Positions 1-64,000 of a stretch of 64,000 bases of DNA are shown piece by piece (position 1 is the first letter of the stretch; each line of letters opens with the position of its first letter). The stretch is from Meghimatium bilineatum. Taxonomy: Eukaryota; Mollusca; Gastropoda; Stylommatophora; Philomycidae. A model generated the notes under the pieces. It was not told where the DNA came from. It ran no database searches and saw only the letters and a list, made by a program, of their open reading frames with translations. A program made the translations under genes and the position numbers. The stretch is from positions 66,630,579 through 66,694,578 of the forward strand of contig CM067306.1 in assembly GCA_034231615.1 (NCBI GenBank), given 5' to 3'.

Positions 1-535
1 TCCCCTAGCACGGTTATCATCAGTAAGGAGGGGGGTGTCACCTTACGTAAAAAGGTCATTGACCTATTCTCTTGTGTAATTAATTCCTTCTTTTTAATGA
101 CATTTCTTCGATGACCTTATTTCTGATGAACTGCAAGGAGGGGGGGGGGCTGCCTATCTTTTTATCACCCCCCTCCCTCCTCCCACTATCAATCAATCTA
201 TGGGCTAACCAATGAAATAAAATATGATAAAGATATTGAAGGGCGGTCATAAAAGCCCTTAATTTAATCAACAATTCAACTAACAAACACATTTTCATAA
301 TTTTACTCGGCTTCTGATATGAAGATTAAGGAGAATGTATAACCAATAAACTGTGTCAGCAGTATTTCACCATCGAATGAACGCCTACGGGTGGGTCCAA
401 ATTTCTGCTCAGCTAGTCGTTAATTAATACATTTTGTATCACTTATTCCACATGAGTGGACTATACTGACCTTTGTACAGTTGTTTATCAAGATCTTGTT
501 TTAATCAACTATTCTAGACATTGATGAAACATGTT
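1..535. other. No gene seen
   Basis: AT-rich with two G-runs (26-35 and 137-148). Short ORFs only; nothing recognised. Confidence 0.5.
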
Positions 536-662
536 GACATGAAATAACGCAGTTTGGTATGGAATAAGGTAGTTTCACATGGATTAAGATAAGTTTCACA
601 TGGATTAAGATAGTTTCACATTACAATGATGTATATCTATATATATATATCATTGTAATACT
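536..662. repeat. Short AT-rich repeats and a palindrome
   Basis: Three approximate copies of a 19-20 bp unit (GTTTCACATGGATTAAGATA), then a palindrome with arms ATTACAATGAT/ATCATTGTAAT around a TA repeat. Confidence 0.7.
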
Positions 663-745
663 AATTTTCCGTCTAGTATTGTCATTCCGTCAATCGCTGA
701 ATTAATCAACTAACATCATAAAGTCCAGACCGATTTGTATAACAG

Positions 746-995
746 ATGTCAGTTCATTCCAATTCGTTTTCATTCAGACGAATACACCACCAATCTTTTG
801 AATGGATACCTACAGGCAAAAGAGCCAGGGGTAGACTAAAAGAAACACTCAGAAGAACAATAATTAGAGAAAATAAAACAGTCAATATCCATAATATTCA
901 AGAACTGCACAGAATAGCTTTGAACAGACAGAATTGGAGAGATCTGACCTCTGGGCTAACTTCAGCGCAAAAGGAAAAATGAATGAATGAATTCT
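746..995 (+). mobile_element. RTE-like LINE 3' end
   Basis: Encodes the typical LINE C-terminus: FEWIPTGKRARGRLKETLRR, then HRIALNRQNWRDLTSG and a stop, followed by an AATG-repeat tail (AATGAATGAATGAATTCTAG). 5'-truncated. The same family end occurs at 17310-17460. Confidence 0.82.
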
Positions 996-1342
996 AGTTT
1001 TATAAAAGATAAATTGATTCTATAATTTTGTTCATTTAAAAATATATAAAATTTAGATCTTGATTGTTTTTTCAATAAAATTCTTTGAACAAGAATATTA
1101 TTACCAAACATCCACTATAGAATGTATTACAAATTCGTAATATAAAGCTTGTTATAGTCAATATTCATTATAGATTGCTTTATTTTATTTAGTGGTTATT
1201 GTAGATTACTTGTTTTAATAAATTTGCGCAATAGATTGCTTTATTTTATTGTTTACTATAGGTCAGTGCTTCTCAAAGTGGTGGGAGGTGCCGGTCCACG
1301 AGAAATCAGTGAGAGGTCCGCAAGTCCTTATATACATCATAT

Positions 1343-1665
1343 TTCTTCTTCTTCAGTGTTGATTCTCAAACTCCCACTGGATCTCTCTTATAAGAAGACA
1401 ATGTTCCTACTACTTCTTCATCTTTTGTGTTCACTCTCTGATAACTAACATGAGAGTATCCTTGATTTCCGCTGGTAGTGTGAAGTATGTTGTGCTTCTG
1501 GTTTAACAGCAGAGCTATGTTATTTTGCACCTCCCAGCCTAGCACATCCATTTTCAGCATAATGGTTCTACTAAATTTCCAGTAGGATGTTGTCCAGAGA
1601 ATGTAAATTCATTGTGTTGTCATTTTATTTGCACCACCAATATCCTGAAACATTCGTCTTCGACA
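1343..1665 (-). mobile_element. Short GAA-tailed element split by about 160 bp
   Basis: 1343-1402 and 1563-1665 are the two parts of one copy. The sequence between is unrelated and may be a further insertion (flanks GTTCCTAC and GTTCTACT). Confidence 0.75.
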
Positions 1666-1949
1666 GGAAATAATCACATAACACTTTTGACCTTCGATTA
1701 CTCATGTCGATCCCTAACAGATTTGGAAACAAATTACAGGTTTATGGAAATAAACAGTTTGAGAATCACTGCTATAGATTGCTTGTTGTGGTCAACACTC
1801 ACAATAGATTACTTGTTTTATCAAATATTCCTGATGAATGCTTGTTTTAGTGAACATTTGAAATAGATTGCATGTTTTATCAATTGTTTGGTATAGATTG
1901 CCATTTTTGTTGTATTATCTTGCTGTCTGGAGTTACAATTATTTTAATA

Positions 1950-2060
1950 AAGTCATCATCATCATATTAAAACCCATAGCCCTTCAGGGTCTTACGGATG
2001 CCACTCTGGAAACATAACTCCTCAGGGTCTTACGGGTGCCACCCTGTAAACATCAAAACA
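1950..2060 (-). mobile_element. LINE 3' untranslated end with ATG-repeat tail
   Basis: Reverse strand ends TATGATGATGATGACTTT after two approximate copies of CAGGGTCTTACGGRTGCCAC. A related sequence (CATCAGGGTCATAGGGGTAC) occurs at 30118-30137. Confidence 0.5.
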
Positions 2061-2169
2061 CAACTTCCACAACACCTATCTGTTCTGAGTTCCGTGTTTA
2101 AGTATGACTAATCTGAATCCTGTCCACTCAACTATTATCAATATTATTAATCCGTAATTCTTTGCCCAA

Positions 2170-2410
2170 CTCTTCTTCTTCTTCCACCCTCAACTGTTCC
2201 CTATAGGATAGTTTTGGAAAGAGAATCGTGCCTCAGCACAAGTTTGTGATGTTTCACCAATGATATGAGATGTTCTTGTTGACCTGTAAGAGTATCTATT
2301 TTGTATATGTTCATCCTATCTTCTGTATAATCCATGAGTAATATTCATCTGTAACATTTGTTTTCAAAAGCCATTTTAAGAAGTACAAAGCATTTAATCT
2401 CATAATTCCC
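2170..2410 (-). mobile_element. Strongly decayed LINE fragment
   Basis: The reverse strand shows scattered LINE-like blocks (ATTTCCTATAGGGAACAG-like motif, HIIGETSQTCA-type words), and an ATGATGATGA tail lies at about 1953-1965 on the same strand. The assignment is weak. Confidence 0.35.
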
Positions 2411-2457
2411 CTCCTGTTACACAAGCAATTTTTCATATTTTTTTTCTCTAATTTTGT

Positions 2458-2590
2458 TCTTCATCGTTCATTCTTAAACTCCTGCTAGATACTAGATTTC
2501 CAGCAGGATGTAGTCTAGAGAATGGAAATGCATTGTGTCCCAGTTTTATTTGCGCCGATGGCCCTACACATCCGTCATCGAAGATTTAAT
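2458..2590 (-). mobile_element. Short GAA-tailed element, internally deleted
   Basis: Shares GTTCATTCTTAAACTCC, AGATTTCCAGCAGGATGTAG and TTTTATTTGCGCC with the family; about 35 bp in the middle is missing. Confidence 0.8.
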
Positions 2591-3109
2591 TTATTTAGAA
2601 GTAACGATTGAAATAGAGGTTTCAGTAGCTTTCCGGCAGAAGGGGTCTGCTTAACTGTCTGTTTTAGAGGTTTACTGGAAATACAGATATATATATATAT
2701 ATATATATACCCGGTAATGTTAATATCACAACTCCTGAAATATAGTATTTTTTAGTTATATCAATGGATCGTTATGACATAGTTAATGCGTTGAGGGACC
2801 TCGTGCGTTCAGAATATTTTTAAAAGTGTGAGTCATGGTATCTCTCAAGACTGTGTGAGATTGCTGTAAAGATCGGATCAGCCTATAAAAAGACACATAA
2901 TAGAGATATACAATGACACTGGCTAATCAACATTAAACAGGAACTATCAGACACCACACACTGATGGATTTATGGAGATGGAGATATCATCAACTACAAG
3001 CTTGATCAGGTTGTGCACATGTTTCCGCATGAAGAGAAGGTAATGAAAGACAATAGAACAAGTTTTTAAGCAAATGGGTAAATGAATAATAGAACATAGA
3101 TACATTGAG

Positions 3110-3835
3110 GATTTATTGTTAGAGAATAAATAATAGTAATGCAGTGATGTGGTGATGTGGAACACAGGATGTTAGAGAATAAATAATAGTAATGCAGTGA
3201 TGTGGAACACAGGATGTTAGAGAATAAATAATAGTAATGTAGTGATGTGGAACACAGGATGTTAGAGAATAAATAATAGTAATGCAGTGATGTGGTGATG
3301 TAGTAATGCAGTGATGTGGTGATGTAGTAATGCAGTGATGTGGTGATGTAGTAATGCAGTGATGTGGTGATGTAGTAATGTAGTGATGTGGTGATGTAGT
3401 AATGCAGTGATGTGGTGATGTAGTAATGTAGTGATGTGGTGATGTAGTGATGTAGTAATGTAGTGATGTAGTAATGTAGTGATGTGGTGATGTAGTAATG
3501 TAGTGATGTGGTGATGTAGTGATGTGGTGATGTAGTAATGTAGTGATGTGGTGATGTAGTAATGTAGTGATGTGGTGATGTAGTAATGTAGTGATGTGGT
3601 GATGTAGTAATGTGGTGATGTGGTGATGTAGTAATGTGGTGATGTGGTGATGTAGTAATGTAGTAATGTGGTGATGTAGTAATGTAGTAATGTAGTGATG
3701 TGGTGATGTAGTAATGTAGTGATGTAGTGATGTAGTAATGTAGTGATGTGGTGATGTAGTGATGTGGTGATGTAGTAATGTAGTGATGTGGTGATGTAGT
3801 AATGTAGTGATGTGGAACACAGGATGTTTTGACCA
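3110..3835. repeat. 8-bp array (RATGTRGT) with 43-bp head units
   Basis: Three units of about 43 bp (GGAACACAGGATGTTAGAGA plus AATAAATAATAG) precede about 65 units of 8 bp arranged mostly as 24-bp triplets. The His/Thr-rich 301-codon ORF on the minus strand is a by-product. Confidence 0.95.
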
Positions 3836-3867
3836 GTAGATCTTTATCAAGATAGAGAGAAAGAAAA

Positions 3868-4021
3868 GTCCACCAAAGATGGATGTGTCAGGCCATTGGC
3901 AAAATACAACATTGGCATACTGCTTCTTCATTCTCTGGACTACATCCTTCTGTAAACCTTGGAGGACCATTGTCCTGCTACAAGAGTGAGTCAGTGGGAG
4001 TTTGAGAATGAACACTAAAAA
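3868..4021 (+). mobile_element. Short GAA-tailed element
   Basis: GTCCACCAAAGATGGATGTG to GTTTGAGAATGAACAC. Immediately follows the 8-bp array and a hammerhead-like fragment (about 3826-3856). Confidence 0.85.
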
Positions 4022-4382
4022 CAATCCTCAAATGCATTGTATGTGGATAACATAATAGACGTTTTCATGACATGTAACTTAACACATTTCCATAGTATTC
4101 TACTTGACCTGTCTCTATTTGCCTTATCTGCTAGTTTATGTTATGGTTTTCCATGTTGTACTTACCAATTATTTCTGCGTGTGTTTGATGATAACACATC
4201 AGGCTGCAAGATGATGGATGTGTTTTCATTCGTGATGTGCCACCCAATGTGAATTTCGTGTCTACTTTTGTTGTTAAAGTTTGTATTCAACATTTACAAG
4301 TAATATTTGTGAAGTATCCCAACTGGTACTCTCCCGGTGATTGGATTTTCCCCGATGAAAAACATAATATTAGCGTTTCTTG

Positions 4383-4488
4383 GCATAAACAGCAGCAGGG
4401 CTTAACAAAAATAAACAGCTGCAGGGCTTAACAAACATAAACAGCAGCAGGGCTTAACAAACATAAACAGCAGCAGGGCTTAACAAAC
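4383..4488. repeat. 26-bp array, 4 copies
   Basis: Unit CATAAACAGCAGCAGGGCTT plus AACAAA; one copy has CAGCTG. Confidence 0.95.
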
Positions 4489-4760
4489 ATTCTAACAATG
4501 AAGAAATTGTGCATAAGTTAGTCATAACTGTATAACATAACTAGTATGTAGAGACATCAACAGGAATTGGAGAGGAGTTGCACGCCGTCAATTAAACCGT
4601 ATGCCCATAGAAATGTTACAAAGGATATTACAATTTTTAATCTATATAAAATACAGCACATACGTCGAATCAAAAACAGATCAAGCTATGCACAGAAGAC
4701 TCTGCATTGTTGTAAAATTTACAAGCAACATCAGTTTGTGAGTAAAGATCAGCATTTGTA

Positions 4761-4900
4761 ACTCACTCATCACCATCAGGTGCCATGTCGGCTGGTGTAG
4801 GTGATCATGGCTCTTCATCTCCAGTATTATGTATCAAGATTGTTGTTGTTTCTGTGCCGTGCCAGGTTGTAAAACTGTCTAATATTTTCTCACGTTGTTA
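4761..4900 (-). mobile_element. RTE-like LINE 3' end (GAT-tailed family)
   Basis: The reverse strand ends TGGCACCTGATGGTGATGAG. It matches 33175-33300 and the 51.4-kb copy closely (block ACAACCTGGCA, the AGACAGTTT block). Confidence 0.8.
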
Positions 4901-5094
4901 GAAATATAACTCACTAGAACTATTTATTATGTTGTATAGTTGACAGAGTTGGACACTGACTGCAAAAATGGAGTGGCAGACACAGGTTTCGAACACAAGT
5001 ATTATAGATGAATCTTGTGCATGTCCTATAGAAAACTATAGAGATAAATGCACATGTAAGGAAACAGTAGATAATCTAACAGGCTCATAAGAAT

Positions 5095-5300
5095 TACTAC
5101 TTGTACTAGTAAAGCCATGGAAACTTGCATAGTCTGGACATGTTTGCCATGCTTCTCTGTCAAAAACAATATTTTAAAACAGGCTACAGCTGAAGGTGAA
5201 AGAAGATGAGGACAAAGAAAATCCTGGGTAGACAATATCAAAGACTGGTGAGGTCAAGATTTTCCCAGACTCATCTGCATGGCTGAGAATATAATTTGTT
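5095..5300 (+). mobile_element. LINE C-terminal fragment
   Basis: Reads ILKQATAEGERR, GQRKSWVDNIKDW then GQDFPRL, the usual GRRRGRQRKxWxDNIKEW block of invertebrate LINEs, with frame changes. Confidence 0.7.
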
Positions 5301-5388
5301 GTTGGACTCTGTGTTTGTTGGCACGTGCAGTGTATTACCCCAATGTTGGACTCTGTGTTTGTTGGCACTTGCAATGTATTACCCCAAT
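5299..5388. repeat. 46-bp tandem duplication
   Basis: Two copies of TTGGACTCTGTGTTTGTTGG plus about 26 bp. Confidence 0.9.
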
Positions 5389-5599
5389 GACCGTGATGGA
5401 TTATTGATTTATGGATGGGTCTTGATAAAGATGTCTTTGGTGATATGCAATTTGTGCTAATCTAACCTACTCTTTGTCAGGTCAATGTCATTCTTTACAA
5501 GTGTAGGTCTTCTAAACTTAACTTAGCAATCCGTACAGTGAATAAAGTTGATCTAGCAATCTATACAGTGAATTATAAATCTATTAGTCACATACGCAC

Positions 5600-5705
5600 A
5601 TATTTTTTTGTGTAAATATGTATTTGAACCTCATTTATTTTTCATGTAAATTTGTATTTGAACCACCTTGTTTGTTAATGTAAAACTGTATTTTGAACCT
5701 CATTT
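5600..5705. repeat. Diverged tandem repeat, 3 copies
   Basis: TGTAAATATGTATTTGAACC and two variants about 43 bp apart. Confidence 0.75.
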
Positions 5706-5709
5706 TATT

Positions 5710-6280
5710 GCTTATTATCTTACTTAAAAGGGAAACACCCTAGCAGCTAGGAGAACAACAAACCTGAGACAGACTTTCAATCTATACATAAAATCAATAT
5801 GGCTGCCTGAAAAGTATGGCCGAGAAAGCTGTAGGCAAATAAAGATCACATTATTGATAAATTCACTTGATAAATTTTTGTTTTTGTTTTTCTGAGACAA
5901 TCAATTGAGATTTTGATGTTTATTGATCGTTTACCCACAAAAGTTGATATTATTTTAACTGAACACTGTACTATCTATCTATTCTGTTTATTGGTGGACT
6001 GGACCACTGAGAACTGAACAGTACTAGTGGACCATCACAATCACTTTCTATGTTCTAATAATAGGGTTAATAGATGTCACTTTTAGACAGCTGACTAATT
6101 AAAGAGAGTATCTGGGACAGCTGACTATAGAGAACAGCTGCTCCTTCAAGTGTTCACTCCCGTGGTCTGACTCTTCAAGTGTTCTCACTCGCGTGGTCTA
6201 ATCCTGTCAGATCTGACCCTTCAAATGGTCACTAGGTTGTGATGTGAGCCTTTCATTGGACAATCTGCACATTTTCACTC
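5710..6280. other. No gene seen
   Basis: Unique-looking AT-rich sequence. Near-duplicate words TTCAAGTGTTCACTCC and TTCAAGTGTTCTCACTCG at about 6145-6190. Confidence 0.45.
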
Positions 6281-8100
6281 AAGCAGTGAATGAAATTCAT
6301 GGATGAGTTTAGACAGTTCACTAGTTGTTAAATCATCATCATTGCACTCCAGACACACCCATATGTGCTCTGATCTCCCATGAGTGTATCCACTATTACA
6401 CTCCAGACACACCCATATGTGCTCTGATCTCCCATGAGTGTATCCACTATTACACTCCAGACACACCCATATGTGCTCTGATCTCCCATGAGTGTATCCA
6501 CCATTGCACTCCAGACACACCCATATGTGCTCTGATCTCCCATGAGTGTATCCACTATTACACTCCAGACACACCCATATGTGCTCTGATCTCCCATGAG
6601 TGTATCCACTATTACACTCCAGACACACCCATATGTGCTCTGATCTCCCATGAGTGTATCCACTATTACACTCCAGACACACCCATATGTGCTCTGATCT
6701 CCCATGAGTGTATCCACCATTGCACTCCAGACACACCCATATGTGCTCTGATCTCCCATGAGTGTATCCACTATTACACTCCAGACACACCCATATGTGC
6801 TCTGATCTCCCATGAGTGTATCCACCATTGCACTCCAGACACACCCATATGTGCTCTGATCTCCCATGAGTGTATCCACCATTGCACTCCAGACACACCC
6901 ATATGTGCTTGATCTCCCATGAGTGTATCCACCATTGCACTCCAGACACACCCATATGTGCTCTGATCTCCCATGAGTGTATCCACCATTGCACTCCAGA
7001 CACACCCATATGTGCTTGATCTCCCATGAGTGTATCCACCATTGCACTCCAGACACACCCATATGTGCTTGATCTCCCATGAGTGTATCCACCATTGCAC
7101 TCCAGACACACCCATATGTGCTTGATCTCCCATGAGTGTATCCACCATTGCACTCCAGACACACCCATATGTGCTCTGATCTCCCATGAGTGTATCCACC
7201 ATTGCACTCCAGACACACCCATATGTGCTCTGATCTCCCATGAGTGTATCCACCATTGCACTCCAGACACACCCATATGTGCTTGATCTCCCATGAGTGT
7301 ATCCACCATTGCACTCCAGACACACCCATATGTGCTCTGATCTCCCATGAGTGTATCCACCATTGCACTCCAGACACACCCATATGTGCTCTGATCTCCC
7401 ATGAGTGTATCCACTATTACACTCCAGACACACCCATATGTGCTCTGATCTCCCATGAGTGTATCCACCATTGCACTCCAGACACACCCATATGTGCTCT
7501 GATCTCCCATGAGTGTATCCACCATTGCACTCCAGACACACCCATATGTGCTTGATCTCCCATGAGTGTATCCACCATTGCACCCCAGACACACCCATAT
7601 GTGCTCTGATCTCCCATGAGTGTATCCACCATTGCACTCCAGACACACCCATATGTGCTCTGATCTCCCATGAGTGTATCCACCATTGCACTCCAGACAC
7701 ACCCATATGTGCTCTGATCTCCCATGAGTGTATCCACCATTGCACTCCAGACACACCCATATGTGCTCTGATCTCCCATGAGTGTATCCACCATTGCACT
7801 CCAGACACACCCATATGTGCTTGATCTCCCATGAGTGTATCCACCATTGCACCCCAGACACACCCATATATGCTCCAGTCTCCCATGAGTGTATCCACCA
7901 TTACACTCTGGATACATCCATATGTGCTCCGATCTCCCATGAGTGCATCTACTATTACATGATGATTAATAGTTCCAGTTGTCAAGTGGTCAACAAACAT
8001 ACGTCTAAGCCTAAAATAGCGCGTATTTCTGTCCAAATTTCAGACAACGCCACATTTCATGCCGAGTTCTTTTATTCTGGACATGAAAAATGAATAATTT
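6280..8100 (-). mobile_element. LINE ORF fragment (RNase H-type) hosting a 54-bp array
   Basis: On the minus strand, 8100-7930 reads SRIKELGMKCGVV and FRLRRMFVDHLTTGTINHH, and the far side (6340-6280) reads CLECNDDDLTTSELS. The LINE at 40.6-41.4 kb reads IRIKELGLKCGV, FRGRKRMMVNQRHTGTVSQR and CPECNDDDPTSYN at the same places. One LINE ORF copy is therefore split by about 30 tandem copies of its own internal segment. Confidence 0.9.
6337..7950 (-). repeat. 54/53-bp minisatellite, about 30 copies
   Basis: The unit contains CATATGTGCTCTGATCTCCC on the plus strand. 54-bp units keep frame (18 codons); 53-bp units lack one base and shift it, which explains long overlapping ORFs in several frames. 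Variants in CACCATTG/CACTATTA mark subgroups. The unit matches LINE bases about 41164-41217. Confidence 0.97.
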
Positions 8101-8450
8101 CCCCTTCCATTAATTTCATTTTCCAGTGTTATTACTCGTAATGATTTCGACAGTGGCTGTTACCACTTAGAAGGCCTTGAATCTTTAGTCAGCTGTGGAT
8201 CTGTGCCACAAGAACTCTCCAGTTCACCGCTGTTTCTGCCACACAAAAACAGATAGTACAGACCAGCTATAAACCACATACTATTACTGCATTCAAGATC
8301 CAGCTATAAACCACATACTATTACTGCATTCAAGATCCTATATGACCATGTACACACAAAGTTGAATCACAATTAAAAAAATATAAGTAAATTATCTATG
8401 CCATTGTTTTCTTGCTTCTTTCAATGTCTTGCTGTTTTGTGAAATTTTAT

Positions 8451-8715
8451 GTTGAAGTAATTAGAATCTATGTTGAACAACTGGAGTCTATGTTTAACAA
8501 CTATAATGCGTTCATAAATAGTTGTCCACCGATATTGTCTGTTTTCTCCTATTGATCGTATAGGTTGGATATTTTGCATGAGTGCATTATTTCTTAACCA
8601 CATTACAGATTTATGATTAATTATTATCTACATTGAACAGATTTATGATTAATTATTATCTACATTGAACAGATTTATGATTAATTATTATCTACATTGA
8701 ACAGATTTATTGCAG
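8451..8715 (+). repeat. Left TIR of the long-TIR DDE transposon
   Basis: Inverted match to 11587-11812. Contains three 32-bp tandem units (about 8605-8710) with TTATGATTAATTATTATC, present once in the right TIR. Confidence 0.85.
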
Positions 8716-9099
8716 CAGTAGCTATGAATGCCATTTTTAAGGTAGTACTGATTTTATTTTATGTGGAAAAGAAATTTTACAGTAATTGGTGGTATAGATG
8801 TGTCATTAATTTTTTGTAGCATGGGAAAAAATGAAGTACAGTATTTATGATATTGTTACAAGATACATTTACAGTATTTGTAATATTTTTCTTTCGTTCA
8901 TTGAGATTATATGTAGCAATATACACATTTAACAGTTAAACGTGTATATAATTGTATTATTATTTATTCTGTCTCCGTAAATGTACAATGTATTCTTCTA
9001 TTCCCTATCTTTCTAGTCCCAAGTGTGCGTTGAAATCTTCTAATGCGAATAGGTTTTCTTCTGTGTTGCTGTTGTTTATAATATCATTTATGTTATCAA

Positions 9100-10330
9100 A
9101 AAATGCTTCCCTTATTGTTCTTTTCATAATCCAATGAATCGTAAAGATCGATAATTGTAGTTAGTTGAATGAAGCGTAAAACATCTTTCTGCCAATATCT
9201 TTCCTCCACTTTCAATATATGGTCATCACATTTTATCCAGAATTCTTTATGAATGGTGAAGAACATAGTATATGCAATTTTCTGAAGATCATTCAGTTTG
9301 AAGGTTTTACTTTCCATTGCTACTGCTATCTTAATTTTAGTCAAACAAATTCTATTGGATTTAAATGTGAATAGTAGCGGTGGTAGTCTTATACATCTAT
9401 GTCCATGCTCCTCTATAATTTTATCAATGTGGAAAATCTTTGCTCTGTGCTCATTCTTTACCAATAACAGTAACTCCGGTTTCAAGTGCATTTCAGTAAA
9501 TGGAATATGTCTTTTTCTAAGCCATATATTAATCTCTTCTTTAGTAGATGAGGTTGTAAGGATCTTATCTTCACATGCAACAACATTATGGTAGGAAGCG
9601 TTGTCCATAACCAGACAGGAGGGTCTATCTAACGATGGAAGTACAGTCTTTTCTATCCACTCTCTAAATATATGAACATTCATCTCAGCATGGTAGTCTC
9701 GATTATCAGTAGATTTGGATATGAAAATGAGTTCACCATTCTTCAAAAGAATATCGTGTCTGCTACCTGCATGTGCCATTATTAATCTTTGACCTTTGCT
9801 GCTTGGTACATATCTTTTAAGGTCAGGTCAGGTCCATGTCGGCAACTGACTGACAATCATAGAGAACTATGACATCTGCCCTATGTGCGAAACATGGCAA
9901 AAGAGGAACTGACTGACAGATCTTTTAATAGTTCTATCTACAGATTGCCATTACTTTTCATTAGTTTGGTGAGCATTTATCCACGGTTCATCTGTGTATA
10001 AAATATCATAATATTCTTGTAGCATCTTCCCTGATTTGTCTCAAATATTGACTTCTCATAGTTACTAAATGTGGTTATATCACATCTCCCTGATTTGTCT
10101 CAAATATTGACTTCTCATAGTTACTAAATGTGGTTTTTCAACAAATGATGCTTTCGCTACATGTATGTAATTTAGCTTTAGAAATGTGAATGTTGTTGTT
10201 ATTTTCTGTATACATTTTCAATGTCTTTAATGTGGCTTTTTTGCAATTCAAAAGTCTATGAATTGCTCTCTTAATTATTTTCTTCATCAAAATTATCTAC
10301 AACATTTTTGCCTTCCTCTCGTTTTTTTAA
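9100..10330 (-). pseudogene. IS630/Tc1-like (DDE_3-type) transposase remnant
   Basis: The best-kept part (9779-9096, 227 codons) reads MAHAGSRHDILL, NRDYHAEMNVHIFREWIEKT, CLVMDNASYHNV (second catalytic Asp), FTEMHLKPELLLLVK and IDKIIEEHGHRCIRLPPL. The following segment should be NPIE-like but is degraded. Upstream on the same strand, FYTDEPWINAHQTNEK (first Asp) and FDEENN...IHRLLN correspond to the middle and N-terminal parts. The frame is broken by a 99-bp LINE insertion (9821-9919), a 60-bp tandem duplication (about 10025-10140) and other changes. It belongs to the long-TIR element around it. Confidence 0.85.
9821..9919 (+). mobile_element. LINE 3'-end insertion inside the DDE transposase
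   Basis: A 99-bp insert flanked by the 9-bp direct repeat ATCTTTTAA (9812-9820, 9920-9928). Its 3' part matches the LINE end at 35610-35670 (CTATGACATC then CCCTATGTG) and finishes in an ACTG-type tail. It is a heavily 5'-truncated retrotransposition event, younger than the transposon. Confidence 0.85.
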
Positions 10331-10419
10331 AACAATTATGGTTATCACCGAGTAACCACCATGACAGTGTGAAATACTATTAAATAGAGTTTTGCGTTGC
10401 GCTTCTTGTGAAAAATATT

Positions 10420-10890
10420 TGTAGGTTGGTTGGTTGATTGCTGATCCAGCGGTCCATGGGCTCATGCCCTTTGACCAAAAGCCTTTAAATGGCATTATAT
10501 TGCTGGGAAGTCTGTTGATTTTCAGCCAGCCCACCCCAGGCCAGAGAATAACTATCACACCTCCAGGAAGGTAAGTTTCAACCCATGCACTGCTCCGGGC
10601 CACTGCAGCCAAGATAGGGTTCACTGTGCTCATTCCCCACCACCAATTGACTACTGGTTATGCCGAACTTCTCTATTGCTCCAGGCATGCAACCAAATAT
10701 TCAAGTCAAAATTATTGTCACGTCCTGGGTCACTGTGCCTCTATGATGGGTCTCAGCCATAGGAAAAAACAGTGCCGTCAGTTTCCTCCTCCCTAGTGCA
10801 TCACAGTACATCTCTTGCTCCCTCCCAACCACAGAGGGTGCATACATATATTCAAGTAAACATGAAACACATTTCAACAACAAAATAACA
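10420..10890. other. Unclassified insert within the DDE transposon
   Basis: GC-richer sequence between the recognisable N-terminal transposase part and the right TIR. It does not look like transposase and may be a SINE or other nested element. No ends or target duplication were identified. Confidence 0.3.
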
Positions 10891-11586
10891 ACACAAAGAG
10901 CATAATTGTAGATGATGTGCCATGAAGTTTCTATAGGAAGATAACCTCAATATAACGGCATGTCATCCACTAAGGTTTTCTGTTGCATGAGTGGTTTGTC
11001 TAGTGGGCCATTTGTGAGACCCACAGACACAACCACATGCGTAAAAAAAATATTTGTACAACCGCATAGTTATACTTTTCAGTGTAACGAATGTAACTTT
11101 CAAAGACATGTTTATAATATAGTTGTAAATGTTGCTTTATGTAATTATTTACAAAAACATGCTATGTTGAAGACATCACAATAAAAACACGTCGAATATG
11201 AGATACACCTTTGAGGAAACTGACATTCTGCTATTATTTTAATATAATCAACTACAAAATCTCTAAAACAATGCTTACTTATGTGTCACACATGTAAATA
11301 TCAATTTGTGTTCTATGATCGTGCTATTTGATGCATGATAATGCTCACTAACGACATTTCACTGCAATATAATTTAATCAATAATGACGTCTTCATATTT
11401 CATCATTCTTTTAATTGGATAGTATATTCACACTTTGCCTAACAGCCAATGAATAGCTGGAGAGCAAAAAACATCAATAAACAAATAATACGCGATTCTC
11501 CTCATTGACAAAAATTATAATAATTTTAAATGTAAACCCATCTACTATTATGACTATCAACAGAAAAATATTTCTACCTTAAAGAC
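10891..11586. other. Right-hand interior of the DDE transposon, no gene seen
   Basis: AT-rich sequence between the inserted block and the right TIR. It should contain the transposase 5' region and leader, but I cannot read a coding frame in it. Confidence 0.4.
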
Positions 11587-11812
11587 GGCTGCTGCGATAG
11601 ATCCGTTCAATGTAGATAACAATTATTTATAAATCTGTAACGTGGTTAAGAAATAATGCACTCATGCAAAATATGAAGCCTATAAGATCAGTAATTACAG
11701 AGAAAATAGACAAAATCAGTGGACAACTATTTATGAACACACTATAGAGTCTATGTTGGACAACTATAATCTGTGTTGAACAACTATAATCTGTGTTGAA
11801 CAGCTGATACTT
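11587..11812 (-). repeat. Right TIR of the long-TIR DDE transposon
   Basis: Reverse complement of the left TIR with scattered mismatches. The outer end holds a duplicated ACTATAATCTGTGTTGAAC unit. Confidence 0.85.
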
Positions 11813-12029
11813 GAGTAATGATTATTGCTTAATTTTATTTAAAGTATGGAGGAGTTGCGCTATCGGCAACCACACTTTCTCTTCCTGGTCCAACAATGTC
11901 TCAACGATAAAATAAATCAGGATGACTAGAAATTTACCGTGGTCCAGTAAATGACCAGAGTGTTCTATGTCTCACAAAGCCATTAGTGTGCCACAACGCT
12001 CTGTCGGTAAAATGCCTTCCTGCCTGATG

Positions 12030-12210
12030 CACTCTGTTCATGCTTATACCACACACTCCGTTCATGTTTATACCACACTCTCTGTTCTTATACCACACAC
12101 TCTCTGTTCATGTTTATACCACACACTCTCTGTTCATGTTTATACCACACACTCTCTGTTCATGTTTATACCACACACTCTCTGTTCATGTTTATACCAC
12201 ACACTGAGAC
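12030..12210. repeat. 26-bp array, about 6 copies
   Basis: Unit CTCTGTTCATGTTTATACCA plus CACACT. Confidence 0.95.
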
Positions 12211-12273
12211 GTCTTAGTATAAATATCTTGGCACATAAAAACTAGTTTGTGTTATTTCCGTGTGTTTTCGTTT

Positions 12274-12303
12274 CTTGAGGAAGGTCCAGTATGGACAGAA
12301 ATG
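12274..12303 (+). other. Hammerhead-like motif, copy at 12.3 kb
   Basis: TTGAGGAAGGTCC, AGTAT, GGACAGAAA: a CUGANGA-like box, a 4-5 bp helix and a GAAA box. It is followed by AGTCCTTGTT, as at 50.9 kb. The C of the first box is T. Confidence 0.5.
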
Positions 12304-12477
12304 TGGAGATAGTCCTTGTTATTGTGTTATTGTTAGTTTTTATAATTTTTCTAAATTTTGATAGTTAGTATTACATTTCTGTTGATGGAAAAACAGAATT
12401 AAACTATGAAGAGTTGTGAAGTTATTCATTCTGTTGATGTGAAAAAAATAATTAAGACATCAAAGTATTCATTGAAT

Positions 12478-12483
12478 TTTATT
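12478..12483 (-). promoter_or_regulatory. Candidate DNAJB11 polyadenylation signal
   Basis: AATAAA on the minus strand about 410 bp after the DNAJB11 stop, implying a 3' UTR of about 430 nt. It is the first clear AATAAA I see downstream of the stop. Confidence 0.6.
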
Positions 12484-12889
12484 GGAAATCAACCAACATG
12501 CAATATTAGTAATAAACAAATGACAATACTTCATTGCACTCATACACAACCTATAGTTGCTTAGTCTCTTGCAGCAGATAGTCAAGTACAGGACAGTTAA
12601 CTGCCAGAATGAGGACAATCTGGACAAAGAGGGAAAGTAACCTTGTACACTGATTCCATACTGAAGTTCAATATATGGACTGATAGTGATGGGCACTAAT
12701 ATAAAATCAAATCAATATAATCAATAAGGGAAATATTGAAATAATTGTAATAAATATTGAACACATTAAAATCAATAGTCATTACTGGAAATATTCTAAA
12801 ATTAGTTTAGTCAATACTGTAAACATACTAAAATCAAAGCTGCAAACATAATTAAAACAAAATGAACAACACTGGAAACATGCTAAAAA

Positions 12890-12954
12890 TCAATATCCCC
12901 GTAAACCATTATAAACTGTAGGCTTGCCTGTCTGTTTCAGTATGTTCTGTAGAC
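12890..12954 (-). CDS. DNAJB11: DNAJB11 exon 10 (terminal)
   Basis: 65 nt after acceptor ctttcag, encoding [20 protein letters not shown], Tyr and TGA. It aligns with the human end that finishes KVYNGLQGY. This exon is short and separated from exon 9 by 2.5 kb, so gene finders could miss it. Confidence 0.94.
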
Positions 12955-15900
12955 CTGAAAGATTATAGAAATTCTGCTTTGAGACTGTCATGTTCAATTA
13001 ATATCTAAACGTACGTACTCACAATGGTATAGGAGCAGGCGTTTTTAATCTGATGGTTACGAACACCTTAGTGCTCTTCCATTACAAGCGGTGCTCGTGC
13101 CATGTTGAAAAGTGCGCAAGTCCAATAATATTCATGAGTTGCCTTAGACATTCACAACTTTCTTGTACGAACCCAAACTATTATCATTCACAACTTTCTT
13201 GTACGAACCCAAACTAAGTGTTATCATTCAGAATTATGGAGAAACAGAAGTGGGGAGAGAGTACGCATGGAATGGGGAGAGAGTACACATGTTGTGGGGG
13301 GAGAGTACATATGATGTTGGAAGAGAGTAATGTATTGTGTGGGGAGAACACCTATGGTGCAATGATGAAGGTTATATGAAGAAACAGAAGTGGGGAGAAA
13401 GTGTACGAATAATATAGTACATAGGCCCTATATATGTATATACACTGAAGATTAAACTATTTAGGGATATATTGAAAAATGCTGTGAAATAGTGAGGTTT
13501 GTGATAAATGTATGCGCTATAGAGGGATTCTACTGAAGTTCTTAAGTAGTATAACAGTGTTTTAACAATAGTCGGAGTTGATCACCAAGGATATATAATG
13601 GAAATTTAACAACAGAGACCAGCAGCAACAACACAGACCAGCAGCAACAACACAAACCAGTAACAACAACACAAACCAGTAACAACAACACAAACCAGTA
13701 ACAACAACACAAACCAGTAACAACAACACAAACCAGTAACAACAACACAAACCAGAGACAACACAAACCAGAGACAACAACACAAACCAGTAACAACAAC
13801 ACAGACCAGAGACAACACAAACCAGAGACAACAACACAGACCAGCAACAACACACACAGACGAGCAACAACAACACAAACCAGAGACAACAACACAGACC
13901 AGCAACAACAACACAGACCAGCAACAACAACACAGACCAGAGACAACAACACAAACCAGTAACAACAACACAAACCAGTAACAACAACACAAACCAGTAA
14001 CAACAACACAAACCAGAGACAACACAAACCAGAGACAACAACACAAACCAGTAACAACAACACAGACCAGAGACAACACAAACCAGAGACAACAACACAG
14101 ACCAGCAACAACAACACAGACCAGCAACAACAACACAGACCAGAGACAACAACACAGACCAGCAACAACACACACAGACAGACTGCACCGGTATGTCAAT
14201 TCCTGGAGAACCAGAAGACAATAAATAAAGATTGTCTCCTTCTGTTATTGTTCAGATTCTCAAATTTCATTCTTTCAGCACTCCTTCATAAGTCTTTCTA
14301 CTACCTTGCTATTACCTGTGCAGTTGTTGTCTGTATTGTTGATGTCTGTGTTATTGTTACTGTCTGTGTTATTGTTGCTGTCGGTGTTGTTGTTGCTGTC
14401 TGTGTTGTTGTTGCTGTCTGTGTTATTGTTGTCTGTGTATTATTTGACAGGTCCATATTCACAGTAACTTGGAAATATGCATGTTGAAAGTCATGACTAA
14501 AATCACATTATTAAGAATTCAGCGTAAAGTAAAGTTAACATAACAATTAACTGTCATAGGGGTGTGAGATGTTAGCGACTTGAAATTTCATTGGCTCTGC
14601 TTTATGAGGACTATAGCCATCTCCTCTTCCTCGCAGTCTTTACTTCACAGATTAATCCAGTACCAAATTTAGGGCCAGGTCAACCCAGGAGTTGTTCTGT
14701 CTGAAAAAATTTCTACCTCAACTGGGGATTGAACTCAGGACTACTCATATGCAAAGACCGTGAAATGGTGTGGCCAAAGACGGAAAGCTTGTTGACTAAA
14801 ATTACGAGGCAAGTAGGTGCCCTATTCAAATCCCATTTGCTGTAATACAATTATTTAAAAATTACAAATCCTGGATGCTTCTATCTTGTATTATGTATCT
14901 ATAAATTACTAGCAACTTATTGTCCAGCAGTCAGATCTGGGAGTGAAGTCAAAACTGCAGATCTTTGCCCCCATTTACCATATTATTATTTACAATAGAT
15001 CTCATATTCAGTCTATTCTATCTATCAAGTTAGTCTCATATCTCATTTCTCTTAAACCTGACAATATTTGTGTATATTCTCAAATTCGGGAAGATTAACA
15101 TGATGTAGTCCGGAGGACGGATAGTATTGTGTCACGGTTTACAGCTTAGCTGTAGTATCTGCATCTTTCTGACTGAAATATCTGACTTCAGCATGGCTTG
15201 TGTCACTTTGATCCTATATGGGATGGGACAACCAAGTCCACCATATGACCTTCTTAGTAACCTCTTTTAATATGCATGGAAGGTAAACAGTGTTGCTATT
15301 CTTTGCTCCCCCTTCGAGCCCTGGCAACAAGCTTGTAATTTTTGTATGTAAGTCAACCTGAGAAAAGATGAATCTACCTTGTATTCAAATAATACATTTT
15401 TATTCGAAAGGTTAACAAACTGTTATAAATAGATAAAATAAGCAATACCTTTCTTATCTTCTTCAGATAAAAGTCCCTTGGGGAAGATAATATCAAAGGT
15501 AACATACAGGGCACCTTTGACATTATTGTTCTCATAATTTGGCATCCCTTCATTAGACCTTCTCATTCTAGCACCTGGCCATGTGATCCTCTCTCTCACT
15601 ATGTGAACCTGTCAGTTATATGTAGATTTATAGGCCACAATTATTTTGTATACAACATAAGAATAAGATCAAATTATCAATACGGTTATTTTGATAAATA
15701 TAACATGCACACAAAAAAAGAAATGCACATTTTTGGAGTTACTTTTATAAAAGATATTCGCAGATTGGAAATCATTCAACCTATCGACTGTGTCCACATG
15801 GTCATTAACTTCTTGTGGTTACCTGAATTGTACACACCACATGATTCGTGAGGTCACGCCTACCCCTGGTGCCTTATTTCAACGATCATCGAAACCGTTA

Positions 15901-18900
15901 TGATACTTCAGAAATATAGTAATCATAGCAATAACATTACCAAGAATTAATCGTCTGAGATAGTATGTAATTCCAAATAGCCTTCTATATGGTGATTTTA
16001 TACAGATTTTTTAATACCGATAAATGTTGATTTCTAAAAAATGTTTCCGAACATTTACTAGGTAAGGGAAGACAAGTACACTCAGGATTCTAGTTATTAA
16101 AGTGTTAATGATTTTGTTCTAGTGAATGGAAATGTTAACGAATATGCTAAGATGATAAACTGGCAGATGTTTCTAGAAGTACACAAGTATTAAATTATCA
16201 CTAAACACATCACAGGATGATGATGTGACCTAGTTAAATGTGTGACATACCATATGTCCATCCAAATGTTTGATTTCCATTTCGAATCCAGTAAGGGCAT
16301 CAATCAACGGAACTGTGACATTTGTATAGAGATCATCTCCCCTTCTTTCAAATCTGGGATGTCTGTTGGAATAAGTAAGACCATTTTATGTACACAAATT
16401 AAAGTGGGACAATCATTAACCTTTTTATGTACACAAATTAACATGGGACAGCCATTAACCTTTTTATGTACACAAATTAAAATGGGACAATCATTAACCT
16501 TTTTATGTACACATTAAACTTTTTATGTACACATTAAACTTTTTATGTACACAAATTATGTACACATTAAACTTTTTATGTACACAAATTATGTACACAT
16601 TAAACTTTTTATGTACACATTAAACTTTTTATGTACACATTAAACTTTTTATGTACACATTAAACTTTTTATGTACACATTAAACTTTTTATGTACACAA
16701 ATTAAAGTGGGACAGTCATTACGCTTTTTATGTACATAAATTAAAGCGGGACAATCATTAACCTTTTTATGTACACAAATTAAAGCGGGACAATCATTAA
16801 CTTTTACCATGTTAAATACAAATTACATAACTTTCACTCTGCACAGCGGATTGTTTTTAATTGTGTAATAAATATGAAATATGACCAATGTATTCCATAA
16901 AGAAATGTCTAAACCTATCATATTTCTGATGCTATTTCATAACCAAACTAACCTGCTCATAATATCATCTGTGAAAATAAATCAAACACTTACTTTTTGT
17001 CACTAACTTTCTCAATCCAAATCTTGAATAGTAGAAATAGTGTCATGTTCAGAAGGTCTTCGATGTCATGTGTCCATAATAGTCGTGGGCACCCTCTTGT
17101 TCTCTTGCCTGGAACCTTTCCTTCCAAATTTAATCTTTTTAAACCAATGTTTCCCTTCATATGTCAGAAATATGTTAATTTGAGTTTCATTGCAGTTTTG
17201 AGGAGCCATTCTTCTTCTATGTTCAGATATTTTCTGATGCCAGAAACCTATTGTTCCTGATGAAGAATTTTGAGTGATATGAGATAATATAGGAAGACCA
17301 TTCTTGCCATTCCAGGGGTAGACCAAAAAAGACACTCAGAAGAACAATAATTAGAGAAAGTAAAACAATCAGTATCCGCACTATTCAAGAACTGCACAGA
17401 ATTATAGAGATCTGACCTCTGCCCTAACTTCAGCACAAAAGGAAAATGAATGAATGAATTCTTGTCATTATATTCCATAAGTTTCCAGTGTTTTACCCAG
17501 TTAAATGCCTTAGATTAGTCTATGAAACAAGTGTCCTTCATATAAATATAACAGATAACATGTCTTATTAAGCTTTCAGGATAACATATTTTTCGTCCGG
17601 CCCACTGTTAGTCTGGCCCTCTTGCTGTGTATATGTGTATCCGTCCCTCGGGCCATTAAAAGTTGCCATCTCTACCTAATATCAAGCAGAAGGACCACAG
17701 TCTTGTCCAAGCAAGCACAAGATAAAGCATCACTAGTAAACAAGCCCCATCGAGGTAAGCACGTTGACATGTAGGCAGGGCTTAGTCTAGACAACAGATG
17801 CTGGTAGTTAAGATTGGTCGATCTATTCCTTACATCAAGCAGGACTATAGTCCTGTTCAAGAATGCACAGGTGCTGAAGTTGGAGATACCAAGCCAGAAG
17901 GTGCACCGGCAACCATGAACCCGCTAACCTTGAAGAATACTAGTAACCCATGACAGAGATAAACAAGAGCACAGAAGGAACAAGTACAACTACAAGATAT
18001 CTATTCAAAGAAGCTTACTGAGCTTGGCAAACTCTCAGCTTCAGATCCCCAGGCTGTCCATCGATGTGGGGTTCACCTGTCAGAAATGGAATAAAATCAT
18101 TAAATATATAATAATAACACAGCAGGCACAATAATGTCAACAGTTTCAAATATGTGTTGCTGTATCTAGATTGTGATCTAGGAGAACATGGGGAGATTGT
18201 GATCTAGGAGAACATGGGGAGATTGTGATCTAGGAGAACATGGGGAGATTGTGATCTAGGAGAACATGGGAGATTGTGATCTAGGAGAACATGGGAGTTT
18301 GTGATCTAGGAGAACATGGGGAGATTGTGATCTAGGAGAACATGGGAGATTGTGATCTAGGAGAACATGGGAGTTTGTGATCTAGGAGAACATGGTAGTT
18401 TGTTGATATAGGAGAACATGGGAGATTGTGATCTAGGAGAACATGGGAGATTGTGATCTAGGAGAACATGGGAGATTGTGATATGGGAGAACATGTGAGT
18501 TTGTGATCTAGGAGAACATGGGGAGATTGTGATATGGGAAAACATGGGGAGATTGTGATATGGGAGAACATGGGGAGATTGTGATCTAGGAGAACATGGG
18601 AGATTGTGATCTAGGAGAACATGGGGAGATTGTGATCTAGGAGAACATGGGGAGATTGTGATCTAGGAGAACATGGGAGATTGTGATCTAGGAGAACATG
18701 GGAGTTTGTGATCTAGGAGAACATGGTAGTTTGTTGATATAGGAGAACATGGGAGATTGTGATCTAGGAGAACATGGGAGATTGTGATCTAGGAGAACAT
18801 GGGAGATTGTGATATGGGAGAACATGTGAGTTTGTGATCTAGGAGAACATGGGGAGATTGTGATATGGGAAAACATGGGGAGATTGTGATATGGGAGAAC

Positions 18901-21900
18901 ATGGGGAGATTGTGATATGGGAGAACATGGGGAGATTGTGATATGGGAGAACATGGGGAGATTGTGATATGGGAGAACATGGATATTGAAAATAATTGAC
19001 AGCACATGAAACAGAAGGATTGGGAAAGAACAACGTGCACACTTCATGGCCTATAAGAAGCAGACGTGTAGATATATCTTCAATAAGGATAGAGGAGCGA
19101 CATTTGGCTACGTTTCTAGGAGGCGGTTGAATTCCCCTCCCTCCATCTACGGGGAAAATATAGAAAAAACGTAGAAACCCTTCCTTGATGTTAGTAATCC
19201 AGGATGTTATTTGTCTGCGTCTTATCCTTCCACCCTCAAATGTTCCTTGCAAAATAATTGTAGAAAGTGAGTCGTGTCTCATTAGATATCCACACCAAAC
19301 ACATTTACACCGCTGCTGAAAGTGGTTCTTGATAACCTGCAATTTATTTATTTTCTGCCGGACTAATATCTTGTGTTCTGTGTAACTAATTCTTAACAAA
19401 TGTCTGTAGTACTTTTTTTCAAAAACCTGAATCCGTCTTTCTGTGTCTGCACTGAGTGTCCAACTTTCACATCCGTATAAAAGTATACTTAACGATAGTG
19501 ATCTGAATAGCTCGATCGTTACAGTAATTCTGATCTTACTTGACTGTAATACTGATCTTACTTGACTGTAATACTGATCTTACTTTACTGGTGATAAGGC
19601 TTGTATTAGTTGTGACTAAAAACTCAACAAGTGTTGCATAGTGATTCCGTCTACAGAATTTGCTGTCTATAGGATATGTTGCTATTATTAGCATTTATCT
19701 GTGGCTTACTATGATAAAGAACAAATATGATTGGTTGTTCTAGAACAGAGGTTTCCAAGCACGATGTGATCTCCAGAGCGATGTGAAGTAATGTGATGTT
19801 GAGGGGGACACAGCACTTGGTGCCTCCGGCTACAGCACCTGTGCACAACTGTGGTCCTGCTCAATATAGAGGATGACCTATCAAATCTTAGTTTCCAGCC
19901 TCTGTTGTCTGGACTACACCCCACCTTCACTTCAAGGAGTTGGTCTTGATGGGGCTTGCAAATGTGTGGAAGGGACACATTAGCAGTAAAATTTGGAGAA
20001 TAATTGTTCTAGAATAAATGGTGGAGTAGAGAAGAAGAACAACAGAAATGCAATCTCTCTGTCAATCATCTGTTGCCATACCTTCAGCTATAAATAGATG
20101 TTCCTGGTGATCGGACATGCCTGGCTCAATCTCCATCTCCAACTTTTTCTCCATGGAGACAAACCTGCAAGAAACAATTTGTCATTCACAGAAAACAACA
20201 TTTGAGAACAAACAAACAAACAATGAGAGAAGAGATACTAGATGAGAAAAAGAATGCTAAAGATAAAAAAACAAAAACATGTACAGATAGAAGAGAAAGA
20301 AAAGCATTAGTTTTAGACTTTACATGAACAAAACCAGTCTTATCCATATGGGGAATAATACCTATATGGGGAAAAAGACATGTATGGGGAATAAGACATG
20401 TATGGGAATAATATTTATATGTGAATAAAATGTATAGGGGAATAAGACTGGGGTATAAGACATATATGTGAAAGACATATAGGGGAATAAGATATATAAG
20501 GAATACGGCAATAGGCTTAATATTGTTAACCAACTGAATTAAGTCCCTGCTGAGCAGAAGATTCCTTCACTAAGCTGAAAACTGAAGTCTCCTGTGTATG
20601 AAAGAAAAGCTCAGAGCTCACTGCATATAGAAAGAGCAAATCTCTTGTAATTCCTGGGGACAGTGACAAAGAAACAATTCAACAGTATGCCTAATTATGG
20701 TATAGTTAGCACCATACTCAGAGTCTTCATTCTTCTCTAGAAGATCTGGTACTCGTTTCATTGGAGCCGTCGATCTAGGGTCCTTCAAATTAGGAGCCAC
20801 CTCAGAGCCATGTAAATATTTGTCAGCTTATGTGAACAATTGAACTTTAGACGATCAAGCTAGCTTCCCAGACTTTCTTTAACTTCATCATCGACCATGT
20901 GCTGTCCAAGCTTCCCAGACTTTTGTTAACTTCATCATTGACCGTGTGCTGTCCAGCCCATAAGGGAAGCACATAACGCTCATACTATTACCTGTCATGC
21001 ACATAATAAGGGACAACTAAATATGTTTTGGGAGTGGAGTTTATGGTCCCATCATATACAGGGTCAAGTGACCCAGAAGTCTTGCTGAAGTAGAAGTCTG
21101 TGTGTCCCCCCCCCCCTTTCTTGTGGGAATAAATTGGGATTGAGGTGTGGCCCTATCCAAGGGAACACCTAACAAAATTATTTAAAAAATCCAGGGAACC
21201 AACACAGAACCACAACTATTAGTCGCTACAACATTAGAAATTTACTGAAGAGGACACTGAAGCACCCACAGACTTATCCAGTGTGCTAGGATGACAACCA
21301 AAGAGCCTTAATATTCTTTCTAACCTTGGACCTGGAGTCCACTGTGGTTACATTGGGACGAGTTGGTTCTCTGAATAATTTAACCTTGAACCCGGAGTCC
21401 ACTGTGGTTATATTGGGAGGAGTTGGTTCTCTGAAACTTACAAAGAGCAAGTATTGAGGATTTGTTGAATAAAATTATAATGCAGTCAATGGGATTTGAA
21501 CCAGGTCCATTCAGCAGGCACCTATTGTCATGTTGAAAATGTGTTCAACTTCAGTTGCGATGTTAATAGGTACCAGGACGTGGTTCAAATTCCATCTATT
21601 GTGTTATAGTCTGGGATCAGTACTAATAATGTTTGCATGCACATGTATGACTTAATAGATGTTACCTGTGTTACGTACTTGACATTTGGGCATTTATCAC
21701 AGACTTCCAGGCTGTGTTACTTACTTGACATTTGGGCATTTATCACAGACTTGTTGCTGCGACATAGAGAACTGTCCATGACCCATCTGATGCGTCACCA
21801 TCTCCATACGACAGTTACACTTCCTCTTACCCTTGGCTGGTTTGATGACAGGTTTATACCGAAGTATCTGTGAGAATGTAAGAAACCAATCATGAGTGCG

Positions 21901-24900
21901 CTGAGGTCCACTAAAGCAATGATTCTCAACATAGGCCACATGGAACCTATGGGCATATAATTATATAATTGTTGAAAATTGATGAAATGGGATGGGGGGG
22001 GGGACACATGCCCTTCCAAGGGAACCACAGGGACAAGTAAACATTTGATTGATAGACAAATAGAATTCTAGTAATAAAACTTAAAATACTTTAGAAACTT
22101 GTAAAGTATGTCAATAAATGTATTAGGCATCGGGGGAGTGTCACGGAAATATATTTGTGCCAGAAGGTGGCCATAGCCAAATAAAGGTTGAGAACCATCG
22201 TTTTGAAGGATACAAGTCTTTTTATTTTGATGTTAGCTCCTTTTAACTCGTAGTATATGTTAATATGTATATGCTGGGTTCAAACCCCCCTCCCACTTCT
22301 CAATTAGCCAGAACACAATATTGAGTATCAAGCTATGAAAACGTGGGTCACCCCCCCCCTACCCAAGGCCATTTAAAATATCATAAAATGAGGAAATAAG
22401 TTCATGTTTTAAATATTTAAATAAAGGTAACCCTCTCCCTACCAAGAACATAAACTCTCGAACATACTCATTCTAAACCAGACATCGAAAACTGTGCACA
22501 TAAACAGCACCTCAACAAAATGTCCAATGTAAAGCTCCTCCAGAGTGACAACAAGGTTCAAGGTCACATCTCCACCTCGAAGTACCTCCTTTTCCTGGTT
22601 CTGCATGCCACTAAAGGAAAACCCAAAGTCTCCAAAAAAACTGAGAAAGAGAAAGCATTTATGTTGAATCACAAACATCAATAATCATGAAATATCAATC
22701 AACATTGAATCACAAGATTATTAACTTCCAGTTAATGGTGTAGGATGGCAGTTGTTATCCTGTTTTCCCAAATGGAAGTAAAGTTTGGTGTTTCAGTACT
22801 TTCTAAATAGAATATGTGATTTATTTTCTGAATGTGATAGATTAGAACACGGTCTAACTATTTGGAGACAAAAACAACATTGTGACAGGTCTAGCAAACC
22901 CCGCCTCCTCAAAAATTGCTCCAATTAACATCCCCCATCACATAAATTTCAGTATATACCTCTCCTGAATGTACAATAATTTCAGTATATACCTCTCCTA
23001 AATGTACAATAATTTCAGCATATACCTCTCCTGAATGTACAATAAATTTCAGCATATACCTCTCCTGAATGTCCAATAATTTCAGCATATACCTCTCCTG
23101 AATGTCCAATAATTTCAGCATTTACCTCTCCTGAATGTCCAATAATTTCAGCATATACCTCTCCTGAATGTCCTATAATTTCAGCATATACCTCTCCTGA
23201 ATGTCCAATAATTTCAGCATATACCTCTCCTGAATGTCCAATGAAAATACTATCATTCAGCAAGATAACCTGTACCAGCAGCAAATAGATTTTGATGTTT
23301 CTTTCAAAGAAAAAGATGTTTGGTCGCACAAGAAGACTCCATCATATTTCATTTTTTCTGAACTTGATAAGAAATTGAAGAGAATGATGAGTCAGTGACT
23401 TTAATAAATCTATCAATGTGCCATACCAAGTGGCATAGGTAATCATGTTTCTCCACAACTCTCTGTCTCTTGTGTTATTAATAAGTTCAGATGGTGACAT
23501 TTTCTCATGCCACTGTGACAACCCATACAGCAACTTTTCTCTTTGTTTTCTGCTGTCTTTTCTTCCTTTGATCTTTCCACTGGTCACTAAATGTTCAAAC
23601 TTTGCTCTTCTCAACACATTCCCTAAAACGCTGTCAGCTTCAAACTTTTTGATTTTGCTATAATTTGTATTTTGACTTCAGAATCTCTGAGCTCTTCTAA
23701 AGTAGTTGTACGAGGCGTGTTCAAATGAAAACGGGACTTGTGGATTTATTTAAAAAGTATCATACGCAATTTAATATTTTCAACGGAATTGAACAAAGCA
23801 ACCACTTGTGAATAAGAATGCACCTGGGTTCATCAGAAAAAATCTCCGTATGCATTTAGGCAAGCATCCCACTGTTTAGGTAGACGTCGAATGCCGTCCG
23901 AGAAAAAGTTGCGTGGCTGTTCTCTGAACCATGTGGTCACCGCTGTCTTCACGTCTGCGTCGCTGTTGAATCGCTGTCCCTTTAGTGCTTTCTTCAACGG
24001 TCCGAACAAATGGAAATCACACGGGGATAAATCGGGACTATAGGCTGGGTGATGAAGAACTTCCCAATTCTTCTTTGCCAATGTTTCCTGCACAATTTTT
24101 GCGACGTGCGGACGAGCGTTGTCGTGGAGAAGAATCACACCTTGAGAAAGTCTGCCTGGTCGCTTAGCCTTGATGGCCTTATGCAGCTTGTCTAAAGTGT
24201 CTTTATAATGGGCGGCATTGATGTTGACACCAGGTTCCTTAAAATCAGTCAACAAAAGCCCTTCATGGTCAAAAAATGCAGTCACCATAACCTTCCCAGC
24301 AGAAACCTGTGTCTTGAATTTTTTGGGTTTTGGTGAACCTGGATGTTTCCATTGCATGCTGTCAATTTTGCTGCTCGGTTCATTGTGGTGGCACCACGAT
24401 TCATCACCTGCCACAATGCTCAACAGAAATGCATCACCCTCTGCCCTGTAATGCATCAGGTGGTTCAAACTCCACCCCATCCGTTCTTCCTTATGGTGGT
24501 CTGTCAACATCCGTGGGACCCACTGTGAACACACCTTCCGATAGTTCAATTTCTTCCGAACAACCATGTGGGCTGTCCCAATTGACATATGGAATTCTTC
24601 TGCAAGCGAACGAATGCTCCGACGACGGTCAGTCAGTACTGCTTTATCAAGCACGGCTATGGCTTCTTCTGTTGCAACAATATGCGCCTGACCTGGCCGT
24701 GCAAGATCTGCCGTTAACTCACGTCCGTCTTTAAACATACGCACCCACTCCATCACTCTGGTCCTTGACAAACATTTGTCACCATATGCTGCCTTCATTC
24801 TCCGATGAATGTCTACTGCTTGACATCCTTCAAATGAAAGAAACTGGATCACAGCACGCTGATTCACTTTGGACGGGTTCGGAATCACACCCACCATATT

Positions 24901-27900
24901 GTTAACAGTCTTCTGCAGCACATATGCATGCTGGGAAGATGAACACATGACCGTATGTAAATTATTGGATACTCATTACTAGTGCAAAATGTCATCAATA
25001 TCAGTGCGCTCTATCACGCGTGGTGTAACAAGTCCCGTTTTCATTTGAACACGCCTCGTATATGGGTGTCCATGAAACTTTCATCATTCTTCTAAAGTAG
25101 TTGTATATGGGTGTCCATGGAACTTTCATCATTCTTCTAAAAAAACCAAAAAAAAAACAACCTACCTCAGTAGACTCCTGCTCACTATGTACATTTTGTT
25201 TATAGTGTCCATGCTTCAAATCCATTAAGAAGAATTGTTTCAATATCACATCTTCTTCTTCTTCTTCCTGTCCTCATTTATCTTTCGGCATTAAGGAGAG
25301 AGTGAGTATACAGTCTTTTGCCCTTCTATTTGCCTCTTCTGCTGTTATATTTGCCCTTCTATTTGCCTCTTCTGCTGTTATATTTGCACTTCTATTTGCC
25401 TCTTCTGCTGTTATATTTCCAAGTGTCCCTAATAAACTATCCACCTCCAATAGGACTGTTTTCATATCGTTTGCTCATTATTCTCTCTGAAGTATAAGCT
25501 TAATTGTATCTCACATTGTAACACTCACATTGTAACACTCAAATTCTAACACTCACATTCTAACACTCACATTCTAACACTCAAATTCTAACACTCACAT
25601 TGTAACACTCAAATTCTAACACTCAAATTCTAACACTCACATTGTAACACTCAAATTCTAACACTCACATTGTAACACTCAAATTCTAACACTCACATTC
25701 TAACACTCAAATTCACATATGCATTTACAATACTGCATTGCATAAAATATTTCTCATTTTTAGAAATTAGTTGACACCTGCGACAATAAAGAGATGCAAG
25801 ACAGCCAAAAAAAAACATGAGCATCCGGGACTGTTGTTAGTTTTAAGCAAGGTGACCAACAGGTAGGTACAGGAGCTAGTTCTCTGTGATCAACAGGTAG
25901 GTACAAGAACCAGTTCTCTGTGACCAACAGGTAGGTACGGGAGCTAGTTCTCTGTGATCAACAAGTAGGTACAAGAACCAGTTCTCTGTGACCAACAGGT
26001 AGGTACGGGAGCTAGTTCTCTGTGATCAACAGGTAGGTACAAGAACCAGTTCTCTGTGACCAACAGGTAGGTACGGGAGCTAGTTCTCTGTGATCAACAG
26101 GTAGGTACGGGAGCTAGTTCTCTGTGATCAACAATTAGGTACGGGAGCTAGTTCTCTGTGATCAACAGGTAGGTACAGGAACTAGTTCTCTGTGATCAAC
26201 AGGTAGGTACAAGAACCAGTTCTCTGTGACCAACAGGTAGGTACGGGAGCTAGTTCTCTGTGACCAACAGGTAGGTACGGGAGCTAGTTCTCTGTGATCA
26301 ACAGGTAGGTAAGGGAGCTAGTTCTCTGTGATCAACAGGTAGGTACAAGAACCAGTTCTCTGTGACCAACAGGTAGGTACGGGAGCTAGTTCTCTGTGAT
26401 CAACAGGTAGGTACGGAAGCTAGTTCTCTGTGATCAACAGGTAGGTACAGGAACTAGTTCTCTGTGACCAACAGGTAGGTATGGGAACTAGTTCTCTGTG
26501 ACCAACAGGTAGGTACAAGAACTAGTTCTCTGTGATCAACAGGCAGGTATGGGAACTAGTTATCTGTGATCAACAGGTAGGTACGGGAACTAGTTCTATG
26601 GTACAGCTGGCCTACTGGTGATAGACCCCCATTACAGACATCCATTGTTCAGGTAAGTGGTAAAAACACTGAATGTATTAGTTACAAACACTGAATGTAT
26701 TAGTTACAAACACTGAATGTATTAGTTACAAACACTGAATGTATTAGTTACAAACACTGAATGTATTAGTTACAAACACTGAATGTATTAGTTACAAACA
26801 CTGAATGTATTAGTTACAAACACTGAATGTATTAGTTACAAACACTGAATGTATTAGTTACAAACACTGAATGTATTAGTTACAAACACTGAATGTATTA
26901 GTTACAAACACTGAATGTATTAGTTACAAACACTGAATGTATTAGTTACAAACACTGAATGTATTAGTTACAAACACTGAATGTATTAGTTACAAACACT
27001 GAATGTATTAGTTACAAACACTGAATGTATTAGTTACAAACACTGAATGTATTAGTTACAAACACTGAATGTATTAGTTACAAACACTGAATGTATTAGT
27101 TACAAACACTGAATGTATTAGTTACAAACACTGAATGTATTAGTTACAAACGCTAAAGTCGGATGTGCCAGGTCAATGGCACAAAAATGGTGACAGCAAT
27201 AAAAAAAAAAAAAATTTTTCTCTGGACTACATCCTGCTGAAAATCTTGACCATTGTCCTGCTATAAGAGAGATCCAGTGCGAGCTTGAGAATGAATGAAA
27301 AGAAGTCAGAGAGTTTGTACAAATAATGATGAATCATATCAAAGTAGTGGCTGGGTTGTACAGGTAATAATTCTCACCTGGAAAAGTGATCATCTTTAGA
27401 ATTCCCTTTCTTCAAGCCGTCTTCTCCGTGTTTGTCATAAACTTTACGCTTTTCTGGGTCAGACAAGACCTAAAATAAAAGCAATCACAGAAAAATCATG
27501 AATGTTAGCTCGTGATAGTTGTACACAATAGTCCCTACTACAAGTATTTCTAGAAATAAAATGCTTAAAAGGCTAGAAAATGGAGATAGAGACCATGAGT
27601 GGTACACTTCTGTGAAGTGCGAACACATATTATTCAAAACAAATTGTAATACGCCGCTGAAGATGGATGTGTTGGACCATTGGAGCAAATAAAACATGAC
27701 ACAACACATTCCATTCTCTGGACTACATCCTGCTGGAGATCTAGTAGTTCTGCTACAAGAGAGATCCAGCAGGAGTTTGAGAATGAACGCAGAAGAATAA
27801 GAAAATTGTAATGTGACAATATAGCATAACCATAAACAAAGGAGAACAAACAAGAATAAAAAAATAAGTAGAAATTGTCAGTTCCGAATTGTCAATTGTA

Positions 27901-30900
27901 AAATTTTGAAGCAGCAAATATTTATGTTACGATTTAAGTGAAATGTTGAAATATAAGGTCTAGGTGCTGGAGGGCGAAAGAAAATGTTATAACTGGCAAG
28001 ACTCAAGAACCATCAGCTAGTGCACTCTATGGTATCTGTATGGACAGAGTACCATCTATATACATAAATAATTTGAACATCAACAGTGCCGTTCGTACAT
28101 TGTTTTTGTGGTATGTCTTCTTGATAAAGGATTTTGGTCGAAACATTGATTTGTGTGTATTTTTTGTGTGTTTTCCATAATTAGCAAAATTTGATTACCC
28201 TGTTTCCATTTTTTTTCTATTGTATTTCAGTTTTGCTGCAGTGAGTACATACTAAAAAATGTAGGTCTATAGGTATTATTACCAGTAATAAAACAACACA
28301 CCACAGAGAAAACAAACAAAGTGAAATGAAATTATTGAAAACAGATTGTCAACATTACTAGATTAAACATGTTATAAAATGATGCCATCAGAAGTAGAAC
28401 AGGTATTATACAGTAGAAACTCTCTATAGCATATCCTTTTATAACAAATCTCCATATATAACAACACTTTTCAACATCCCCAATTATTTATTCTATAATT
28501 TATGTAATGTACATAGTACATTTCTGTTATTACATACATATTTTGTTGATCAGGACCAAGTTATTATAATGGGACAGCACTGTTTCATATACAGGTATTG
28601 AATATATGGCGAGTCCGAAAATTCTATAGTTTAGACATGTTATCCGAATGGAACACACGCAACTCTCTACAACAAACCACGATTAGGTTATTGAGAAAGA
28701 CCCAGAAAGAAATGGATAGAAAACATCAAAGACATTTTGAACAAAGATATAGTACAACAGAAGTGACACATACAAATGTAAACAAAAGCTCCCACCCCAA
28801 CGTTGAACGGAAAGGTAGGAGCAGTAGTAGTCCATCTATTTGGGCATTAGACAACAAACAATAAATAACAAACATGTTTATAACGAAAGTGTGATTGACA
28901 AATGTACACACGAAAATACCAACTGATACCTCGTAGGCTGCACCTAATGTTTTAAATTTCTCTCCCGCATCCGGATCTTTTTTATTTCTGTCAGGATGTA
29001 GCTCTTTAGCTAACTTTCTGTACGCTCGTTTAATCTGGTGTGTGTCGGCGGATCGAGAAACGCCTAATATTGTGTAAAAATCTCGCCTACAGATAGAGAA
29101 AATATAGTAAAAATGTGTGATACGTTCATAATTCATTTGTCTATCACTGCGTGTTGTCATTGCTGTTATTGTTACTACTTTTGATTTTGCTTTGTTAATG
29201 TTGTTGCTGTCGCTGGTATTGTGTTGTTGCTGCTGATGTTGTAGTATTGTACTGTTGTTATTACTGCTGATGTTGTTGTTATTGCAGCTACTGCTGTTGG
29301 AAATGTGTTGGTGTTATTGCTGCTGCTGTTGTTCGTATTGCATCTGTGTTATTGCTGCTGCTGTTTGTATTGTGTTGTTGTAATTGCTGCTGCTGTTGTT
29401 GTTATTGCTGCTGCTGGTATTGTACTGTTGCTATTGTTGTTGTTGTTATTGTTGCTGCTGCTGTTCATATTGTGTTGTTGCTATTGCTGCTGCTGCTGTT
29501 GTTTTAATTCATAGGATTTACAAGCAATTATCTCGTACTTCCTACGTGTAAAACGGTAACAACAAACAACTTCAGAGCTGTACTTCACACCCATAAGACA
29601 CCCCAACTTTTAGCAGTGTGCTCTACTTTGACAACAAGTCTGCTACATAGAAGGGGTAGTCTATTACTGCAAAAAATGGAATGGTTCAACTGATTTTATT
29701 ACAAAGAAGGGTTAGGGGTGAAGATGATTTTAATCACAATATCAAGCAAGAAAGATTCTTATGTATCACAAAAAGGTAGAAGTTATGCCTATTTTATTCT
29801 CGAGAAGAAAATATGTTGCACTCATACGGATCTCTGAGTGATAATAACACAATACGGATCTCTGAGTGATAATGACACAACAAAGAGGAAGAAAACTATA
29901 ATGGTATTTAGAGGTCAGTTGTATCTGATATTTATTGTATTCAGTTGTTCAACACTCTTCTGATGACAATGACCAGGAAAATGAAAAGGCTAGAGATGAA
30001 GAGTGAGAGAGATGTATGTTGTCTCACTGAGTATGTTTAGGAATAATCTCATAGAAAAGGAGGAAGGGAGTCATAACATGACATTTAGTACTGTCTATCC
30101 ATTTATAAACTCTTAACCCATCAGGGTCATAGGGGTACCACATTGGGTGTATCATTACAGAGTCCTCCAACGATTTCTATCTTCAACAATACGGACGAGT
30201 GGGGACAAATCTTGCCTTCCATGTGCTGTTAACGCTCTGTAAATTTTAGAGCTTTGTCATTTCTTCTCTGTGTCTGCTTTTCCATTGCAATATTTTAGTG
30301 GGTGAAAGATGTAGATGGGTGCCTCTCCAGTTAATCCACCAATCATTACTCACTGCTACAGGAGAAAAAAAATGACTGCAAAGATGGAAACAAGATATCA
30401 AATAACAACGGAACATATGGTACCAGGAATTAAACCAAATCCCCTCCCCACTTAAATGGTCTTTCTAAAACTGGTTACCAAAATTCCATGGACAAATGTA
30501 GAAATGACCCTCTATCTTTATGTACCTACCCCCGTTTGCTCTCATACAAGATTATCTATAGGACTGATTATAAAAATTCAGCCACTACGACAATCTATGC
30601 CATCAGTAGCTGCAGTTAATCATGATGTCTGTGCTTAAGAGTTACGAGGATTACCTTCATTTTTGTGCCTGGACATATGGGTATAAAGGGAAATGAACAA
30701 CCAGACATATGCGTCAGTGTGTCGCAGTCACTAGTGGACTGTGCTGATATTTTAAATACGATCACAGAATTAGGTGAGTTCAAGGACATTATCATAGAGT
30801 GTTTATTTCTTGTTTTGTGTCTATGGCCAGAATGTAGGGCCAGGAAGTGACATATATTGTTGTTAGAAACCAGTGGCATATTGGAAAAACAAAATTACAG

Positions 30901-31896
30901 AACTACAACAGCCACTTACCATAAGCTGTAGGACATACAGAATATAAAATCAGAGCACCGACAGATATGTCCAGAGGTTTAAAAGGATGATCTGATGACT
31001 AACAAAATTTTTTTTATAACACTTCATGTTGTACTACGTAAATTTCTTTTTTGTTTTTACAGCCATTATTATATCTTCAACAGGATGCAGCAGTCTATTC
31101 AGCCTTTCAAAACTCCTGATGATTTTGAGCCAATCTATCTGTGAATGTTCTCTTCATGTAGTCTTTGATGTATTGTGTTCATCTTTGTAATTATTTTTGA
31201 TAAAGATAAAGTATCTCGAGTAATGATTGGTGACTGATAAGTGTAGGTCTATTATTATATTCAAAATACCGTGAAAACAAATTACAAACAATATTCGAAT
31301 CCTACATTCAAATACAGTTCACTTAAAAATACTGCCTTTCACTGCAGATGTTACTGACGATTGGACTAATCAGAAACTAAACCCTGTTTCTGTTTGCTAT
31401 CTTTGACATCTCACACTAGTATGACACAGACAGGGTAGGCCTCAGTACAGTCAGTACACTACACGGAACGTTCCGTTACAACCGGTACACTTACACACCT
31501 AAGCTACAGGTTACACTCCAGTAGGTTACACTATGTCATGACTAAAATTCGTAATTCCAAAACAGTTTTTGTCCAGTAAGCCTACATTTATTGAGAACAT
31601 TCGTAAGCCTACTGTTAATACTGCCTCACCGTATCATGCACAAACTAAAATAGTAAACAAGTTACCGGATGACGACAGCATTTTCCTCCTAGCCTAGTCG
31701 TTCGTTCAACTTTCGGTTTCGAAGCTCGTAAATTTGTATGAAAACTAGGACATAAAGATCATTATAACTGCAATAAAAAAGAGTATCTACAAAACATACA
31801 GCACGCCATAAGATCTTACCCCGCAAGAGCGTGAATAAATATTATCAAAAGATTCATACAGCGAAACCAGTTCCAAATGGTTGCCGGGGACGCCAT
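12890..31896 (-). CDS. DNAJB11: DNAJB11/ERdj3-like ER Hsp40 co-chaperone, complete 10-exon gene
   Basis: Ten exons on the minus strand (31896-31820, 29086-28930, 27469-27378, 22640-22511, 21867-21725, 20164-20082, 18076-18019, 16362-16251, 15608-15449, 12954-12890) join in phase, all with GT-AG borders, to 1077 nt: 358 codons plus TGA. Residues 1-25 form a hydrophobic signal peptide. The J domain starts at Arg27 and has HPD at 56-58. A Gly/Phe-rich stretch follows, then substrate domain I with Cys169, 171, 193 and 196. Asn261-Val-Thr is a glycosylation sequon, and the protein ends in YNGLRGY. Human DNAJB11 has the same length, and by my recollection the same cysteine and Asn positions. Known family role: a lumenal ER co-chaperone that delivers unfolded clients to BiP and stimulates its ATPase. 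There is no KDEL, as is normal for the family. The start has a good context (A at -3, G at +4) and directly precedes the signal peptide. Expression was not tested. Confidence 0.96.
13000..13600. other. DNAJB11 intron 9, no further gene
   Basis: Contains a 32-bp duplication (CACAACTTTCTTGTACGAAC) at 13148-13215 and several GGGGAGAGAGTAC repeats at 13250-13350. No coding signal. Confidence 0.5.
13610..14180. repeat. CAA/CAG-rich 15-19 bp array, about 30 copies
   Basis: Units such as AACAACAACACAAACCAGT. In DNAJB11 intron 9 the transcript strand reads UUG/CUG-rich. Open in all minus frames as Leu/Val/Cys repeats; not a gene. Confidence 0.95.
14321..14440. repeat. TTG/CTG-rich short repeat
   Basis: GTTATTGTTGCTGTCTGTGT-like units, about 21 bp, opposite in strand sense to the neighbouring 13.6-14.2 kb array. 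Confidence 0.85.
14560..14800 (-). mobile_element. tRNA-derived SINE
   Basis: Reads from 14800 downward: B-box-like GAGTTCAATCC, then CCAGTTGAGGTAGAAAT (compare the 52.8-kb SINE), then a central part with GTAAAGACTGCGAGGAAG also seen at 34.7 kb. The A box is decayed. In DNAJB11 intron 9, same strand. Confidence 0.7.
15073..15145 (-). mobile_element. Fragment of the short GAA-tailed family
   Basis: Keeps TATTCTCAAATTC and GATGTAGTCC in family order. Decayed. In DNAJB11 intron 9. Confidence 0.6.
15150..15345 (+). mobile_element. Dispersed SINE-like repeat (TAGTCGCCTC type)
   Basis: GACTTCAGCATGGCTTGTG, TGATCCTATATGGG, CTTAGTAACCTC, ATGCATGGAAGG, ATTCTTTGCTCCCC in the same order as at 37.3/37.8 kb. 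Resembles the widespread invertebrate repeat with a TAGTCGCCTCTTACGACA core; family name uncertain. In DNAJB11 intron 9. Confidence 0.65.
15449..15608 (-). CDS. DNAJB11: DNAJB11 exon 9
   Basis: 160 nt encoding [20 protein letters not shown], then [20 protein letters not shown] and an [12 protein letters not shown] end. This is the conserved second half of substrate domain II. The donor is gtattg. Confidence 0.95.
16251..16362 (-). CDS. DNAJB11: DNAJB11 exon 8 (substrate domain II start)
   Basis: 112 nt encoding [20 protein letters not shown] and [18 protein letters not shown]. Asn261-Val-Thr is the conserved glycosylation sequon. The acceptor lies only about 20 bp from a minisatellite that starts near 16383. 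Confidence 0.96.
16383..16800. repeat. Array of TTTTTATGTACACA units (about 21 and 39 bp)
   Basis: Long units end in AAAGTGGGACAATCATTAAC; short units are ACATTAAACTTTTTATGTAC. Begins about 20 bp upstream of the DNAJB11 exon 8 acceptor. Confidence 0.95.
16810..17300. other. DNAJB11 intron 7, no recognised element
   Basis: Short ORFs on both strands without known motifs. A LINE 3' end follows at 17310. Confidence 0.45.
17310..17460 (+). mobile_element. RTE-like LINE 3' end, same family as 746-995
   Basis: Shares GGTAGAC, AAGACACTCAGAAGAACAAT, TTCAAGAACTGCACAGAAT and the AATGAATGAATGAATTCT tail with the first copy, but lacks about 18 bp before GAGATCTGACCTCTG. In DNAJB11 intron 7, antisense. 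Confidence 0.85.
18019..18076 (-). CDS. DNAJB11: DNAJB11 exon 7
   Basis: 58 nt encoding [19 protein letters not shown] plus CA. GEPHxDGxPGDL is a signature of the family. The donor is GTAAGC. A 26-bp minisatellite begins about 90 bp upstream of the acceptor. Confidence 0.94.
18160..18985. repeat. 26-bp array, about 32 copies, in DNAJB11 intron 6
   Basis: Unit GTGATCTAGGAGAACATGGG plus GAGATT, with a GATATGGG variant. A block of several units near 18361-18580 recurs at +331 bp, so there is higher-order structure. Confidence 0.95.
19080..19520 (-). mobile_element. LINE C-terminal fragment, GGRIRRRQ family
   Basis: Reads [69 protein letters not shown]. This is a common reverse-transcriptase C-terminal region. 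It lies in DNAJB11 intron 6, same orientation as the gene, next to the 26-bp array. Confidence 0.88.
19525..19588. repeat. 22-bp array, 3 copies
   Basis: Unit ACTGATCTTACTTGACTGTA plus AT. Confidence 0.9.
20082..20164 (-). CDS. DNAJB11: DNAJB11 exon 6
   Basis: 83 nt after acceptor cttgcag, encoding [20 protein letters not shown] then QEHLFIAEG. It aligns with the LEVEIEPG...FIGEG strand-turn of human DNAJB11. The donor is gtatgg. Confidence 0.94.
20335..20515. repeat. Degenerate TATATGGGGAATAAGACA array
   Basis: About nine imperfect units of 18-25 bp in DNAJB11 intron 5. Confidence 0.85.
20830..20955. repeat. About 58-bp tandem duplication
   Basis: AGCTTCCCAGACTTTCTTTA and AGCTTCCCAGACTTTTGTTA start the two copies, each ending GTGTGCTGTCCA-like. 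Confidence 0.8.
21300..21440. repeat. About 64-bp tandem duplication
   Basis: Two copies with GGAGTCCACTGTGGTTA and GAGTTGGTTCTCTGAA. Confidence 0.85.
21465..21615. mobile_element. Two SINE fragments in inverted orientation
   Basis: GGGATTTGAACCAGGTCC at 21491-21508 and the reverse-strand match of ACGTGGTTCAAATTCC near 21580 belong to one family; a third copy (CCTATTCAAATCCC) is at 14821. Transcribed in DNAJB11 intron 5, the pair could form a hairpin. Confidence 0.55.
21666..21752 (-). repeat. 41-bp tandem duplication of the exon 5 end and donor
   Basis: 21666-21706 and 21712-21752 match over 41 bp with one difference (GTACGT versus GTAAGT at the donor). Each copy contains the last 28 exonic nt of DNAJB11 exon 5 and about 13 intronic nt, so a second usable-looking donor lies 46 nt downstream of the normal one. 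Confidence 0.9.
21725..21867 (-). CDS. DNAJB11: DNAJB11 exon 5 (cysteine module)
   Basis: 143 nt encoding [20 protein letters not shown] through [11 protein letters not shown] plus AA. It carries the two CxC/CxxC pairs (residues 169, 171, 193, 196) that distinguish ERdj3. The donor is GTAAGT. The last 28 nt plus the donor are duplicated 46 bp downstream at 21666-21706. Confidence 0.96.
21914..22203. mobile_element. hAT-like non-autonomous element
   Basis: CAATGATTCTCAACATAGGC at the left and, reversed, CGATGGTTCTCAACCTTTAT at the right are short inverted ends of the TTCTCAAC type common in hAT elements. No coding capacity. A clean 8-bp duplication was not found. In DNAJB11 intron 4. Confidence 0.6.
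22511..22640 (-). CDS. DNAJB11: DNAJB11 exon 4 (FFGDFGF and start of substrate domain)
   Basis: 130 nt starting with a run of seven T, giving [12 protein letters not shown]; then [19 protein letters not shown] and GHFVE. It matches the G/F region and the first beta strand of substrate domain I in DNAJB11. The donor is a weaker gtgctg. Confidence 0.94.
22945..23245. repeat. 32-bp array, about 9 copies
   Basis: Unit TTTCAGCATATACCTCTCCT plus GAATGTCCAATA. In DNAJB11 intron 3. Confidence 0.95.
23395..23660 (-). mobile_element. RTE-like LINE 3' end
   Basis: Reads [34 protein letters not shown] then [17 protein letters not shown] and a GAT-rich end. Close to the mariner in DNAJB11 intron 3. Confidence 0.85.
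23711..25058 (-). mobile_element. Full-length mariner (Tc1/mariner) transposon
   Basis: A 1348-bp element with 31-bp terminal inverted repeats (23711-23741 and 25028-25058) that match base for base, starting CGAGGCGTGTTC, with TA on both sides. Size, TIR length and TA target are standard for mariner. One intact transposase ORF lies inside. It sits in DNAJB11 intron 3 in the same orientation as the gene. Identical TIRs suggest recent insertion. Confidence 0.96.
23833..24948 (-). CDS. Mariner transposase, DD34D, apparently intact
   Basis: 371 codons from the first ATG. A start at Met18 would give 354 residues, nearer the usual 340-350. The N-terminal half has the paired helix-turn-helix region (residues about 27-130) with [16 protein letters not shown] and a [14 protein letters not shown] segment matching WVPHxLT. 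The catalytic triad is present: Asp in VAGDESW, Asp in LLHDNARPH, and Asp in [13 protein letters not shown], with exactly 34 residues between the last two. Known function: cut-and-paste transposition at TA sites. No disruption was seen, so it may be active or recently active. Confidence 0.95.
   Translation of the reverse strand: MCSSSQHAYVLQKTVNNMVGVIPNPSKVNQRAVIQFLSFEGCQAVDIHRRMKAAYGDKCLSRTRVMEWVRMFKDGRELTADLARPGQAHIVATEEAIAVLDKAVLTDRRRSIRSLAEEFHMSIGTAHMVVRKKLNYRKVCSQWVPRMLTDHHKEERMGWSLNHLMHYRAEGDAFLLSIVAGDESWCHHNEPSSKIDSMQWKHPGSPKPKKFKTQVSAGKVMVTAFFDHEGLLLTDFKEPGVNINAAHYKDTLDKLHKAIKAKRPGRLSQGVILLHDNARPHVAKIVQETLAKKNWEVLHHPAYSPDLSPCDFHLFGPLKKALKGQRFNSDADVKTAVTTWFREQPRNFFSDGIRRLPKQWDACLNAYGDFF
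25059..25140. repeat. 45-bp duplication flanking the mariner
   Basis: Two copies of TATATGGGTGTCCATG(A/G)AAC to TTCTTCTAAAGTAGTTG; part of the unit also lies left of the mariner (23695-23710). One copy preserves the empty TA site. Confidence 0.9.
25317..25420. repeat. 33-bp array, 3 copies
   Basis: Unit TTTGCCTCTTCTGCTGTTAT plus ATTTGCCCTTCTA. Confidence 0.95.
25515..25715. repeat. 14-bp array (TAACACTCAMATTC), about 14 copies
   Basis: Alternating CACATTG/CACATTC/CAAATTC variants. Confidence 0.95.
25850..26600. repeat. 34-bp array, about 22 copies
   Basis: Unit TGATCAACAGGTAGGTACGG plus GAGCTAGTTCTCTG, with a second type (TGACC..AAGAACCAG) often alternating. In DNAJB11 intron 3, antisense. 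Confidence 0.95.
26665..27150. repeat. 22-bp array, about 22 near-identical copies
   Basis: Unit AAACACTGAATGTATTAGTT plus AC. Nearly no variation, so recently expanded or homogenised. Confidence 0.97.
27150..27304 (+). mobile_element. Short GAA-tailed element next to the 22-bp array
   Basis: Shares GGATGTGCCAGGTCAATGGC, CTCTGGACTACATCCTGCTG and GAGAGATCCAG with the family; has a 13-A run in the middle. In DNAJB11 intron 3, 75 bp from exon 3. Confidence 0.85.
27378..27469 (-). CDS. DNAJB11: DNAJB11 exon 3 (end of J domain and linker)
   Basis: 92 nt encoding [18 protein letters not shown] and a Lys/Asp-rich linker ending DDHFS plus AG. This is the canonical VLSDxEKRxxYDxxG end of a J domain. 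The donor is gtgaga. Confidence 0.96.
27651..27802 (+). mobile_element. Short GAA-tailed retroelement, 152 bp, with 10-bp TSD
   Basis: Flanked by AAATTGTAAT (27641-27650, 27803-27812). Starts ACGCCGCTGAAGATGGATGT and ends AGAAGAATAAGAAA. In DNAJB11 intron 2, antisense. Confidence 0.9.
28119..28147 (+). other. Hammerhead-like motif, copy at 28.1 kb
   Basis: CTTGATAAAGGAT, TTTGGTCGAAACATTG. The second G of the core is A and the helix is weak. In DNAJB11 intron 2. Confidence 0.45.
28598..28870 (+). mobile_element. LINE 3' end
   Basis: With frame shifts it reads [12 protein letters not shown], then EKDPERNG-like and ENIKDI words that match the WFGHLxRM...RTRWIENIK block of the 59.1-kb copy. It ends in an AACAAATA-type tail. 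In DNAJB11 intron 2. Confidence 0.65.
28930..29086 (-). CDS. DNAJB11: DNAJB11 exon 2 (J domain)
   Basis: 157 nt after the acceptor ctatctgtag; the exon ends GCC TAC GAG before gtatca. It encodes [13 protein letters not shown], helix II with [14 protein letters not shown] (HPD catalytic loop), then [10 protein letters not shown]. This is nearly the whole J domain, the part that contacts BiP. Confidence 0.97.
29195..29515. repeat. TTG/CTG/ATT trinucleotide-rich tract
   Basis: Irregular GTTGCTGCTGTTGTT-like sequence in DNAJB11 intron 1, about 110 bp upstream of exon 2; the transcript strand is CAG/CAA-rich. Confidence 0.9.
29520..30595. other. DNAJB11 intron 1, mostly unrecognised
   Basis: Includes a 28-bp duplication (CACTCATACGGATCTCTGAG region, 29815-29880) and a LINE-type 3' end fragment near 30115-30230. 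Confidence 0.45.
30600..30870 (+). mobile_element. Second, more decayed copy of the RNase H LINE
   Basis: Reads [20 protein letters not shown] then [11 protein letters not shown], matching [20 protein letters not shown] and MDRADILNAL of the copy at 40.9 kb. Frame is lost beyond this. It lies in DNAJB11 intron 1, antisense to the gene. Confidence 0.8.
30960..31815. other. DNAJB11 intron 1, 5' part
   Basis: Unique AT-rich sequence; nothing recognised. The first intron often carries regulatory sites, but none can be supported here. Confidence 0.4.
31820..31896 (-). CDS. DNAJB11: DNAJB11 exon 1 (start and signal peptide)
   Basis: 77 coding nt: 25 codons plus GG. The ATG at 31896-31894 lies in the context caaaATGG. 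Residues 14-24 form a Leu/Ile/Phe-rich h-region ending Ala-Leu-Ala, a typical signal-peptidase site just before Gly26-Arg27-Asp28. The donor GTAAGA follows at 31819. Confidence 0.93.
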
Positions 31897-32135
31897 TTTG
31901 AAGATAGCATTGACGAAAGGAAGGTCACGGTCACTGCATACATATCCGGTTTCATATGCGAATAAAAATATTCCACACTGCCATTCTACATACACGACCT
32001 CACTGGGGAGACAAGATGAACCGACAACTGGTTAAGTAAGATGTACCTCTTGTGGCAAGGAACACTTATTTTAACCGCGGACGTTCGTTCAATTTGGTTG
32101 CCTATTAAAACGAATGCAAATGTTCTTATTGATGC
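31897..32135 (-). promoter_or_regulatory. Probable DNAJB11 5' UTR and promoter region
   Basis: The only non-repetitive sequence between the DNAJB11 ATG and the upstream LINE fragment. It holds several CpG dinucleotides but no obvious TATA box. I did not find a convincing ER-stress element (CCAAT-N9-CCACG). Assignment rests on position only. Confidence 0.4.
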
Positions 32136-32139
32136 TGGC

Positions 32140-32575
32140 GTAAAAAGATCAAACAATAGGGGCAGACAGTCAAGGTTCCTAGGGCATGTGCTGAGAAGAA
32201 TCAAACTTGAACACTTAACCACTGGAAAGATCAGGGGGAGAAGAGACAGGGGACGACAAAGAGAGAAGTTGCAAGATGGACTAGTATTATCTTCTTCTTC
32301 TTCAGCGTTTATTCTCAAATTCCAACTGGATTTCTCTTGTAACAGGACAATGCTCCTACAAGATTTTCAATTGGATGTAGTCCAGAGAATGGAATTGCGT
32401 TGTGTTGCCGTTTTATTTGCGCCAATGGCCCAACACATCCGTCTTCGGCGGACACTAGTATTATGTCAAGGTAGAAGTTCACCAACCAAGCTTATTGATA
32501 ACTCAAGAAATATAGAGCCGTGGAGAAACAGGATCGCCAATGCCATTCGGCATGACATTTGATTGATTGATAAAC
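32140..32575 (+). mobile_element. RTE-like LINE 3' end interrupted by a short GAA-tailed element
   Basis: Reads RQSRFLGHVLRRIKLEHLTT, GKIRGRRDRGRQREKLQDGL; after the insert come SPTKLIDNSRNIEPWRN and NAIRHDI stop. The insert (32291-32453) is flanked by an 11-bp duplication. Starts 245 bp upstream of the DNAJB11 ATG. Confidence 0.88.
32291..32453 (-). mobile_element. Short GAA-tailed retroelement, 163 bp, with 11-bp TSD
   Basis: Flanked by ACTAGTATTAT (32280-32290, 32454-32464). In sense (minus) it starts GTCCGCCGAAGACGGATGTG and ends CGCTGAAGAAGAAGAAG. Inserted into a LINE 3' end. Variable-length target duplications and a simple tail fit SINE-type mobilisation. No tRNA A or B box was seen. 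Confidence 0.9.
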
Positions 32576-32579
32576 CATA

Positions 32580-33170
32580 ACAAATAAATAGTGGACGTCG
32601 AGGTTTTGATAATCCAGCAGCCACGACTTCCTGATTATACAAACAACTGACTCGGATCGGCAGACGGAGTGACAAGCAGATTATTTGTGAGAATAACCCT
32701 CGTGCAGTGATGCTGAATGCAAATGAATATTTAAGTTCATTCGACTTGTAGTGTAGGCATATCCATTTGTGCACCTAGTGAGTTCGTTCTGAAACTCCTG
32801 CAGAATCAGAGAACGGAATACAATGTGATTGTGTTATGTTTACAACTTGAATGTGATTTCTGCACCTTTCGACATCAGACTTCGACGTGACTTATGGGCC
32901 TCTTTGGCAGTCTATGGAATTTCGAAAATATAAACACTTCGGTCATAGGTCCTATCCTAGGAGTTCTGTATCTGTCAGCAATGCCAAGGCTCTGCATGCT
33001 GATAGTTTCCGTGACGCATTTCTTGTGTATATTCCACATCCTATTATGTCGATGAAATGTGACAGCAAATCCACCCCCCCCACCCAACATCATTAGTCGC
33101 ATCTTAGTATTTAAGTAGAACGGAAGTTTGATCAATTTAAAGATGAACGAACAATCTGGCCATAGGGTCA
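32580..33170. other. Intergenic, no gene seen
   Basis: Short ORFs only. No known motif. Confidence 0.4.
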
Positions 33171-33174
33171 TCAC

Positions 33175-33500
33175 CATCAGGTGCCATGCCGTCTGCCGTA
33201 GGCTGTCATGGCTCTCTATCTCCAGTATTATGCATCAAGGTCGTTGTTGTTTCCCTGCTGTGCCAGGTTGTCAAACTGTCTAATATTTTCTCACTTTTTC
33301 GTCCTCTGTCTCTGTTGCCTTCAATATTGTCTGTTGTAACTATTGTTCTCCAAAATTGTCTTGTTCTTATATTAATGATTAAGGTCCGTTTCACTTTTGA
33401 CTCTTTCTACACATCTACATTAGTTTTTCTGGCAGTCCATGGTATTCTCAGGATTATTCTGTTGAACCACACCCATCTCTACTGCCTCTAATTTTCCACT
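33175..33500 (-). mobile_element. RTE-like LINE 3' end (GAT-tailed family)
   Basis: Reads ILRIPWTARKTNVDV, KRTLIINIRTRQFWR, DNIEGNRDRGRKSEKIL, DSLTTWHSRETTTTLMHN; the tail is GATGGTGATGA. The 51-kb copy reads PWTARKTNVEV, KRTLINNIRKRQ and ILDSLTT at matching places. Confidence 0.9.
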
Positions 33501-33529
33501 TTTCAGTTTCTTTATTGTCCAAGATTGTT

Positions 33530-33975
33530 AGTTGATATAGAGAATAAAACTCAACTACCTGCCACATAGAACAAAACTCAACTACCTGCCACATAGAACA
33601 AAACTCAACTACCTGCCACATAGAACAAAACTCAATTACCTGCCACATAGAACAAAACTCAACTACCTGCCACATATAACAAAACTCAACTACCTGACAC
33701 AGAGAACAAAACTCAACTACCTGACACAGAGAACAAAACTCAACTATCTGACACATAGAAAAAAACTCAACTATCTGACACAGAGAACAAAACTCAACTA
33801 TCTGACACATAGAAAAAAACTCAACTATCTGACACAGAGAACAAAACTCAACTATCTGACACAGAGAACAAAACTAAACTACCTGATTCACAGAACAAGA
33901 CTCAACTATCTGACACACAGAGCAAAACTAAGCTACCTGACACATAGAACAAAACTCAACCATTTAACACACAAG
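33530..33975. repeat. 27-bp array, about 16 copies
   Basis: Unit AGAACAAAACTCAACTACCT plus GCCACAT, with a GACACAG variant. Confidence 0.95.
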
Positions 33976-34044
33976 CTGTCAGTGTCCAGGTTGTGCGCTG
34001 GTAGCACAGTGATGGGATAATAATAGTCAAAAGCTATGATTATT

Positions 34045-34530
34045 AGGTACAATTTTAATAAGTATATAGAAAAGGTATACTGATATCAATTATATAGAAA
34101 AGGTATACTTATATCAATTATATAGAAACGGTATAATGATAAGTATATAGAAAAGGTATACTGATATAAGGTATATAGAAAAGGTATAATGATAAGTATG
34201 TAGAAAAGGTATACTGATATAAGGTATATAGAAAAGGTATAATTATATCAAGTATATAGAAAATGTATACTTATATCAATTATATAGAACAGGTATAATG
34301 ATAAGTATGTAGAAAAGGTATACTGATATAAGGTATATCGAAAAGGTATAATGATATCAAATAAATAGAAAAGGTATAATTATATCAAGTATTTAGAAAA
34401 GGGTATACTGATATAAAATATCTATAAAAGGTATAAAATATCAAGAATATAGAAAAAGGGTATAATGATATCAGGTATAGCCTATAGAAAAAGGTATAAT
34501 GACATCAAGTTTATAGAAAAAGGTACCGAA
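34045..34530. repeat. Degenerate array of TATATAGAAAAGGTATA units
   Basis: About 17 units of 25-30 bp with many variants. Confidence 0.9.
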
Positions 34531-34554
34531 GTTAATTAAAATTATTTTTGTTAC

Positions 34555-34930
34555 CCTGCCCGAAGGAAAAAATTGTATTACGAAATGTTCTTTTCAAACA
34601 TTCCCTAGAACGGGAAAACCCAATTTACAGTCTATTTTTAGGTAGAGGACAGCAATCTGCCGTTGGGGATAAAGAAAACTATTCATGTACTAAGCCGCAG
34701 CAGCTATTAGATGGGGTGGCCAGTTCCCTTCCTCCCTGTCTTTACCTCCCCTAAGTCATGCGCCAGGTACTCATTTGCAGCTGAGTCGACTGCTGGGGGT
34801 GGTCTTGTCAAGCGATAAATCATACCCGAACTTGTGTGTGCCTGGACGTGGTTTTGAACCTGGCACGCTGTAACTCGGTGATAGCTAGCAAGCTGACTAT
34901 AAACTAGGCTACCACACTGCTAATATTTGT
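34555..34930 (-). mobile_element. tRNA-derived SINE, about 370 bp
   Basis: The minus strand starts AGTGTGGTAGCCTAGTTTAT (A-box-like), has CAGGTTCAAAACC (B box), then AGTCGACTCAGC, GAGTACCTGGCGC, GGTAAAGACAGGGAGGAAG and GGAACTGGCCACC, a central domain seen in several invertebrate SINEs. The family name is not certain. Confidence 0.75.
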
Positions 34931-34954
34931 AGACACACAGGTATTTTCTATATT

Positions 34955-35110
34955 TGGTATTTTATATTCGGTCTTTTCTATATTTATCTTCATGTTAAAG
35001 GTTTAGCATGTTTGATGTATTCTATCTATTTGTCTTTGTAGTCGCTCTTCTGATGATGCTACTAGTGCTTGGTCGTCTGCAAATAGTATTAAGTATATCT
35101 AAAAAATGGA
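34955..35110 (-). mobile_element. LINE reverse-transcriptase fragment
   Basis: The plus strand shares AAAGGTTTRGCATGTTTGAT and ATTTGTCTTTGTAGT with 54360-54410, an internal part of the LINE at 53.8-54.8 kb. Only about 155 bp is kept. Confidence 0.75.
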
Positions 35111-35264
35111 CATATTGGGACATAGTTGCCTTTTAAGGTAAGAAAATATGTACTGCAGTAGTACACAGCAGTGTGGAAACTATGTAGAGATGTATGTCTA
35201 GGTTGGTGGAACAAAAACGTAATTCACAGGGGCATTACAATCGAAATGAGTTTAGTATGTGTAA

Positions 35265-35710
35265 AGTAGAGGTTAGAACTAAGACTAAACACCTTTGAAA
35301 ATAAATGTCTTAGAAGGCTACTGAACATACGTTGGTCAGACTTCAAATCAAACACAGTTGTCAGACACGAATCACCACAAGAATATCTATCCACGTTTAT
35401 TAGAAATAGTCGATGGAATTACATCGAACACGCGCTACGAATGGACACTGAAAGACTCTCCTATCAAGCTTTGATTTGGTCACCAACGGGCAAGAGAAAC
35501 CGAGAAAGACCAAAAGAAACTTTACGTAGAACTATTACAAGGGAACGTTTGACCAGCGGTATCAGAAACAATGAAGATCTAAAGCAAATTGCAATAAAAC
35601 GAGAGAAGGAAATCTATGACATCCGCCCTATGTGCCGTCTTTGGCCCTAGAGGAATAACTAACTAACTAACTGACTAACTAATTAACTAACTAACTAACT
35701 AAAGAAGAGG
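35265..35710 (+). mobile_element. LINE C-terminal end with AACT tail
   Basis: Reads CLRRLLNIRWSDFKSNTVVR, IRNSRWNYIEHALRMDTERL, SYQALIWSPTGKRNRERPKE, TLRRTITRE, stop, then AACTAACTAACTAACTGACT. 5'-truncated. The 99-bp insert at 9821-9919 is a second copy of its 3' end. Confidence 0.88.
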
Positions 35711-36282
35711 CTAGAACTAGAGTTTTCCCTTTCCCTGTATACGACATCTCCTTTGCAGAACTCTATTCTCACTGTCACTATCCGATCTATTGAGATTCTG
35801 ATCAATTGAGATTTTGATCTATCGAGATTTTGATGTGTTGAGATTTTGATCTATTTACGTGGAAATTTCTTTCTTCCTTATAAGAATATGGCAGCAACTT
35901 GCCAGACAGTTCAAAATTTATTAGTCAAACCAGCCATATATATTTGCATGAAATTCTTGAAAGTGTCAGATTCCTGGACGTAACAAACAAGCCAAGTCCC
36001 ATCATACGCTAACAAACTCAGGGACATCGTACTTTAAAACTGTAATTGTGTGTGAATGCATGGAGTAAACTTTAGTTGATTGTCATTTATTTCTATTAAT
36101 GACGGCTTCATTGTGTTAATGTGTTATTCTCCATTTTATTATAGATTATTATTCGACAGGAAATGCATGAGGTCCTGGCGTTTTTATGATGTGGCTTTCT
36201 TTTTATGGAGTTCATGAACTTGGCAAGATCATAAACCTTGCTCGGAAACAGGTGAGACTCCAAAATGGGACTGATATCATAC

Positions 36283-37030
36283 TCTCTCAGTTTCTTCCTT
36301 CATACGCTGTAGGTCCTTATATAATCACACGCTTTCAGTTTCTTCCTTCATACGCTGTAGGTCCTTATATAATCACACGCTTTCAGTTTCTTCCTTCATA
36401 CGCTGTAGGTCCTTATATAATCACACGCTTTCAGTTTCTTCCTTCATACGCTGTAGGTCCTTATATAATCACACGCTTTCAGTTTCTTCCTTCATACGCT
36501 GTAGGTCCTTATATAATCACACGCTTTCAGTTTCTTCCTTCATACGCTGTAGGTCCTTATATAATCACACGCTTTCAGTTTCTTCCTTCATACGCTGTAG
36601 GTCCTTATATAATCACACGCTTTCAGTTTCTTCCTTCATACGCTGTAGGTCCTTATATAATCACACGCTTTCAGTTTCTTCCTTCATACGCTGTAGGTCC
36701 TTATATAATCACACGCTTTCAGTTTCTTCCTTCATACGCTGTAGGTCCTTATATAATCACACGCTTTCAGTTTCTTCCTTCATACGCTGTAGGTCCTTAT
36801 ATTATCACACGCTTTCCGTTTCTTCCTTCATACGCTGTAGGTCCTTATATAATCACACGCTTTCAGTTTCTTCCTTCATACGCTGTAGGTCCTTATATAA
36901 TCACACGCTTTCAGTTTCTTCCTTCATACGCTGTAGGTCCTTATATAATCACACGCTTTCAGTTTCTTCCTTCATACGCTGTAGGTCCTTATATAATCAC
37001 ACGCTTTCAGTTCTTCCTTCATACGTTTTA
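36283..37030. repeat. 48-bp array, about 15 copies
   Basis: Unit TTCCTTCATACGCTGTAGGT plus 28 bp. 48 is a multiple of three and copies are nearly identical, so a 288-codon ORF runs through with the 16-residue repeat FQFLPSYAVGPYIITR. Not considered a gene. Confidence 0.97.
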
Positions 37031-37094
37031 TATTAAAAGTAGACGTTTATAAATGTCAATTTATTTCTAGAAAAAAAAAGATGTATCGCTGGTT

Positions 37095-37180
37095 CTGCCC
37101 CTATTATGATGTACGCATGTGAGAGCTGGAGGCTCGTTGAAGACACGGAGAGACGGGTACATACATTCGAATACACATTT
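37095..37180 (+). mobile_element. Short LINE fragment
   Basis: Reads SAPIMMYACESWRLVEDTER then RVHTFEY, the standard PILMYGCETWTL...ERRIQAFE block of LINE C-termini. About 85 bp recognisable. Confidence 0.75.
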
Positions 37181-37261
37181 TATGGACGAGTACATGGTTT
37201 CTAATATAAATGTTATAGACGAATTCTACGCATTTTCTCATTGAGGGCGTACGAAAAATGT

Positions 37262-37855
37262 GTATGCCTTTCGGCCTGACACATACGACTTCAGCATGGC
37301 TGTTGGGTTACTTTGGTCCTATATGAGGTGAAACAGCCTACTAAACCGAAAATAATACTGACGTGAAAGATAGGTAATGAAGTCCTACTGAATGACGACT
37401 AAAACACTACACACTATCACTAACGGATGTAAATATGGTACATAAAACAAAACACAGAATATAATCTACAAATGACAATATACAGGACAAAGTCGACGTT
37501 TCGGACCAATAGGCCTTTTTCAAGATACGGACATAACATACACACATAAAAAAACCACAAGTAGAAATGAATGCGTATCCGAGGAAATGTGGTAGTTAGA
37601 TAGATACCGGAAGCATACGAACAGGAAGTACACAAAGACGATAATACAGGTGGAACGAGAGGAACTAAACGATGACGTAACAAAGACCAATACGACCGAG
37701 AACTAAGCGAAAGAGTGGTCGGAATTGAGTCCAAATGGCTTGATGGTACTAAACCGAATAGCCTTACTAGTCGCCTCGCAGGGTAAGCATGGAGGGCAAA
37801 CAGTTGTGGTATTCTTTGTTCCTCCTTACTCTCGTCCCTGCAACACACGTAGGGC
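37262..37855 (+). mobile_element. Dispersed SINE-like repeat split by the 397-bp insertion
   Basis: 37262-37350 (CTTTCGGCCTGACACATACG, GACTTCAGCATGGCTG) and 37748-37855 (CTTACTAGTCGCCTCGCAGG, GCATGGAGGGCAAACAG) are the halves of one copy. Confidence 0.75.
37351..37747 (-). mobile_element. 397-bp retroelement insertion with a hammerhead-like motif
   Basis: Flanked by an 11-bp direct repeat ACTAAACCGAA (37340-37350, 37748-37758) and inserted into a dispersed SINE-like repeat that resumes on both sides. On the minus strand it carries CTTGAAAAAGGCC, TATTGG and TCCGAAACG (37524-37496), the recurring motif also at 12.3, 28.1, 48.9 and 50.9 kb. Probably a truncated Penelope-like element or a non-autonomous relative. 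Confidence 0.7.
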
Positions 37856-38019
37856 CGTGAATCTTTGATAGATGATTAGGTTTATATATGTCGGAGCAAA
37901 TAGACTAAAGACGGACATGCAGGTAAAAGAAAGACGGACAGAACAGTATATATCTAATGACTTTTATTGAAGCTGAAATAAATTATTCCATTTTGTATCG
38001 TGAATCAGATAGCTCCTTG

Positions 38020-38185
38020 ACATTACAGTTGGAGAGTTTTTCTTGTGACATTACAGTTGGAGAGTTTTTCTTGTGACATTACAGTTGGAGAGTTTTTCTT
38101 GTGACATTACAGTTAGAGAGTTTTTCTTGTGACATTACAGTTGGAGAGTTTTTCTTGTGACATTACAGTTGGAGAGTTTTTCTTG
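38020..38185. repeat. 28-bp array, 6 copies
   Basis: Unit ACATTACAGTTGGAGAGTTT plus TTCTTGTG. Confidence 0.95.
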
Positions 38186-38484
38186 AAGTCGAATATATTC
38201 ATCCTCTCATAGAAAATGTAACAGCTCTGTCGAAAGAATATGTTTAGTAATTAAAGTGAAACAGTGTCACTACGTTAGCTTAAAAATTGTTGGAGAATCT
38301 ATTCTTTGAAACACATCGCTATTCATTAAGTCTACATCTGGATTCAGTTTGGTTTTGTCTCGGAATTTGTCAAATTAAATGTATATTTTCTTGGAGCACT
38401 CACATTTTCTGTGGGACCCCTCTGTGAGCATGTCGCCTAGGAGGCCCTGTGCGATGGCTTTCAATGCTTGATGCAGAGTTCTTG

Positions 38485-38755
38485 TAAATATATATATATA
38501 TATACACATATATATATGTTTATATATAGATTAGATATAAAAATAGATGGATAGATATATTAGATATAAAGACACACAGAAAAATAGATGGATAGATATA
38601 TTAGATATAAAGACACACAGAAAATAGATATATTAGATAGATAGACACACAGAAAAATAGATGAAAAGATAAAGTAGATAGAGATCGAAAGTAGGATAGA
38701 CGGACAGAGACGGACAGACAGACAGACAGAGACAGACAGATAGATTGATAAAGAT
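38485..38755. repeat. TA, GATA and GACA microsatellites
   Basis: TATATA runs, two 39-40 bp units with AGATATAAAGACACACAG, then GACAGACAGACAGA. Confidence 0.9.
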
Positions 38756-39685
38756 TGAACAAACCTAAATTAATGTTTAGGCATGGGCCATTACTTAACT
38801 TCTGTCACATGATTACACACGACCACAAATGAAGCATTACTGTAAGTTATACGATGACGGTTTGGTATGTTTATATAAATGTGTACCATTCAACCTCAAA
38901 CACTCGTATCATGAGATAAACTTTCAACACCTACGCATGATACAACGTGTGTATGCTAAGTACCTTTTTAAAAAAAAAACTGTAACCCCCACAGATCCCT
39001 AGAATGACTGCTTAGAATCAATTAACTCTTTGAAGTTTCCCTCTCTTGATTCGATGAATAGACAGACCACACGGACATTCTTTGCCTTTTTTTTCATTAA
39101 AAAAAAACCGATTGAAAACTAACGGTGCGAAATTCTGTCTGTTTTCATGTGGTACCGTCATTAGTATTTGTGCAAGTCACAGGGTTGCAGTGACGTTTAT
39201 GTAGACATTGAGACATATCTTCGGTTTATTAACAAATTCAGTGAAACACTCTTTATGATTTGCCTAGCTAAGTTTGTATGAAAAAATTACGAGTTTCCCC
39301 TTAGTCGCGCTTCGTGCATATCCGGGTTTACACGATGTTTGGGTGTATATGGTATTTAGCAACATCAAACTAACGCAGTATATGGTCAGCGTCACGCCTA
39401 CCGTGTGATGCCCATTTCCCTGTGCTTGGCCTACCTAGGGGTCGTTGAACATTCATACACACTTTTAGTCAGGCCCGTAGATAAATAGTGTGTGTGTGTG
39501 TGGGAGAAGGGGTCGGGTGGAGTTAGCACATCTGATCATGACTTTTAGTACTAGGAACTTAAACAAAAGGTTGGTACAAACCTTCACGATTTTTCATAAG
39601 AAGGTCCTCAAATTTACCGTCAAATTGTGAAATGTACACACGAATACGCACGAATTAGCATTTTGTTTAAAGGAGAGAAAAAAAC
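38756..39685. other. Intergenic, no gene seen
   Basis: Unique sequence with a TG microsatellite at about 39488-39502. Nothing recognised. Confidence 0.4.
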
Positions 39686-39689
39686 CTTC

Positions 39690-39800
39690 TTATGGTAATC
39701 ATACCTACGACCTTTTCTTCCTGATGCGCTGAGATTTGAACTTTGGCTCATCGAACTAGGAAGCCAGTGCATTAACTAATTTTCTCCCGCTGTACAAGCT
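39690..39800 (-). mobile_element. tRNA-derived SINE head
   Basis: The minus strand has TTAGTTAATGCACTGG (A-box-like) and AAGTTCAAATCTC (B-box-like) at normal spacing. The body beyond is not recognised. Confidence 0.6.
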
Positions 39801-40007
39801 CTCTGACGATTTATTTCTGAACTGGTCAAACTAGCTCCCGTTGTATGGTTATTGTTTTTAGAAGTACATTGTATGTTGATTTATTTCTGAACTGGTCTAG
39901 TTTTTGTTTTTTTTAATCGCGCGTAACTTACACAAGACATATTTTAATGTCTTGTCCGCATCAAAAAGGTCTTTTCTTTCTGTTCTTTTCTCTTTATGCC
40001 CTTTTAT

Positions 40008-40165
40008 GTATTGCAGCGTGACGGGCAGAGGGGTTCTCTGGAGATGTATTTTTTGTATGTGTGTGCTTCGTATATTTTTTTGTTTGTTTACTATTTTGTT
40101 TCTATAATCCAACGTGTGCATGATCTGCCCCTGACTCTGAATCCACCGTGTCTGTAATAGACATT
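40008..40165 (+). repeat. Dispersed repeat, GCAGCGT-head family, copy 1
   Basis: ATTGCAGCGTGACGGGCAGA, GGTTCTCTGGAG, then GTGCATGATCTGCCCCTGAC and ATCCACCGTG. Homologous along its length to 51866-52025. Confidence 0.8.
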
Positions 40166-40394
40166 AAAAAAATTAAGATAATCTGGTAAATAATGACGCA
40201 CCAGAAAATATGGAAATAATGACGCACCAGAACATATGGAAATAATGTGACGTTTAGAAACTTACCAACACTCCAGAGATGATGGAGTAAAGAGACCAAT
40301 TATAGCACAAATTACAACCATGCTGGCTGTCCAGATGTCTAAAGCATGCGATGAGAACTGCTTCTCCCGAAATCTTGCAGCTTAATGATATCTA

Positions 40395-40480
40395 TTCTAG
40401 AAATTAGATTCATGGTTTGTAGCTTGGCTGCGACATGTATTCTAGAAATTAGATTCACGGTTTGTAGCTTGGCTGCAAAC
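40395..40480. repeat. 61-bp tandem duplication (partial)
   Basis: TCTAGAAATTAGATTCATGG and TCTAGAAATTAGATTCACGG start the copies; TTTGTAGCTTGGCTGC is in both. Confidence 0.85.
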
Positions 40481-40523
40481 TTATCGACTGCTTTGGTTTA
40501 ACACAATAGAGTTCAACCATATT

Positions 40524-40590
40524 GATATAGTTATATATACAGATGATATAGTTATATATACAGATGATATAGTTATATATAAAGATGGGT
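40524..40590 (+). repeat. 22-bp tandem triplication at the RNase H start
   Basis: Three copies of a unit containing GATGATATAGTTATATATA, immediately before the KDGS active-site codons of the LINE. It looks like local amplification of the IYTD/IVIY coding segment. Confidence 0.85.
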
Positions 40591-41396
40591 CGGTTGAGAG
40601 ACACATCAGGAGTTCCTGGGCTTTCACGGTTCAAAGGTGGGGGTAGACTATCAGAGAGGAAAGTGGTGCATTCGTTCAGACGACAAGCAGCTTGACAATG
40701 GATATTCTGGCGGTGACCAAAGCTTTGCAATGGATCTGCTCACAGACTGTCTGCGAGCATGCCTGTATACTCAGTGACTCCATGAACATGATTGTGAAAG
40801 TTCAGACGGGGTACGTTCGAGAACAGTGGCTGGATGCGGTGAATAATTCCTGTGTGCGTACAGTGACTTTTATTTTTGTGCCGGGACACGTGGGAGTCCG
40901 GGGTAAAGAAAGAGCAGATAGGTTGGCCGCCCACGCTGCTACTACGGCTGTTGGTGGAGCGATGGATCGGGCAGACATTCTGAATGCCCTAAGTGAAAAC
41001 GCACGAACAAATGACTGTACAAGTGACGATGACTCTTGTTCCATGATTAGAATAAAGGAACTTGGTTTGAAATGTGGTGTCGCTAGAAACGAGAGTTTTC
41101 GTGGGCGAAAAAGAATGATGGTCAATCAACGACATACTGGGACTGTCAGTCAACGTGTAATGGCGGATACACTCAAGGAAAGATCTCAGCACCTATGGAC
41201 TTGTCCGGAGTGCAATGACGATGATCCAACGAGTTACAACATATGCTTCCCTCACAACGAAACAACCCACCACATGTCGAGAGTAGAACTCACAGCACAT
41301 AACTCCGTAGCTCAAGTGATAATTTCCAGATATCTTGGGAAAACTCCACTTTATAAAAACAGCCGACCGAGTAGAATTAAAACTCAAGACCTCTAG
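40550..41396 (+). mobile_element. LINE C-terminal fragment with RNase H domain and CPEC motif
   Basis: Before the long ORF comes VIYKDGSVERHIRSSWAF (first RNase H Asp); then TMDILAVTKALQWI, ACILSDSMNMIVKVQTG (Asp), [20 protein letters not shown] (last Asp) and SQHLWTCPECND. This is RNase H as carried by I/R1-like LINEs. The usual catalytic Glu of TMEI is Asp here, and one stop lies between the first motif and the 234-codon ORF. It is a 5'-truncated, probably dead copy, but the best-preserved LINE coding segment in the window. Confidence 0.88.
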
Positions 41397-41784
41397 AGCT
41401 GAAAGCGAACGCCTCACCCAACCCACAGTTGGAGTAAGATTTACCATCACCTTCAATATTTTCAACCACGTTTCAGGGAAACTCTACACAACATTGTTGA
41501 AATATTAGCACAGTATCGTATGTTTTAATATGTTTATACAACGTGTCGTTTTTATCATTAACATTATTTTCATAACAAAAATATTACTAACATAAAATAA
41601 CATTAATGAAACTGTGAATCTCAATCAAGGAAACAATGCGCAATTTGTATATGCAAAAATATTCACTATTTATTGTGCGTTTCCTTAAATATACTTTTAG
41701 CAGCATAAATATACTTTTAGCAACATGCTAATATTTTTAGCACAGTGCTTTATTATATTTTTACCGAAAAATCAATTATGCAGT

Positions 41785-41960
41785 TATTGTCATCTGACGT
41801 ATTTTTTCCAGATCGTAGTCTTCCTTATGTTGTCACGTGACGTATTCTTTCTAGAACGTAGTCTTCCTTATGTTGTCATGTGACGTATTCTTTCCAGAAC
41901 GTAGTCTTCCTTATGTTGTCATGTGACGTATTCTTTCCAGAACGTAGTCTTTCTTATGAA
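41785..41960. repeat. 43-bp array, 4 copies
   Basis: Unit TGTCATGTGACGTATTCTTT plus CCAGAACGTAGTCTTCCTTATGT. Confidence 0.95.
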
Positions 41961-41999
41961 TCTCCTTAAATCCGAGAGGTCTCTAGCAAGTTGTCCCGC

Positions 42000-42310
42000 C
42001 TTCTTTAGCGACATGCGCGTGTATTCCTGAATATCTCTTGTCCAGAGAGGCTTGGTCGATGTTTGCCTCTTCTGCCTTCTATCATCCCTTCCAGCAACAT
42101 TATTTCCATGCCATCCTGTCTCTTGACATGGCCGGAAAAGTCCAATTTTCTTCTTAATATGTTGTTTAGAAACCAGTATTCTTTAACGCTGCTTTTTTTT
42201 TTTCTTAGCAAGTCTTGGTGATCTTTCCTGCTGTTGATGGTATTCTCAGGACTCTTCTATAGCACTTCATTTCGATAGCCTAAATTCTCTTACGTACAAT
42301 CTGCCGAAAG
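42000..42310 (-). mobile_element. LINE C-terminal fragment
   Basis: Reads AIEMKCYRRVLRIPSTAGK, FLNNILRRKLDFSGHVKRQD, MLLEGMIEGRRGKHRPS. One frame change after the first block. Typical AFEMxCYRRxLxIPW...GRRxRGRP region. Confidence 0.85.
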
Positions 42311-42634
42311 CCTCTTACGTACAATCTGCCGAAAGCCTCTATTCTCTTGTGTACAATCTTTCTGTCATTAGCCTAATTGCCTTGCTGTCGATCCTTGTAT
42401 ACACTTTATCATGAAGTTATGGAACTAAATTCTCAAATGTCTTTTTGTCCTCCTTGATATCACATCAAGCCCAGCTAAGTGGTGGTAGGCCCCCTACGTC
42501 CTCCTTGAGATCACATCAAGCCCCGCTAAGATGGGGTGACCACCCTGGCCCCTCCCCCAATTTTGGGATCCTTTAAATTACGCAAAACATAGATTCATTG
42601 TGTATGTAGTAATATAAAAATTGCTCTTGCAAAT

Positions 42635-42720
42635 CAACAAGAACATCTCCTGACATTTGTCAAACAAGAACATCTCCTGACAGTTGAGAAACAAGAACAT
42701 TTCATGACAGTTGTGAAACG
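42635..42720. repeat. 27-bp array, 3 copies
   Basis: Unit CAAGAACATCTCCTGACA plus GTTGTGAAA-like end. Confidence 0.85.
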
Positions 42721-43085
42721 TCCCAAACTTCGATGGTTTGAGTACTTAGTGAGGCATTGTTTGAGCACTTAGTGAGGCATTGTTTGAGTACTTAGTGAGG
42801 CAATGTTTGAGTACTTAGTGAGGCATTGTTTGAGTACTTAGTGAGGCATTGTTTGAGTACTTAGTGAGGCAATGTTTGAGTACTTAGTGAGGCATTGTTT
42901 GAGCACTTAGTGAGGCAATGTTTGAGCACTTAGTGAGGCATTGTTTGAGTACTTAGTGAGACATTGTTTAAGGATTTAGTGAGGCATTGTTTCCTTTCAA
43001 AAACTGCAATACATTTCATGATGAAAAAAGAATAGGGAAAAATAAAGAATGGACTGATAATATTAAAGAATATAGACATGATTAG
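42690..43085 (+). mobile_element. LINE fragment split by a 23-bp array
   Basis: The left side reads VVKRPKLRWFEYLVRH, the right side FHDEKRIGKNKEWTDNIKEY. Together they flank about ten copies of the segment coding FEYLVRH. This is the KRRKLxWFGHVxRH...RRGRxxKxWxDNIKEW region of LINEs. Confidence 0.8.
42735..42990. repeat. 23-bp array, about 11 copies, inside a LINE
   Basis: Unit TTTGAGTACTTAGTGAGGCA plus TTG, coding FEYLVRH in its first frame, the LINE motif that directly precedes it. Confidence 0.93.
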
Positions 43086-43089
43086 ATTT

Positions 43090-43900
43090 ATTCATACTTA
43101 AACAATGAAATGGGATTAGTAGAGGCATGGCGGCCATTTTGTGGTGAAGTTTCCGGAATGGTACTCCATGCGACCCAAAATGTGTATGAATTAGATGACA
43201 AGAATGTACCAGATCTAGTACATTATTTTACAATATTTTAAAAAGAGCATGTAGACAAACAAGTCATGTTATTGGATTTTTGTACACCACGCTTGCGTAC
43301 CAATATGTTACTTTTGTTTTCCACGCAGTGGCGTAGCGTGTATGCATGGAGCCCACGGGAGAACTAACCGTTTTGTCCCTTCCTTACACACGAAAGACTT
43401 TCTAAAATTATATAGCTCACAAGTTAGCCATTAATCGCTTTCAACTCTACATGCGCCTTGAGAAGCTTTCAAATACAGCCAAATTTATCAAGAAATGCAG
43501 ACTTGCTGTGTAGACGTTCAACTGTCAGCAACAAGAAGAACATTAACCGGTAGAAGTTTGAAAAGGAACCGAGAAATATAAAAAGATGTATTTATATACA
43601 CATGGCGTGCTGTACCAGTTTCGAGTCGAAAGTGCATTATTTCAGCCCAAAGTTCCATTTCTTAACTTTGAGTATTCAATGCTGAACATCTTTGAAATGT
43701 CAATTTGTATTTGATACTGGACACATTTCTTCACGGCACTGTTTACTTTGTAGTTGAACTAAGATAGGGTAGGTTCCAGGTGTTCTCAATCTTTTCACGA
43801 TGGGGTGAACAAAGCAACCTGTACTAATACGTATGTCGTGCTTATGAACTAGAGTCATCATCAGCATGTGCGTTGCACAAGCTAGCTTAGACTTGATTTG
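43090..43900. other. Intergenic, no gene seen
   Basis: Has a CGCAGTGGCGTAGCGTGT word at about 43325, typical of SINE heads, and a hAT-like GGTGTTCTCAATC near 43778. Neither is complete. Confidence 0.4.
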
Positions 43901-43902
43901 CA

Positions 43903-44350
43903 CAACAGTCTATCAAAATAATTGTCACAGCGGTTGCTATATTGTCTATCAAAATAATTGTCACAGGGGTTGCTATATTGTCTATCAAAATAATTGTCAC
44001 AGAGGTTGCTATATTGTCTATCAAAATAATTGTCACAGGGGCTGCTATATTGTCTATCAAAATCATTGTTACAGGGGTTGCTATATTGTCTATCAAAATA
44101 ATTGTCACAGGGGTTGCTATATTGTCTATCAAAATAATTGCCACAGGGTTGCTATATTGTCTATCAAAATACGAGTAATTGTCACAGGGGTTGCTATATT
44201 GTCTATCAAAATAAATGTCACAGGGGTTGCTATATTGTCTATCAAAATAATTGTCACAGGGGTTGCTATATTGTCTATCAAAATAATTGTCACAGGGGTT
44301 GCTATATTGTCTATCAAAATAATTGTCACAGGGGTTGCTATATTGTCCAT
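43903..44350. repeat. 36-bp array, about 12 copies
   Basis: Unit TATCAAAATAATTGTCACAG plus GGGTTGCTATATTGTC. Multiples of three leave it open in several frames on both strands. Confidence 0.97.
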
Positions 44351-44399
44351 TTCATGGCTATTTTTGGTTCACGCTATTTGATCCTGAAATGACACTGGA

Positions 44400-44995
44400 A
44401 AATATTCATCTTCTTCTGCTCCACTTGTGTAACTTTTGTGTGATCTCACGGCCCATCCCATCACCTTCTCTAAGTCTTCATTGATTATATTGTGGTTCTT
44501 CAGCTTCCTTGTTGGTGTCAGGACTATATACAGCCAATATTGTCTACCTACTTCTCCGCTTTCATGATTATCTCTTGACCCATTACTTCATCTTCTCTCT
44601 GTCTTCATGTCTTATAGTGATGCTTCTCTCTGTCTTCATGTCTTATAGTGATGCTTTAATCATCTTCTCTTTGTCTTCATGTCTTATACTGATCCTTTAA
44701 TCATCTTCTCTTTGTCTTCATGTCTTATAGTGATGCTTCTCTCTGTCTTCATGTCTTATAGTGATGCTTTAATCATCTTCTCTTTGTCTTCATGTCTTAT
44801 AGTGATGCTTCTCTCTGTCTTCATGTCTTATACTGATCCTTTAATCATCTTCTCTTTGTCTTCATGTCTTATACTGATCCTTTAATCATCTTCTCTCTGT
44901 CTTCATGTCTTATACTGATCCTTTAATCATCTTCTTGGCCTGTTACAGTTACAGCCAGGCAATATTCTCATTATTCATCTCACGTAAATTTTCTA
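44400..44995. repeat. 31/42-bp array and flanking related sequence
   Basis: Units with TCTGTCTTCATGTCTTATAG and TGATGCTTTAATCATCTTCT at 44580-44935; flanks have the same TCTTCATG...TATAGTG style as 46.0-47.3 kb. Confidence 0.85.
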
Positions 44996-45164
44996 TTGTT
45001 GCATGGCTCATTGCATGACCATCTCCCTGTCTGCATGGCTTATATTTTCTATGGTCGCATGAACTTTTCCCTGTCTTCATGGATTATAGTTTTCCTTTTC
45101 TTCATCTTCTTGTTCAGTTTCAGGCAACATTATCTAACGTCATCACCACCTCCGTGTCTCGGGT

Positions 45165-45895
45165 TGCGGTTTCAACGCCCGTATTGTCACTTTTCTATCA
45201 GTCAAGATGCGCTTTCAACGCCCGTATTGTCACTTTTCTATCAGTCAAGATGCGCTTTCAACGCCCGTATTGTCACTTTTCTAACAGTCAAGATGCGGTT
45301 TCAACGCCCGTATTGTCACTTTTCTATCAGTCAAGATGCGGTTTCAACGCCCGTATTGTCACTTTTCTAACAGTCAAGATGCGGTTTCAACGCCCGTATT
45401 GTCACTTTTCTATCAGTCAAGATGCGGTTTCAACGCCCGTATTGTCACTTTTCTAACAGTCAAGATGCGGTTTCAACGCCCGTATTGTCACTTTTCTAAC
45501 AGTCAAGATGCAGTTTCAACGCCCGTATTGTCACTTTTCTAACAGTCAAGATGCGGTTTCAACGCCCGTATTGTCACTTTTCTAACAGTCAAGATGCGGT
45601 TTCAACGCCCGTATTGTCACTTTTCTAACAGTCAAGATGCGGTTTCAACGCCCGTATTATCAGTTTTCTAACAGTCAAGATGCGGTTTCAACGCCCGTAT
45701 TATCAGTTTTCTAACAGTCAAGATGCGGTTTCAACGCCCGTATTGTCACTTTTCTATCAGTCAAGAAGCGGTTTCAACGCCCGTATTGTCACTTTTCTAA
45801 CAGTCAAGATGCGGTTTCAACGCCCGTATTATCAGTTTTCTAACAGTCAAGATGCGGTTTCAACGCCCGTATTGTCACTTTTCTAACATTCAAGA
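45165..45895. repeat. 43-bp array, about 17 copies
   Basis: Unit GCGGTTTCAACGCCCGTATT plus GTCACTTTTCTAACAGTCAAGAT. A single diverged copy in opposite orientation lies at about 47040-47100. Confidence 0.97.
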
Positions 45896-47330
45896 CAACT
45901 CTACCACGCTGTTCTATGTATACATCTCCACTTTACTCCCTTTTTGTACCAATAGTCTCACTTTTATAGACTCCAAGGGGGCATTTATGGCACTTTGTCT
46001 CTGTCATCATAGTTCATTTTGTTGCTTTCATCATGTTCTCATCGAGTTTCAATCATTTATGCAGTATATTCTCTTACTTCATGTTCCTAGTCTCACATTT
46101 CTATGGTCTCCTGACCAACTCCTTCAATTTGTCTCTGTCTTCATGGCTAATAGTGTCCATTTTCATTTAGCTTTCTGGTCAGTTTCAAGAGTGTATCCAC
46201 TGGCTGTTCGCCTTCTTCATCTCACTTTCACCCCCTTCGCTATCTGCAGGTGCTAATATCGATACTTTTACTATACCTACATACAATCACCAATACCATT
46301 ACTCAACATAACAACGTCACACCCAGGATCAATATTGATCCTTAGTAACCAATCAAAAGTACTGACATAATCGAAATTGTCATGCAAGAAAAAGGAGTGT
46401 TTTCATTCAGCTCGCAGGTCTTCTATCAGTGAAATTCACCCACAATGTGAACAACGACAATCACAGAGAAATTAAAATATGTCACTGTGTGTGTGACATG
46501 CGAACAGTGGGTCTGAGACTGTGTCACTGTGTGCGTGACATGCGAACAGTGGGTCTGAAACTGTGTCACCGTGAGCGTGACATGCGAACAGTGGGTCTGA
46601 AACTGCGTCACTGTGAGCGTGACATGCGAACAGTGGGTCTGAAACTGCGTCACTGTGTGTGTGATATGCGAACAGTCGATACACGTCTGAAACTGATAAG
46701 AACGCTGAAGAAAGAAACAATATAACCGTGAAGCAATATAAAAAAGTGGACATGCAGGTAGCGAATATTGGCTGGTTATATGGCTGAAACTGACCAAGAA
46801 GATGACGGGAAGAACACTATAAGCTATGAATACAGAGAAGTGATGGAATGCTTCATGAGACACTATAGAAATGTGAGACTAGCCACAAGAAGATAGAGAA
46901 TATGACTGAAACTGTGTAAGAAGTTGAAGAAAGGAACAAAATGAACCATGAAAACAGAGAAAAGTGACTGAAATTTACCTAGTCTAGAGAAGTGAGACAA
47001 CGAGTACATAAAAGTGAGGAAAGTGACGATGTAACATAGAAACCGCGAGGAAGAGTTGTCTTGTGAGTTAGAAAAGTGACAATACGGGTCTTGGAACCAC
47101 AGAACAGGCACGAAGGTGGTGATACGTTAGAGAATGTTGTTTCTCTAGAAACTATATGATAGAGATTGTTGTTTCTTTAGAAACTATATGACAGAGAATA
47201 TATGATTGAAACTGCCCAAGAAGGTGAAGAAAAGGAACACTATAAGCCACCACGAAGATATAGAGGTGGTGGGATTGGTCATGTTACCCTAGAAAAGATA
47301 CGAAAATGGAGATACAGATAAACAATATTA
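45890..47330. repeat. Diverged inverted repeat around 46.3 kb
   Basis: Plus-strand words of 45890-46190 (ACAACTCTACCACGC, CTCACATTTCTAT, TGTCTTCATGGCTAATAGTG, GGTCAGTTTCA) recur in order on the minus strand of 47060-46780 (ACAACTCTTCCTCGC, CTCACATTTCTAT, TGTATTCATAGCTTATAGTG, GGTCAGTTTCA). The central spacer is about 46260-46430. Confidence 0.75.
46478..46690. repeat. 42-bp array, 5 copies
   Basis: Unit GTCACTGTGAGCGTGACATG plus CGAACAGTGGGTCTGAAACTGC. Confidence 0.95.
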
Positions 47331-47339
47331 GTCTTCACT

Positions 47340-48040
47340 AGAAAATAACGACTATGATATTACGACAAAACTGTGAGAGAAAAAAACCATAGTCAACACG
47401 ACACTGGAAACAAAAATCATAACGTCATATTGGCATGCCGTCGAACACATATCCATTAATACGTACATGGTAGCTAAATAGTGTTGGCATTCTTTGATAA
47501 CCTCTCGGGCCACGGCAACACCAGAGTTGTCACTGGAAATTAAATTATTTTTGTGGCCAAGATTGTGCATTTGTTCAGTTTGAAAATAACTCCACTTTAA
47601 AAACATATTTATACTGTAAATTTATGTAAGATGGGAAGTATAACTGCATCAGATGACGGCTGTGAATGGTGTTACTTGTGAAATATTTCTATGGAAATAT
47701 TCCGTTAAAAAACACACACACTAAACAGAATTCAACGTCACGTTATAGATGCGTTTATTTGTGAGATATAAATAGTTTTCTTATATCTATCTATCCATCA
47801 ATCCACCAACCCATTAATCTTTCCATTCATCCATCCACCCATCCGCCCGCCGGCCCGCATAGAAGACCATAAGGTTGAGATACTGAAACCGTATTGTATA
47901 CTGATATACATATATTTTTACATATAGTTTCGTGAATCATAGTTTTCCTAGCAATTACAACAATCACAAAAATGCCCCGGCTTATATAGCACTATCTACG
48001 GCAGAGGTTCTCGATCCTGTGGTCGAGAAGGTGCCATTTT
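47340..48040. other. Intergenic, no gene seen
   Basis: Contains an AGGTTCTCGATCCTGTGG word (about 48005) of hAT-end type next to the 20-bp array. Confidence 0.4.
47770..47860. repeat. ATCC-rich microsatellite
   Basis: CTATCTATCCATCAATCCAC to CATCCACCCATCCGCCCGCC. Confidence 0.85.
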
Positions 48041-48044
48041 GCTC

Positions 48045-48315
48045 TTCTAATGAATGTCGATGCTCTTACCATGTTAACGGTGCTCTTGTCATGTTAACGG
48101 TGCTCTTGTCATGTTAACGGTGCTCTTGTCATGTTAACGGTGCTCTTGTCATGTTAACGGTGCTCTTGTCATGTTAACGGTGCTCTTGTCATGTTAACGG
48201 TGCTCTTGTCATGTTAACGGTGCTCTTATCATGTTAACGGTCCTCTTTTCATGTTAACGGTGCTCTTGTCATGTTAACGGTGCTCTTGTCATGTTAACGG
48301 TGCTCTTGTCATGAT
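48045..48315. repeat. 20-bp array, about 13 copies
   Basis: Unit CATGTTAACGGTGCTCTTGT, nearly invariant. Confidence 0.97.
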
Positions 48316-48437
48316 AGGGTGACTGGGGTGACATTCTCAATAGGTTGATAGCCTGTACACTCAGTGAAAAGCTAATAGATCTTGTGTGTTACACACCCAT
48401 ACCGTATTATCTGATAATCTGTGCATTGACTGTGTTT

Positions 48438-48593
48438 TCTTCTTCTTCAGCGTTCATTCTCAAACTCCCGCTGGATTTCTCTTATAACATGACAATGGCC
48501 CTACAAGATATCCAGCTGGATGAAGTCCAGAGAATGGCAATGCGTTGTCGTTGTATTTGCGCCAATGGCCCAACACATCCGTCTTCGACGGTT
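48438..48593 (-). mobile_element. Short GAA-tailed retroelement with imperfect 9-bp TSD
   Basis: ACTGTGTTT at 48429-48437 and ACTATGTTT at 48594-48602 flank it. The interior shares TTCTTCTTCAGCG, GATGAAGTCCAGAGAATGG and CCCAACACATCCGTCTTCG with the other copies. Confidence 0.85.
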
Positions 48594-48619
48594 ACTATGT
48601 TTACTTCATCGATGTTGTG

Positions 48620-48900
48620 TTTGACATTGTAAAGCTGATGTATATTGTGATTTCAGTGAGTATTAGGATGAATTGTTGTTAGCAGATATCTCGTGAGTGA
48701 GATATTTACTCATCTTTTTGTTTCGTTTCGTGTTCATATATGTTTACGTTTTTATGTACTTTCTGGCCTTCCGGCATATCATTTCCATATTTCCGTTGGA
48801 CGTTGTGATAATTTTTCCATTCGTCGTCTTTTGATGTTTTGTTTGTGTCGTGATAAAGACCTTTTGGTTGAAACGTTGAATGTGATTTGTGTATTGTAAT
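48620..48900 (+). other. Dispersed repeat with hammerhead-like motif at 48.9 kb
   Basis: GTGATAAAGACCTTTTGGTT then GAAACGTTG (48850-48877), preceded by T-rich sequence resembling the minus strand of 37530-37700 (TACTTTCTGG versus TACTTCCTG, then TTCCGG). Same family as the 397-bp insertion. Confidence 0.5.
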
Positions 48901-49384
48901 TTTTATGATTTATTGTGTGCTCATCATTGCCCATCATTACCCACTAGTTTTAGATATAGTCTGTCGTGTCCCATTGAAACGAAATATAAACCTGTGTTTT
49001 ACGTAAGTCTGTATAAGCCGGGGCATTTTTGTGATTGTCTTAATTGCAAGAAAATGAATGATTCACTAAACTAATACTTTTTCTGTGTCAGATCCGTTAT
49101 TTTATGTTTGAATGTGTCCGATCCTGTATTTGATGAAAATTTGATGGCATTTTGTTTTGTAAACAATTGGAAAGTGAGAATTTTATTTTTGAATTATTGC
49201 AAGTCTCGTGCCCATGATTCTATTGCTAAAAGGTGTGTCCCGATTTTTCTAAAGGGGGGGGGGGCGATTATATTAATATTTCCAGACGAACTTAATAAAA
49301 AAAAACCATGGATCGGTTGACTACGATTGCAGTGCTCTAACTATCTAATTAAATGGCGCAGTCTCAGATTTCCAGATGACACGG

Positions 49385-49682
49385 AAAATGATTCTTGGAC
49401 CACATGCATCTTGTAGATTGATTCTTGGACCACATGCGTCTTGTAGGTTGATTCTTGGACCACATGCGTCGTGTAGGTTGATTCTTTGACCACATGCGTC
49501 TTGCAGGATGATTCTTGGACCACATGCGTCTTGTCGGTTGATTCTTGGACCACATGCGTCTTGTAGGTTGATTCTTGGACCACAGGCGTCTTGTAGGTTG
49601 ATTCTTGGACTACATGCGTCTTGTAGTTGATTCTTGGACCACATGCGTCTTGTAGGTTTATTCTTGGACCACATGCGTCTTA
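49385..49682. repeat. 30-bp array, first block (about 10 copies)
   Basis: Unit GATTCTTGGACCACATGCGT plus CTTGTAGGTT. Confidence 0.97.
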
Positions 49683-50004
49683 ATGGCAGGCTATGCGGCG
49701 ATAGACGGCACATTGCTGAGAAGAGATAAAGAAGATTTAATAAAGGCATTAATACATTCATTTCAAGATGCAGATGATGTCAATGAGGTTGAGAACGTAC
49801 ACATACAGAGAATGTTAGAAATGGGAGTATCTTGAGGTGAGGGGAGGAAAAGTAAATTTTTTGGAAAGTCCCGAAGATCACACAATCAACACCTGACCGG
49901 GACTCTGATTCTACATACACTTGGATGGCTGCTGGAGCGGAGGGCGGAGCACTTATAGGAATGTCCCGCGTGCTGTAAAGCCAGTTTCTAATCATGAATC
50001 AAGA
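49683..50004. other. About 320-bp unrelated sequence inside the 30-bp array
   Basis: Breaks the array right after CCACATGCGTCTT and the array resumes at CCACATGCGTCTT. Possibly an inserted element. No coding or terminal features recognised. Confidence 0.6.
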
Positions 50005-50640
50005 AACCACATGCGTCTTATAAATTGATTCTTGGACCACATGCGTCTTGTATCTGGATTCTTGGACCACATGCGTCGTGTAGCTTGATTCTTGGACCAC
50101 ATGCGTCGTGTACGTTTATTCTTGGACCACATGCGTCATGTAGCTTGATTCTTGGACCACATGCGTTTTGTAGGTTAATTCTTGGACCACATGCGTCGTG
50201 TAGGTTGATTTGTGACCACATGCGTCTTGTAGGTTGATTCTTGGACTACATGAGTCTTGTAGGTTGATTCTTGGATAACATGAGTCTGTCAGGATGATTC
50301 TTGGACCAAATGCGTCATGCAGGATGATTCTTGGACCACATGCGTCGTGCAAATTTATTATTGGACCACATGCGTCTTGTAGCTTGATTCTTGAACCACA
50401 TGCGTCTTTAGCTTGATTCTTTGACCACATGCGTCTCGTAGCTTGATTCTTGGACCACATGCGTCTTGTAAGTTAATCTTGGACCACATGCGTCTTGTAA
50501 GTTGATTCTTGGACCACATGCGCCTTGTAGCTTGATTCTTGGACCACATTCGTCTTGTAGCTTGAATCTTGGACCACATTCGTCTTGTAGCTTGATTCTT
50601 GGACCACATGCGTCTTGTAAGTTGATTCTTGGAGTCTCAC
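50005..50640. repeat. 30-bp array, second block (about 21 copies)
   Basis: Same unit as 49385-49682 with more variants (CTTGTAGCTTG, CGTGTAGCTTG). Confidence 0.97.
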
Positions 50641-50689
50641 TAATAGAATATTGATCGCATATCTCTTCTACCAGTCTCACTATAAGAAC

Positions 50690-50990
50690 TCGCTACGACG
50701 TGATGATGGCTTATAGCCCGATTGCACCAGCCATGCGAATTGGTGTAGTAATGGTGTACAGAATGTGAACTTTCATTCTTTTCAGAGAATTTTACGCGCT
50801 AGAACCGCCACTTAGTTTTTGTAAAGAAACCATTGTCAAATTCGTGGCTGTTTTTTTATAGTTGTGTTGTCTTAGTTGGTTTTTGTTTCTAGATAAAGGT
50901 CCCAATAGGACCGATACGTCGATAGTTGTCCTTGTTCTATGTTTTATTGTTATTTCTTAATATTTTATATTGATAGAGAGTTATCTGCAG
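50690..50990 (+). other. Dispersed repeat with hammerhead-like motif at 50.9 kb
   Basis: AGATAAAGGTCCCAATAGGA then CCGATACGTC (50889-50918), a 5-bp helix GGTCC/GGACC. Followed by TTGTCCTTGTTCTATG, matching the 12.3-kb copy. Confidence 0.5.
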
Positions 50991-51049
50991 TAACATGTAT
51001 ACTTTATTTAGTATTTTCGCTTTATATCCCTTTACAAGAACCCCTGAGA

Positions 51050-51490
51050 AAGAGAGTTTGCAGTGCTATATAACCCCTATACTAACATATGGGTGCGAGT
51101 CTTGGACAATAAACAAACTGGAAAGTGGGAGATTGGAGGCAACAGAGATGTGGTGCTACAGAAGAATGCTGAAAATACCATGGACTGCCAGAAAAACTAA
51201 TGTAGAGGTGTTAAAAGAGTTAAATGCGAAACGGACCTTAATCAACAATATAAGAAAAAGGCAATCTTCTTATTTTGGCCACTTCATGAGACAGGCAGGT
51301 TTAGAGAACATAATCACAACAGGCAAGATTGAAGGCACCAGAGACAAAAGGCGACAACGTGAGAAAATATTAGACAGTTTGACAACCTGACACGGAAAAG
51401 AAACAACAACGACTTTGATACATAATACTGTGGACAGAGAGCTGTGGAGAGCCATGATTTCCTACGCCACCCGGCATGGCACGTGATGAA
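51050..51490 (+). mobile_element. RTE-like LINE C-terminal end (GAT-tailed family)
   Basis: Reads PILTYGCESWTINKLESGRL, EATEMWCYRRMLKIPWTARK, NNIRKRQSSYFGHFMRQAGL, KIEGTRDKRRQREKILDSLT; after one stop, DRELWRAMISYATRHGT, stop, then GATGAAGATGA. The most complete copy of this family here. Confidence 0.92.
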
Positions 51491-51499
51491 GATGACACC

Positions 51500-51880
51500 T
51501 TTACACATTGCAGCATCAGGGGTAGAGGAGTTCTCTGATATTTCTTTCTGCATTGCGGCGTCAGGGGTAGAGGAGTTCTCTGATATTTCTTTCTGCATTG
51601 CAGCGTCAGGGGTAGAGGAGTTCTCTGATATTTATTTCTGCATTGCAGCGTCATGGGTAGAGGAGTTCTCTGATATTTCTTTCTGCATTGCAGCGTCAGG
51701 GGTAAAGGAGTTCTCTGATATTTCTTTCTGCATTGCAGCGTCATGGGTAGAGGAGTTCTCTGATATTTCTTTCTGCATTGCAGCGTCAGGGGTAGAGGAG
51801 TTCTCTGATATTTCTTTTTGCATTGCAGCGTCAGGGGTGGAAGGGTACTCTGGTATCCCTTTATGCAAATTGCAGCGTCA
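51500..51880. repeat. 45-bp array, about 8 copies
   Basis: Unit GCATTGCAGCGTCAGGGGTA plus GAGGAGTTCTCTGATATTTCTTTCT; the unit is the head of the dispersed repeat that follows. Confidence 0.95.
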
Positions 51881-52025
51881 GGAATAGAAGTAGTATTCTG
51901 GACAAGTTTTTTTATATGTGCTTCATATATGTTTGTTTGTTGTCTTTAACTTTTTTATTTCTGTAATCCATCTTCTACATGATCTGCCCCTGCCTTTGTA
52001 TCCATCGTGCCTGTAGATCAATGCC
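51866..52025 (+). repeat. Dispersed repeat, GCAGCGT-head family, copy 2
   Basis: ATTGCAGCGTCAGGAATAGA, TTCTGGAC, TACATGATCTGCCCCTGCC, ATCCATCGTGCCTGTAGA. The 45-bp array just before it is made of its head. Confidence 0.8.
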
Positions 52026-52204
52026 TTTTGAGGGGCACTATCTGTTGGTAGTTACCTTAGAACTTCACCAACATTGGAACACTAGTTGAAAAGCATTGTT
52101 ATTGCACTTTATATATTTATATATGTAGGATTGTACTGTATACATTTCTATATGTAGAGTTGTATAATTTACACATATATGAGATAAGTGGAGTATTTTA
52201 GTGT

Positions 52205-52285
52205 TCAAACCTTCCCCATGTTTTAAACTCCCTTCCCCCATGTTTTAAAACTCCCTTCCCCCATGTTTTAAAGCTCCCTTCCCCC
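52205..52285. repeat. About 27-bp array, 3 copies
   Basis: CTCCCTTCCCCCATGTTTTA units. Confidence 0.85.
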
Positions 52286-52799
52286 AAAAGAATACACGAT
52301 GCTTACTGGGGAATATGAAAAATCGAGGGTTGAATCATGGCCGGTCTCCGGTGTATAAGACCTGTGCACAGGAAGTGTAAACGTGCTCTGAAAGGCTCAT
52401 TTTGAGTATTTTCGTGTGTTTTGTTAGTGGATCTTGACTATTTTTGGCATGCTTCTCTAAGTACGTAAATAGTGACCAACGAAAACCACGACAATAATCA
52501 TCTAAGTAACGAATCAAGTCCTCATTAATTCTTTTCAGTGATCTTCTTACTGCTGACGGTCTCGGTTGAACCCCAATCCTCTAATTAACGGCTTTCCCAT
52601 CAAAGCAGACAAAAACATAATCAAAAACAGATAATGAAAAAACAGATATTAAAAATAATACAAACAGATAATCCAAAAACATAATAAAAACATAACAAAA
52701 AAAACAGATACAAATAGATAACAAAAACAGTTTATGAAAAAAACCAATAATAAAAAGAGCAGAAAATTAAAAAAAACATAAGACAAACATAAGAAAAAC

Positions 52800-53125
52800 A
52801 GTTAACAGTAAAACGGGAGCCGTTTCGATCAGGTAAACATTTCCGCCCCAATTGGGGATTGAATCCCACATGAACCTCTCAGGACCACTCACATGTGAAT
52901 CCAGTTCACAAACCACTGCGCTACGCAGCTCATAGCGATAAAACCACTGCGCTACGCAGCTCCTAGCGATCAAACCCATGCGCAACGCAGCTCCTAGCAA
53001 TCAAACCACTGCGCTACGCAGCTCCTAGCGATCCACCACTGCGCTACGCAGCTCCTAGCGATCAAACCACTGCGCTACGCAGCTCCCATCGATCAAACCA
53101 CTGCGCTACGCAGCTCCTAGCGAAC
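52800..53125 (-). mobile_element. tRNA-derived SINE with seven tandem A boxes
   Basis: On the minus strand a B box GGATTCAATCC (52866-52856) is preceded, 47 nt upstream, by an A box TAGCGCAGTGG (52923-52913). The A-box segment (GGAGCTGCGTAGCGCAGTGG) is repeated about every 31 bp, seven times up to 53120. After the B box comes AATTGGGGCGGAAATG, shared with the SINE at 14.7 kb. A normal SINE has one A box. Confidence 0.82.
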
Positions 53126-53699
53126 TAAAAAAATGTGATTCATGAAAACACGCATATCAAATATTCCGAATACATTTTGTCCGTGTATTCTTCGGCAGTG
53201 TGAAATCTGAGCTACAAATTTGTCTTTTGTATAAATTGACTGTTTTTGAGGTAGTCGAAAGATCCGTGGAGGTTTGCTGTGGGTACGAGTTTCCTTTGTG
53301 CTGTCGCTATGGGTACGAATTTGCTGTGTGCTGTCGCTATAGGTCAATGGGTTTATTGCTGTATTTCACATCTATACATTGCGATATTTCGTGTGATATG
53401 ATAATTTGTAAACAAAGTGTTTGTCACCGTCTAGATGAAAGAAGCAAGTAGACCAGGCAGAAAGCGATCTGTTGCATGTTAATGTTTGTAAAATAACTGC
53501 GTATGAATGCATGAAGACGGAAATATAAACGGGTTTGAAAAGACGTGAGACAACACAACTTTGTCCCACCACCCGTCACTCCATGATTTGCGGGTTTCAT
53601 TCCCGTAGTTTCCAGCTATATTGGTGATCTGTTCTTTGTGTGTTTGCCCCTATTGTGATAAAGAGCTTTTATCTATTTATCCGCTAAACCATTTGTTGC

Positions 53700-53770
53700 C
53701 TTTCAGCGTCAGGGACAGAAGAGTTTTCTGGAGATGGCCCTCGTGTGTGCTGCGTATATTGTGGAGTTTG
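53700..53770 (+). repeat. Dispersed repeat, GCAGCGT-head family, short copy 3
   Basis: TTCAGCGTCAGGGACAGAAG, GTTTTCTGGAGATG, TGCTGCGTATATTGTG match the first part of copy 1. Confidence 0.65.
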
Positions 53771-53789
53771 TCGACTCTTTTATTTCGGT

Positions 53790-54775
53790 AGTCTATCATT
53801 TTCGTGGTCGGCCTCTAGGTCTGCCTTCACTGTATTTGTGTAGCATAGCTTGCTGTGGGATGATGTCTGATGGTAGTCTGATGATATATGCAAACCATTT
53901 CATCTGTAGTCTCTTAATATATTCCAAGATTGGAGTGGTACCGGTTCTATATCCAATGTCCTCATTTCTCCATCTGTCTCTTAGCGATATTCCTAGGATT
54001 CTGCGTAAGCACGCCATTTCAGCTGTCACAAGTCTACGTGTATCCTGTGCTGTCGGTATCCATGTTTGGCAATGGTAACATAATGTTGGTATAATAATTG
54101 TTTTGAATAGTGTTATTTTGGTGTTTAAATCTACATTTTTATTTCTGAAGATTGGTTTCATTTGTCCTAGGTCTTGGCATGTTTTACTACATCTATTGTG
54201 TGTTTCTGTGCTGCTCTTGCCGTCTGTTGTTATATTACTTTCTAGGTATGTGAATTCTGTCACTTGTTTAAATCTGTTGCATCCAATATATATAATGGTG
54301 TTTCTTTCTGTTCTTTATATATTCATTACTTCGGTCTTTTTTATATTTATCTTGAAATTAAAGGTTTGGCATGTTTGATGTAATATGTCTATTTGTCTTT
54401 GTAGTTGCTCTTCTCATGATGCTTCTAGTATTGTCTGAAAATAGCAGTTTGTTTAAGTTATCCTTCAAATTGTTTTCTTCCGTTTTCTACGCTACTTTGA
54501 AAATGTGATCTATGTATGTTATGAACAATAAGGGGAGAAAGTACACATCCCTGTCTCACTTCCGAGTGAATTTAGAAATTATCCGATGTACCTGTGCTCG
54601 TTCTTACTGCGCATTGACTATTGGCGTATATGCTCTAACATAGGCTTATCAGATGTTGGGGAACTCCATATGTCTGTAGTGTTGTCTATAGTTGTGCTCT
54701 ATCCACTCTGTCAAAAGCTTCACTAGATCCACGCTTTTGATCGAAATGTCGATTTGTTCTGTTGTAGGATCTTTG
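53790..54775 (-). mobile_element. LINE reverse-transcriptase fragment, about 1 kb
   Basis: From 54775 downward it reads EAFDRVDRAQL, YGVPQHLISL, SIYANSQCAVRTSTGTSDNF, VLSPLLFITYIDHIFK (reverse-transcriptase core without the FADD-type box intact), then an open stretch with EFTYLESNITTDGKSSTET, PTLCYHCQTWIPTAQDTRRL, AEMACLRRILGISLRDRWRN, YSEGRPRGRPRK. It carries several frame changes and stops. The only copy here reaching the polymerase core. Confidence 0.9.
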
Positions 54776-54791
54776 TAGAACCTATACTTCA

Positions 54792-54975
54792 ATTTCTTCA
54801 GCTTTTATTCTCAAAATCCCGCTGGAACTATCTTGTAGTAGGACAATGATCTGACTAGATTTCCAGAAGGTTGTATATATATAAGTTATTACTGCATGTG
54901 TATGCCATGAGTATCATGTCAATCCAGAGGATGGTGCTGAAGACATTGTGTCATCGCTCTCGTCTGTGTCCAGTA
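54792..54975 (-). mobile_element. Short GAA-tailed element with insertion
   Basis: Keeps TTCTTCAGC, TTATTCTCAAAATCCCGCTG and ACTAGATTTCCAGAAGG; the second half is disturbed. Abuts the LINE at 53.8-54.8 kb. Confidence 0.7.
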
Positions 54976-54979
54976 CGAC

Positions 54980-55810
54980 TATGATAAAGTATATGGAAAC
55001 GTGTGTGTCAGTCATCTGATCGCATCATTTCACTGTCTCCTGTTCTCATGGGGTTTGTCCGTGGCGATATACAGTAAAAGTATACCACCAGAATGAAATC
55101 AGGCATTTTTATACGTCGATTATTTCCGTGGTCTTCGTTGATCAGCTTTGGCATTAAACTCAATTTTCATACATATCAATGAAAAGCAAGGAAATAACCA
55201 ACATTATACGTATCAAGTCTTGTTCTCAATATGTTCGTAGGACTTTAATGTCAGTAGCCTCGGTTAATCAATGTCTACAGGACTGATGTTGAAGTCATCT
55301 GATGATGTCAATAAAATGTCCCCCCTATACTCATCAGTCTAATGAATGTCTTTTCATTTCCTCTACAATCTGAAATATTTCTTCTATTGTGTGTGTCTTG
55401 CATATGTCGAGCGCAGTTGTTTCAGCCACTCCACGACTGCTCTGCCTGCATACCATCTGTATGTAAATATTGAGTCAATGCGTACACTGCACATCGTGTC
55501 GCAAGGTGTGTCACCATTATCTTCTTGCTAGTTTCACATTGTACCTGCAGAGTTCGGACATTGATTATTAGAACTTTAGGATATGTTCATCATTGTGTTC
55601 AAATGGTATGTATTTACATTGATTTAAATTTGCTGTTTACCGTTCTCTTGTCAGATCATTGTCCGTGATCCAATTTTTTATGGGCATTTAGTGAAGTTCG
55701 TGTGTTCTGTGGCCGGACATGGGAGTAATGAATAGTGATACCTGCTGATAGATAGTAGATAAACCTGCTGAAGTAATGAACAATGAAGTGAAGTAATGGA
55801 CAGTGATACT
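54980..55810. other. Intergenic, no gene seen
   Basis: Unique sequence with short ORFs. No known motif. Confidence 0.4.
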
Positions 55811-55814
55811 GTTA

Positions 55815-55925
55815 CCTGCCGTACATGTAGTAAGAGGCGACTAAGAAAGTTTTGGATTTCCCCAAATCGTGGAGGAATAAATTATCAAAAGTCATGCTGA
55901 TGTCAATCCGAAAGGCGTAGATATC
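55815..55925 (-). mobile_element. Dispersed SINE-like repeat (TAGTCGCCTC type)
   Basis: The minus strand reads CTTTCGGATTGACATCAGCA then TTCTTAGTCGCCTCTTAC, the same order as the 37-kb copy. Confidence 0.65.
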
Positions 55926-55944
55926 GTGGCCACGATGTAATCAA

Positions 55945-56015
55945 TGACACAACACACTCCATTCTCCGGACTGCATACTGATGATCTGCAGGAGTTTGAG
56001 AACCAACACAGAAGA
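55945..56015 (+). mobile_element. Fragment of the short GAA-tailed family
   Basis: ACAACACACTCCATTCTCCG, GACTGCATACTGATGATC, GGAGTTTGAGAACCAACAC in family order. Confidence 0.7.
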
Positions 56016-56124
56016 GAACATGTCCACGTCTAACTTTGTAATGTAATAATGAGTTAGTTGTTGGGAAACATACCGGTAGATGTTCGAGATTAAAGTCAGC
56101 TTGACAGGGATCTGTATTCCATTA

Positions 56125-56910
56125 CACATGAGCTGTGAAAACTAACAAACAGCTGTGAAAACTAACACACAGCTGTGAAAACTAACAAACAGCTGTGAAA
56201 ACTAACAAACAGCTGTGAAAACTAACAAACAGCTGTGAAAACTAACAAACAGCTGTTAAAACTAACAAACAGCTGTGAAAACTAACAAACAGCTGTGAAA
56301 ACTAACAAACAGCTGTGAAAACTAACAAACAGCTGTGAAAACTAACAAACAGCTGTGAAAACTAACAAACAGCTGTGAAAACTAACAAACAGCTGTGAAA
56401 ACTAACAAACAGCTGTGAAAACTAACAAACAGCTGTGAAAACTAACAAACAGCTGTGAAAACTAACAAACAGCTGTGAAAACTAACAAACAGCTGTGAAA
56501 ACTAACAAACAGATGCGAAAACTAACAAACAGCTGCGAAAACTAACAAACAGCTGTGAAAACTAACAAACAGCTGTGAAAACTAACAAACAGCTGTGAAA
56601 ACTAGCAAACAGCTGTGAAAACTAACAAACAGCTGTGAAAACTAACAAACAGCTGTGAAAACTAACAAACAGCTGTGAAAACTAACAAACAGCTGTGAAA
56701 ACTAACAAACAGCTGTGAAAACTAACAAACAGCTGCGAAAACTAACAAACAGCTGTGAAAACTAACAAACAGATGCGAAAACTAACAAACAGCTGCGAAA
56801 ACTAACAAACAGCTGTGAAAACTAACAAACAGCTGTGAAAACTAACAAACAGCTGTGAAAACTAGCAAACAGCTGTGAAAACTAACAAACAGCTGTGAAA
56901 ACAAGCTAAC
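56125..56910. repeat. 20-bp array, about 39 copies
   Basis: Unit AGCTGTGAAAACTAACAAAC. Rare variants (AGATGCGAA, CTAGCAAAC) recur with the same spacing near 56510-56600 and 56770-56870, showing a block duplication of about 260 bp. Confidence 0.97.
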
Positions 56911-57227
56911 ATCTGTAAAAATCAGGTGCCACATAAACACATAAGCAGATGTTATCAAATATTCAGGTATGAGCGTGGTAAAAGATATACCAACATGTTA
57001 ATAATGGCAAAGTATTAAAAATGCATATTACTTCTAATAGAAAGATGATCAAACAATGATGACATACATAACGATAAAAATGGTTTACTTTTAGAACAAA
57101 AGATCTTTTTTCTGAACAAAAAATATAACGAATATAGTTAGTGTAATAAGAACAATTAATACAGACAAAATAATTAATTTCAGAACATCTTTCAAAAAAT
57201 AATTAACAGTCTGCTAACTTCATGACA

Positions 57228-57410
57228 AGAGATTGATAACATCATGACAAGAGATTGATAACATCATGACAAGAGATTGATAACATCATGACAATAGATT
57301 GATAACATCATGGCAAGAGATTGATAACATCATGACAAGAGATTGATAACATCATGACAATAGATTGATAACATCATGACAAGAGATTGATAACATCATG
57401 GCAAGAGATA
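57228..57410. repeat. 22-bp array, 8 copies
   Basis: Unit GATAACATCATGACAAGAGA plus TT; variants GACAATAGA and GGCAAGAGA recur in order. Confidence 0.95.
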
Positions 57411-57724
57411 TGTCGAATCGATTACTCTGTGCAAAAGAATGATTCTCCCCCTTTCCACAGTTTGTTTATGATAATTCACGTGATTTGAAGCCTCCTGTAG
57501 GACTGTTTATGATACTCTCATGACATGAGAGACACTATCACTATGAGCTATTATTCAAGAAACAGTTGACGGTGGAAGGAGAAGAGACAATCGGAGAACA
57601 TTATGTGGTGACGACATCAAGCATTGATCCGGATATAACTTTCCTGCTTTGACACACATGACTGAGGACAGAAGTATTTGCAGAGTTTGTGCTGAAGTCT
57701 CGGTATCATTATGACTCATTATGG

Positions 57725-58350
57725 TTATAGGGCTTGTTGTAATCATGTCTCCAATGTGGCATTACTGCGACTCTCACAGGTTATAGGGCTTGTTGTAATC
57801 ATGTCTCCAATGTGGCATTACTGCGACTCTCACAGGTTATAGGGCTTGTTGTAACCATGTCTCCAATGTGGCATTACTGCGACTCTAACAGATTATAGGG
57901 CTTGTTGTAATCATGTCTCCAATGTGGCATTACTGCGACTCTCACGGGTTATAGGGCTTGTTGTAACCATGTCTCCAATGTGGCATTACTGCGACTCTCA
58001 CAGGTTACAGGGCTTGTTGTAATCATGTCTCAAATGTGGCATTACTGCGACTCTCACAGGTTATAGGGCTTGTTGTAATCATGTCTCCAATGTGGCATTA
58101 CTGCGACTCTAACAGATTATAGGGCTTGTTGTAATCATGTCTCCAATGTGGCATTACTGCGACTCTCACGGGTTATAGGGCTTGTTGTAACCATGTCTCC
58201 AATGTGGCATTACTGCGACTCTCACAGGTTACAGGGCTTGTTGTAATCATGTCTCAAATGTGGCATTACTGCGACTCTCACAGGTTATAGGGCTTGTTGT
58301 AATCATGTCTCCAATGTGGCATTACTGCGACTCTCACAGGTTATAGATTA
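57725..58350. repeat. 56-bp array, 11 copies, with 4-unit higher-order repeat
   Basis: Unit GGTTATAGGGCTTGTTGTAA plus 36 bp. Units 3-6 and 7-10 share the same order of diagnostic variants (AACAGA, CACGGG, GTAACC, TTACAGG with CTCAAATG), a period of about 224 bp. Confidence 0.95.
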
Positions 58351-58629
58351 TTATTTGATCAGGGATTAGCATTGATGACGTCTATAAACGAATCAGTCCT
58401 TGGAAGTTTTTTACATGCACACACACTTTACATTCAAGGCGATTTATTGTGGCCATACGCTGTTATTTATTATAGAAGAATAGGCAGGTATACAGGAAAA
58501 CATATTGAATCATCATGGGTCCAGTTCCAAACTTACAAATCTCTGTTTCTCCTATGTAGCAATTGTTAAATGTGATATTTTAATCTGTTATTTTCTTCAC
58601 GTAACCTGAAAGTACTGCAAGTCTGCAAC

Positions 58630-59245
58630 ACCAATGGATATAACAATAGATAGCACAAATGGGAAACAAGCCCTAGAATTTAAATATATAGGCAGCACAT
58701 TTTTCGAAAGCTGAAGACTAGACAGAGAAATAGAAACAAGGTGCTAGAAAGCAAACAAAGTGACTTACCAACTGTCACCATTACCTCTAAACCAACAGAT
58801 CAAGATGGAAATTAAAAAAACCAGATAATATCAATAATTTTCATACCAACACTCTGCTACCAATGTCAAACATGGACACTCTGCTACCAATGTCAAACAT
58901 GGTCTTTAACAGCCTTACATGAAAGGAAACTCGTTACATGTGAAATGAAGTATCTGAGAAAAGTTACAATGGTTACTAAACTAGACAAAATAAGGAATCA
59001 GGAAATTAGGAAAAGAGCTGGTATAATATCATGTATTGAACATATTGAGAGACAGCAAATGGTTCGGTCACCTTATGAGAATGAAGCCAAACCTAATACC
59101 AATAAGAGCATATAACACAAGAATATCCGGGCATAAGGTTAAAGATAGAACAAGAACACGGTGGATAGAAAACATCAAAATAACTTTCGAACAAACATGG
59201 ACTAAATGCAACCACGGTGACACATCTGGCCTTGGAACGACAGCT
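58630..59245 (+). mobile_element. LINE C-terminal fragment
   Basis: Degenerate frames give YIGSTF, EIETRC, HSATNVKHG (30 bp duplicated), ERKLVTCEMKYLRKV, then an open end with WFGHLMRMKPNLIPIRAYNT, VKDRTRTRWIENIKITFEQ. Related in layout to 53.8-54.3 kb. Confidence 0.82.
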
Positions 59246-59344
59246 TAAGTTTCCACCCTTACGCTTAACGACAAGTGTGAATATGTTGAGCCATCATTCA
59301 CCTGGGGATATACAAACTGAAACTACACCTTCGTGTGACCAGTG

Positions 59345-59590
59345 TGTAGGTACGTCTATTCGATGTTATTGTATGGCTCAGAAACATGGATAATCAGCAA
59401 ACAATTAGAAGAAAGAATTGAGGCCATTTGAGCTATGGATATATAGAAGAATAGGGAGATGTTCATGTAAAGAGTAGAAAACGAACAAAGATGTTATAAG
59501 AACACTTCGTATGAAGAAAGAACTAAAGAAATAAAGAGTAAGCAAATAAAGTATTTCGAACATATTAAGAAAAATAACAATTTTTCAGAG
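59345..59590 (+). mobile_element. LINE fragment
   Basis: Reads MLLYGSETWIISKQLEERIE, LWIYRRIGRCS-like and NILRKITIFQR, the YGSETWxxxKxLExRIEAxExW block. Several frame changes. Confidence 0.75.
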
Positions 59591-59604
59591 ATTTTACATT
59601 CCGA

Positions 59605-59840
59605 TGTGGTTGGGACTTATTGGCGTAGTGGTTAGGCTATTTCCTTTGTACTCAAGAGGTAGCTGGTTCGAATCCTGCCCTCGTCGTTTTGTTTATAAAT
59701 GTATTTTATCGGAGATATTTGAGGATTAGTGATTGAAGCTACGGAGTTACGTGCTATGAGAGGTACTCTTGGCAGGGAGCGTTCCGCTTCGTTAAGTGGG
59801 ACTGAGCGCATATGGAGTAACCCCGAGTACAATTAACTCA
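59605..59840 (+). mobile_element. tRNA-derived SINE (or tRNA pseudogene head)
   Basis: A box TGGCGTAGTGG and a perfect B box GGTTCGAATCC. An anticodon stem CCTTT/AGAGG closes the loop GTACTCA, and the T stem has one mismatch. The sequence continues about 150 bp without a CCA-like end, so a SINE is likelier than a functional tRNA. Confidence 0.7.
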
Positions 59841-60350
59841 TTCATACACTGTTTGAGCCCCATTTTGAGAGCCAGGAACGGAGAGCAGGAGATAGGAAGA
59901 GTGGTAGGAAAACATCACCAGATGGCAGTATACCGTCTAGAATAGTACATCACCAAGTCAAACGACAGTCGATATTGGAGATCCGTTGGAACCAACCTTC
60001 TATGCAGAGAAAGTGGCTGATTTATGATGATTATTCGGAGATTAGTACAAACACGATTCAATCCAGAATCGTGACGCTCTCCCAGATATTGTCTCCTGTT
60101 GTAGGTTCTTGTTATTGACTATGAATGTTCTTGAATTAAGTTGTCGCTCTTGTTAAAGTGGCAATCTCTTGAAAGGACCAAACTTTGTCACTCTCTTTAG
60201 CAGCCGATAAAAGCTAATCTATCGCGAAATCTTGTGTCAATATTATTGTGGTTGTATTTGTTGTCCTGATTTATATCTCGTCGTTTGCGTCATTGCACGT
60301 TTCTTTTTATGCAAATAAGATAAGTGTTTGAAATAAGGTGATGAAGTTGT
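59841..60350. other. Intergenic, no gene seen
   Basis: A possible LINE-like remnant near 59930-60030 is too decayed to support. Confidence 0.35.
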
Positions 60351-60354
60351 GCTA

Positions 60355-60560
60355 ATAATTAGAAACACACATAATCTCACACACACACAAATGGGAGATC
60401 CGCTAATAATTAGAAACACACATACTCACACACACAAATGGGAGATCCGCTAATAATAAGAAACACACATAATCACACACACACACAAATGGGAGATCCG
60501 CTAATAATTAGAAACACACATAATCACACACACACACACAAATGGGAGATCCGCTAATAA
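60355..60560. repeat. CA-rich array of about 48-bp units (interrupted)
   Basis: Four units with AAATGGGAGATCCGCTAATA and ATTAGAAACACACATAATCA. The CACTG transposon interrupts it; one more unit follows at 62657-62690. Confidence 0.92.
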
Positions 60561-62655
60561 CACTGCGCAACAAAAAAAGGTTGTTTTTTTACAAGTATAA
60601 AATTAGTCAATTCCTACTGAAAATGCGTTGAGAAAAACGAATATGACATCATAAAATGTTTATTAGCTCTAGTTTTTGAGTTATTGTAATTTCAATATGT
60701 GTATTAAAAATCCTATTTCTTATTGTTTCCTTTTCCTCTTGTATACCACTTCTGGAGCTTCTCTTGTGACATTCCAGCAGTAGTCAGCAAGCATGGATGT
60801 ATTCCACTTACCCTGGTACCTTTTTTCCATCAATGCAATGTCTTGGTGGAAACGCTCCCCATGTTCATCACTTACTGCACCACAATTTGGAGGGAAGAAA
60901 TCAAGATGAGAATCCAGGAAGTGGATCTTAAGTGACATGTTGCAACCTAATTGTTGATATGCTGTCAGAAGTTCATTAATAGCAACAGGATAGTTCTCAC
61001 TTCTATGATTGCCCAGGAAATTTTGTACAACACATTTGAAAGATTGCCATGCACCTTTCTCATTCCCATGAATAATGGCATCAAAATGCTCATCTTTCAA
61101 CAGTTCCCTTATCTGTGGGCCTACAAATAATCCTTCCTTTATTTTACCATCACTAAGGTAATGAAATTTTTTCCTCAAGTACTGAAATGCCTCTCCCTCC
61201 CTATTCATGCCCTTGATAAAGTTCTTCATTAGCCCCAATTTAATATGAAGAGGAGGTAGAATTATTTTATTTCTATCAACCAAAGAAATTTGCTGTACAT
61301 TCTTTTCACCAGGCTCCATAACCTTCCTATCAGGCCAAGTTTTCCTAATGTAATGAGAAGTTCTCTGTCGACTGTCCCATTCACACAGAAAGCAACAATA
61401 TTTTGTGTAACCTAATTGCATGCCAAGTAAAATTGACAGCATGGCCTATAGGGATAGAAGGTAATGAATTGCCATTGTGTAGCAAAACTGCTTACAAACA
61501 TAACTTTGATGAGTCAATGAATAACCTCCACTCTTGTTGTATGTGCTCTATTTTCAAAGCTTCCATAAGCCCATTAACATCATGGCAAGCAACAATGCTA
61601 TTATTCATTGTGAAAAATGGAGTTAGAGATTTCTGACGTTCTCTGTACATAGACACCTTAACATTTTTATCCAGGAGATTCCACCGCTGAAGTATTGATG
61701 CAAGAAGTTCAGCTTTTGTTTTAGATAAGTCAAGATCTCGAATTAAGTCACTTAGTTCATTTTGAGAAATTCTATGTAGAATATCAACAGAACCTATTGG
61801 TGTGAATTGAGTATCTTCCTGTTCAAACTCAGGTTGTATTTCTTGACCACAATCTGCATCAAGTTCTATAACTTTCTGGTTGGGTGAGGTAGGAACAGGC
61901 AGATCTTTTCCATGTTGTACTGGCCGTATAGCTGATGGAATATTGGGGTAATTCAAAGTCCACTTCTTCTTTTTAGATATTCCGTGTTGGAGAGGAGGCA
62001 CCATACAAAAATAGCAGTCACTTACATGATCTCTCGGCTCTCTCCATATCATAGGAATCGCGAAAGGCATTGACCGCACTTTGCCATTCAGCCAACCACA
62101 GAGTTTCACAGTACATGTAATACAGCAAATGTGAGGTGCCCAGGGTTTGTCTTGATCACCTATCTTACAGCCGAAGTAAAGATGATATGCAGTTTTAATT
62201 AAAGGTGTAATTTTCCGTTTTTGAGACGACAACGTCCCCTCGCCACAAACATAGCAAAATTGTTAGCACTATTAACGCACTTTCGTGACATTATGGAATC
62301 CAATCTTTATACAAATTCAGACATTTAAAGCACTGGAAAATAAAATATATATATATACTACTTGAAAATATTAATTATATACACATGTTGAAATATGTGG
62401 TTTGTTTTTTACATCAACACACGATTTAAACAATATAGCGGCCATTGAGAGAAATCGCACGGTGTCAACATGCATTCGTCGCTGAATAAATTTTTCGTCA
62501 GAAAAATTTTCCACTTTTTTCGACACAATAAACAAGGAATATCACAACAATAAGAGCAAACTGAGAATTTTTAATGTGATATTCGTTTTTCTCAACACGT
62601 TTTCAGTAGGAAATGATTATTTTCATGTCTGTAATTTTTTATGTGTTGCGCAGTG
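60561..62655 (-). mobile_element. DNA transposon with CACTG ends (CMC/Chapaev-like), internally deleted
   Basis: 2095 bp. The ends are inverted repeats: 12 bp CACTGCGCAACA matches exactly, about 40 bp diverge, then about 38 bp (containing GTTGAGAAAAACGAATAT) match with few changes. Both ends are flanked by TAA (60558-60560, 62656-62658), a 3-bp target duplication. It split a CA-rich tandem array whose next unit resumes at 62657. CACTG ends, a 3-bp duplication and a CxxC...HxxxxH transposase fit the CMC group (Chapaev3-like), but the superfamily call is inference. Confidence 0.85.
60720..62232 (-). pseudogene. CxxC/HxxxxH transposase of the CACTG element, deleted in the middle
   Basis: The N-terminal part (62232-61492) begins MSSQKRKITPLIKTAYHLYF with a Cys-rich module (HICCITC, DCYFC) and a WREPRDHVSDCYF block. 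The C-terminal part (61442-60720) carries CCFLCEWDSR, LPPLHIKLGLMKNF, FVGPQIREL, and AVSDEHGERFHQDI. This family is widespread as uncharacterised proteins in invertebrates. A stop interrupts just after the first part, and from memory of relatives about 50 codons with a conserved GDLK Asp are missing at about 61440. CxxC about 19 residues after that Asp, then HxxxxH, resembles the zinc motif shared by RAG1, Transib and Chapaev transposases. This copy should be non-autonomous. Confidence 0.75.
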
Positions 62656-62689
62656 TAATTAGAAACACACATAATCACACACACACAAA

Positions 62690-63530
62690 TCGAAGTTCTG
62701 ACGTTCCGCGATCCATGAAACTTTGCAGCCGTTACGACATCGTCATCAAGTCTGCTGACAAGGATGGAGCGTTTGTCGTCTGGTGCACGGACCTATATCG
62801 AAAAGAGGGCCTGACTTAGCTGTTTAATCCATAGTACTACAAGGCCAATACATACATCAAGAAAAAGAAATAGCGCATTGTTGACCAAAACGACACAGTC
62901 TCCACCACTATCGAGGGTTGAATCGCTGACAACCTCCTCCCACCTACAGCGGCTGCTCTGTCTTTACGAAAGCAGTGTTGATAGGCCTGCATTCTATACG
63001 CTGCTTAAAATACATAAACCTTTTAACCCATGCAGATCTATTGTGTCTGCGTGTTCCTTCCCCACAGTACTCATCTCAGACATCTTGGAAAGTGTCTTTC
63101 AACAATTAGTGGAACAACTCCCAACATTTCATAAAGACACTAACCATGTTTTGTCTATATTTGCCTCTATTACATTGTCCCATGCTCTATCGTCTGTCTA
63201 CTCGTTGTCTGCTCCCGTTATACCTCCATACTTCACTGAATGCCTCATGGACGGGAAGTTCGTCCTCGTAAAACACCCTCATCCCTCTGTGTCGACTTCT
63301 ATTCTCATCCGTCTTGATGAGTGTATGCTCACTCTTAACTCTCTTAACTCCTTTGAGTTCGATGGGTTCTCCTTTGACCAAATCAGTGGGTCGCCATGGG
63401 TACTAAGATGGGATCCAGCTACGCCTGCTTGTTTATGGGCCACCTTGAGCACTAGCTATGGGAGTCCTAGAGTCATATGGTGGGCCTTTCCTATTAATGT
63501 TCTGTAGGTATATGGAAGATTGGAACCGGT
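62690..63530 (+). mobile_element. Penelope-like element fragment
   Basis: Recognisable Penelope-type reverse-transcriptase blocks: VIKSADKDGAFVVWCTDLYR, AFYTLLKIHKPFNPCRSIVS, ACSFPTVLISDIL and FHKDTNHVLSIF, close to the family's ADKGGAVVVW...PKIHKP...RPIVSA blocks. A broken fossil with several breaks, old by its divergence. It lies between the CA-rich array and the 52-bp array. Confidence 0.85.
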
Positions 63531-63569
63531 ATCACTCACATGGCTGAGGCTGATCTGTCACGTTTCATT

Positions 63570-64000
63570 CACTTCATCTATAACTTTCAAGTTTCACATC
63601 TGAGATCTTCACCTCCGATTTCAACTTTCACCCGGCCATCAAGTTTCACATCTGAGATCTTCACCTCCGATTTCAACTGTCACCCGGCCATCACGTTTTA
63701 CATCTGAGATCTTCACCTCCGAGGTGAACTTTCACCCGACCATCAAGTTTCACATCTGAGATCTTCACCTCCAAGGTGAACTTTCACCCGGCCATCAAGT
63801 TTCACATCTGAGATCTTCACCTCCAAGGTGAACTTTCACCCGGCCATCAAGTTTCACATCTCAGATCTTCACCTCCAAGGTGAACTTTCACCCGGCCATC
63901 AAGTTTCACATCTGAGATCTTCACCTCCGAGGTGAACTTTCACCCGGCCATCAAGTTTCACATCTGAGATCTTCACCTCCGATTTCAACTTTCACCCGGC
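63570..64000. repeat. 52-bp array, at least 8 copies, runs off the window
   Basis: Unit ATCAAGTTTCACATCTGAGA plus TCTTCACCTCCAAGGTGAAC and TTTCACCCGGCC. Two types (GATTTCAACT, AAGGTGAACT). Confidence 0.97.

Follow-up and report, generated by a model that had tools for sequence, protein, structure and literature searches.

The window array and its parent element

The window, by which we mean the whole 64,000-nucleotide stretch of Meghimatium bilineatum DNA analysed here (contig CM067306.1, positions 66,630,579 to 66,694,578), carries on its minus strand, at 6340-7956, a minisatellite array in which a unit of 54 (or 53) bp, derived from the 3' coding end of a LINE, is repeated head to tail 30 times. 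TRF describes the array with a period of 54, 30.1 copies and a 97% match. An earlier note on this DNA had placed a 54-bp minisatellite at 6280-8100; the 54-bp array is confirmed, its extent is corrected to the coordinates above and some of its units are 53 bp long. Split on the minus strand, the units fall into types A (54 bp, n=13), B (53 bp, n=7) and C (54 bp, n=7) and three singletons, which follow one another from left to right on that strand in the order DEBAAAFBAACABAABBBABAACACCCACC. Unit D, at the left edge, differs from the other units by a mean of 9.9 changes, compared with 1.5 among inner units, and type C units are concentrated near the right end of the array. This pattern is the picture expected of internal turnover with an old unit kept at one edge. 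The unit measures 54 bp, as opposed to 55 in the LINE, because a 1-bp loss is present in all six unit types and hence in all 30 units.

LINE sequence borders the array on both sides. On the left, immediately upstream of the unit, it occupies 7957-8148 (minus strand), with homology fading at about 8141-8152, which is taken as the 5' truncation of the copy. This flank contains an in-frame TGA (read by eye), and the LINE copy that bears the array is therefore dead. A search of the 1.61-Gb genome with the left flank returned 375 candidates, 40 of which were scored; 39 lay elsewhere at 69-90% identity and one was the locus itself. On the right, 6312-6339 (minus strand) comprises the final ~30 bp of the LINE, with the codons NDDD... 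and a degenerate ACTAACTAA tail, and beyond that tail (past 6312 on the minus strand) no LINE homology was seen. The right flank matches the LINE across about 30 bp (GTGCAATGATGATGATTTAACAACTAGTGAAC), aligned copies that keep the LINE 3' end diverge past ...GATGATGATCCAACGACTAACTAACTAA, and a 146-base query taken from this flank found itself as the only match in the genome. The short homology and the solitary match are both explained by the position of the LINE 3' end, ~30 bp beyond the array. TE-derived minisatellites are recognized as tandem arrays of 10-100-bp units, in which the unit is homologous to an internal TE segment carried once by other copies, with TE sequence on both sides. Here the units are 54/53 bp long and number 30, related old- and young-subfamily LINE copies carry the unit once, and LINE sequence extends for up to ~190 bp on the left and for ~30 bp, to the end of the element, on the right.

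The window also contains, on the plus strand at 40524-41232 (ends placed by eye), a 5'-truncated copy of the LINE from a younger subfamily, which retains the RNase H domain and C-terminal tail and has one unit. The earlier note had matched the array unit to this RNase H LINE at 41164-41217, and the match holds at 81-82% over 63-71 bp. Its assignment of both array flanks to the LINE is likewise borne out, the left flank matching the 41-kb copy at 72% over 61 bp (E 1e-7; other copies match better) and the right flank matching up to the LINE end. The 41-kb copy is 96-98% identical to 39 other places scored. As a direct parent of the array it was rejected, since it belongs to a younger subfamily outside which the array copy falls, and the array's own LINE copy is older than that subfamily. 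Both domains looked for in a parent non-LTR retrotransposon, reverse transcriptase and RNase H, are found in the family (RVT_1, E 6.8e-15 in L003; RNase_H, E 2.5e-10 in L008 and 2.4e-6 in the window copy), and in young copies the segment lies at the end of the reading frame that encodes both, ending ...CPECNDDDPTTN-stop. A 23-base pattern over the unit start gave 11,491 matches when up to 3 mismatches were allowed, a count that takes in array units, against 2 for the reversed-pattern control, which points to a family of roughly ten thousand copies with the segment. Neither of the outcomes that the earlier note had set against an in-place origin, absence of the segment from other LINE copies and failure of the flank homology, came out.

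At the 5'-truncated start of the young copy, window 40523-40587 holds 3.1 copies of a 21-bp unit (TGATATAGTTATATATACAGA) of which L003 and L004 have one; by eye the unit codes for DIVIYTDGS of the RNase H domain. This repeat may have been born very recently, or may have formed at insertion.

Tandem arrays with a period of 7 or more make up 27% of the window, and 11% of 36 other stretches picked for LINE copies (112,950 bases). The genome thus looks minisatellite-rich, and the window array alone is ordinary for a genome with such a load. Elsewhere in the window, the unit of a 45-bp array at 51506-51882 matches L010, L022 and window 40010-40040 at 87-88% over 31-33 bp, and this array is possibly another born from a dispersed element. 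Two arrays of one 30-bp unit lie ~320 bp apart at 49389-49681 and 50006-50633, and a 379-amino-acid open frame at 23833-24972 (Transposase_1, E 1.2e-16; DDE_3) is what we take to be a mariner-like transposase. Within the 36 LINE stretches, L018, L020, L028 and L033 have arrays of 22, 24, 22 and 40 bp, respectively, in or overlapping LINE copies, with units different from that of the window array.

Sister arrays from the same segment

At least 26 arrays at 27 loci, with 2 to about 67 units or more, derive from the same LINE segment in the 1.6-Gb genome, one pair of loci being segmental duplicates. They were found with junction patterns, two-unit queries and paired words, and the sequence was then read at each place. 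The junction pattern gave 640 matches (control 0), which mix arrays with junction-like single copies (L040, L054, L081 and L083) and were therefore not used as an array count. The paired-word searches required exact 10- and 13-base words and gave 413 and 163 matches, the first list covering C1-C8 in full; being limited to exact words and to the matches listed, they make 26 arrays a lower bound. Reversed-pattern controls gave 21 and 888 matches for the 413-match search and 11 and 0 for the 163-match search; as these are not low, only LINE-like sequences were accepted. The earlier note had proposed looking for loci with one, two or many units, and all are present, as single-unit relatives and as arrays of 2 to about 67 units. 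Its view that a minisatellite birth of this kind is rarely caught is not supported, given the number of arrays here and the 23% of human minisatellites and satellites that Ahmed & Liang (2012; PMC3389668) report as TE-derived.

In the single-copy LINE the segment is bounded, as the earlier note had observed, by near-identical words, GTGTAATG at 41155-41162 and GTGCAATG at 41210-41217, 55 bp downstream (both plus strand), and this word pair is the break site of the window array and ten others. The GTGTAATG/GTGCAATG junction, with its 55-bp spacing, therefore defines a class of 11 of the 26 arrays, several of them found by searching for that junction; because some searches targeted it, the counts of the junction classes are biased. 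Besides the window array on C9 (30 units), the class comprises C20:9.99M (about 67 units), C5:19.19M (L041; 18 units), C16:34.42M (13 units), C3:1.38M (L077; about 10 units and smaller nested arrays), C15:5.55M (6 units), C13:6.29M (4 units), C22:14.40M (3 units) and the dimers C21:56.11M, C17:2.91M and C9:43.41M (2 units each). The 15 arrays with other or less certain junctions have units of 15 to 58 bp: C24:46.19M (56 bp), C20:49.75M (45 bp), C1:101.02M (50 bp), C2:50.81M and C2:106.84M (48 bp each), C2:77.72M (29 bp), C4:38.80M (56-58 bp, near the window class), C7:1.23M (32 bp), C7:20.46M (57 bp), C8:12.19M (58 bp), C15:11.11M (L093) with its copy at 11.24M (L094; 15 bp), C13:15.13M (27-32 bp), C16:2.01M (46 bp), C18:16.26M (51-52 bp) and C19:63.67M (49 bp). 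More than 4 kb lies between the ends read of the C8:12.19M array, which on those ends is possibly the longest of the series. Depending on how C4, close to the window class, is counted, 14 or 15 of the 26 arrays have breakpoints other than those of the window array. By our reading 18 of the 26 have LINE on both sides; in the others, one side has been lost, is unclear or lies outside the sequence read.

Some copies bear more than one array. In L041 a second array of ~15 bp (GTAACATGTGGCGCT) lies directly left of the 55-bp array and looks, by eye, like the LINE stretch next to it, AAATGTGGCGTTG; this one copy may have given rise to two adjoining arrays. In L077, nested 21- and 35-bp arrays sit beside the 55-bp array in one LINE copy, each from part of the same segment.

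It could be argued that an array spread as a unit, by segmental duplication or satellite transfer, and that its likeness to the LINE is secondary. There is one true segmental pair, on C15, in which L093 and L094 lie 127 kb apart and hold the same LINE-born array of 15-bp units in 21 and 19 copies, a difference that shows that arrays alter their length after birth. With the LINE and the arrays masked, however, the 28 array loci and the window have no common flank in register except in that pair; residual flank matches (L041 with the C15 pair, L078-L092, L078-L082 and L071-L078) fall at non-corresponding places and look like dispersed repeats. In young copies, moreover, the segment codes for the C-terminal end of the LINE protein, and the LINE is therefore the source. 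Spread of a ready-made array is accordingly a very improbable origin for the series.

Independence, timing and breakpoints of the births

If the arrays did not spread, their first duplications may still have been inherited: a source LINE carrying a tandem dimer could have retrotransposed, its daughters expanding the duplication afterwards. Two trees, into which the flanks of 15 of the 26 arrays were put, bear on this. The second, built from LINE flanks (52 rows, 114 columns, three non-LINE stretches masked), scatters the array-bearing copies. Both the eight same-junction arrays with usable flanks (p-AU 0.0098) and all 15 arrays in the tree (p-AU 0.0105) were rejected as a single clade, and none of 200 bootstrap trees unites the eight. 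The first tree (230 columns, some rows with non-LINE stretches) requires 10 changes of the array label, a single change being seen in 0% of 200 bootstrap trees; counting against separate births, the label in this tree is slightly more clustered than in shuffles (12 of 500 as low). There have been at least two births at the window junction, and the differing breakpoints add more.

Several observations do favour an inherited dimer. One junction class is common to 11 arrays, and once the young-subfamily dimer L079 is left out, the remaining seven old-subfamily same-junction arrays are not rejected as a clade (p-AU 0.22). The window and C17 arrays have C146A in common, together with two more variants seen by eye; their births therefore may share history and may not be independent. 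Against inheritance stand the differing breakpoints of 14 or 15 arrays among the 26, the position of L079 within the young subfamily (support 100/100 in the first tree), and the fact that a family on the order of 11,000 copies yields no large dimer class in the exact paired-word list complete for C1-C8. Descent of the series from one retrotransposed dimer is thus, in our judgement, quite unlikely, and separate duplications in individual LINE copies are preferred.

When such duplications occurred can be approached through the changes that units share. Single copies differ from the unit core at a mean of 4.4 of 32 bases (n=14). The shared-change test covered 16 of the 26 arrays and the 14 single copies that passed the placement filter, a change being called rare when present in no more than 2 of the 14. 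In 13 of the 16 arrays a rare change, or more than one, is common to at least 80% of units, with 25 such changes in total. The window's shared changes, A129T, loss of T131 and C146A, are present in 29 of the 29 units examined; the test took 29 of the 30 units, the left-edge unit being a misfit to the seed that by eye has all three. In the C5 and C20b arrays no shared change was found by this test, and C7b has one only, which is common among single copies. The young dimer L079 adds thin evidence: its units have four shared differences from a young copy and one unshared; two of the four are old-subfamily letters and may be ancestral. Since units share changes that are rare in single copies, duplication probably came after insertion. 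On these sequence comparisons decay probably came before duplication in most of the array-bearing copies tested, unless homogenisation, which could make later changes look shared, spread changes that arose afterwards.

The same data bear on the possibility that the first duplication arose at insertion, the reverse transcriptase having slipped or switched template close to the 3' end of the LINE. Target-primed reverse transcription begins at the LINE 3' end, and the segment adjoins that end. The C5 and C20b arrays lack a shared early change, the young LINE copy in the window begins, at its 5' truncation, with three copies of a 21-bp unit, and Ahmed & Liang (2012; PMC3389668) suggest retrotransposition-linked initiation in humans. 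The 13 of 16 arrays with shared rare changes are, however, what is expected if decay came first, and the two C19 units examined differ from each other at 0 of 32 core sites, where single copies average 4.4 of 32 from the core. On balance the shared rare changes therefore argue against duplication by the reverse transcriptase at insertion, which we regard as unlikely, and for duplication within LINE copies already in place.

The earlier note had proposed slippage or unequal exchange from the word pair; the words do sit at the break, but their score lies within chance. The extended pair, GTGTAATGGTG/GTGCAATGATG, is alike at 9 of 11 bases, in keeping with the short direct repeats expected around a pre-duplication unit by Haber and Louis, but this agreement is weak alone, as shuffling the 127 bases concerned gives a score as high in 113 of 200 cases (young subfamily, 118 of 200). 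Among the pairs listed it scores highest of the internal near-repeats spanning the unit, in both subfamilies; other near-repeat pairs elsewhere in the stretch score equally or better. Because shuffles often reach its score, the word pair is a plausible seed rather than proof of mechanism. In 20 single copies it gave the best diagonal in 4, with a median diagonal rank of 5 of 86; this ranking is noisy in decayed copies; L026, L037, L010, L015 and L036 gave no junction window, and it was made without L019, L013, L017, L018, L020, L028 and L033.

Across 13 distinct break pairs, the mean exact homology at the break is 1.62 bp, compared with 0.82 for random breaks (p = 0.012; p = 0.045 with mismatches), some of the mappings being faulty, and several junctions have 0-1 bp of homology by gapless mapping. 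That mapping misplaced the break of C13b, probably also that of C24, and shifted C15b; the statistics were kept and break classes were assigned by eye. With break homology so mixed across junctions, homology may help, yet it does not account for every break. Right breaks recur, by eye and among the paired-word matches listed, just past CACCTAT(G) in 8 of 19 LINE-derived loci and at the GTGCAATG word in 7 of the 19 (C4 counted in), and at the CACCTAT(G) breaks left ends vary and homology is often little. The LINE would then in effect provide thousands of copies of one test sequence, in which duplication keeps starting in one ~100-bp stretch, its right ends recurring at two sites. Tentatively, and with more doubt than confidence, we suggest that a local break or pause site, and not flanking homology alone, sets the start.

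Two other candidates for a common cause were rejected. An old 34-bp duplication internal to the LINE (R91-124/R149-181) was seen at a lax gap cost and was absent at stricter costs; the best internal repeat of the LINE segment at offsets 40-70 is no better than in shuffles. A hairpin at the break site was sought in a DNA fold of a 73-base stretch, which was nothing unusual (z = -0.23).

Probable recurrent birth and its relation to known minisatellites

The reading that we favour, at a probability of roughly 85%, is that tandem duplication has recurred inside decayed LINE copies and has been followed by array growth, the window array having been born in place in a dead, 5'-truncated, RNase-H-bearing LINE. 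The central claim of the earlier note, that the array arose in place within a LINE, thus stands, both flanks being LINE and single-copy relatives having one unit. From the anatomy of the array, the single-unit relatives, the many array loci, the differing breakpoints and the rare substitutions shared by units, all of which are observed directly, we infer a DNA-level mechanism, its timing and a process of growth. A LINE copy would have inserted, 5'-truncated, and partly decayed; the 55-bp stretch between GTGTAATGGTG and GTGCAATGATG would then have been tandemly duplicated at the DNA level, by replication slippage or unequal exchange. Once two units are present, slippage or unequal exchange can be expected to add more, and the long homology of the duplicated units would let the array grow and homogenise inside, the left-edge unit keeping old differences. 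The same segment would duplicate likewise in other copies of the family, in some at the word pair and in some elsewhere.

The question of how a minisatellite starts is poorly resolved. PMC6947457 reviews births in which short direct repeats delimit the unit, and only 6% of human TE-derived arrays fitted known initiation models, by the account in PMC3389668. One LINE family with many births, arrays of 2 to about 67 units and single-copy controls makes birth, breakpoint choice, timing and growth measurable from one genome. If the recurring right ends prove to have the meaning suggested above, a local break or pausing site decides where an array starts.

The comparisons that follow rest on those parts of the cited papers, or of papers citing them, that were available. 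The human TE-derived minisatellites (PMC3389668) resemble the present series in that an internal TE segment gives rise to tandem arrays and certain TE regions are hotspots, and also in the occurrence of arrays at multiple loci with differing unit numbers, fewer loci having more units. The human hotspots described there are in AluS and LTR12, whereas here one LINE segment has given at least 26 arrays, most with readable flanks and breakpoints. The model of Haber & Louis (1998; via PMC6947457 and PMC3389668), in which direct repeats of 5-10 bp bound the unit and growth proceeds by slippage or unequal exchange, is similar in outline, but here the repeats are imperfect, agreeing at 9 of 11 bases, and at several sister arrays the break shows less homology, or none that can be detected. 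Alu-derived minisatellites (Jurka & Gentles 2006) likewise arose from a given TE type by way of short direct repeats, and two mouse minisatellites from transposon-like LTRs (Kelly 1994) share the TE-type origin, both as described in the citing papers PMC6947457 and PMC3389668. In contrast with the Alu and mouse LTR cases, the source here is an RNase-H-bearing LINE with a coding 3' end, and the series of unit numbers is longer than described in those accounts. The maize repeats CRM1TR and CRM4TR (PMC3648361) are alike in having arisen separately at least twice, from comparable regions of related retrotransposons. They differ in deriving from centromeric LTR elements with LTR-UTR units, and the short direct repeats that a one-step junction requires were not found in them. 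The TE-derived minisatellite is therefore a kind already known; what is useful here is a replicate series of births in one genome, with single-copy controls.
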